From: Candidatus Wolfebacteria bacterium RIFCSPLOWO2_01_FULL_38_11
GTDB taxonomy: Bacteria > Patescibacteriota > Minisyncoccia > UBA6257 > UBA9933
Direction of reading: 5' to 3'
Length of the DNA: 40,188 nt
NCBI GenBank assembly: GCA_001793825.1
Contig: MGIQ01000001.1
Location: 1-40,188, forward strand
The first letter of the stretch is position 1. The number at the start of each line of letters is the position of its first letter. The position numbers and the translations under genes were made by a program. The notes below the pieces were generated by a model, which was not told where the DNA came from, made no database searches, and was given only the letters and a program-made list of their open reading frames with translations. Below are positions 1-40,188 of this stretch, in pieces.

Positions 1-23
1 ATTAACTAAACTCAATTAGTAAT

Positions 24-113
24 GGAGGCGTGCGTGAGTGGTTGAAACGAACTGTCTTGAAAACAGTTATACCCGAAAGGGTATCGAAGGTTCGAATCCT
101 TCCGCCTCCGCCA
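24..113 (+). tRNA. tRNA-Ser (anticodon UGA), long variable arm, CCA encoded
   Basis: Acceptor ggaggcg/cgcctcc, discriminator G, encoded CCA; anticodon arm actgt-cttgaaa-acagt (TGA); variable-arm stem taccc/gggta; T arm ggttcgaatcc. Confidence 0.95.
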
Positions 114-172
114 GAAAGGATTTTATCTAAAAAGCTCTGTCAAATTTGAAAAAATTCGCTGAAAATTTTTTC

Positions 173-211
173 CGGCAAGCAGGCTTGCCTATAGACAAGC
201 AGGTCGTCCTG
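173..211. repeat. Two short palindromic hairpins (REP-like intergenic unit)
   Basis: ggcaag-cagg-cttgcc followed by cagg-tcgt-cctg. Confidence 0.45.
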
Positions 212-320
212 TTAATAGGAGGGAGAAACACTTTACAAAAAATTATTTATAAGTTATTATAAAATGATATTAAAGATACAGAAATAAAGTCGAGTTTCTG
301 AATACAAATAAAATAATTAC

Positions 321-518
321 ATGAACGGAACTATTAAAACTCTTACAGATAAAGGATATGGTTTTATTTCCCGCGAAGGCGAAACAAAAGACCTTTTCTT
401 TCATTCTAAAGAATTAAGTGGCGTATCATATGACGAATTGAAGGTTGGCGATGCCGTTACCTTTGAAGTCGTTGAAGGCGAAAAAGGCCCAGCCGCTACA
501 AACGTATCGCGCGCGTAA
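321..518 (+). CDS. Cold-shock domain protein (CspA family)
   Basis: MNGTIKTLTDKGYGFISREGETKDLFFHSKEL...VTFEVVEGEKGPAATNV has RNP1/RNP2-like motifs and CSD length (65 aa). Confidence 0.93.
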   Translation: MNGTIKTLTDKGYGFISREGETKDLFFHSKELSGVSYDELKVGDAVTFEVVEGEKGPAATNVSRA

Positions 519-530
519 GCGTTGTAAAAG

Positions 531-566
531 AAACCGCTCCGATATTATATTGGGGCGGTTTTTTTA
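531..566 (+). terminator. Rho-independent terminator after csp
   Basis: accgctcc-gatattatatt-ggggcggt followed by a T-run. Confidence 0.8.
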
Positions 567-634
567 ATTCTTTTTTGTATATTATCCACAGATAGATAAT
601 TTAATGTATGATATAATTTCTTTATAAGACAATA

Positions 635-1141
635 ATGAACAAAGTAATAAAAATTATATTAATAGTTATCATAATAATTTTAATAGCCGCTTTTATCGGC
701 GGGATTGTTTATTACAGAAGAATACTTAACAGGCAACATTTAAAAGATGAGATTTTAAATTCGCCCGAGGCGATATCGTTTAAAATAAACAATTTTATTT
801 TACAGCCGCGGAAAAAAGATTTTGGCAGCCAGCTTCCTCCGGAATTTCCCAAAGAGATTCCCATTGAGTCGGGCGTTAAAATTGAACAAAGTTACGGTCT
901 CAATTATCAAAATCAGAAACAGCTTTCATTGGTTTTCCAATCAGAAAAAACGGTTTTGAAAAATTATGACATTTACTATGACTATCTGATAAAGAATAAC
1001 TGGAATATCATCAATAATCATCGGGGTGAAAATATTTCTTCGCTTTATGCTTCAAAAGAAAGTCAAAAAATTAATATCACGATTTTTTATGACGAAACTT
1101 CCAAGAAAGCCAAAGTAAGCATCAGTGTTTTGGAAAGATAA
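635..1141 (+). CDS. Conserved hypothetical, N-terminal TM anchored protein (paralogue of 2109..2624)
   Basis: N-terminal hydrophobic segment; the C-terminal ~110 aa align with the 2109..2624 product (DFGxxxPPxFxxEIPIExxxKIEQSY...). Confidence 0.8.
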   Translation: MNKVIKIILIVIIIILIAAFIGGIVYYRRILNRQHLKDEILNSPEAISFKINNFILQPRKKDFGSQLPPEFPKEIPIESGVKIEQSYGLNYQNQKQLSLVFQSEKTVLKNYDIYYDYLIKNNWNIINNHRGENISSLYASKESQKINITIFYDETSKKAKVSISVLER

Positions 1142-1154
1142 GTCATTAATTAAT

Positions 1155-2096
1155 ATGTTTAAAAAATTCAATCTTATTCAGATTTTATCCGTAATTATTT
1201 TAGGATTATCTATCAGCGCGGTTTTTTTTCCTTTTAAACAGGCTCAATTTAATGTTTACGGCGCCGCAGTTTGTCCGGCTTCGTGGTATGGCCAGGAAAT
1301 TTCCGCCACTGCTTATGAATACGATCCTGACCCTGCAGATGGTTGTCGGCCGTGTTTTACCACTGGCTATGTCAGATGCGACAGCATCGGGAATCTTAGT
1401 TATCGGACCATAACTTCGTATAGCGGAACAAAAGCTACAAACGGAAGCTGGGGAGTTAAAAGCGAACGGTGTTCTCCTTATAACGTTTGGCAGGCAACCG
1501 AGAGTCGAGATTCGGGCTATATATCATCAGCAGGCGATATAAACGTGAGTTATTTTAATTATCCGCAGATGAAATTTCTTAGTCCGGGAAATTATTCGTA
1601 TTTTAGCCGCTATGTTAAAAGTTATTGTAATCAAACAGACTGGGTATTTCCCCAATATACTGCCGATGGTTATCTTGATTTTAATCTTAGTAATGGGAAT
1701 TTAACAGTTAGAAATTCCCATCGCGATGGTTCTTGGAAAGAGCAGAGCGTTGCTTTTTCACTGGGCGTTCCTCCTCCGCCGCCTTTAGTCGGCACTATTA
1801 ATATTGCAAGCAATAATTCTTCATCTTCTTGGACAATTGCCGGACCAGAAATAATTACTGGCTCGGGCATTTCAGCTGCCTATACTGATAAACCCGAAGG
1901 CATTTATACGATTGTTTGGAATAATGTTGCCGGTTATACCACTCCTTCAACCGAGAGCCAAACCTTAATTGCTGGCGGAGCAATTACTTTTATCGGCAAC
2001 TATCAATTGATTTCTCCGCCTCCGCCACCTCCTCCTCCAGCGCCTACTTCTTCGCCTTCGAGTAAATTTAAATTGGAGGAGATAATACCCGAATAA
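1155..2096 (+). CDS. Putative exported surface protein with one SWTI-GP/YTIVWN beta domain and a proline-rich C-terminus
   Basis: Start at internal Met (MFKKFNLIQ...) avoids overlap with the upstream gene; signal-like N-terminus; domain SSWTIAGPEIITGSG...GIYTIVWNNVAGYTTP; PPPPPPPPAP tail. Confidence 0.75.
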   Translation: MFKKFNLIQILSVIILGLSISAVFFPFKQAQFNVYGAAVCPASWYGQEISATAYEYDPDPADGCRPCFTTGYVRCDSIGNLSYRTITSYSGTKATNGSWGVKSERCSPYNVWQATESRDSGYISSAGDINVSYFNYPQMKFLSPGNYSYFSRYVKSYCNQTDWVFPQYTADGYLDFNLSNGNLTVRNSHRDGSWKEQSVAFSLGVPPPPPLVGTINIASNNSSSSWTIAGPEIITGSGISAAYTDKPEGIYTIVWNNVAGYTTPSTESQTLIAGGAITFIGNYQLISPPPPPPPPAPTSSPSSKFKLEEIIPE

Positions 2097-2108
2097 AATT
2101 ATTAATTA

Positions 2109-2624
2109 ATGGAAAATCTCAAAATTAAGAACTTAATAATCGGCGCGCTGATAATTTTAGTAATTATCGCGGCAGTTATTTTTTTGAGTATTTATTGGAG
2201 AAATTATCAAAAATCATCTAAAAATTTTCAGGTTCAATCATTGATGCAAGTCGAACTCGAAGCCCAGCCGAAAGTTTACAAACCCGCAAAGACAGATTTT
2301 GGTAATAAAATCCCTCCGGATTTTATTCAGGAAATTCCTATTGAAAAAAAAGCCAAAATCGAACAAAGTTATTCTTTTGACTATTCCGGACAAAAGCAAT
2401 TGACAATTGTTTTTGAATCAGAAAAAACCATTGAACAGAACCGAAAAATCTATTCCGATTTTCTTGCCAATAATCAATGGTCAGTCGTCAATAATTATTT
2501 TGATAAAAAAATTGCCTCCTTATATGGCTTAAAAGAGAATAAGGAAATCAACGTGACGATTTCTTTTGATGAGCTGGCCAAAAAAACTAAGGTTAGTATC
2601 AGTATTTTAGAAAAACAGATTTAA
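2109..2624 (+). CDS. Conserved hypothetical, N-terminal TM anchored protein (paralogue of 635..1141)
   Basis: Shared C-terminal domain with 635..1141. Confidence 0.8.
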   Translation: MENLKIKNLIIGALIILVIIAAVIFLSIYWRNYQKSSKNFQVQSLMQVELEAQPKVYKPAKTDFGNKIPPDFIQEIPIEKKAKIEQSYSFDYSGQKQLTIVFESEKTIEQNRKIYSDFLANNQWSVVNNYFDKKIASLYGLKENKEINVTISFDELAKKTKVSISILEKQI

Positions 2625-3961
2625 TGGCGATCTCATGTAAAAAAATTTTTTTAGCCACATTGTCTTTATTGGTTTTTTTTGGAACAATGGCCGTCGTTTT
2701 GGAAGATGTTGAAGCGATGATCGGCTGTTCCACCATTAATTCTTCCCAGATTAGAATTTATAAAACTGCCTGCGCTGACAGTTCTAATATTGTGGCGCGC
2801 AATGTCAACACTAATCAAACAAGTCCGACTTTAACCTGCGTCAGCCCTTATTGGAACAATACCGGCCTGACCGCGCTTTTTAATAATTACAGCAGTTCAG
2901 AGGGCCGGACATTTTGTATAGCTTCTTTATTATCCGGCGTATATCCTTCAATCAATATTAAGGTTAACTCAAATATCTCGGCTTCTTGGAGAATTACCGG
3001 TCCTCAAAATATTTATGATTCCGGCGTTTCCGGAGACTACACAATGCCGCCGGGAACTTACACTATAATTTGGGGCAGCGTCAGTGGTTATAATACTCCT
3101 CCTTCTGAAACCCTAACTGCTACCGCTTCCGGAAGTAACGCTATTATTACTTTTAACGGCAATTATCAGCCGTCTTCTCCACCGCCGCCTTCTGTTTCCT
3201 GCGCGCCGGATAAAACAGTTGCCAATACAGGAGAGATCGTCAGATGGAGCGTTATTCCTCCTTCAAGTTCGCCCGGAATCACTTATTCCTGGTCTGGCAC
3301 TGACGGTCTTTCGGGAAATACTGCGTCAGTTGATAAAATTTATTTTACCAGCGGCGCCAAAAGCGCTTCGGTAAACATAGCGACATTAGGCAGTCTTCGG
3401 CCGGCGACTTATTCCTGCGGAAACGTAAATATTGCTTCTTCGGTCGGCATCGTTAATGTTTCTTCTAATAATTCTTTCGCTTCCTGGACAATCACCGGTC
3501 CTTCAAATAAAACCGGTTCCGGATATTTTGATTCTTACGGCAATATGTCAGCAGGAATCTATACGATTGTCTGGAACTCGGTTTCCGGCTACAATACGCC
3601 AATTTCCGAATCAAAAAATTTAACTGACGGAGAAATAATAAATTTTTCAGGAATTTATAATCCAATAGCATCTGTTGCGCCTCTCTCAGTTTCCTGTTCG
3701 CCGAGCAAGACAAAAATTAAAATCAACGAAACGGTTGTTTGGACTGCTTCGGTAAGCGGCGGGATTTCTCCCTACAGCTATTCTTGGTTTGGCAGCGAGA
3801 GTTTAAGCGGTACGATCAATCCTATTGATAAACTTTATACAACCAGCGGAACTAAAAACGCTTATGTGACTGTCAAGGACAATGACGGACAGCAGTTAAC
3901 ATCCAATTGCGGCACAATAAGCGTTTCAAAAAGTAGTATAATAGAAACTCCTCCTCGTTAA
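2624..3961 (+). CDS. Putative exported multi-domain surface protein (two SWTI-GP/YTIVWN domains alternating with two PKD/Ig-like domains)
   Basis: Repeats SWRITGP...GTYTIIWGSVSGYNTP and SWTITGP...GIYTIVWNSVSGYNTP; VSCAPDKT...YSWSGTDGLSG and VSCSPSKT...YSWFGSESLSG. Confidence 0.8.
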   Translation: MAISCKKIFLATLSLLVFFGTMAVVLEDVEAMIGCSTINSSQIRIYKTACADSSNIVARNVNTNQTSPTLTCVSPYWNNTGLTALFNNYSSSEGRTFCIASLLSGVYPSINIKVNSNISASWRITGPQNIYDSGVSGDYTMPPGTYTIIWGSVSGYNTPPSETLTATASGSNAIITFNGNYQPSSPPPPSVSCAPDKTVANTGEIVRWSVIPPSSSPGITYSWSGTDGLSGNTASVDKIYFTSGAKSASVNIATLGSLRPATYSCGNVNIASSVGIVNVSSNNSFASWTITGPSNKTGSGYFDSYGNMSAGIYTIVWNSVSGYNTPISESKNLTDGEIINFSGIYNPIASVAPLSVSCSPSKTKIKINETVVWTASVSGGISPYSYSWFGSESLSGTINPIDKLYTTSGTKNAYVTVKDNDGQQLTSNCGTISVSKSSIIETPPR

Positions 3962-3978
3962 GCTTAAAGAAACACAAA

Positions 3979-4965
3979 ATGTCTTACGAACTTTATTTTA
4001 ATATTCTTTTAATCGCAATCGGAATTTTTGTGATTATAAAATCCGGCGCCTATGTTGTTAAGGCGTCAGTCAATATTGCCCATTTCCTCAATGTTTCGGA
4101 ATTCACTCTTTCTTTCATTTTAATGGCATTTGCCACCACTTTGCCGGAATTTGGAATCGGCATCAGCTCTTCTTTAAATAACCAACCTTTGATTTCTTTG
4201 GGAAATATTTTCGGCTCTAATATCTTAAATCTCACCTTTATTCTCGGTCTTATTGCCGTAATTGCGGGGAAAATTACCATTGACGAAAAAGATAAAATTC
4301 ACAAGAGCTGGCTTAATTTTTTTCTTGCCATTTCTCCGGTGGTTTTAATGCTGGATTTAGAACTTTCTAGATGGGAAGGAATTGCCTTAATCATTCTTTT
4401 TATACTTCACTTGGCGAAAATTTTTCACTTAAAGCAATTTATAGAACACCATCATCATTTTTGGAGCGCCTTTATCAAAAATTTCGGCCACCCGTCTAGC
4501 GCTTTAAGCGTCAAACATTTTTTCAAAAACATAATTATTTTTATTATTGCCGTTGTTTTTCTTCTAAGTTCGGCTTATTTTGTTGTTAAAGGAGTGGAAT
4601 CGGTTTCAATTAAAATCGGTTTGTCCAGTATTTTAATCGCGCTGTTTGTCGTTGCCTTTGGTACCAGTTTGCCTGAACTTATTTTTGGCCTGCGTTCGGC
4701 TTTAAGCGGAAATGGGAATCTTTCGCTTGGCAATTTATTCGGTGCTTCCGTCCTTAATTCCACTTGGGTTTTAGGAATCACCGCTCTAATAAGCCCGATT
4801 CAGATTATTGATGCTGTTTCTTTCTACGTCAGCGCTTTGGCGATGATTTTAGTTCTTTTTCTCGCAAATTTATTTTTAAAAACTTATAACTCCATTACTC
4901 GCCGCGAAGGCATTCTGCTTCTTTTTATTTATTTGGTTTTTGTTTTTGTCCAGTTTTTTATTTAA
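3979..4965 (+). CDS. Calcium/sodium antiporter, CaCA family (YrbG-like)
   Basis: Two inverted-repeat alpha motifs, FATTLPEFGIGISSS..GNIFGSN and FGTSLPELIFGLRSA..GNLFGAS; multiple TMs. Confidence 0.92.
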   Translation: MSYELYFNILLIAIGIFVIIKSGAYVVKASVNIAHFLNVSEFTLSFILMAFATTLPEFGIGISSSLNNQPLISLGNIFGSNILNLTFILGLIAVIAGKITIDEKDKIHKSWLNFFLAISPVVLMLDLELSRWEGIALIILFILHLAKIFHLKQFIEHHHHFWSAFIKNFGHPSSALSVKHFFKNIIIFIIAVVFLLSSAYFVVKGVESVSIKIGLSSILIALFVVAFGTSLPELIFGLRSALSGNGNLSLGNLFGASVLNSTWVLGITALISPIQIIDAVSFYVSALAMILVLFLANLFLKTYNSITRREGILLLFIYLVFVFVQFFI

Positions 4966-5057
4966 ATTAAAAAAAGGATAAATCTTGCAAATAACGAATT
5001 ATCGCTATATAACCTTATATAGTTGTTCTCATAAAATCTAATAAGGAGGTGATTTGA

Positions 5058-5801
5058 TTGGATAAGATAAAGATTTACGCTCACCGGTGCGCAATGCTTG
5101 ATGGCCCTGAAAATAATATCTCCACTGCAATAATGGCTTTGGCTCGCGGCGCTGACGGGTTGGAATGCGATATTTTACTGACCAAAGACGGACATCCGGT
5201 AGCGGCTCATGATGACAATTTGTCGCGAATCAGCAACGGCCATATTACAAAAAAAATTTCGGAAATGAAATTGGAAGATGTTATAAAAATTTCCCTGCCC
5301 GGTGGCGTGAAAATAAATCATCTTCGTGATTTTTTGGCCGTGGCAGAGGGGTCCGCGGAAAAAATAATTTTTATCGAAATAAAAAAAATAAATTTCTCCA
5401 ATCGGCTGATTGAAGCGGTATTAAAAGAAATAAAAGCGCATCCATCGGCAAATGTAGTCATTATTTCTTTTGACGAAAACATTTTGATGAATTTTTTTGT
5501 TAAAAATCCCAATCTCAAAGTAAAGATCGGATTAATAATAGGAAAAATAAGCCAACTTATGAATCTCGAGCAGTTTCTTATAAATTATGACTGCGTTTTA
5601 ATGGGTTGGGATTCAGAAAGGTTCTGGACAAAGATGTTGTTTAAAATAGCGTTTAATTGCTTGGCCGTGAAAAAGCAATTGAAAAATCTGGATCTTGACA
5701 GGATTTATACTGGCATTGCCAGCAATAAGAAAGACTTGGAGTGGTTTAAAAAGCGGGGTTTTACCAAAATCTTTTCCGACACAATGGCGGTTATTTCTTA
5801 A
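5058..5801 (+). CDS. Glycerophosphodiester phosphodiesterase family protein (GDPD)
   Basis: TTG start behind a strong SD (aaggaggtga); AHR...PENN...GADGLECDILLTKDGHPVAAHDD. Confidence 0.88.
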   Translation: MDKIKIYAHRCAMLDGPENNISTAIMALARGADGLECDILLTKDGHPVAAHDDNLSRISNGHITKKISEMKLEDVIKISLPGGVKINHLRDFLAVAEGSAEKIIFIEIKKINFSNRLIEAVLKEIKAHPSANVVIISFDENILMNFFVKNPNLKVKIGLIIGKISQLMNLEQFLINYDCVLMGWDSERFWTKMLFKIAFNCLAVKKQLKNLDLDRIYTGIASNKKDLEWFKKRGFTKIFSDTMAVIS

Positions 5802-5813
5802 ATAGCCGCCATT
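5783..5813. terminator. Bidirectional terminator between convergent genes
   Basis: aatggcggttattt-ctt-aaatagccgccatt with flanking T/A tracts. Confidence 0.75.
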
Positions 5814-5814
5814 T

Positions 5815-7389
5815 TTATTTATGTTTTGGAGGATTGCTCCATTTTGGAGTAATCCAGAAACCCAATCGGAATTTTCCGGAAAGCATCAGCCGAGTTTGGG
5901 CATCGAGTCCCGGAAAAGCGCCGAAAATTATCATTGTTATTAAAAGTAATGGCCATTGGAGAATCATCAGGAGATATTTATGTCCGCCGTATTCAATTGG
6001 TTTTGGCGGCAAAATTATCATTGTTAGATAAGCAGAGGAGATGATGCCGATTGATGCCAAGGTCATCAGCCAGCGGGTAATTTGAGGCAGGTTATAAGCC
6101 AAAAGAGTTTGATTGAAAACTTCACCGCCCAAAAATATTGGAAGCCAGCCGAGCATAAAAATAATCAAGGCATTAGTCGACCACGACCAAAAACTTTCGA
6201 TGTAAATCCAGCTGTAATGCCATTTTTGATAAAGCGGAATTTTTTTATTTTTTAGAAAACCAAAAAGCATATAAGGGATGTTCTCGCAGCCCCAGCCCCA
6301 GCGTCTCTGCTGTTTGTATAAATTTTTCATTGTTTGCCAAAATGTTTCAGCCACATTAGCGTCCATTTTTACCGGATAATATAAAGGTATTACGCCGTAA
6401 TTACCGTTGTGATGGAATAAGCATTGCCAGAAAATCCGGGAATCTTCGCTAACCATATTTTTTTGCCAGAAATCAGCATTGATCAAAGCCCGCAAAGGCA
6501 TTGAATGGGAGGAAAAAGTCGTTAATCTGTCCGCTCTTTCTTGTTGAAGCATATGCCAGAAAGTTGCGGAAAAAGCGACCACTCGGGCAAGAGAGGGTGC
6601 CTGCCAAATATTATTGATATAAAAAGGCACGGGTTGATAGCTGAAATTTTGATTATCGGGCGTTGTTAAAAAAACATAAGTCAGCCGGCTGAAATATTCG
6701 GGGTAAACAACAGTATCAATATCAAAAGCCGAAACAATGATTTTATCGTATGAAATTTTTAGATTATCAATTATTTTTCTCTTGGTTTCTTTCCCGGCGT
6801 AAGCGATATTCGATCCTTTGCCGGGAATTTCATCAGCTAAATCTTTCGGGTGAACGGTAATTAAAAATTTATAAAATTTATCGCCGAATTCATTTTTAAT
6901 TCTTCGGGCGATCTTTAAAGCATTTTCTCCCGCGCGCTCTTCGGCTCCCAAAACCACAATCATTTTATCTTTTGGATAATTGGCACTTGCCAAACTTTCA
7001 ATTGAAGCGCGAATAGTTTCTTCCGGTTCATTATAAAAAGGCAGAATAATTAAATGGAAAATATCTTTCCAATTCTTAATTTTTAATTCTTCATTCTGAA
7101 TTAGCTTGCTGAGCCAATTTATTTTCAAATTTTCCCTGACCTTTTTAAAAGCGCTTCGCAAATGGAGCGAAAGATAAATAGTTTTCAATAACCAATAAAT
7201 ATCAAAAATAATAATGAAAAAAGCGGCGAAAATCGGCGTGAGCCAAGAAATAAAAACAACTCCTAGAAGAGTCAGCCAGGAAAGAGCGCCCGGAATAATT
7301 TCTAAAAATCGATAAATTCGCCGCTCTCGCGAGTTTTCCAGATCTTGAGATGAGGCGGCGTTAAGATAATAATATTGGGAAGGCAACAT
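5815..7389 (-). CDS. Family 2 glycosyltransferase, membrane (cellulose synthase-like)
   Basis: VVLGAEERAGENA..., SAFDIDTVVYPEYFSRL (D-x-D), QQRRWGWG (QxxRW), C-terminal TMs. Confidence 0.88.
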   Translation of the reverse strand: MLPSQYYYLNAASSQDLENSRERRIYRFLEIIPGALSWLTLLGVVFISWLTPIFAAFFIIIFDIYWLLKTIYLSLHLRSAFKKVRENLKINWLSKLIQNEELKIKNWKDIFHLIILPFYNEPEETIRASIESLASANYPKDKMIVVLGAEERAGENALKIARRIKNEFGDKFYKFLITVHPKDLADEIPGKGSNIAYAGKETKRKIIDNLKISYDKIIVSAFDIDTVVYPEYFSRLTYVFLTTPDNQNFSYQPVPFYINNIWQAPSLARVVAFSATFWHMLQQERADRLTTFSSHSMPLRALINADFWQKNMVSEDSRIFWQCLFHHNGNYGVIPLYYPVKMDANVAETFWQTMKNLYKQQRRWGWGCENIPYMLFGFLKNKKIPLYQKWHYSWIYIESFWSWSTNALIIFMLGWLPIFLGGEVFNQTLLAYNLPQITRWLMTLASIGIISSAYLTMIILPPKPIEYGGHKYLLMILQWPLLLITMIIFGAFPGLDAQTRLMLSGKFRLGFWITPKWSNPPKHK

Positions 7390-7424
7390 ATATGCGCTAA
7401 AATCCGGGATTGGGGATAAATATT

Positions 7425-7453
7425 TTGTTATATTAGCATAAATTCTTTATAAT
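7425..7453 (+). promoter_or_regulatory. Sigma-70-like promoter
   Basis: TTGTTA-N17-TATAAT upstream of 7485. Confidence 0.55.
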
Positions 7454-7484
7454 TTAAAAAGGAACAAAAGTTTTAAATAAAATC

Positions 7485-8009
7485 ATGGAACTCAATATTC
7501 TTTCTTTATTATTAAAGGCAATTCGGGGATTTCATATTTTGGGAGCGCTTTTTGGCACTGGCGCAGCAACTTTGGAGGAAATTTTATATTTTAGGGACAT
7601 TCGTGACGGAAAAATAGACGAATGGGAAGCAAGACAATTAAGAATTACTTATAAAATAATGCGCTGGAGCATAATTACCTTGATTATTTCCGGCGTTGCC
7701 ATGGTTGCCATTTTGAGATTCAAATATTCGCCGGCGGTTTTATACGATCCGCGGCTCGTGGCAAAATATATTATTGTCGGCATTATGATTATTAATGCCG
7801 TTTTAATTCAATTTAAAAAAATTCCGATGTCAATAGCCAGTCCTCTGTCACTTACTTCGTGGTGGGCAGAATCGATTTTGGGCAGGTGGCGCGGATTAGA
7901 AGCTTCGCTTTATGTTATAATGATTGGGTATTTTATCGCAGTGGTTGTTGTCGGATTAATTTTGTATAATATTAAAAAATTGGCAATGAGACCGAAAAAT
8001 TTGCCATAA
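7485..8009 (+). CDS. Conserved integral membrane protein, unknown function
   Basis: 174 aa with about four hydrophobic helices; just upstream of the copper gene cluster. Confidence 0.7.
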   Translation: MELNILSLLLKAIRGFHILGALFGTGAATLEEILYFRDIRDGKIDEWEARQLRITYKIMRWSIITLIISGVAMVAILRFKYSPAVLYDPRLVAKYIIVGIMIINAVLIQFKKIPMSIASPLSLTSWWAESILGRWRGLEASLYVIMIGYFIAVVVVGLILYNIKKLAMRPKNLP

Positions 8010-8029
8010 ATTACCAGTTTAAATCATTT

Positions 8030-10306
8030 ATGGATCAACCGTCTTTAAATTCCATCCCTAATCAAAATCCAACAGGGGAAACACAGGATAAAAATTGGCG
8101 TTTTCTATTTATAATTTTCGCAATTTTTCTTTTTACGATTTTTATTGCTGGCCTTTTTTGGATTTTTACCAAAAGCACGGCTTCGCCCATGGGTTTAGGG
8201 TGGTTTCTTTTTAGTTTTGCCGCCGGTCTTTCCATGATTGTTTTGCCCTGTACTCTCCCCTTAGCTTTTGTCATTGTTCCGCTTTCAATGGGCAAGGGGT
8301 ATGTTAAGGGTTTTATGGTGGCTTTGGCTTTTGGCCTGGGCGTTGCCATCACGCTTTCCACTTACGGCATATTAGCCGCCTTGCTTGGCAAAGCGTTTTT
8401 CGCATATGCTTCCGGAGGAGGAGAAATTATTAAAAATATTTTTTACGCCATTGCCGGCACCTTTGCCATTCTTTTTGCTTTAAGCGAGCTTAAGCTTATC
8501 AAGTTCCGTATTCCAAGTTATATGGGCGCGGCTCCGAAGTTTGTTGAACAAAAAAGCGATATTCTTAAAGCGCTTTTTTTAGGACTTTTTCTCGGCAATA
8601 TCGGAATTGGTTGTCCGCATCCGGCAACGCCGATTATTTTGGGACAAATTGGTTTGACTGCCGATGTTTTTTACGGCTGGCTTTTGTTTTTTGTTCACGC
8701 CATCGGCAGAATCATCCCTCTTCTGCTCCTTGCCATTTTGGGCATTCTAGGAGTCAACGCCACTCGTTCGCTTTTAAAACACAAAGAAAGCATTGCCAGA
8801 GCAACTGCTTGGGGTATGGTTTTTGTTGGCGCTTTTTTGTTCACGCTTGGATTTTTTAGCCACGATTGGTGGGTATATTCCGGCATGCACACTTTGCTTG
8901 AAGAAATAACCCAAGAAGAGCGGATGCTGGGTATTTTAAAAGGCAGATGGGAAAGCGCGGTTACTCATATCCACGGCATTCCGACCGGAACGGGATTTTT
9001 TGGCCTGCCTTTGTGGCTTGGTAATTGGGTATTTGTTTCAATGATGGTTTTGCCTTTGTGGGGATATTGGCTTTCTTTACGCAGAAAATTAAGCATTTTA
9101 GTTGAGCCGGAACAAGGCGTCTTAAAAAAAGAATTAAGATTAAAAAAATTCAAATATTCCATTTTAACGATTGTTTTTGCTTTAACTTTTATTTATATTT
9201 TGCCTCAGAGGTTTTTATCCCAGCAATTAGCGCATCAGCGCGAAGAAGCTGGCGATACGCATAAAATGGAGGCATTGGCCGTGGATGTTGGTGAAATCGG
9301 TAAGAGGGCCGATGATTTGCTTCAAACTATTTTCCGCAGAGAAAACGGAAAAGTAATAGTAGAATTAAAAACCGAGGAGATTGTTGCCGAGATTGCTCCG
9401 GGAGTCACTTATCAATATTGGACTTACAACGGCACTGTTCCCGGACCGTTTATTAAAGTTAAAGAAGGAGACACGATTGAAGTCCGGCTTACTCACATGG
9501 TCCATGATCATGCAAATATCGATCATTCTTTTAATATCAGCGCGTTTCCGATCAGTATCGCAAGTGCTGATGAAGATGGGCATAATACGGCTGCTTCCGA
9601 ACACGAAAAAGCCGGCCATGCCAAGCATTCTATTGACCTCCATGCCGTAGAAGGTCCCGGAGGAGGAGCGGTTTTGACGCAGACCGTAAGCGGTCAAACC
9701 ACGGCTTTTCAGTTTAAAGCTACGCGGCCGGGAATTTATGTCTATCATTGCGCCAGCCCTCATATTCCCACTCATGTTGCCAATGGAATGTACGGTTTGA
9801 TTTTGGTTGAGCCGAAAAATGGTTTGGCAAAAGTTGATAAAGAATTTTACGTGATGCAGGGAGAATTTTATACAAATGGAGTATTTGGAGAAAAGGGCCA
9901 TCAGGAATTCAGTTTGGAAAAAATGAAAAAAGAAGAGCCGGAATATTTTGTATTTAACGGCCGTGTTGGTTCGCTTTCCGGCACCCGGGCTTTGCGAGCC
10001 AAAGTCGGTGAAACCATCCGTCTTTATTTCGGAGTTGGTTCGCATATCGCTTCTAATTTTCATATTATCGGCGGTGTTTTGGACAAACTTTATCCTGAAG
10101 GCGACATTATTTCCGCGCCGCATCGCAATGTTCAAACAACAGTTGTGCCTCCAGGAGGCGCGATGATGGCGGAATTCAAATTGGAAGTTCCCGGCAAATA
10201 TTTATTGGTTGATCATAGCTTGTCGCGCGCCATTGACAAAGGAGCGATTGGAGAAATTATTGTCGAAGGAGAAGAAAATCCGGAAATTTTTAAAAAAATA
10301 GAATAA
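8030..10306 (+). CDS. nirK: Fusion: DsbD/CcdA-like thiol-disulfide transmembrane domain + NirK-type two-domain copper nitrite reductase
   Basis: N-terminal half: multi-TM with VLPC74TLP and GIGC195PHP cysteines in CcdA-like context. C-terminal half: HSIDLHAVEGPGGG, YHCASPHIPTHVANGMYG, FHIIGG and VDHSLSRAIDKGAIG match the NirK type-1/type-2 Cu and catalytic motifs. One uninterrupted 758-aa frame. Confidence 0.88.
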   Translation: MDQPSLNSIPNQNPTGETQDKNWRFLFIIFAIFLFTIFIAGLFWIFTKSTASPMGLGWFLFSFAAGLSMIVLPCTLPLAFVIVPLSMGKGYVKGFMVALAFGLGVAITLSTYGILAALLGKAFFAYASGGGEIIKNIFYAIAGTFAILFALSELKLIKFRIPSYMGAAPKFVEQKSDILKALFLGLFLGNIGIGCPHPATPIILGQIGLTADVFYGWLLFFVHAIGRIIPLLLLAILGILGVNATRSLLKHKESIARATAWGMVFVGAFLFTLGFFSHDWWVYSGMHTLLEEITQEERMLGILKGRWESAVTHIHGIPTGTGFFGLPLWLGNWVFVSMMVLPLWGYWLSLRRKLSILVEPEQGVLKKELRLKKFKYSILTIVFALTFIYILPQRFLSQQLAHQREEAGDTHKMEALAVDVGEIGKRADDLLQTIFRRENGKVIVELKTEEIVAEIAPGVTYQYWTYNGTVPGPFIKVKEGDTIEVRLTHMVHDHANIDHSFNISAFPISIASADEDGHNTAASEHEKAGHAKHSIDLHAVEGPGGGAVLTQTVSGQTTAFQFKATRPGIYVYHCASPHIPTHVANGMYGLILVEPKNGLAKVDKEFYVMQGEFYTNGVFGEKGHQEFSLEKMKKEEPEYFVFNGRVGSLSGTRALRAKVGETIRLYFGVGSHIASNFHIIGGVLDKLYPEGDIISAPHRNVQTTVVPPGGAMMAEFKLEVPGKYLLVDHSLSRAIDKGAIGEIIVEGEENPEIFKKIE

Positions 10307-10311
10307 TTCCT

Positions 10312-10590
10312 ATGGATAAAAAAATTTTTCTTGAAATTTTGTCGTCGCCGGGATGTTATCATTGCGCTGAATTTAAAAAATATTGGGAAAGCGTTAAAAA
10401 TCAGTTTGCCGACGTGGAAATGCGCGATATTGATTTAACTAGCGATAAAGGGCAGGAAATGGCTCAGAAATATATGATTTTTTCTTCGCCCGGCATTATA
10501 ATCAATGGAGAGCTATTTGCTACGGGCGGAGTCAATAAAGAAAAATTTGAAGCAAAATTAAAAGAATTGTCCGCACCTAAGCAAACATGA
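10312..10590 (+). CDS. Thioredoxin/glutaredoxin-like protein with CxxC
   Basis: LEILSSPGCYHCAEFKKYW...MRDIDLTSDKGQEMAQKYMIFSSPGIIINGELFATGGV. Confidence 0.85.
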   Translation: MDKKIFLEILSSPGCYHCAEFKKYWESVKNQFADVEMRDIDLTSDKGQEMAQKYMIFSSPGIIINGELFATGGVNKEKFEAKLKELSAPKQT

Positions 10591-10623
10591 AAAAGGTCGT
10601 AATAAATATCGAACTAATTTAAT

Positions 10624-11106
10624 ATGCTAAAAATATTTTCAACACTGATTTTTGCAATTTTATTATCAAGCGGTTTTGCATCCGCAGTTTCTGCTCATGG
10701 CGGCGAAGCGGATGGGCACAGCGGAACAATGATGAAAATGGATGATATGATGTCGGAAATGATGGGAGAAAATAAAGCAATCAATTGCGCGGCAATGGAC
10801 TCCGCTGAATTAATTGAAGAAGGAGAGGATTTGATGTCAAAAATGATGGCTGGCGATGAGGCAAAGCACGAGAGTATGGAAGAATCAATGGAAGAAATTG
10901 CTGGTATGGAATTTCATGATATGATGCATTTAATGATGGGGCGGGTGGCCAGCGGATGTCTTACTGATGAACAGCAAAAAGCCGTGGCATCAAAATTAAC
11001 AGTAGTTGCGCCGCAAAGAACCAATCAGACGCTGCCTCTTGTAACCGGTCTTGCAATAGGATTGATTGTTGGATTGGTCGGAATGTCGTTTTTCCGAAAA
11101 TCTTAA
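10624..11106 (+). CDS. Met/His-rich exported, C-terminally anchored protein; putative copper-binding
   Basis: Signal peptide, MMKMDDMMSEMMGEN...MMHLMMGR Met clusters, His residues, C-terminal TM LPLVTGLAIGLIVGLVGMSFF. Confidence 0.75.
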   Translation: MLKIFSTLIFAILLSSGFASAVSAHGGEADGHSGTMMKMDDMMSEMMGENKAINCAAMDSAELIEEGEDLMSKMMAGDEAKHESMEESMEEIAGMEFHDMMHLMMGRVASGCLTDEQQKAVASKLTVVAPQRTNQTLPLVTGLAIGLIVGLVGMSFFRKS

Positions 11107-11110
11107 TTTA

Positions 11111-11127
11111 AGGACGTACGGCGTCCT
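11111..11127. terminator. Short hairpin between convergent genes
   Basis: aggacg-tacgg-cgtcct. Confidence 0.4.
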
Positions 11128-11137
11128 CATAATTGGA

Positions 11138-11530
11138 TTAATCAACGACAATGAAGTGGCCGGTTTGTTCAAAATGCCCTTCACCGCAAGGGACCGAACA
11201 ATAAAAGACAAACTCGCCTTTCTTTGAAGCAACAAATTCAATAATAGTTTCCTGTTTTGGAAAGAGTCGCTTGTTGACGCCGAAGACCTCAATGGCAAAA
11301 CCATGGTCATAAGGATCGTCGTTATAAATTTTCAATCTGACAGTATCGCCGGCTTTAACAGTAATTAAAGTGGGATCCCATTTATTTTTGGCCGCTGTCA
11401 TATTTATTTCCACTACATTGCCGGTCGCTTTAATGGGGGCGACCTCCGGCGCCCGGAAATAAATTTGATAAACAACACCGCCGGAAATAAGAACCGCGGC
11501 AAAGATAATTATGATAATAAATTTATTCAT
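11138..11530 (-). CDS. Membrane-anchored cupredoxin with CuA-like (cytochrome oxidase subunit II-like) motif
   Basis: DHGFAIEVFGV...FYCSVPCGEGHFEQTGHFIVVD, i.e. upstream His and CxxxCGxxH; N-terminal TM. Confidence 0.85.
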   Translation of the reverse strand: MNKFIIIIIFAAVLISGGVVYQIYFRAPEVAPIKATGNVVEINMTAAKNKWDPTLITVKAGDTVRLKIYNDDPYDHGFAIEVFGVNKRLFPKQETIIEFVASKKGEFVFYCSVPCGEGHFEQTGHFIVVD

Positions 11531-11564
11531 ATTATAATCATATTATATTAAATTAGCATTTAAT

Positions 11565-13973
11565 ATGCAGGAAAGAAAAATTTTTAAAATCAGAGGTATG
11601 CATTGCGCGGCTTGCGCCAACCTCATTAATAAATTTTTGATTAAGCAAAAGGGTGTTTTGGAAGCCAACGCTAATTTCGGGTCGGAATCCTTAAACGTGT
11701 TTTACGACGATTCACTGATAAATCCCCAACAGATGGACGTCGTGCTCAAAAAACTTGGCTATGGTCTTATTTTATCAGAAGAAGAGGGTAAAAGCGAAGA
11801 ATTGGCAGAGGCCGAAAGACAAAAAGAAATTCAAGGTCTAAAAAAGAGGGCTATTGTCAGTTTCATTCTTGCTTCACCTATAATTTTTTATTATATGACC
11901 GTGCATATGTTTAATCTGCAGCATATTCACGCTTTTTGCGTCAGCGGCGGGGGACTAGTGGCGGGGCTTGCGAGCGGTTGTTCTGGCGGCTGGCTTTTGG
12001 ATTTTAATTGGATATTTTTTGCAATGACGACTCCTATTCAGCTCGGCGTTGGCTGGATTTTTTATCGCAATGCTTGGACGGCTATAAGAGTCGGTTCTGC
12101 TTCAATGGATGTTTTGGTTGTTTTAGGCACAAGCGCGGCTTATCTCATCTCGGTTTTCGGATTCATTTTTTCTGATTTTGAATTTTTACATAGATATTGG
12201 GGCGGTCTTGATCATCCTTTTTGGGAATCTTCAGCCGCTTTGGTTTCTTTTATTATCCTCGGGCGTTATTTTGAAGCGCGTTCCAAAGGACGGGTGACAT
12301 CTGCCATCAGAAAATTGATGAATTTGGCGCCGAAAATGGCAGTCATTGTCAATGACGGCAAAGAAATGGAAATTCCCATAAGTGAACTTAAAATCGGCGA
12401 TGTTTTTCTGGTAAAACCGGGCGCTAATGTACCGACTGATGGCGTTATTTTGGAAGGAAAATCTTCAATTGACGAAAAAGTGGTAACTGGCGAATCAATG
12501 CCTGTTGGAAAAGATGTCGGCGACGAAGTCATCGGCGCTACTACTAACACTTACGGTCTGCTAAAATGCCGTGCAAACAAAGTTGGCCGAGACACCTTGC
12601 TTTTCCAGATTATTAAAATGGTGCGCGAGGCGCAATCTTCAAAAGCCAGTATCCAAGATGTCGCCGATAGAGTTTCGGAAAAATTTGTGCCTGCCGTGGT
12701 TGTTTTTGCGTTTTTGGTTTTTGCTCTTTGGTATTTTGTGCTTGGTTATCCAGTTGTTTCTTCCTTGCTTTTCATGATTGCCGTACTGGTTATTTCTTGT
12801 CCCTGCGCTTTGGGTTTGGCAACGCCGACCGCTTTGATGGTTGGCACGGCCAGAGGGGCGCAATCGGGAATTTTAATCAAAGGCGGCAAAGCGCTTGAAG
12901 GCGCTTATAAGATAAACAGCGTCGCCTTTGACAAAACCGGCACTTTGACAAAAGGCGAGCCGTCGGTAACCGATGTTATTGCAGTAGCCGATCTTTCAAA
13001 AGAAGAAGTTATAAAAATCGCCGCTATTGCCGAACGCGGCTCGGAACATCCTTTAGCTCAAGCTATTGTTAAAGCCGCTGGCAAGGTTCCGGAGCCGAAA
13101 AATTTTTCCGCTTTGGCCGGACGCGGCATCAAAGCCGACTACAATAAAAAAACGATTTTAGTCGGCAATGAACAATTAATGCTGGAAAATAAGATTGACA
13201 TCTCTCCTTATCAAAAAGATTTTGAATCTCTTCAGAATCAGGCAAAGACCGTGGTTTTTGTCTCTTATGGCGCTAAGATGATCGGTATTTTGGCTTTAGC
13301 CGATACTTTAAAGGATTATGCCAAAGAGGCAATTGCCGAATTGAAGAAAATGAAGAAGGAGGTCATTATGATTACCGGAGATAATGAAAAAACCGCCAAA
13401 GCCATTGCTCAGAATCTCGGCATCGATACTTTTTATGCCAAGGTTTTGCCGGAAAAAAAGGAAGAATTGATTTCAAATATTCAGAAAAAAGGCAAAGTTG
13501 TGGCAATGGTTGGCGACGGCATCAATGACGCGCCGGCTTTAGCTAAAGCTGATTTGGGTATTGCCGTTGGTTCCGGCACTGATGTTGCCATTGAAACCGG
13601 AGATATCATTCTTATTAAAGACGACATCCGCGACGTGGTAACAGCCATTGATTTGTCAAAGAGAACTATTCGCAAAATTTGGGAGAATTTCTTCTGGGCT
13701 TTTATATACAATATTGTCGCCATTCCAATAGCCGCCGGCATTCATTTATTTATTACTCAAACAGCCGGCGATCCGGCGCCTTGGGTGGTTACAGGGGCGG
13801 CTTTTTTAGGAGGAATTGCCGGTAAAGTATTTTTGAATCTCTCTCAATCTTCGCTCAGGCCGGAAATCGCCGGCTTTGCCATGGCGTTTTCCTCCGTATC
13901 AGTGGTGATGAATTCTCTTTTGCTTAACCGTTATAAAGAACCAAAATTTGCGCGACAGACAAAAGATAAGTAA
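11565..13973 (+). CDS. copA: Copper-translocating P1B-type ATPase with N-terminal HMA domain
   Basis: GMHCAACAN; TGE; CPCALGLATP; DKTGTLT; SEHPLA; GDGINDAPAL; YN and MxxSS TM signatures. Confidence 0.96.
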   Translation: MQERKIFKIRGMHCAACANLINKFLIKQKGVLEANANFGSESLNVFYDDSLINPQQMDVVLKKLGYGLILSEEEGKSEELAEAERQKEIQGLKKRAIVSFILASPIIFYYMTVHMFNLQHIHAFCVSGGGLVAGLASGCSGGWLLDFNWIFFAMTTPIQLGVGWIFYRNAWTAIRVGSASMDVLVVLGTSAAYLISVFGFIFSDFEFLHRYWGGLDHPFWESSAALVSFIILGRYFEARSKGRVTSAIRKLMNLAPKMAVIVNDGKEMEIPISELKIGDVFLVKPGANVPTDGVILEGKSSIDEKVVTGESMPVGKDVGDEVIGATTNTYGLLKCRANKVGRDTLLFQIIKMVREAQSSKASIQDVADRVSEKFVPAVVVFAFLVFALWYFVLGYPVVSSLLFMIAVLVISCPCALGLATPTALMVGTARGAQSGILIKGGKALEGAYKINSVAFDKTGTLTKGEPSVTDVIAVADLSKEEVIKIAAIAERGSEHPLAQAIVKAAGKVPEPKNFSALAGRGIKADYNKKTILVGNEQLMLENKIDISPYQKDFESLQNQAKTVVFVSYGAKMIGILALADTLKDYAKEAIAELKKMKKEVIMITGDNEKTAKAIAQNLGIDTFYAKVLPEKKEELISNIQKKGKVVAMVGDGINDAPALAKADLGIAVGSGTDVAIETGDIILIKDDIRDVVTAIDLSKRTIRKIWENFFWAFIYNIVAIPIAAGIHLFITQTAGDPAPWVVTGAAFLGGIAGKVFLNLSQSSLRPEIAGFAMAFSSVSVVMNSLLLNRYKEPKFARQTKDK

Positions 13974-13982
13974 AATAATACA

Positions 13983-14198
13983 ATGATTAAGAAAAATTAT
14001 AACATTGAAGGCATGCATTGCGGCGCTTGCTCTACCGGCATCGAAATGTTTCTTTCAAACACCGAAGGCGTTAAATCAGCCAAGGTCAGCTATGAATCCA
14101 AGAAAGCCGAAGTTGAATATGACGAAAGCAGACTTAAAGATGGAGATATAATAAAAACCATCGAAGAAGCCGGTTTTAAAGCGTCTCCGGTTGCCTGA
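13983..14198 (+). CDS. copZ: Heavy-metal-associated domain protein, CopZ-like copper chaperone
   Basis: 71 aa, NIEGMHCGACSTGIEMFL. Confidence 0.9.
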   Translation: MIKKNYNIEGMHCGACSTGIEMFLSNTEGVKSAKVSYESKKAEVEYDESRLKDGDIIKTIEEAGFKASPVA

Positions 14199-14232
14199 TA
14201 TAAAAAACGCGCCATTTTTTAAAGTTTGAGCT

Positions 14233-15285
14233 ATGGAGATAATTTTTTTATCGCTGATTTTAATAATTCTTATAGCCGGAATTGCCGGCCTTTTTATTCT
14301 TTTTAAAAAAAGGTTTGAAGGCACAGAGACCGGCGGTCAGTCCCTGCTTTTGCTTCAAAATCAGATTCAGGAAATTTCTCGGGTGCTTGACTCGAAGTTG
14401 GAGCATTCAACTCGCATAATGCAAAGCCAATTCGGCGAAAGCGCGAGAATTATCAAAGAAATCACTCAAGAGCTTACCAAAGTCGGCGAAGGCCAGAAAC
14501 AAGTGGTTGACCTTGCCAAGCAATTGGAGAATCTTCAGGACATTTTGAAAAATCCAAAGCAGCGCGGGGTAGTTGGCGAATATTATTTGAAAACCGTTTT
14601 GGAAAATGTCTTGCCTCCCAATGGCTTCCAAATGCAATACGAATTTAAAGATGGCACTATTGTTGACGCCGCGATTTTTGTCAAAGATAAAATTATTCCA
14701 GTTGATTCCAAGTTCTCTTTGGAAAATTATAATCGTTTGATTGAAACTCGCGATGAATCCGAAAGGCAAAGATTGGAAAGTGCTTTTTATAACGACTTAA
14801 AAGCCCGAATTGATGAGACATCGAAATACGTCAAGCCCGGCGAAGGCACAATGGAATTTGCTTTTATGTTTATTCCGTCCGAGGCAATTTATTATGATTT
14901 GCTAATTAATAAGGTTGGAGCCGTTAAAGCCGCTACTCGCGACTTGATCCAATATGCAGCGGGAGAGAAAAAAGTTTTAATTGTCAGTCCGACAACCTTT
15001 TTGGCGTATCTTCAAACAGTGCTTCAGGGATTAAAAGCGCTTCAGATTGAAGAATCAGCCAAAGAAATCAGAAAAAGAGTTGAAGAACTCGGTCGTCATC
15101 TTTTGACGGTAGATGAATATATGCAAAAATTAGGCGGCCATCTTGGAACAACAGTTAATATGTACAATAAAACTTACAAAGAGCTTGGCAAGGTTGATAA
15201 AGACGTTTTAAAAATTTCCGGCGTTGCCGCTGGCGTTGAACCAATAGTTATTGGAAAACCGGATAATAACGAAGAGGGGGATTGA
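14233..15285 (+). CDS. rmuC: DNA recombination protein RmuC
   Basis: N-terminal TM, coiled coil, IIPVDSKFSLENYNRL, MEFAFMFIPSEAIYYDLL, SPTTFLAYLQTV. Confidence 0.93.
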   Translation: MEIIFLSLILIILIAGIAGLFILFKKRFEGTETGGQSLLLLQNQIQEISRVLDSKLEHSTRIMQSQFGESARIIKEITQELTKVGEGQKQVVDLAKQLENLQDILKNPKQRGVVGEYYLKTVLENVLPPNGFQMQYEFKDGTIVDAAIFVKDKIIPVDSKFSLENYNRLIETRDESERQRLESAFYNDLKARIDETSKYVKPGEGTMEFAFMFIPSEAIYYDLLINKVGAVKAATRDLIQYAAGEKKVLIVSPTTFLAYLQTVLQGLKALQIEESAKEIRKRVEELGRHLLTVDEYMQKLGGHLGTTVNMYNKTYKELGKVDKDVLKISGVAAGVEPIVIGKPDNNEEGD

Positions 15286-15310
15286 CAATTGCCCATTTCT
15301 TTAATATTTT
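15282..15310 (+). promoter_or_regulatory. Candidate sigma-70 promoter upstream of groES
   Basis: TTGACA-N17-TATTTT. Confidence 0.45.
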
Positions 15311-15405
15311 ATTATTACTTGAACTTAATTCTTAAGTGAAAAGGTCGCACTTTCAAACTTTTCAAAAGCGCGGAAATCAATGAATTTCCACGCAAATTTA
15401 TTTTT

Positions 15406-15696
15406 ATGAATATTAAGCCATTGTCCAATCATTTATTTATTGAAGCAGTTGAATTAGAAAAAACAACCGCTTCTGGCATTGTTCTTCCGGAAACCGCGGA
15501 AAAAGAAAAACCAATCAAAGGCAAAGTTATTGCCACTGGACCGGGAAAAATTAATGAAAAAGGCGAACGCCTTCCAATGTCGGTAAAGGTTGGAGACCTA
15601 GTTCTCTTTAAAAAATACGGCCCCGATGAAATTGAAATTGAAGGAAAAAAATATTTAGTCGGGGACGAAGACGATATACTCGCCATTTTAGATTAA
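15406..15696 (+). CDS. groES: Co-chaperonin GroES
   Basis: IKPLSNHLFIEAVELEKTTASGIVLPETAEKEKP...VGDLVLFKKYGPDEIEIEGKKYLVGDEDDILAIL. Confidence 0.96.
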   Translation: MNIKPLSNHLFIEAVELEKTTASGIVLPETAEKEKPIKGKVIATGPGKINEKGERLPMSVKVGDLVLFKKYGPDEIEIEGKKYLVGDEDDILAILD

Positions 15697-15706
15697 AATG
15701 GCGAGT

Positions 15707-15707
<1 letters not shown>
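15677..15707 (+). promoter_or_regulatory. 14-bp perfect hairpin spanning the groES stop codon
   Basis: tactcgccatttta-gat-taaaatggcgagta. Confidence 0.65.
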
Positions 15708-17439
<1,732 letters not shown>

Positions 17440-17480
17440 TCAGCTCTTTAGCTTAGTAGCTTGTTAGCTAGTTAGCTTGT

Positions 17481-17510
17481 AAAAAATTCCGCGGAACCGC
17501 GGAATTTTTT
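17481..17510 (+). terminator. groEL terminator
   Basis: aaaaaattccgcgg-aa-ccgcggaatttttt, perfect palindrome with T-tract. Confidence 0.85.
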
Positions 17511-17583
17511 ATATTTGACATTTCACGAAATTTTAATAATTATGAATCAGTTCCGAAAATCAAACAAATAAGGAGAGAAGCCT

Positions 17584-18108
17584 ATGATTCCGAAAGTGCC
17601 GAAGAATTACGAAGAGTTTGACAGGCTGTTGGAAGCTGTTGGAAAGAACATTGCCGTAGTCGAGGAGCTTAACAGAGAACTTGACCGGATTGGCCTGGGA
17701 ATAAGAAAACGAATCAAGAATCTTAAGGAAAAGATAATAAGCGAAGCGGAAAATGTTCTGGTTTTTTCAGAAATCTACCGGCAAGAATTAACAGAAAAAG
17801 GAAAGCACAAAACTTCCAAGAGGCCGTCAAGCGAACTGGGTTGGCGCAAAACTCCGCCTGCTGTTCAAATTAAGAATCTCAACTATGTTGTTGAGCAGCT
17901 GAAGAAAATCGGCCTCAGTGATTTTATAATAACAAAAGAACAGCCCGACAAAAGGATGATTTTGAAAAATCCTGAAGTCATCGAAAAACTTAAAGGCGTG
18001 AAAATTTCCAAAGGCGCGGAAATGTTCTTTGTCAGGCCAAGAGGCGCTTCCACCGAAATTATCATTGTTAAAGGCACGACAAAATTCCAAGCAATAAGAA
18101 AGAAGTAG
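17584..18108 (+). CDS. Mu Gam-family (host-nuclease inhibitor / Ku-like DNA end-binding) protein
   Basis: Coiled-coil N-half followed by LGWRKTPPAVQIKNLNYVVEQLKKIGLSDFIITKEQPDKRMILKNPEVIEKLKGVKISKGAEMFFVRP, matching the Mu Gam C-terminal pattern (WR-x2-PP-x-V...GL-x2-FI-x-TK...K...IL...P...G). Confidence 0.85.
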   Translation: MIPKVPKNYEEFDRLLEAVGKNIAVVEELNRELDRIGLGIRKRIKNLKEKIISEAENVLVFSEIYRQELTEKGKHKTSKRPSSELGWRKTPPAVQIKNLNYVVEQLKKIGLSDFIITKEQPDKRMILKNPEVIEKLKGVKISKGAEMFFVRPRGASTEIIIVKGTTKFQAIRKK

Positions 18109-18130
18109 TTTCAAATGCTTATATATTTAT

Positions 18131-18156
18131 AGCCCCTTTTTAAGGGGCTTTTTTAT
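18131..18156 (+). terminator. Terminator after the Gam-like gene
   Basis: agcccctt-ttt-aaggggct + T-run. Confidence 0.8.
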
Positions 18157-18185
18157 TTTTTATCTAAAAATGCATAATTATAAAA

Positions 18186-19289
18186 ATGGAAAAGAGAATT
18201 ATCGCTCATCTTGATATGGATGCCTTCTTTGCCGCTGTTGAAGAACGGGAAAAACCGCATTTAAAAGGTCTGCCTATTGTTGTTGGTTCTGACCCCATGG
18301 AAGGAAAAGGAAGGGGAGTTGTATCTACTGCCAATTATTTAGCTCGAAAATACGGCATTCATTCCGCCCTGCCGATTGCTCGAGCTTGGCAATTTTCTCA
18401 ATCCGCAAAAAAAGAAGGCAAACCCGAAGTTGTTTTTTTGGAGCCCAATATTAAAAAATATAGCGGCGTTTCCCAAAAGATTTTTGAAATCATAAGAAAA
18501 TATTCTCTTCAAGTTGAAGAATCCAGTATTGATGAAGCGTATTTTGATTTAAGTTTTGTAAAAAGTTTTAAGCAAGCTGAAAGCATTTGTCAAAAAATAA
18601 AAAATGAAATAAAAGAAAAAGAAAAACTAACCGCTTCCATCGGCATCGGTCCCAATAAATTAATTGCCAAACTCGCTTCTGATTTTCAAAAACCCGACGG
18701 TCTTACCGTGATAGGAACTGACGATAAAAAAAAATGTACTGAGCTTGTCGAAATATTTTTAAACCCATTGCCGATTCGCAAAATCCCCGGCATCGGCCCC
18801 AAAACGGAAATAGTTTTAAAAAACAAAGGAATAAATTTTGTGAAAGATTTAAAAAATCTTTCAAAGGAAAAATTAAAAGAAATGCTTGGCAAATGGGGCG
18901 CTGATTTGTACGATATGGCCCGTGGCCGCGATAATTCCCCGATTATCGAAGAATATGAAATAAAATCAATTGGCGAGCAGGAAACATTTTTAAAAGACAC
19001 CAAAGACGCCGGTTTTCTTTTCCAAAAATTAAACGAGCTGGCGGAAAATATTATCAACCGATTCAATCAGGGAGATTTTAGAAAATTTAAAGCCATTACT
19101 CTCACTGTTCGTTTCGCCGATTTTGAAACAAAAACTTCTTCCAAAACACTAAGCAAGCCGATAAATTCTTTGGATAATTTAAAATTTGAAGCTTTGAAAT
19201 TATTGACTCCGTTTTTAAGCGCTCAAAAAAATCCGAGAAAAAAGTTGATTAGATTGATAGGTTTAAGAATTGAAAAGCTGGAAAAATAA
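18186..19289 (+). CDS. dinB: DNA polymerase IV (Y family)
   Basis: IIAHLDMDAFFAAVEER...GVVSTANYLARKYGIHSALP...SSIDEAYFDL...SIGIGPNKLIAKLAS. Confidence 0.97.
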   Translation: MEKRIIAHLDMDAFFAAVEEREKPHLKGLPIVVGSDPMEGKGRGVVSTANYLARKYGIHSALPIARAWQFSQSAKKEGKPEVVFLEPNIKKYSGVSQKIFEIIRKYSLQVEESSIDEAYFDLSFVKSFKQAESICQKIKNEIKEKEKLTASIGIGPNKLIAKLASDFQKPDGLTVIGTDDKKKCTELVEIFLNPLPIRKIPGIGPKTEIVLKNKGINFVKDLKNLSKEKLKEMLGKWGADLYDMARGRDNSPIIEEYEIKSIGEQETFLKDTKDAGFLFQKLNELAENIINRFNQGDFRKFKAITLTVRFADFETKTSSKTLSKPINSLDNLKFEALKLLTPFLSAQKNPRKKLIRLIGLRIEKLEK

Positions 19290-19302
19290 AGCTTTTGAAT
19301 TA

Positions 19303-19331
19303 TTGACAACTCCTCGATAATCTCCTAAGAT
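19303..19331 (+). promoter_or_regulatory. Candidate rpsB promoter
   Basis: TTGACA-N17-TAAGAT upstream of rpsB. Confidence 0.55.
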
Positions 19332-19361
19332 AATTAGGCCAAACATTGGCGATTTTTATTT

Positions 19362-20123
19362 ATGAAAGACACTTCGAAAAGCAAAACTCAATTAACAGTA
19401 GTGGAAGAAGAAGTAAAAGAGAAAGAGATTGAAGCAATTGCCTCAGCCGCCGATATTGAATCAATAAAAGAAATGATGAAAGCTGGTTTGATGTACGGCC
19501 ATAAAACCAATCGGACTGAGCCGAAATTCAAATCTTACATTTCGCTTTCCCGGAATAACATTGAAATTATCGACCTTAGTCAGACTCTTTTGGCAATTAA
19601 TGAAGCGGCTGAATTTTTGAAGAAAATTATCAGTGAAAACAAGATGGTTCTTTTGGTAGCCACTCAATCGGCTGCCCAAGAAGCTATCGAAAAATTTGCT
19701 AAAAAGTTTAATTTTCCTTATGTGAAAAATCGTTGGCTGGGAGGATTAATCACTAATTTTAAAGTTTTATCAACTCGGATTGAAAAATTTAAGAAAAATC
19801 AAATTGACATGGAAAAAGGAGAATTTGACAAATATACCAAGAAAGAAAGAGTGGTCATTAATAAAAATATCGCCAGAATGAGAATATTGTTTGGCGGTTT
19901 GGAAAATCTGACAAAACTGCCTGATGCTTTGCTTATAATAGATTCTTCTTTAAAAAATCATAAAACTGCCATTCGCGAAGCGCGCCAATTGAATATTCCG
20001 GTTATCGGCATAATAGACAGCGATGACAATCCGGAATTTGTTGACATGGTGATTCCCGCCAACGACCATGCTAAAATGAGCATTGATTTCATTATTGATA
20101 AAATAATGGAAAAAATTTCTTAA
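19362..20123 (+). CDS. rpsB: 30S ribosomal protein S2
   Basis: MMKAGLMYGHKTNRTEPKFKSYI...NRWLGGLITNF...PVIGIIDSDDNPEFVDMVIPANDHA. Confidence 0.97.
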   Translation: MKDTSKSKTQLTVVEEEVKEKEIEAIASAADIESIKEMMKAGLMYGHKTNRTEPKFKSYISLSRNNIEIIDLSQTLLAINEAAEFLKKIISENKMVLLVATQSAAQEAIEKFAKKFNFPYVKNRWLGGLITNFKVLSTRIEKFKKNQIDMEKGEFDKYTKKERVVINKNIARMRILFGGLENLTKLPDALLIIDSSLKNHKTAIREARQLNIPVIGIIDSDDNPEFVDMVIPANDHAKMSIDFIIDKIMEKIS

Positions 20124-20125
20124 AA

Positions 20126-20566
20126 ATGACCAGTGAAATTCAAAAGTTAAGGGAAATTACCGGCGCTGGAGTAATGGAATGCAAAAAAGCTTTGGAAGAA
20201 GCCGCCGGCGATTTTGAAAAAGCAAAATCAATTATTTACGAGCGGGGATTGACAAAAGCCGAGAAAAAAAGCGAGCGAGCGACTGGTTCCGGCCTTCTTC
20301 ATTCTTATATTCACAATGGCCGAGTTGGCGTTTTGCTTGAACTTCGCTGTGAAACTGATTTTGTGGCGCGGAATCCTTTATTTAAAGAATTAGCGCATAA
20401 CTTGGTTATGCAGATTGCCGCCATGAATCCGCAGGATATAAATTCTTTAGTGGCTCAAAATTATGTAAAAGACGATTCTATGGCGGTTGAAGCCCTGATA
20501 AAAACTGCTATTGCCAAACTTGGCGAAAATATAAAAGTAGAAAAATTCTGCCGATACGAAATATAA
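20126..20566 (+). CDS. tsf: Elongation factor Ts, short form
   Basis: LREITGAGVMECKKALEEAAGDFEKAKSIIYERG...GRVGVLLELRCETDFVARNPLFKELAHNLVMQIAA. Confidence 0.95.
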   Translation: MTSEIQKLREITGAGVMECKKALEEAAGDFEKAKSIIYERGLTKAEKKSERATGSGLLHSYIHNGRVGVLLELRCETDFVARNPLFKELAHNLVMQIAAMNPQDINSLVAQNYVKDDSMAVEALIKTAIAKLGENIKVEKFCRYEI

Positions 20567-20571
20567 TAATA

Positions 20572-20922
20572 ATGTACACTTTTATTCTTCAAATCATTAT
20601 AATGTTAAGCCTTGGCGCGGTAATTTATTTGATTGCAAGAGTTGCTCCGCGCGTTGGCGATGTCCATGATTATACGCGCACTCCTCATTTATTTGATAAG
20701 TTGGGATCAAAAATCCCGCTTAATGAAATTGATTTTGCTGCTAGCGCGTTTTTGGAAAAAACATTAAGAAAAATAAAACTATTATTAATGAAATGGGACA
20801 ACATTGTCAGCGGCCATATTAATAAAATAAAAAAAACCAATGGTAATGGCTTAAATAAAGAAGCAAAGCCAAATCTTTTTGAAGAAGTTAAAGAAGAAAA
20901 TTCTCAAGAGGTTAAAGAATAG
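20572..20922 (+). CDS. Small single-TM hypothetical protein
   Basis: 116 aa, N-terminal TM, Lys-rich C-terminus; directly downstream of tsf. Confidence 0.6.
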   Translation: MYTFILQIIIMLSLGAVIYLIARVAPRVGDVHDYTRTPHLFDKLGSKIPLNEIDFAASAFLEKTLRKIKLLLMKWDNIVSGHINKIKKTNGNGLNKEAKPNLFEEVKEENSQEVKE

Positions 20923-20941
20923 AAAAATTAAAAATTATCAT

Positions 20942-21025
20942 CCGGCGGTGGCGGAGCGGTCAATCGCATCAGACTGTAAATCTGACGGGCTTGTCCCTGC
21001 GTAGGTTCGAATCCTACCCGCCGGA
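20942..21025 (+). tRNA. tRNA-Tyr (anticodon GUA), type II with long variable arm, C1:G72
   Basis: Acceptor ccggcgg/ccgccgg + A73; anticodon arm tcaga-ctgtaaa-tctga; variable arm cgggcttgtccctgc; T arm gtagg-ttcgaat-cctac. Confidence 0.93.
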
Positions 21026-21106
21026 CAAATATAAAGCGCTTAACTAGGCGTTTTTTATTTATGATTGCTCTTAATACAAAATTTTGATAATATCTAATTA
21101 ATATTT

Positions 21107-22210
21107 ATGGATATTAAAGAAAAAATTAACCTAATTTCTCGGCTCACTGAAGAAGTCATTGAAAAAGACGAGCTGGAGTTTTTGTTTTCTCAAAATATTC
21201 CCTTAAAGCATTATATTGGCTTGGAAATTTCCGGAAAAATTCATCTTGGCACTGGTTTGGTTTGCATGCAAAAAGTGAAAGATTTTGCCGATGTCGGAGT
21301 TAAGGTTCATATTTTTTTGGCTGATTATCACACTTGGATAAACGATAAGCTTAATGGTGATTTGGAAACAATTAAAAAAATAGCTGTTGGCTATTTTAAA
21401 GAAGGGTTGAGCGTTGCGTATAAATGTCTGGGTGGCAATCCGAAAGATTTGAATTTTATTCTTGCTTCTGATTTTTATCATAATAACGATATTTTTTGGC
21501 AAACTGTCATTGATGTCAGCAAAAACACAAGTTTGAGCCGGATGCAAAGAAGTATCACTATTTTAGGCAAAAAAGAAGGAGGCGAAGTTGATTTTGCCAA
21601 ACTTCTTTATCCGGCAATGCAAGTGGCTGATATTTTTGCCGGCGGTTTTCATTTTTCTCATGCCGGATTAGACCAAAGAAAGGCCAATGTTATTGCCCGT
21701 GACGTGGCAAATCATTTAAAATTCTCTCCTTTAAAAATTGGAGATAAAATTATCAAGCCCATTGCTGTTCACAATCACTTGCTTTTGGGATTAAGCAAGC
21801 CAACAGGCGATTCAGAAGAAGATTTACAAACTTCTATGAAAATGAGCAAATCAAAACCTGACAGCGCTATTTTTATTCACGACAGCGAAGATGAAATAAT
21901 AAGAAAAATCAAAAAAGCGTATTGTCCGGAAAAAGAAACAGAACTTAATCCTATAATTGATTGGGTAAAATATCTGATTTTTTCTCGCGAAGAAAAAATT
22001 GTTATAGAAAGGAATCCCGAGCACGGCGGAAATTTTGAATTTAGAAATTTTGAAGAATTGGAAAAATCTTATAAATCGGGCGAGCTTCATCCTGTTGATT
22101 TGAAAAATTTTGTTGCCGGATATTTAATTGAGCTTTTAAGGCCGGCGCGCGATCATTTTGCAAAAAGCGAGCCAAAAAAGATGCTTGAAGAATTGGAAGC
22201 GTTAATGTAA
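21107..22210 (+). CDS. tyrS: Tyrosyl-tRNA synthetase, archaeal/eukaryotic type
   Basis: IGLEISGKIHLGTG...LLYPAMQVADIF...GLDQRKANVIARD...MKMSKSKPDSAIFIHD...IRKIKKAYCP...ELHPVDLKNFVAGYLIELLRPARDHF, as in archaeal TyrRS. Confidence 0.92.
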   Translation: MDIKEKINLISRLTEEVIEKDELEFLFSQNIPLKHYIGLEISGKIHLGTGLVCMQKVKDFADVGVKVHIFLADYHTWINDKLNGDLETIKKIAVGYFKEGLSVAYKCLGGNPKDLNFILASDFYHNNDIFWQTVIDVSKNTSLSRMQRSITILGKKEGGEVDFAKLLYPAMQVADIFAGGFHFSHAGLDQRKANVIARDVANHLKFSPLKIGDKIIKPIAVHNHLLLGLSKPTGDSEEDLQTSMKMSKSKPDSAIFIHDSEDEIIRKIKKAYCPEKETELNPIIDWVKYLIFSREEKIVIERNPEHGGNFEFRNFEELEKSYKSGELHPVDLKNFVAGYLIELLRPARDHFAKSEPKKMLEELEALM

Positions 22211-22220
22211 GATAATTTTT

Positions 22221-22240
22221 GCGCCAGAGTAGCTCAATGG
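22221..22240 (+). pseudogene. Truncated tRNA 5' fragment (acceptor strand + D arm)
   Basis: gcgccag-ag-tagctcaatgg reads as tRNA positions 1-19, then runs directly into the inverted repeat. Confidence 0.6.
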
Positions 22241-22347
22241 TCCCCCACCCATTATTATGCCACCCTAGCTCAATGGCAGAGCAATACTTTTGTAAAGTAG
22301 AGGTTCGGGGTTCAACTCCCCGGGGTGGCTCAAAAATGGGTGGGGGA
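22241..22347 (+). repeat. 13-bp perfect inverted repeat enclosing tRNA-Thr(UGU)
   Basis: tcccccacccatt (22241-22253) / aatgggtggggga (22335-22347). Confidence 0.9.
22259..22330 (+). tRNA. tRNA-Thr (anticodon UGU)
   Basis: Acceptor gccaccc/gggtggc; D arm gctcaatggcagagc; anticodon TGT; T arm cgggg-ttcaact-ccccg. Confidence 0.92.
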
Positions 22348-22376
22348 TAAAGCGAAAGTTGGCTGGCTCGCAATAT

Positions 22377-22448
22377 GCCGATGTAGCTCAGTGGTAGAGC
22401 AACTCCATGGTAAGGAGTAGGCCGCCAGTTCAATCCTGGCCATCGGCT
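22377..22448 (+). tRNA. tRNA-Thr (anticodon GGU)
   Basis: Acceptor gccgatg/catcggc; anticodon arm actcc-atggtaa-ggagt (GGT). Confidence 0.92.
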
Positions 22449-22478
22449 CAAATTTTTTTTCAAAGGAAAAAAAATTTG
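22449..22478 (+). terminator. 12-bp perfect A/T-rich hairpin after tRNA-Thr(GGU)
   Basis: caaatttttttt-caaagg-aaaaaaaatttg. Confidence 0.6.
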
Positions 22479-22513
22479 CCCCGAAGAAGCGAAGCGAAAG
22501 CGGGGCTATAAGT

Positions 22514-22780
22514 ATGTATTTTGTCTACATTTTAAAATCTAAAAGTACAGGCAGACATTATGTTGGCTATACAAATAATCTTCAAAGAAGATTAAAAGAA
22601 CATAACAACGGCAAAACTAGATCATTAGTAAAGTACATACCTCTTGAAATTATTTTAGTAGAAGAGTATAAAATATTAAAAGAAGCAAGAGAAAGAGAAA
22701 AACAAATTAAAAGCTATAAATCGGGCGAAGCATTTAAAAAATTATTAAATTTACAACCCACGCCTTCGGCGGGGTGCTGA
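22514..22780 (+). CDS. GIY-YIG nuclease superfamily protein (YhbQ-like)
   Basis: MYFVYILKSKSTGRHYVGYTNNLQRRLKEHNNGKTRSLVKYIPLEIILVEEYKILKEAREREKQIKSYK. Confidence 0.93.
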   Translation: MYFVYILKSKSTGRHYVGYTNNLQRRLKEHNNGKTRSLVKYIPLEIILVEEYKILKEAREREKQIKSYKSGEAFKKLLNLQPTPSAGC

Positions 22781-22833
22781 ATTTTATAGATAAATTTTTT
22801 ATCGCTTTACTCAAAAATTTATATAAAATTCGC

Positions 22834-23001
22834 ATGGCAAAATCAAAATTTTCAGAAAATTTAATAAGACTTCGCTGTACTGTCTGCAAAAGAAATAATT
22901 ATTATACTCGCAAAAAGAAATCATTGGAGCGGAAAATTGAAGTTAAAAAATATTGTAAATGGTGCCGAAAACACACTCCGCATAAAGAAGCGAAAATATA
23001 A
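22834..23001 (+). CDS. rpmG: 50S ribosomal protein L33
   Basis: MAKSKFSENLIRLRCTVCKRNNYYTRKKKSLERKIEVKKYCKWCRKHTPHKEAKI; start corrected to internal ATG. Confidence 0.93.
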   Translation: MAKSKFSENLIRLRCTVCKRNNYYTRKKKSLERKIEVKKYCKWCRKHTPHKEAKI

Positions 23002-23030
23002 TATTTTGATATTATATCAAAACATTAATT

Positions 23031-23067
23031 AGGGAGTTTAGGTAAGTGGCATAACGGCGGTCTCCAA
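23031..23067 (+). pseudogene. tRNA-Trp-like 5' fragment (acceptor to anticodon)
   Basis: agggagtttaggtaagtggcataacggcggtctccaa resembles the 5' half of a tRNA with CCA anticodon; it has no T arm. Confidence 0.5.
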
Positions 23068-23174
23068 CTCAGCACATTTAGTTTAAATGGGAGTGTCGTC
23101 CAATGGCAGGACTCTGGTCTCCAAAACCAGGTATCCAAGTTCGAATCTTGGCATTCCCGCAAAAATGTGCTGGG
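23068..23174 (+). repeat. Inverted repeat enclosing tRNA-Trp
   Basis: ctcagcacattt / aaatgtgctggg, 12 bp with one G-T wobble. Confidence 0.8.
23089..23159 (+). tRNA. tRNA-Trp (anticodon CCA)
   Basis: Acceptor gggagtg/cattccc + G73; D arm gtccaatggcaggac; anticodon arm ctggt-ctccaaa-accag; T arm ccaag-ttcgaat-cttgg. Confidence 0.92.
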
Positions 23175-23308
23175 CGATTCCCTCAATTCATTATTCTTAT
23201 TCCCTCCCTAGGTTTTTTGAACTTATTTTCTTTTTCCGAGATTTTATTATTAATTGGAATTAATCCAAACTTTTTATATAATAATTAAAATAAAACAAAC
23301 TTTCAATA

Positions 23309-23959
23309 ATGGATATTGATTTTGAAAATTTAATAAATTCACTAATTAAAGATGGTTATTTAAAAACTTCGGGCATAATAGAGGCTTTTAAAAAAATAAA
23401 TCGCAAAGATTTCGTTTCCGAAGAATATAAAAATGAAGCCTATATTAATGCTCCCCTGCCTATTGGTTTTGGGCAAACCATTTCTCAACCTTTAACCGTA
23501 GCTTTTATGCTTGAACTTCTTGAGCCAAAAAAAGGAGAGCGTATCTTGGATATTGGTTCCGGTTCTGGCTGGCAAACCGCAATACTTTCTTCTATTGTCG
23601 GCGATCCGCCGGCTGGCGGAGGTAGAGTTGTCGGTATGGAAAGAATTCCTGAGCTTAAAGAAATGGCCGAAAGAAACGTTTCCAAATATAATTTTATTGA
23701 AAAAAATATTGCCAGCATTATCTTGGCTGATGGTTCTTTTGGCTATAAAAGAGAATCGCCTTATGATAAAATTATTGCCGGAGCAGCCGCTGTAAAAGAC
23801 ATACCAATGGAATGGAAAAAACAGTTAAAAATCGGAGGCCGGATAGTCGCTCCCGTTGGTCATAGCGTTATTGTTATTGATAAAATTAGCAAAAATGAAT
23901 ATACTAAAAAAGAGTATTTTGGATTTAGCTTTGTCCCGCTTATCACTATTAACCATTAA
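23309..23959 (+). CDS. pcm: Protein-L-isoaspartate O-methyltransferase
   Basis: INRKDFVSEEYKNEAYINAPLPIGFGQTISQPLTVAFMLELLEPKKGERILDIGSGSGWQTAILS. Confidence 0.93.
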   Translation: MDIDFENLINSLIKDGYLKTSGIIEAFKKINRKDFVSEEYKNEAYINAPLPIGFGQTISQPLTVAFMLELLEPKKGERILDIGSGSGWQTAILSSIVGDPPAGGGRVVGMERIPELKEMAERNVSKYNFIEKNIASIILADGSFGYKRESPYDKIIAGAAAVKDIPMEWKKQLKIGGRIVAPVGHSVIVIDKISKNEYTKKEYFGFSFVPLITINH

Positions 23960-23977
23960 CCATTTATCACCATACAT

Positions 23978-25231
23978 ATGGAACCCGCTCAAAAAATAGC
24001 GAAGATTTTAAGGACTGATAAAGATATTATTGAAAAACTGGCTGAAAAAGCCGAGGCCTTAACTGATAAAGAAAATATTTTGGAAAAAATTGTTAAGGGA
24101 AACGAAGCGCTTATTAAAAATCGCCTTCAGCTTAAAGAATTGGGTTCAAGCATTTCTGCGGAAGAAATTTATAAGGCCTTAATCGATAAAATAAAAGAAG
24201 ACGACCTTCAGCTTTTCAAAGCTCTTGGCAAGCCGTCTTTTATGTTAAAAGAAGATGTTGATTTTGTTTTGGAAAAAGTAAAGGATTTGGTGGTGCCTGC
24301 AGAAGGATTTTTCCTTAAAAAAGAAAAAGCGGTTGAATTTCTGAAAAAAGAACCACCCCAAAAAGTGATTGATTATCTCGGTTATAAAAATGTTGATGAG
24401 TTAATCAGTCGGGAAGATATTTTTGAAATCTTCGCCGCTATAAGAATTTTCGAAGATACTAAATGGCTTAATGATGTTTTCTCAAAACAATATTTATCAT
24501 TAACGCCGAATGATTTCGAAAAAAGAATGATAGAGATGCGGTCACTAAGCCAAAAATGGGTTGGAGTGGCTCAAACCTTTTTAAAGAAAAAATATCAAAA
24601 CATCTCTCATCTGAAAGAACTCGGCTATATTTTTGTGATTCCGGTTGAACTGGGGATGCTGGGAGAGGTGACTAGAATGTTTTCTTTGGCTCTTCATTAC
24701 TTTTTTGAAGTAAAATTCAACTCCGAGCTTTTCGAAAAATTTGCGAGTGAACCAGCTACTTTCGGGAAAAATTTTGCTTCAGTGATTAAAGTGGAAATAA
24801 TTGATAATCGTCCGCCGGAAACCGATAAACTTCGCTGGTTAATTATTCCGAGATATCTGGCGCGATACGATGAAAATGATTGGCGGCTTTTTGAGCCTCA
24901 TATTTCGCCCGAAGCTCTTTATTGGAAAAAGGCGGAAGACGCTTTGGTTAATATCAATAAAGTTTTGAAGGATGTTTATGTTAATTTTCTTTTTTGGCAG
25001 GACCTTGATTGGGTTGGCGATTATTTTAAAACAAAGACCGGCATAGAATCTTTGGTGAGTTTTAATTTAGTTGACGCGATTATGGCCTTAATCAGAGAAA
25101 AGGAACTTGAAAAGTATCTTTATCATCATCAGGAATCTCTTTGGAATAAAATTTTTATCGAATATTTTGGGGAAGAGAAGTTTGAGAAATTAATTAAAGA
25201 AAATTTCATTAAAGGCTATTTTGAAATGTAA
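23978..25231 (+). CDS. Hypothetical protein, 417 aa
   Basis: Long ORF with good codon structure; no family recognised. Confidence 0.7.
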   Translation: MEPAQKIAKILRTDKDIIEKLAEKAEALTDKENILEKIVKGNEALIKNRLQLKELGSSISAEEIYKALIDKIKEDDLQLFKALGKPSFMLKEDVDFVLEKVKDLVVPAEGFFLKKEKAVEFLKKEPPQKVIDYLGYKNVDELISREDIFEIFAAIRIFEDTKWLNDVFSKQYLSLTPNDFEKRMIEMRSLSQKWVGVAQTFLKKKYQNISHLKELGYIFVIPVELGMLGEVTRMFSLALHYFFEVKFNSELFEKFASEPATFGKNFASVIKVEIIDNRPPETDKLRWLIIPRYLARYDENDWRLFEPHISPEALYWKKAEDALVNINKVLKDVYVNFLFWQDLDWVGDYFKTKTGIESLVSFNLVDAIMALIREKELEKYLYHHQESLWNKIFIEYFGEEKFEKLIKENFIKGYFEM

Positions 25232-25240
25232 AAATTTAGT

Positions 25241-25278
25241 AATATAAAATCGCTCCGTTACGGAGCGATTTTATATTG
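25241..25278. terminator. 38-bp perfect palindrome, probable bidirectional terminator
   Basis: aatataaaatcgctccgtt|aacggagcgattttatatt. Confidence 0.75.
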
Positions 25279-25291
25279 AATTATCGGGCTG

Positions 25292-25320
25292 CCATCCTTC
25301 GCTAAAGCTACGGACTGGCA
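25292..25320. repeat. REP-like hairpin
   Basis: gccatccttcgctaaagctacggactggc. Confidence 0.45.
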
Positions 25321-25337
25321 ATCGCCCTTATTTCATT

Positions 25338-25561
25338 CGGGCTGCCGAGAATTGAACTCGGACCTCGTGCCTGCCCCGTAGCGAGCTTCGCTCTGCTACC
25401 GGGGTTCCCAAACCCCCACACTAAAAATTTATTTATCGGAGAGCCGAGAATCGAACTCGGACCTCGTGTTCCCAAAACACGTATACTACCACTATACTAC
25501 TCTCCGTTTAATTTTAGTGCGGGGCTAACGCACGTATTACTACCACTATACTACAGCCCGC
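25338..25561 (-). pseudogene. Interrupted tRNA (Pro-like) with another tRNA nested in its anticodon region
   Basis: On the minus strand: 5' part cgggctgtagtatagtggtagtaatacgtgc; 3' part gcacgaggtccgagttcaattctcggcagcccga. Acceptor cgggctg/cagcccg and anticodon stem cgtgc/gcacg pair across a 159-nt intervening sequence (25372-25530). Confidence 0.7.
25437..25507 (-). tRNA. tRNA-Pro (anticodon UGG)
   Basis: Minus strand cggagag...ctctccg + A73; anticodon arm cgtgt-tttggga-acacg; T arm ccgag-ttcgatt-ctcgg. Confidence 0.9.
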
Positions 25562-25625
25562 TTTTGGTATTGAAATTTTAAGCCAAAAAAATTATATTGT
25601 AAACACGTATTTGAATGAATAAATT

Positions 25626-25697
25626 GCCCTTGTAGCTCAATGGATAGAGCAGTGCTCTTCTAAGGCATTGATGCGGGTTCGATTCCTGCCGAGGGCA
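25626..25697 (+). tRNA. tRNA-Arg (anticodon UCU)
   Basis: Acceptor gcccttg/cgagggc; anticodon loop cttctaa; T arm gcggg-ttcgatt-cctgc. Confidence 0.9.
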
Positions 25698-25708
25698 CTT
25701 AAGTATAT

Positions 25709-25780
25709 GCCGCGGTAGCTCAGTGGTAGAGCGAAGGTCTGAAGAACCTTGCGTCGGGTGTTCGATTCACCCCCGCGGCA
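25709..25780 (+). tRNA. tRNA-Phe (anticodon GAA)
   Basis: Acceptor gccgcgg/ccgcggc; anticodon arm aaggt-ctgaaga-acctt. Confidence 0.94.
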
Positions 25781-25781
25781 C

Positions 25782-25822
25782 ACAACAAAAACAACTCAAT
25801 GATATTGAGTTGTTTTTGTTGT
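25782..25822. terminator. 19-bp perfect hairpin, bidirectional terminator overlapping the 3' end of pth
   Basis: acaacaaaaacaactcaat-gat-attgagttgtttttgttgt. Confidence 0.8.
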
Positions 25823-26317
25823 AAATATTTCTTTTACCGCTTTTTCAAAAACTTTCTCTAAGATTCCCCTGTCTTTTTTGCTTATCTTTTTTAGAACAAA
25901 TTCAATTGCCTTTTTCCTGACTACTTTCTTCTTACTACTTACCACTCTAATAGGGCGAATTCCAATTCTCAATCTCCAGAATTTTTTGGTTTTTAATGAT
26001 TTTATAATTGATTCCACTCCATTATGTCCGGCGCTTCCCCGAGCAAAAGCGATTTTATATTTTCCTAATTCAATGTCGGAATCGTCATGGACAATTAAAA
26101 TTCCTTCCGGTTTGGCGCCGGATTTTTTCAGCGCTTTACTGACAAATTTCCCTGATTCATTCATATAAACATCGCTTTTTAAAATTTGGCATTGAATGTC
26201 TGATATTTGATGCGTATTAAGATAGTCAGTAAATAGAAAGCCCGCATTATGGTAGGTATTTTGATATTCTTTCCCCGGATTTCCCAGTCCGATAATAATT
26301 GTGGGCTTGATTTCCAT
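25796..26317 (-). CDS. pth: Peptidyl-tRNA hydrolase
   Basis: IIIGLGNPGKEYQNTYHNAGF...YMNESGKFVSKAL...LIVHDDSDIELGKYKIAFARGSAGHNGVESIIKSL. Confidence 0.95.
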   Translation of the reverse strand: MEIKPTIIIGLGNPGKEYQNTYHNAGFLFTDYLNTHQISDIQCQILKSDVYMNESGKFVSKALKKSGAKPEGILIVHDDSDIELGKYKIAFARGSAGHNGVESIIKSLKTKKFWRLRIGIRPIRVVSSKKKVVRKKAIEFVLKKISKKDRGILEKVFEKAVKEIFTTKTTQYH

Positions 26318-26346
26318 AGTTTTAATTATATAATAAAGTCAAAATT

Positions 26347-26898
26347 ATGAAATCGCTTCTCTACGCCATTTGGGAAACCGTTGAGGTGGCTCTAGTGGCA
26401 ATTGTTTCCGTTTTAATAATCCGATATTTTTTAATCCAACCTTTTTTGGTCAACGGCGCTTCAATGGAGCCGAATTTTCGCGACGGTGATTATCTTTTAA
26501 TAGATGAAGTTTCTTACAAATTTAATAAACCGGAAAGGGGAGAGGTGATAGTTTTCCGCTATCCCGGAGATGAAAGTTTTTTTTACATTAAAAGGATTAT
26601 CGGCCTGCCCAATGAGACAATAGAAATAAGCGATGGCCAGATAAAAATTTCAAACGCAGAAAATCCGAAAGGTTTTACTTTGGAAGAAAAATATTTGCCT
26701 TTTAATTTGGATACCGAGAGTAAAACCAGAAAAATCTCCCTAAAAGACAATGAATATTTTGTAATGGGAGATAACCGCAATTTTAGTTTTGATTCTCGCA
26801 GTTGGGGCCCGCTCGAAGAAAATGAAATTATTGGATTGGTTCGTTTAAGGCTCTGGCCTTTAAATACTGTGATGGCTTTTGAAAAACCGATTTACTAA
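26347..26898 (+). CDS. lepB: Signal peptidase I
   Basis: NGASMEPNFRDGDYLLIDEVSYKF...KRIIGLPNE...YFVMGDNRNFSFDSRSWGPL. Confidence 0.95.
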   Translation: MKSLLYAIWETVEVALVAIVSVLIIRYFLIQPFLVNGASMEPNFRDGDYLLIDEVSYKFNKPERGEVIVFRYPGDESFFYIKRIIGLPNETIEISDGQIKISNAENPKGFTLEEKYLPFNLDTESKTRKISLKDNEYFVMGDNRNFSFDSRSWGPLEENEIIGLVRLRLWPLNTVMAFEKPIY

Positions 26899-26902
26899 AA
26901 AT

Positions 26903-28207
26903 ATGGCGAAAAAATCCCCCAAAAATAAATCTGTCAAAGGCAAAATTCTGCCTCAATCTCCAAAAGGCATGCATGATATTTTGCCGGAAGAACAGCCTCG
27001 TTGGGAAAAAATCCGCGGCATGCTTTATAAAATCGCCGACGCTTTTAATTTTTTAAGGATTGACACGCCGATTATGGAAAGGGCCGAAATTTTTGAACGC
27101 AGCGGAGAAGCGACTGATTTAGTGGAAAAGCAAATGTATTTTGTAAAGACCAAGGGTGAAGACCGCTTTGTTCTGCGGCCCGAGGCAACCGCTTCAATAA
27201 TGAGGGCGTATTTTCAAAACGGACTCAGTAAAATTTCCCAACCATTAAAACTTTTCTACATCGGCCCGATGTTTCGCTATGAACAGCCGCAGGCCGGCCG
27301 TTTCCGCCAATTTCATCAGATTGGTTTCGAGATAATCGGCGATGAAGACGATTCTATTTATGATGCCCAAATTATTTTGGCCTCTTTCCGGCTGATCGAA
27401 GAATTAAAAATAAAAAATCTTATAATCCAGATTAACAGCATCGGCTGTCGGCAATGCCGCCATGCTTACATAAAAAAATTGGAGGAATATTATAAAAACA
27501 AACAAGATGAAATCTGCAAAAACTGCCGCCAAAGATTGGCTACTCGGCCTCTGCGCTTGCTTGATTGCAAGGAAGAAAAATGCCAGCCGATAAAAATGGA
27601 AGCGCCGCTTATTGTTGATAAACTTTGCAATAATTGTAAAAGGCAATTCAAATCAACCTTGGAATATTTAGACAGCCTTTCTTTGCCTTATAGTCTTAAT
27701 CCTTATCTTGTCAGAGGCCTTGATTATTACAATGGCGTTGTTTTTGAAATTATTTCAGAAGTTCCTGAATTAAATTTCGCGTTGGCTGCCGGCGGCCGCT
27801 ATGATTATCTTTCGGAAATGCTCGGCGAAAAAAAGGTTTGTGCAGTGGGTTCGGCCGTTGGCATTGAGCGTTTAATAGAAGCAATGAGGTTTTATGATAT
27901 TCCGGGCCAATTACGAAATGAAGCAAAAGTATTTTTGGCTTATATTGGAGAAGAAGCCAAGAAAAAAAGCCTTTTTGTTATTGAAGAATTAAGAAAAGCC
28001 GGCATTAAAACCATTGAATCTTTTATTAAGGAATCATTAAAATCCCAACTTAGAGTAGCTGATAAAAAAGAGGTAAAAATTACTTTGATTTTCGGCCAAA
28101 AAGAAGTTTTTGAAGAGTCGGTGATTATTAGGAATATGGAAACAGGCAATCAGGAGACAGTTCCTTTAATTAGAGTTGTTGAAGAAGTTAAAAGAAGACT
28201 GCATTAA
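26903..28207 (+). CDS. hisS: Histidyl-tRNA synthetase
   Basis: PKGMHDILPEEQPRW...FVLRPEATASIMRAY...LVRGLDYYNGVVFE...AAGGRYDYLSEMLG; start moved to ATG 26903. Confidence 0.96.
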   Translation: MAKKSPKNKSVKGKILPQSPKGMHDILPEEQPRWEKIRGMLYKIADAFNFLRIDTPIMERAEIFERSGEATDLVEKQMYFVKTKGEDRFVLRPEATASIMRAYFQNGLSKISQPLKLFYIGPMFRYEQPQAGRFRQFHQIGFEIIGDEDDSIYDAQIILASFRLIEELKIKNLIIQINSIGCRQCRHAYIKKLEEYYKNKQDEICKNCRQRLATRPLRLLDCKEEKCQPIKMEAPLIVDKLCNNCKRQFKSTLEYLDSLSLPYSLNPYLVRGLDYYNGVVFEIISEVPELNFALAAGGRYDYLSEMLGEKKVCAVGSAVGIERLIEAMRFYDIPGQLRNEAKVFLAYIGEEAKKKSLFVIEELRKAGIKTIESFIKESLKSQLRVADKKEVKITLIFGQKEVFEESVIIRNMETGNQETVPLIRVVEEVKRRLH

Positions 28208-28215
28208 ATTGAATT

Positions 28216-28569
28216 ATGGCCGATTGCGTATTTTGCAAAATCATAAATAAAGAAATACCGGCGGAAATTATCTATGAAGATAATGAAATGATTGCCTTCA
28301 AAGATATTAATCCATCGGCACCCTTGCATTATTTAATTGTCCCTAAAGAGCACATTCAATCAATAATGAGTTTGGAAAATAATCATGGAGAAATAATTTC
28401 TAAAATAATTTTTACTGCCAAAAAAGTCGCTGAAAAAGCCGGCCTTAAAGGCTATAAATTAGTTTTTAATGTCGGCCGGGAAGGAGGGCAAATTATAAAT
28501 CATTTGCACTTGCATTTGCTTGGCGGTTGGACAAAACAGAGCGACATTGATTTAATGCCTCATCCATAG
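28216..28569 (+). CDS. HIT family protein
   Basis: CVFCKIINKEIPAEIIYEDNEMIAFKDINPSAPLHYLIVPKEHI...NHLHLHLLGGW. Confidence 0.95.
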   Translation: MADCVFCKIINKEIPAEIIYEDNEMIAFKDINPSAPLHYLIVPKEHIQSIMSLENNHGEIISKIIFTAKKVAEKAGLKGYKLVFNVGREGGQIINHLHLHLLGGWTKQSDIDLMPHP

Positions 28570-28651
28570 ACCCCTATCCCCATATTAATCTGCCTTGATC
28601 TATTTCATTTTGGCTAACAACGCGTCTAGAGGTTAATATGAGGATAGGGTC
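28569..28651 (+). repeat. Long inverted repeat (~19 bp stem, ~44 nt loop) between the HIT gene and rpsU
   Basis: gacccctatccccatattaa ... ttaatatgaggatagggtc. Confidence 0.75.
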
Positions 28652-28691
28652 ACTGGACAAATAAATAAATCAGCAATATACTGATTCAATT

Positions 28692-28904
28692 ATGATTGAA
28701 GTTAAAAGAAAAGAAGGCGAATCAATCAACGCATTCTTATATCGCTTTACCACCAAAATAAAACAAAGCGGCATTTTGATTGAAGCGAAAAAACGGCGCT
28801 ATCGCAATCGGCCGGTCAGTAAAATTAAAAGAAAACTCTCAGCCCTTCATCGCGAACAAAAGAAAAAAGAATTCAGGAAAGCTAGAAAAATGGGTCTTGC
28901 CTAA
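28692..28904 (+). CDS. rpsU: 30S ribosomal protein S21
   Basis: MIEVKRKEGESINAFLYRFTTKIKQSGILIEAKKRRYRNRPVSKIKRK. Confidence 0.93.
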   Translation: MIEVKRKEGESINAFLYRFTTKIKQSGILIEAKKRRYRNRPVSKIKRKLSALHREQKKKEFRKARKMGLA

Positions 28905-28913
28905 ATTTTCTTT

Positions 28914-29375
28914 ATGACTCTTGTAGAGCAAATAAACAGCGACTTAAAAGAATTCTTAAAAGCCGGCAAATCTTTCGAAGCCGGCGTTTTAAGAATGATT
29001 ATTGCGTCTTTCAAAAATAAAGAAATAGAAAAAAGGGGAAATGGCCAGGACATAAATCTTTCCCAAGAAGAAGTAATTGATATTCTGGCAAAAGAATATA
29101 AAAAAAGGAAAGAGGCAATGGAGATTTATACTGGGGCCGGCCGCGCCAATTTGGCCGAAAAAGAAAAGCAAGAAACGGAAATAATAAAAAATTATCTGCC
29201 CGAGCAAATGAGCGCTCCAGAGATAGAAAAATCAGTTATGGAAATAATTGAAAAACTCGGCGCCTCCGGACAAAAAGATTTCGGGAAAGTTATGGGGCAA
29301 GCGGTAAAAGAATTAAAAGGCAAAGCCGATTCAGCTGTAATCAGCGAAATTGTCAAAACCAAACTTGGAAATTGA
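28914..29375 (+). CDS. GatB/YqeY domain protein
   Basis: LVEQINSDLKEFLKAGKSFEAGVLRMIIASFKNKEIEKRG...EIIKNYLPEQMS...DFGKVMGQAVKELKGKADSAVISEIVKTKL. Confidence 0.94.
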   Translation: MTLVEQINSDLKEFLKAGKSFEAGVLRMIIASFKNKEIEKRGNGQDINLSQEEVIDILAKEYKKRKEAMEIYTGAGRANLAEKEKQETEIIKNYLPEQMSAPEIEKSVMEIIEKLGASGQKDFGKVMGQAVKELKGKADSAVISEIVKTKLGN

Positions 29376-29379
29376 TAAA

Positions 29380-29799
29380 ATGAAAAATCGAGCAGTAGTT
29401 GCCAGTTTGGATAAGAGATTTAATAAACAAAAGGATAAAATCAGAAAAGCATCTCTAGAAATTCTGAAAATCCTAAACCAAAAAAGCGTCTTGGTTGAAA
29501 TTTATTTGGCTAGCGGCGCAAAAATGCGGATTTTAAACAGAAGATTTAAGGGAAAAGACAAGCCCACCGACATTTTAAGCTTTCCCGAGCCGAGAAACTT
29601 CCCTCATCCGGGGTTAAAATTAAGAAATCTTGGAGAAATTTATCTTTATTTAGATTATTTTCGGAAAAATCTGGTGAGACATGATTACCGTTATTTATTA
29701 ACTCATGGCATTCTTCATTTGCTTGGTTATGACCATAAGAAAAAAAATGATAGAATTAAAATGAATAAAAAAGAGCAATTGGTGATTAAAAAATTATGA
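29380..29799 (+). CDS. ybeY: rRNA maturation endonuclease YbeY
   Basis: RFKGKDKPTDILSFPEP...GEIYLYLDYF...LLTHGILHLLGYDHKK; start moved to ATG 29380. Confidence 0.88.
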   Translation: MKNRAVVASLDKRFNKQKDKIRKASLEILKILNQKSVLVEIYLASGAKMRILNRRFKGKDKPTDILSFPEPRNFPHPGLKLRNLGEIYLYLDYFRKNLVRHDYRYLLTHGILHLLGYDHKKKNDRIKMNKKEQLVIKKL

Positions 29800-31052
29800 A
29801 TTTTGCCATTTTAGATATCGGTTCTTATCAAATAAAATCATTAGTGGCTGAACTAAATAGAGACGGCAAATTATCTTTGCGGGATATTTTTAAAGAAATT
29901 TCTACAGGCATTCGCCGAGGGGAAATTATCGATAATAACGACGTCATTGTTTCGCTCGAGAAAATTTTTAAAAGAATAAAGGAAAATAACAGATTAGCCC
30001 TTAAAAATGTTTTTGTTAATGTTGGCGGAAGTAATATTCGCTGCCAAAATTCCAAAGGCATTGTGGCGGTTTCCCGCGCTGATAATGAAATTTCTCAAGA
30101 AGATATTGATCGTGTCGTTAAGGCTTCTCAAGCCATCAAGCTTCCGCCTAATCGGATGATTATGCATGCCATTACTCAGGAATTCGTTGTTGACGGAATA
30201 GGCGACATTAGAGAACCTCTGGGAATGAACGGCACGCGCTTAGAGGTCAACAGTTTGATTATTGATGCATTTTCTCCGAATGTAAAAAATATTTTAAATA
30301 CTTTGGAAAAACTTGGAGCGAGTGTCAGCGGATTGATTTATAATCCGTTGGCTGCCAGCCGTTCAGTTTTAACAAAACACCAGAAAGATCTTGGAACAGT
30401 CTTAATTGATATTGGTTTTGGCACAACTTCAATGAGCGTTTATGAAGAAGGTAAGCTTTTGCATATTGCCAGCTTTCCGATTGGTTCCGGCAACATTACT
30501 AGAGATTTGGCAATTGGTTTGAAATGTTCAATGAAATTGGCTGAGCTTATTAAAATAGTTTTCGGCCGCGCCATTACTAATAATATTTCTAATAAAGAAA
30601 AAATCACGGCAGAACTTATTGAAGAGAAAAGCGGCATTGACGTGGCTGACCTTGACAAGAATTTTAAAGCCAATGTTTCCAGCCGCTTTGTCGCTGAAAT
30701 AATCGAAAGCCGCTTGTCGGAAATTTTTGAACTTATCAATGGCGAGCTTAAAGCAATTCATCGTTTTGGCCAATTGCCCGGCGGCGCTATTATTTGCGGC
30801 GGGGGGGCAAAAATGCCGGAGATTGTTAATTTGGCAAAAAGCGAATTAAAATTAATGTCGGAAATCGGTTTTCCGGAAACTGATAATTTTGAAATTATTC
30901 AGCCGGATATCTCGAATCAGATCAATGATCCGGAATTTGCCACTGCTTTGGGTTTGCTCTATTGGGCATTGGATCAAAATTTTAAAGACAATAATTGGTC
31001 CTCTGGCGAAAGAATTTCCTTAAAGAAAATTTTTAAATACTTTATGCCTTAA
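29796..31052 (+). CDS. ftsA: Cell division protein FtsA
   Basis: AILDIGSYQIKSLVAE...TVLIDIGFGTTSMSVYEEGKLLHIASFPIGSGNITRDLAIGL...AIICGGGAKMPEI; upstream of ftsZ. Confidence 0.92.
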   Translation: MNFAILDIGSYQIKSLVAELNRDGKLSLRDIFKEISTGIRRGEIIDNNDVIVSLEKIFKRIKENNRLALKNVFVNVGGSNIRCQNSKGIVAVSRADNEISQEDIDRVVKASQAIKLPPNRMIMHAITQEFVVDGIGDIREPLGMNGTRLEVNSLIIDAFSPNVKNILNTLEKLGASVSGLIYNPLAASRSVLTKHQKDLGTVLIDIGFGTTSMSVYEEGKLLHIASFPIGSGNITRDLAIGLKCSMKLAELIKIVFGRAITNNISNKEKITAELIEEKSGIDVADLDKNFKANVSSRFVAEIIESRLSEIFELINGELKAIHRFGQLPGGAIICGGGAKMPEIVNLAKSELKLMSEIGFPETDNFEIIQPDISNQINDPEFATALGLLYWALDQNFKDNNWSSGERISLKKIFKYFMP

Positions 31053-31115
31053 TGGCAAAATAGCTGTCCTATAAGCAATCTTTACAAAAATCCTAAAAAT
31101 TGTATACTTTAATAA

Positions 31116-31775
31116 ATGGCTAATATGATTCCTAGAATTTTTCAACAATTTACTTATTGGCCGACTTATTTGGCTTTGCGGATTTTATTTGATTATAAGA
31201 TTGAAGGTTGGGAAAATATCAGGGGTTTGGAAGAAAAAGGAGTGATTTTTGCTTCAAATCACGCTAGCTACATTGACGGCCCGATTTGCGCCGCTTCTAT
31301 GCCGCGGGAAAGTTTACTGCCAAAAAGATTCTTCCCTGTGAGATTCATCATTGTTGATGAATATTATAGGTGGAATAATCCATTCCCGTTTCCGTTCTCA
31401 ATTTTTTCCGCCGCCTATGTCAGAATAAATGGCAGTGTTCCGGTCACCAGGGGCTTGAATAACCTTCAGGAGAACCTTGCTAAAGCTGTTGAGATTGTTA
31501 AAAAGGGTGAAAAACTCTGGATTTTTCCCGAAGGAAAATTCACCAAAGACGGCCGGCTCCAGCCCGGTAAAAAAGGCGTGGCTTATCTTCATCAGGAAAC
31601 CAAGGCGCCAATTGTGCCGGTTGGCATTATTGGAAACTATAAAATTCTCTCTTTTAAAAGCCTTTTTAGTAAAAATCGGCTTAAAATAAGGATTGGCAAG
31701 CCGATTTATTCGCTTGATTCAGACTTAGAAAAAGGCGTGCAAACAATAATGTCGGAAATCGCCAGACTTCTCTAA
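31116..31775 (+). CDS. plsC: 1-acyl-sn-glycerol-3-phosphate acyltransferase family protein
   Basis: FASNHASYIDGP (HxxxxD), VPVTRG, IFPEGKFTKDGRLQPGKKGVAYL. Confidence 0.9.
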   Translation: MANMIPRIFQQFTYWPTYLALRILFDYKIEGWENIRGLEEKGVIFASNHASYIDGPICAASMPRESLLPKRFFPVRFIIVDEYYRWNNPFPFPFSIFSAAYVRINGSVPVTRGLNNLQENLAKAVEIVKKGEKLWIFPEGKFTKDGRLQPGKKGVAYLHQETKAPIVPVGIIGNYKILSFKSLFSKNRLKIRIGKPIYSLDSDLEKGVQTIMSEIARLL

Positions 31776-31787
31776 AATGTCCTTGCC

Positions 31788-31815
31788 AGCCCCTTAAGGG
31801 CTATTTATTTTTTAA
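31788..31815 (+). terminator. Terminator after plsC
   Basis: agcccc-ttaa-gggct + T-rich tract. Confidence 0.65.
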
Positions 31816-31843
31816 CGGGATTTGTATAATTATGGTATAAAGC

Positions 31844-31859
31844 TTGGTTTGCAAACCAA
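31844..31859. promoter_or_regulatory. 16-bp perfect palindrome upstream of the response regulator gene
   Basis: ttggtttgcaaaccaa. Confidence 0.5.
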
Positions 31860-31904
31860 TCGTATTTGCCCTATCATATATTTAAATTTTAAGCTTAAAA
31901 TAAA

Positions 31905-32315
31905 ATGTTTTTTAAATCCAAAAAAGAAAATTTAAAACCGAAAGTTGTAATTATTGACGATGAAGTGTCCTTCTTGAGTATTTTTTCAACTGCCCTAAAC
32001 AATGCCGGATTTGAAACAAAAAGTTTTTCCAGCTCCAAAGAAGCTTTAAAAGATATTGTCGGAGAGAATCCCGATTTGATTCTTTTAGACATTTCCATGC
32101 CTGAAATGGACGGCTTTCAGTTTTTTGAATACCTTAAAAAAGATTTTGGGAGCAAAATGCCGAAAGTTATATTTTTAACTAACCTCGGTGAAACCGTTTC
32201 CGGCACTGCTGTTGACAATCATTTTGCGAAATCAATCGGCGCTTCCGGTTATTTTCATAAATCAGACGATCTAAATAATATTGTCAGCAAAATTAAAGAC
32301 GCGCTTCAAAATTAA
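31905..32315 (+). CDS. Single-domain response regulator (CheY-like receiver)
   Basis: KVVIIDDEVSFLSIFSTAL...PDLILLDISMPEMDGFQFFEYL...VIFLTNLGE. Confidence 0.93.
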   Translation: MFFKSKKENLKPKVVIIDDEVSFLSIFSTALNNAGFETKSFSSSKEALKDIVGENPDLILLDISMPEMDGFQFFEYLKKDFGSKMPKVIFLTNLGETVSGTAVDNHFAKSIGASGYFHKSDDLNNIVSKIKDALQN

Positions 32316-32323
32316 TTATAAAA

Positions 32324-33544
32324 ATGAAAAAGAGGCGGCCAAAAGCAAAAAAAATAAAAAGAATTTCTAAAGTAAAAACAAAATCTCCAAAGCCAAGACA
32401 AAAAGCAGCGGAGAATTTTTTACCCAGAATAAAAGTTGTTGGCGTTGGCGGCTCCGGCGGAAATGCCGTCACCAGAATGAGCAATGACTCTATTAAAGGA
32501 GTTGAACTCATTGCGATTAATACCGACATTCAGGATTTAAATTATTGTTCCGCCAGAAAAAAAATTTGTATCGGCCGGAATCTTACCAAAGGAATGGGCA
32601 CTGGCATGGATCCGGAACTTGGCCGCCGGGCTGCCGAAGAAAGTCAATCGGAAATCGCGCAGGCGCTTGAAGGCGCGGATATGATTTTTTTGACTGCTGG
32701 TTTTGGCGGCGGCACAGGCACCGGAGCTCTGCCGGTCATCGCCGAAATTGCCAGAGAAATGAATATTCTCACGCTCGCGGTTGTTACCAAACCTTTTGTT
32801 TTTGAAGGGTATGAAAGAATGAGAATTGCCGAAGAAGGAATGTCTAGGATAAAAGACAAAGTTGACACTTTAATCACTATTCCCAATGACCGCATTTTCT
32901 CCATAATCAATAAAAACACCTCGTTGCTTAAAGCTTTTGAAGAGATTGATGAAATATTAAAAAATGCTGTTTTAGGCATTGCTGAATTAATCTCCACTCC
33001 GGGTATAATTAATATTGATTTTGCCGATGTTAAATCAATAGTTCAGAATGCCGGATTAGCCATTATTGCCAATGGAGTTGCTTCTGGGAATGATCGGGCA
33101 CTTAATGCCGCTAACCAAGCCACCAATTCTCCTCTTTTAGATATTTCCATCAGCGGCGCCAAAAGAGTGCTCTTTTCCATCTCTGGACATCGCGATTTGA
33201 AAATGAGTGAGATAAACGATATTGCCAAAATGATTTCCGAACAAGTTAACCCTTCCGCCAGAATAATTTTTGGCGCTCACCATGACCGGAAATTGAAAAA
33301 AGGAGAATTAAAGATAACATTGGTAGCCACGGGATTTGGCAATGATTTAAAAAGAGATTCAACATCTTTGCCTAATTTGTTTATCTCCGAACTTGGCCGT
33401 TTTTCTGAAGAATCAAAAGAGCCGGCATCTTCAAAATCAGCTAAGCACGGCGAAAAAGATAAAAAAGAAGATAAAGAAACAAAAGTAGAAGATATCTGGG
33501 ATATCCCTGCGTTTTTAAGAAAAAAAGGGAACAAGCGACACTAA
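32324..33544 (+). CDS. ftsZ: Cell division protein FtsZ
   Basis: IKVVGVGGSGGNAVTRM...AINTDIQDL...FLTAGFGGGTGTGALPVIAEIARE. Confidence 0.97.
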   Translation: MKKRRPKAKKIKRISKVKTKSPKPRQKAAENFLPRIKVVGVGGSGGNAVTRMSNDSIKGVELIAINTDIQDLNYCSARKKICIGRNLTKGMGTGMDPELGRRAAEESQSEIAQALEGADMIFLTAGFGGGTGTGALPVIAEIAREMNILTLAVVTKPFVFEGYERMRIAEEGMSRIKDKVDTLITIPNDRIFSIINKNTSLLKAFEEIDEILKNAVLGIAELISTPGIINIDFADVKSIVQNAGLAIIANGVASGNDRALNAANQATNSPLLDISISGAKRVLFSISGHRDLKMSEINDIAKMISEQVNPSARIIFGAHHDRKLKKGELKITLVATGFGNDLKRDSTSLPNLFISELGRFSEESKEPASSKSAKHGEKDKKEDKETKVEDIWDIPAFLRKKGNKRH

Positions 33545-33546
33545 TA

Positions 33547-33601
33547 TGCGAATATACACGAATCATTAACAATGAATTCGTATTATTCGCGTGTATTCGC
33601 A
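33547..33601. repeat. Imperfect inverted repeat between ftsZ and nrdJ
   Basis: tgcgaatatacacgaat ... attcgcgtgtattcgca. Confidence 0.5.
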
Positions 33602-33622
33602 GATTGGCGTCGTTAAATTATC

Positions 33623-36208
33623 ATGTTTAGAACCATTAAAAAGAGAAACGGTCAAATTGTGCCTTTCAAGATGGAAAAAGTTGTGAATGCCATCTATAAA
33701 GCTTCTGTGGCGGTTGGCGAACCGAATTGGCAGTTGTCCAATAATTTAACAAAAGAAATTGTCGGCCGGATAAAGAAAAGGCTTAAGAAAGGAGCAGTTC
33801 CAACCGTTGAAGAAGTTCAAGATGTTGTGGAAGCGGTATTGATTGAATCCAATCGTCCGAGAATAGCAAAAGCTTATATTTTATACCGCCAACATCGCGC
33901 GGAAATTCGTTATGAGAAAGAGCAGGTTCTTAATAGGGAAGAAATAGATGAAGTTGATAAAAAATTCGACATTAACGCTTTAAGAGTTTTAGCTTCCCGT
34001 TATTTAAGAAAAAGCGAGGAAGGACAAATAATTGAATCTCCAAAACAGCTTTTTCAAAGAGTGGCTGTTCATACAACTATTCCTTCGCTCTTTTACGACT
34101 CTAAAGTTTATCAGAAGCGAGGCGGTGCTTCTGAACGCCGCATAGAAGAATTCGAACCGGAAAAATTTGAAGGTAAATTTTCCATTGGCAAATACAAACT
34201 TAATCAATTTCATTTGGAGGGAGCCAAAAGGCTTTATGACCGTTTAGCTAAAGAGAAAAAAATAAAAATTTCCTGGTCTAAATTTCTCAATCTTATTAAA
34301 GATGGCTATTTTGACAAATATGAAGAAGAAATAACCCAATATTACAATTTAATGGTAGAGCGTCATTTTATGCCCAATACTCCGGCTTTGGCCAATTTCG
34401 GAAATTATTTCGGCATGGGTTCGGCTTGTTTTGTGCTTGGCGTTGAAGATTCAATTAATAAAATAATGGATTCTTTGAAAGCCGCGGCGATAATTTTTAA
34501 ATCCGGAGGCGGCGTTGGCTATAATTTTTCCCATCTTCGGCCGGAAGGAGATTTTGTCAAAACTACCGGCGGTCTGTCGTCAGGGCCGATTAGTTTTATG
34601 TCGATGTTTGATAATATGACCGACGTCATTAAGCAGGGAGGAATTCGGCGCGGCGCTAATATGGGTATTTTAAACTCAGATCATCCTGATATTGAAAGAT
34701 TTGTTAAAGCCAAAGAAGGCAACAAAGCTTTAAGGAATTTTAATATTTCCATAATGGTCAAATCCGAATTCTGGTCATCAATTAAAGAAAACAAACCTTA
34801 TCAACTGATAAATCCCAGAAATGGAAAGGTTGTCAAAGAAATTGACGCCAATCAGCTTTTTGACATTATTACTTATCAAGTTTGGGAATCAGCCGAGCCG
34901 GGTATTCTTTTTCACGACCGCATTAATGAATATAACCCTTTCGCTAAATCATTGGGCCCGATTGAATGCACCAATCCTTGCGGAGAAGTTTTGCTTTATC
35001 CTTATGAGAGCTGTAATTTAGGCTCGCTTAACATTTGGTCTTATTTGAAGAAAAACGGAGATAAAAAGCCTCATCTTGATTGGCAGCGCTTGGAAAACGA
35101 TATAAAAACAGTAACCAAATTTTTGGACAATGTTGTTGACATTAACAAATATCCGCTTTCTGAAATTGAAGAAATGTCTTTAAATACCAGAAAACTCGGT
35201 TTGGGCGTTATGGGCATTGGCGACGCGCTCTACGAATTGGAAATTTCTTATAATTCCAAAGAAGGATTGGTTTTCATGGAAAAATTAATGGAATTTGTCA
35301 ATTACCATTCCAAAATCCAGTCTATTGAACTTTCTAAGGAACGCGGCCGCATGCCTTATTTTGACAAATCTTTTTATAAAGAAGGCAAGCTCCCGTTTTC
35401 CGGTTTTAAAGACAAAAAATCCTGGCATTTTGATTGGAAGGAATTGGCTAATAAGGTAAAAAAATACGGAATTAGAAACGCTTTTACCACTGTTATTGCG
35501 CCAACTGGCTCAATTTCCATGATTGCCGGATGTTCTTCCGGAATTGAACCGGTCTACAGCCTTGTTTTCGAAAAAAGCGTTGCCATTGGAAAATTTTATT
35601 ATGTTGATCCGGTTTTTGAAGAAAGAATGAGAAAAGAAGGATTAATGGACGAGGATTTAATCAAAGATGCCGCTGTCTTAAACGGAAGCGTTAAAAATAT
35701 TTCCTATATTCCCCAAAATATCAAAAAAATTTTTGTGACCGCCATGGATATTTCTCCTGTCGATCACGTTAAAGTTTTGGGCGCTTTTCAAAAGTGGACT
35801 GATTCTTCTATTTCCAAAACCAATAATTTTCCATCTGAAGCCACGGCCGAAGACATTAAAAAAGTTTATTTATTGGCTTATGAACTTGGATGCAAAGGCG
35901 TTACTGTCTATCGGGATAAATCATTGACTCAGCAGGTTTTAATCGGAGGCAGTACCAAGAAAAAACATCACAAAGAAGTTCCAAAGCTGTCAATGATTAA
36001 AGATGAAAAAGCTAAAGGCCTGGCGGTTTATTCCGAAGCCTCTGCCAATATTCCTATTATTGACAGCGGTCTTGGATTGTCTCCGGCTCAAAATGAAAAA
36101 GACATCAATAAAAATTCTTTGAAAAATTGCCCCTCTTGCGGCACAGCTGTTATTAAACAGGAAGGTTGCACCAAGTGTCCTGCTTGCAATTGGGGACTCT
36201 GCACATGA
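33623..36208 (+). CDS. nrdJ: Class II (adenosylcobalamin-dependent) ribonucleoside-diphosphate reductase with ATP-cone and C-terminal Cys motifs
   Basis: FRTIKKRNGQIVPFKMEKVVNAIYKA (ATP-cone), ECTNPCGEVLLYPYESCNLGSLN, NTRKLGLGVMGIGDALYEL, APTGSISMIAGCSSGIEPVYSL, CPSCGTAVIKQEGCTKCPACNWGLC. Confidence 0.93.
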   Translation: MFRTIKKRNGQIVPFKMEKVVNAIYKASVAVGEPNWQLSNNLTKEIVGRIKKRLKKGAVPTVEEVQDVVEAVLIESNRPRIAKAYILYRQHRAEIRYEKEQVLNREEIDEVDKKFDINALRVLASRYLRKSEEGQIIESPKQLFQRVAVHTTIPSLFYDSKVYQKRGGASERRIEEFEPEKFEGKFSIGKYKLNQFHLEGAKRLYDRLAKEKKIKISWSKFLNLIKDGYFDKYEEEITQYYNLMVERHFMPNTPALANFGNYFGMGSACFVLGVEDSINKIMDSLKAAAIIFKSGGGVGYNFSHLRPEGDFVKTTGGLSSGPISFMSMFDNMTDVIKQGGIRRGANMGILNSDHPDIERFVKAKEGNKALRNFNISIMVKSEFWSSIKENKPYQLINPRNGKVVKEIDANQLFDIITYQVWESAEPGILFHDRINEYNPFAKSLGPIECTNPCGEVLLYPYESCNLGSLNIWSYLKKNGDKKPHLDWQRLENDIKTVTKFLDNVVDINKYPLSEIEEMSLNTRKLGLGVMGIGDALYELEISYNSKEGLVFMEKLMEFVNYHSKIQSIELSKERGRMPYFDKSFYKEGKLPFSGFKDKKSWHFDWKELANKVKKYGIRNAFTTVIAPTGSISMIAGCSSGIEPVYSLVFEKSVAIGKFYYVDPVFEERMRKEGLMDEDLIKDAAVLNGSVKNISYIPQNIKKIFVTAMDISPVDHVKVLGAFQKWTDSSISKTNNFPSEATAEDIKKVYLLAYELGCKGVTVYRDKSLTQQVLIGGSTKKKHHKEVPKLSMIKDEKAKGLAVYSEASANIPIIDSGLGLSPAQNEKDINKNSLKNCPSCGTAVIKQEGCTKCPACNWGLCT

Positions 36209-37911
36209 TTAAAATTCCTCCTCAGAAAATTAAAGAATTATTAACTGAAGAAGGGCTGATCTCTAACGCCGATTTTGATAATTTAATGATAGAAACGGAA
36301 CGCATGGGACAAAACATAAACGACGTCTTAATTTCCCGGGGCATAATCACCAATGATTATTTATATAATCTTTTTTCCAAATATTATGGAGTTGAAAGAT
36401 CAAATTTAGTCAGCCGCGAGATAAAAGAAGAATCATTGCGCCGGCTTTCCGAAAATTTGGCCCGCCAGAAAAGAGTTATTATTTTTGACGAGGAAAACGG
36501 AACATTTAGTGTGGCTATGGAAGATCCGACTGATTTGACCATAATAGAGTTTCTTAAAAATCATCTTAACGCGAATATCAAGCCGTATTTGGCAACTGGT
36601 GATGACCTTGATAAAGGTTTTGCCATCTATGGCCGGCAATTTGCGCAGGATTTCAAAAAGCTCATCGAAGAAAATATTAAAGCGTCTCTTGTTCAGAAGG
36701 CGAAAACAGTTGAAGAATCGGCTCAAGCCGTGCCGATTGTCGCTTTAATTGATAATTTAATTTCTTATGCCATCTCCTTGCGGGCTTCTGATATTCACAT
36801 CGAAATTTTTGACGATGGTATCTTAGTAAGATTTAGGATAGACGGCGTGCTTCAGGAAATCGTGAAAATTCCCAAAGAAGTTCATTCGCCGATTGCCGCG
36901 AGAACCAAACTCCTTTCCGGATTAAAAATTGATGAACATCAAAAACCTCAAGACGGTCGTTTTCGTTATAAAGTCGGTCTTGATTTGATTGATATCAGAG
37001 TTTCCACCATTCCGACTTTTTACGGAGAGAAAATAGAAATGCGTCTTTTGCCCTCAACTCAAAAACCGCTATCGTTAAGAGAACTGGGAATGATTGAATC
37101 AATGGAGCGCGTTATCAGGGAAAATATTAAAAAAACTTACGGCATGATTTTGATTACCGGTCCGACTGGTTCCGGAAAAACCACCACTCTTTATTCAATT
37201 TTAAATATTTTAAACCGGCCGGAAGTAAATATCGTCACAGTTGAAGATCCGATTGAATACGATATGAAATATATCAACCAAACTCAAATCAATCCTTTGG
37301 CCGGAATCACTTTTGCCAATGGTCTGCGGGCGATTTTAAGGCAAGACCCGAACATTATTATGGTCGGTGAAATTCGCGACGAAGAAACCGCTGAAATCGG
37401 AGTTCATTCGGCTTTAACCGGTCACCTTTTGCTCTCCAGCTTGCACACCAACGACGCGGTCACGGCTATTCCCCGCTTGGTTGATATGAAAATCGCTCCT
37501 TTTTTGGTGGCCGCTGTCTTAAATTTAGTCCTTGCTCAAAGATTGGTTAGAAAAATTTGTCTCCATTGCATAGAGTCGTATATTCCTTCTAACGATTTGA
37601 TAACATCCTTAAAAAGGCAATTAAAAGAATTAAATATCTCCGCCGACATTAAGCCGTCTAAAACTCTTTATCGCGGTCGGGGCTGCATTAATTGCAATAA
37701 TAGCGGTTATTCCGGCCGTCTTGGAATTTTTGAGATTTTGGATGTTGGGGAGGAAGTGAGAAAAGAAATTATTAATCCCAATTTTTCGCTTGATGTTATT
37801 ATTTCATTGGCAAAAGGCAAGGGAATGGTTACAATGTTTGAAGATGGCCTTCGTAAGGCGGAATTGGGAGTTACCACAATTGAAGAAGTCCTTCGCGTAA
37901 TAAGAGAATAA
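36205..37911 (+). CDS. pilB: Type IV pilus assembly ATPase PilB/GspE
   Basis: TGPTGSGKTTTLYSIL (Walker A), EDPIEYDMKYINQTQINPLAGITFANGLRAILRQDPNIIMVGEIRDEETAE, CxxC zinc motif. ATG overlaps the nrdJ stop. Confidence 0.96.
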   Translation: MIKIPPQKIKELLTEEGLISNADFDNLMIETERMGQNINDVLISRGIITNDYLYNLFSKYYGVERSNLVSREIKEESLRRLSENLARQKRVIIFDEENGTFSVAMEDPTDLTIIEFLKNHLNANIKPYLATGDDLDKGFAIYGRQFAQDFKKLIEENIKASLVQKAKTVEESAQAVPIVALIDNLISYAISLRASDIHIEIFDDGILVRFRIDGVLQEIVKIPKEVHSPIAARTKLLSGLKIDEHQKPQDGRFRYKVGLDLIDIRVSTIPTFYGEKIEMRLLPSTQKPLSLRELGMIESMERVIRENIKKTYGMILITGPTGSGKTTTLYSILNILNRPEVNIVTVEDPIEYDMKYINQTQINPLAGITFANGLRAILRQDPNIIMVGEIRDEETAEIGVHSALTGHLLLSSLHTNDAVTAIPRLVDMKIAPFLVAAVLNLVLAQRLVRKICLHCIESYIPSNDLITSLKRQLKELNISADIKPSKTLYRGRGCINCNNSGYSGRLGIFEILDVGEEVRKEIINPNFSLDVIISLAKGKGMVTMFEDGLRKAELGVTTIEEVLRVIRE

Positions 37912-37912
37912 C

Positions 37913-39124
37913 ATGCGTTTTCAATATACCGCGCTCCAATCAAATGGAAAAATAATCGAAGGAAATTATGAAGCGGAAAATCCGGCTGAAGTTTTAAAAC
38001 ATCTTGCCAGCCAGGGATTAAAGCCGATTTCTTTAAAAGTTTTAAAAAGCGCTGAAAAAGAAATGGGCTTCCAGATATTTAAGCGGTCAATTACGGTTGT
38101 TGATAGGGTTTTTTTGACAAAATATCTTTCCTTAATGCTTAAAGTCGGAACAGATCTTTTAAGAGCCATTGATATTTTAATTGCTGATTTTGACAAGCCG
38201 GCGCTTAAAGCCCTTTTAATAGAAATCCGTCTTGGCATTGAAAAAGGCCAGCCTTTTTATTCAACTTTTCTCCGGTACCCCAAGTTTTTTTCTCCGGTTT
38301 TTGTTAATTTAATAAAAGCTGGGGAAACTTCGGGAAATTTGGAACAGATTTTAAACCAGTTAAGCACATCTTTACAGCGGGAGCAGGATTTAAGAAATAA
38401 AATAAAAGCCGCGCTTACTTATCCGATGTTGCTTTTAATCGCCTCGTTTATCATTCTTTTTCTTTTGGTTAGTTTTGCCTTGCCGAAAATTGCCGGCGTT
38501 TTTTCTTCCAGCGGATTTGAGCCGCCTATGTTTTCAAAAATTGTTTTTACTATCGGACTTTTTATCGGAAAATATGTTTTAGTCATTGCGATTAGTTTGG
38601 TAACAATAATAGTCGGCAGTTGGCTTTTATTTTCTAAAACTATGGTTGGCCGGAAAATATTTTACCAATTTATTGTTAAAGTTCCGGCTGTTGGCGGTGT
38701 TTTGAAAAAGATTGCTCTTCAGCGTTTTGCTTCCACGTTTTCCGCTTTACTTTCTGCCGGTTTGCCGATTCTAGAAGCTTTGGAAATTACAGCTGATGCC
38801 ATTGGTTCTGAAGAATTAAAATCATCTTTAATGAGAATTTCCCGGGAAGGCATTATGAGGGGGTTGACTATTGGTGAAGCTTTTCGTCGGGAGACTGCTT
38901 TTCCCCGCGTGGTTGTCAATTTGATGGCCATCTCGGAAAAAGCCGGCCATGTTGAAAAAATGCTGATGACCTTGGCTGATTTTTATGAATCAGAAATAGA
39001 ATCTTCCATTAAATCATTAGTTTCTTTTTTGGAACCGGTTTTGCTTTTATTGATCGGCTTGGTTGTCGGAGCTATTGCCCTTTCAATTATCGTGCCGATT
39101 TACCAGCTGGTCGGAAATTTCTAA
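37913..39124 (+). CDS. pilC: Type IV pilus inner membrane platform protein PilC/GspF
   Basis: LTKYLSLMLKVGTDLLRAIDIL...VFVNLIKAGETSGNLEQIL...SAGLPILEALEITADAIGSEEL. Confidence 0.95.
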   Translation: MRFQYTALQSNGKIIEGNYEAENPAEVLKHLASQGLKPISLKVLKSAEKEMGFQIFKRSITVVDRVFLTKYLSLMLKVGTDLLRAIDILIADFDKPALKALLIEIRLGIEKGQPFYSTFLRYPKFFSPVFVNLIKAGETSGNLEQILNQLSTSLQREQDLRNKIKAALTYPMLLLIASFIILFLLVSFALPKIAGVFSSSGFEPPMFSKIVFTIGLFIGKYVLVIAISLVTIIVGSWLLFSKTMVGRKIFYQFIVKVPAVGGVLKKIALQRFASTFSALLSAGLPILEALEITADAIGSEELKSSLMRISREGIMRGLTIGEAFRRETAFPRVVVNLMAISEKAGHVEKMLMTLADFYESEIESSIKSLVSFLEPVLLLLIGLVVGAIALSIIVPIYQLVGNF

Positions 39125-39154
39125 ATAGCTTAATTGGTTTGTTGACTAATAATC

Positions 39155-39616
39155 ATGAAAGCATTTACCATTATTGAAATTTTAATTGTTATGGCAATTA
39201 TTGGCGTCTTAATCGGATTTGGCTTTGCCAATCTTAATTTTGGCAGCCGAAACGACTTAAATTTATCTGTTAATGAAATTGTCGCCGCTCTGCGCAATGC
39301 CCAGAGCAATTCTATGACTCAGGAAAAAGGCAGCGAGTGGAGCGTTCATTTTGAAAATCCTCCAAGCAATAAAGGATTTTACGAGATTTATAAAGAATCA
39401 ATCTATTCTTCCGCCAATGTTGTTTCTCATATTAATTTAAGAGAAACAGTAAAATTTGACGATCCTTCTTCTGGCTCAAGTAAAAATATTTCATTTTCCG
39501 TTCTATCCGGTTTTCCCTCCGGCAGCGGTTCTGATGTTATTATCATTTCTTTAAAAAACAATCCTTCGGAAACCAAAACAATTAATATAAAAGCTAATGG
39601 TCAAATTGAATACTAA
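39155..39616 (+). CDS. Type IV prepilin-like protein
   Basis: MKAFTIIEILIVMAIIGVLIGFGFANL: prepilin peptidase/N-methylation type N-terminus. Confidence 0.88.
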   Translation: MKAFTIIEILIVMAIIGVLIGFGFANLNFGSRNDLNLSVNEIVAALRNAQSNSMTQEKGSEWSVHFENPPSNKGFYEIYKESIYSSANVVSHINLRETVKFDDPSSGSSKNISFSVLSGFPSGSGSDVIIISLKNNPSETKTINIKANGQIEY

Positions 39617-40188
39617 AAATATAAATAATCATCATAAAGCCGGCCAATCCTTAATAGAACTTATTGTTGCTATCACAATTGGTGGAATTTTGCTGGGTGT
39701 CGCGACCGTAGCAGTTGTTCTGATTTTAAGGGTAAATTCCGATACTCGCGCGACACAAGTTGCTGTTTCGCTGGCTCAGGAATATCTTGATAATATTTCG
39801 GCGCTCAGTGAATCGGCTTGGGATAATATTTATGGTTTAAATAAAGGAAGTAGTTATCTTTATAGTATAAAAAATCTTTATCTTTCCCAGATTAGCGGCG
39901 GCGCTTGGCATACTTGCGGACTTAAAACTGATAAAACCGCTTATTGCTGGGGATCAAATGGCTTTGGCCAGCTTGGCGATAATTCAATAATAGACAAATT
40001 AACCCCAGTTCAAGTTTTAGGCGTTGGCGGAGCTGGCAATTTAGCCAATGTTTCCCAGATTACCAGTGGCGGCAATCACACTTGCGCCATTACAGCTAAT
40101 GGCTCAGCTTATTGCTGGGGATATAATGGCTTTGGCCAGCTTGGCGATAATTCAACAATAAATAGATATACTCCGGTTCAAGTCAAAG
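39606..40188 (+). CDS. Prepilin-like protein fused to RCC1 repeats (partial, runs off window; probable TTG start)
   Basis: Manual translation: ...KAGQSLIELIVAITIGGILLGVATVAVVLILR... then HTCGLKTDKTAYCWGSNGFGQLGDNS...HTCAITANGSAYCWGYNGFGQLGDNS. Open to the window end; absent from the ORF track. Confidence 0.8.
   Translation, partial: MNTKNINNHHKAGQSLIELIVAITIGGILLGVATVAVVLILRVNSDTRATQVAVSLAQEYLDNISALSESAWDNIYGLNKGSSYLYSIKNLYLSQISGGAWHTCGLKTDKTAYCWGSNGFGQLGDNSIIDKLTPVQVLGVGGAGNLANVSQITSGGNHTCAITANGSAYCWGYNGFGQLGDNSTINRYTPVQVK

Follow-up and report, generated by a model that had tools for sequence, protein, structure and literature searches.

The best PDB matches to the nitrite reductase considered here are AniA (1kbv) and PhNIR (2zoo), representing AniA-type and class II copper nitrite reductases (NirK), which are soluble or lipid-anchored. 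In the three-domain NirKs of Ralstonia pickettii and Hyphomicrobium, the core is joined within one chain to a redox-related domain, namely, an electron donor of the cytochrome c or cupredoxin type. Uncultured Chloroflexi also encode nitrite reductases with uncommon domain fusions, as cupredoxin-C1-NirK and C1-C2-NirS proteins, the former of which was flagged by the authors as a possible artefact (PMC8756737). In CPR/Patescibacteria, NirK has been found in 4 Parcubacteria bins (PMC5581439) and in more than 140 MAGs from more than 50 lineages (PMC12931201), with conserved copper sites. These counts, as given in the sections of the 2 papers drawn on here, contradict the preliminary description of the locus presented below, in which NirK was called rare in CPR. 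The same description attributed NirK to 'Ca. Parcunitrobacter nitroensis', but the corresponding report describes an NO reductase and a putative HAO, and its main text mentions neither nitrite nor NirK (PMC5220378). How electrons reach CPR NirK, and the reason for its retention in ultra-small bacteria that do not respire, are acknowledged questions in the same sections (PMC5581439, PMC12931201), which do not mention fusion of NirK to a membrane module; the rule of 50% coverage for both query and subject stated in the latter study could miss fused NirKs.

On the membrane side, DsbD, CcdA and ScsB share the PF02683 domain with 2 cysteines located at helix breaks. ScsB, a relative of DsbD, is linked to copper, with reported Cu(I) binding (PMC8900818). 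YcnJ of Bacillus subtilis is a CopC-CopD-YtkA protein, in which a YtkA domain carried on a copper-transport membrane domain helps CuA assembly (PMC13344008).

Here, we analyzed a stretch of 40,188 nucleotides (hereafter, the window) from the genome of the uncultured, ultra-small Candidatus Wolfebacteria bacterium RIFCSPLOWO2_01_FULL_38_11, in which a DsbD/CcdA-like membrane module and NirK are encoded in one frame, and compared it with related loci across Patescibacteria. By joining NirK to a DsbD-like module, CopA or DsbB with a cupredoxin, the fusions reported below provide specific candidate partners, rendering the question of electron supply and retention testable, and may show how NirK obtains copper or electrons. 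Literature searches outside subscription journals and preprints yielded no earlier account of NirK fused to DsbD, CopA or DsbB.

Architecture of the fusion protein

The open reading frame (ORF) 8030-10306 is uninterrupted across 758 aa. It had been read as a single ORF combining a DsbD/CcdA-like module with NirK, and the profile searches proposed at that time bear this out, with both halves exceeding the cut-offs: PF02683 (DsbD_TM) matches residues 61-236 with 35.9 bits (gathering cut-off 27.1), and TIGR02376 (copper nitrite reductase) matches with 318.5 bits (curated cut-off 296.3). The source genome (540 kb, 96% complete) contains 1 DsbD_TM match and 1 Cu-oxidase place, both within this ORF. 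An antisense ORF (9365-10135, − strand), contained in the sequence coding for NirK, was regarded as spurious. The features of the fusion are the following:

8030..10306, + strand: DsbD/CcdA-like membrane module plus NirK, 758 aa, single frame (ORF, PF02683, TIGR02376)
8030..9229, + strand: membrane half, residues 1-400, nine predicted helices (PF02683, alignment, model, loop charges)
8249..8251, + strand: Cys74 in the first helix break, LPCTLP, invariant in 39/39 homologues
8612..8614, + strand: Cys195 in the second helix break, GIGCPHP, invariant in 39/39 homologues
8861..9010, + strand: helix end and outer loop, residues 278-327 (invariant residues; topology from model and loop charges)
9230..9319, + strand: linker between the last helix and NirK (alignments; model pLDDT <50 for residues 410-427)
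9320..10297, + strand: NirK domain, residues 431-756 (TIGR02376, 318.5 bits; AniA alignment)
9494..9625, + strand: 44-residue His/acidic-rich insert just N-terminal to the type-1 ligand His533 (NirK comparison)

Alignment with AniA assigned the type-1 copper ligands to H533, C574, H582 and M587, the type-2 ligands to H538, H573 and H729, and the catalytic residues to D536 and H678, in agreement with all the motifs previously picked out by eye. Judging from the sequence, the NirK half is thus apparently complete, with type-1, type-2 and catalytic residues all kept. While sharing the core and all copper and catalytic residues with AniA-type and class II enzymes such as AniA and PhNIR, the fusion differs from them in having both the nine-helix module and the His/acidic-rich insert. 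The latter is common to one clade of CPR NirKs, fused or unfused (29-65 residues where measured), and neither AniA nor the other main type of CPR NirK has it. The fusion NirK shares approximately 70% identity with its nearest unfused relatives, and membrane anchors are already present in unfused relatives. As in the three-domain NirKs, the core and a redox-related domain are found in one chain; however, the additional domain is a DsbD/CcdA-like membrane module rather than an electron donor, and Pfam and curated profile searches revealed neither a cytochrome c nor a cupredoxin donor fused within the 758-aa chain. The fusion partners in Chloroflexi are soluble electron carriers, without DsbD, CopA or DsbB domains.

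In the full-length AlphaFold model (monomer, mean pLDDT 73.8), the helices are clear, with approximately nine of them ahead of NirK, and the helix breaks at residues 71-76 and 193-199 coincide with C74 and C195. The NirK part, which in copper nitrite reductases forms homotrimers with the type-2 site at the subunit interface, was modeled with moderate-to-low confidence, insufficient for copper-site geometry, and a PDB fold search with the model matched the C-terminal half to nitrite reductases. Based on loop charges (positive-inside rule), the C-terminus of the membrane half is predicted to be outside, and NirK is therefore predicted to be located outside the membrane. The only cysteines in the whole fusion are C74, C195 and the type-1 copper ligand C574. 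Consequently, the fusion contains no extracytoplasmic cysteine pair which could serve as a thiol acceptor, C574 being the single cysteine of the NirK half.

The membrane module and its family

By its sequence relationships, the membrane half belongs to a family that occurs in copper loci of Patescibacteria and is homologous to the transmembrane half of DsbD-YtkA and DsbD-multicopper oxidase proteins, the closest relative being from Azambacteria (73%). The presence of cysteines in CcdA-like positions, pointed out earlier, was confirmed for C74 and C195. Besides these, His278 and His287 are invariant among the 39 aligned family members, as are His313 and His315 in the 38 members having a residue at these positions; Glu291 and Glu296, likewise within residues 278-327, are invariant in the family as well. 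The module resembles DsbD, CcdA and ScsB in the PF02683 domain and the 2 cysteines at helix breaks but differs in lacking an alpha or gamma thioredoxin-type domain (no thioredoxin-type gamma domain was found by Pfam search within the 758-aa chain), in bearing an ectodomain without a thiol acceptor, and in having approximately three extra helices. The score against PRK00293 (DsbD subfamily), 21.9 bits versus a cut-off of 330, places the module outside DsbD/ScsB proper.

We surveyed 43 loci of the family, including 42 from a GTDB-wide scan and that of the second DsbD-NirK fusion described below. Genes for CopA and HMA proteins were each found near the module in 37 of the 43 loci, those for a CuA-like cupredoxin in 36 and those for a thioredoxin-like protein in 35, with several loci without partner genes ending at contig ends. 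The usual ectodomain, either fused or adjoining, is a His-rich tandem YtkA-like domain with conserved HxH motifs, which is devoid of cysteines in all but one case. YtkA was recognized by Pfam in 3 of 13 ectodomains, and a fold search with the YtkA-like ectodomain yielded generic Ig-like matches only (all TM-scores <0.32). Alignments show that the ectodomains are exchanged immediately past the last helix, and it is at this site, corresponding to the linker 9230..9319 of the window, that the usual YtkA-like ectodomain is swapped out. Replacements include a multicopper oxidase in 2 Azambacteria and NirK in 2 members, and several members carry no ectodomain; all assignable ectodomains of the family are copper-enzyme or YtkA-like domains. 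YcnJ resembles the usual form of the family in having a membrane domain followed by a C-terminal YtkA, but its membrane domain is CopD rather than DsbD-like, and it has no NirK. The 2 Azambacteria fusions of the module to multicopper oxidase are located at L055:5926-8238 and L056:4587-6872, with L055 containing a masked stretch (X).

Gene neighborhood in the window

The fusion gene is surrounded by the following genes:

7485..8009, + strand: 174-aa membrane protein, distant DUF2214 (profile match)
10312..10590, + strand: 92-aa thioredoxin/glutaredoxin-like protein with a CYHC motif (profile matches; homologue in 35/43 family loci)
10624..11106, + strand: 160-aa protein rich in Met, His and acidic residues, apparent signal peptide (homologue comparison)
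11138..11530, − strand: membrane-anchored CuA-like cupredoxin, CSVPCGEGH (profile matches)
11565..13973, + strand: CopA-type copper P-type ATPase (TIGR01511, 578.4 bits)
13983..14198, + strand: CopZ-like HMA copper chaperone, 71 aa (PF00403, 60.5 bits)

The upstream 174-aa protein is 45% identical to the product of the gene located two downstream of unfused NirK in a genome of the same order (G022), and the 160-aa protein, a possible copper-binding protein without a Pfam match, is 49% identical to that of a gene from an Azambacteria DsbD-multicopper oxidase locus. Thus, the window locus combines elements of NirK loci and of copper loci. The copper locus looks horizontally exchanged, with the membrane half being nearest to Azambacteria homologues. 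The thioredoxin-like gene starts 5 bp downstream of the fusion, and the CuA-like cupredoxin is the only match in the genome to the profile of such cupredoxins. In the window cupredoxin, the axial position usually taken by Met is occupied by Gln. The CuA-like cupredoxin of other loci has an 8-residue insert followed by an HFDM motif. Genome-wide searches yielded no match to the COX1/NOR family, and thus neither haem-copper oxidase nor NO reductase, and no c-type cytochrome is evident in the genome.

Integrity and origin of the fusion

Among the 246 genomes of the order, the DsbD-NirK fusion was found in the window genome only; in 2 others (G022 and G025), the 2 halves are encoded as separate genes on different contigs. 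However, a class-wide sample of 392 genomes yielded a second full DsbD-NirK fusion (G246; 726 aa), which is 60% identical over residues 9-756, comes from another family and is flanked by CopA and HMA/CopZ genes. The invariant cysteines and outer histidines of the module are retained in both fusions. That 2 genes have been wrongly joined during assembly might be suspected given that the source is a metagenome-assembled genome and that the halves are on different contigs in G022 and G025, but we consider this highly improbable because a second, independent full-length fusion is known, the join sits at a domain boundary shared with other members of the family and the genome contains no second copy of either half. 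Furthermore, the same contig carries a family-typical gene, and composition along the locus is not aberrant. Misbinning of the contig was also rejected, since its 861-aa gene is 67-80% identical to counterparts in 14 genomes of the same family.

The DsbD-NirK fusion may have originated once or twice. In the membrane-half tree, forcing the 2 fusions together costs approximately 10 log units, with AU p-values of 0.22 when all rows are included and 0.03 when distant rows are removed. The corresponding p-value in the NirK tree is 0.38, and in a larger NirK tree the fusions were joined in 0 of 200 bootstrap trees.

Other NirK fusions and loci in Patescibacteria

Approximately 46 of the searched genomes encode NirK of the window type, and in 7 to 8 of them it is fused to a membrane protein. 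Judging by the predicted proteins, DsbD-NirK is not a unique case: besides the second example, the phylum includes CopA-NirK and DsbB-NirK-cupredoxin fusions. The former, consisting of HMA, copper P-type ATPase and NirK domains, were discovered through a phylum sample which included G881 (1321-aa frame), after which its order and class were searched, and are present in four genera of another Patescibacteria class. The frames are the following:

L190:3168-7100, L198:3646-6963, L199:3080-6553 and L200:1124-4948: CopA-NirK, 1105-1310 aa
L201:4913-6973: DsbB-NirK-cupredoxin, 686 aa, from G1006 (profile matches)

NirKs fused to CopA group in a single clade (100/98). The chain in L198 matches TIGR02376 with 304.6 bits. 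A gene encoding an HMA-DsbD_2-cupredoxin protein is located close to CopA-NirK in at least 2 genera (G881 and G992). In G1006, the DsbB part matches PF02600 with 42.8 bits, NirK reaches 296.1 bits versus the cut-off of 296.3, and the cupredoxin is amicyanin-like; a partial NirK end of this kind is present in G1001 (L202). This architecture might tie nitrite reduction to thiol/quinone redox. In Ryanbacteria, unfused NirK is encoded within 3 kb of DsbD-like, YtkA-like and cupredoxin genes (L129:6483-12952), a possible intermediate arrangement. The majority of the unfused NirK loci examined are without the copper locus of the membrane-module family. In G268, a gene for an NDH-2-like flavoprotein (L128:6017-7261) directly adjoins unfused NirK.

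Possible roles of the fusion

We give about an even chance to the explanation that NirK is docked on a membrane module whose locus serves extracytoplasmic copper metallation, and is metallated where copper emerges. In the usual form of such a locus, copper would arrive via CopZ and CopA and would be kept as Cu(I) by cytosolic thiol electrons, supplied by the thioredoxin-like protein, and/or by the Cys/His sites of the module. The module would also keep the cysteines of the CuA-like cupredoxin reduced, and the attached YtkA-like domain would pass copper to clients. In the window form, a client enzyme, NirK, would replace the YtkA-like domain, being loaded at the membrane exit of copper and sitting beside the CuA-like cupredoxin, its presumed electron donor.

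That the membrane half may bind or transfer copper is suggested by the locus, the partner exchange and the invariant Cys and His residues. Tethered metallation is further consistent with the copper-gene neighborhoods of the family (43 loci), the swapping of copper-enzyme and YtkA-like ectodomains at one boundary, the CopA-NirK chains and the position of the G246 fusion between CopA and HMA genes, the proximity of unfused NirK to a copper locus in Ryanbacteria, and the invariance of C74/C195 and H278/H287/H313/H315 combined with the near absence of ectodomain cysteines; YcnJ and ScsB would offer precedents by analogy. Ectodomains devoid of cysteines are unable to take up electrons as in classical DsbD, making a copper role likelier than a thiol relay into them. 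Accordingly, of the coupling proposed in the preliminary description, "coupled cofactor maturation" stands as one reading, whereas electron delivery by a thiol relay into NirK, which has no acceptor cysteine, is poorly supported. Several observations nevertheless run against tethered metallation: Pfam recognizes YtkA in 3 of 13 ectodomains only, the fold search with that ectodomain gave nothing beyond generic Ig-like matches, the DsbB-NirK-cupredoxin chain fits thiol/quinone redox better than copper supply, and NirK does not need the tether, given that most unfused NirK loci examined are without the copper locus.

The module might instead deliver electrons: reducing equivalents of the cytosolic thioredoxin-like protein would cross the membrane through C74/C195 and reach the NirK type-1 copper, either directly or via the CuA-like cupredoxin, allowing nitrite reduction free of cytochromes and quinol oxidase. 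This appears unlikely but is a serious rival, considering that the genome has no COX1/NOR match and no evident cytochrome c and that a DsbB-NirK-cupredoxin chain exists in G1006. The thioredoxin-like gene, 5 bp downstream of the fusion in the window and near 35 of the 43 family members, as well as the invariance of C74/C195, would fit such a route, and the sections drawn on here acknowledge the route of electrons to CPR NirK as a gap (PMC5581439, PMC12931201). However, the sole cysteine of the NirK ectodomain is a copper ligand, so that there is no thiol acceptor, and the CopA-NirK fusions would be left unexplained. In addition, the module more often bears YtkA-like domains, which, to our knowledge, are not redox enzymes, and DsbB normally passes electrons from thiols to quinone.

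Less probable still is copper detoxification, whereby NirK would oxidize Cu(I) exported by the locus with nitrite, Cu(I) being the electron donor, as the anaerobic equivalent of cuprous oxidases of the CueO type. The CopA-NirK fusions in four genera, the occupation of the NirK slot by multicopper oxidase in 2 Azambacteria and the lack of a respiratory partner in searches of the genome for COX1/NOR and c-type cytochromes point in this direction, but copper-resistance genes are missing from most unfused NirK loci examined, and we know of no report of physiological Cu(I) oxidation by NirK. We are just as doubtful that NirK of Patescibacteria is an enzyme of copper homeostasis rather than denitrification, with Cu(I) as both cofactor source and electron donor and nitrite as the oxidant; if so, the DsbD-like and CopA fusions and the exchange between NirK and multicopper oxidase would be traces of a cuprous-oxidase role. 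Finally, neighboring genes could have been joined without any functional coupling, the DsbD-like part serving as an anchor only. Although the anchors already present on unfused relatives indicate that an anchor is tolerated, such a neutral fusion is improbable: in lineages distant from each other, the partners seen are membrane proteins of copper handling or thiol redox, and neither the cysteines nor the outer histidines of the module vary in its 2 fusions to NirK.
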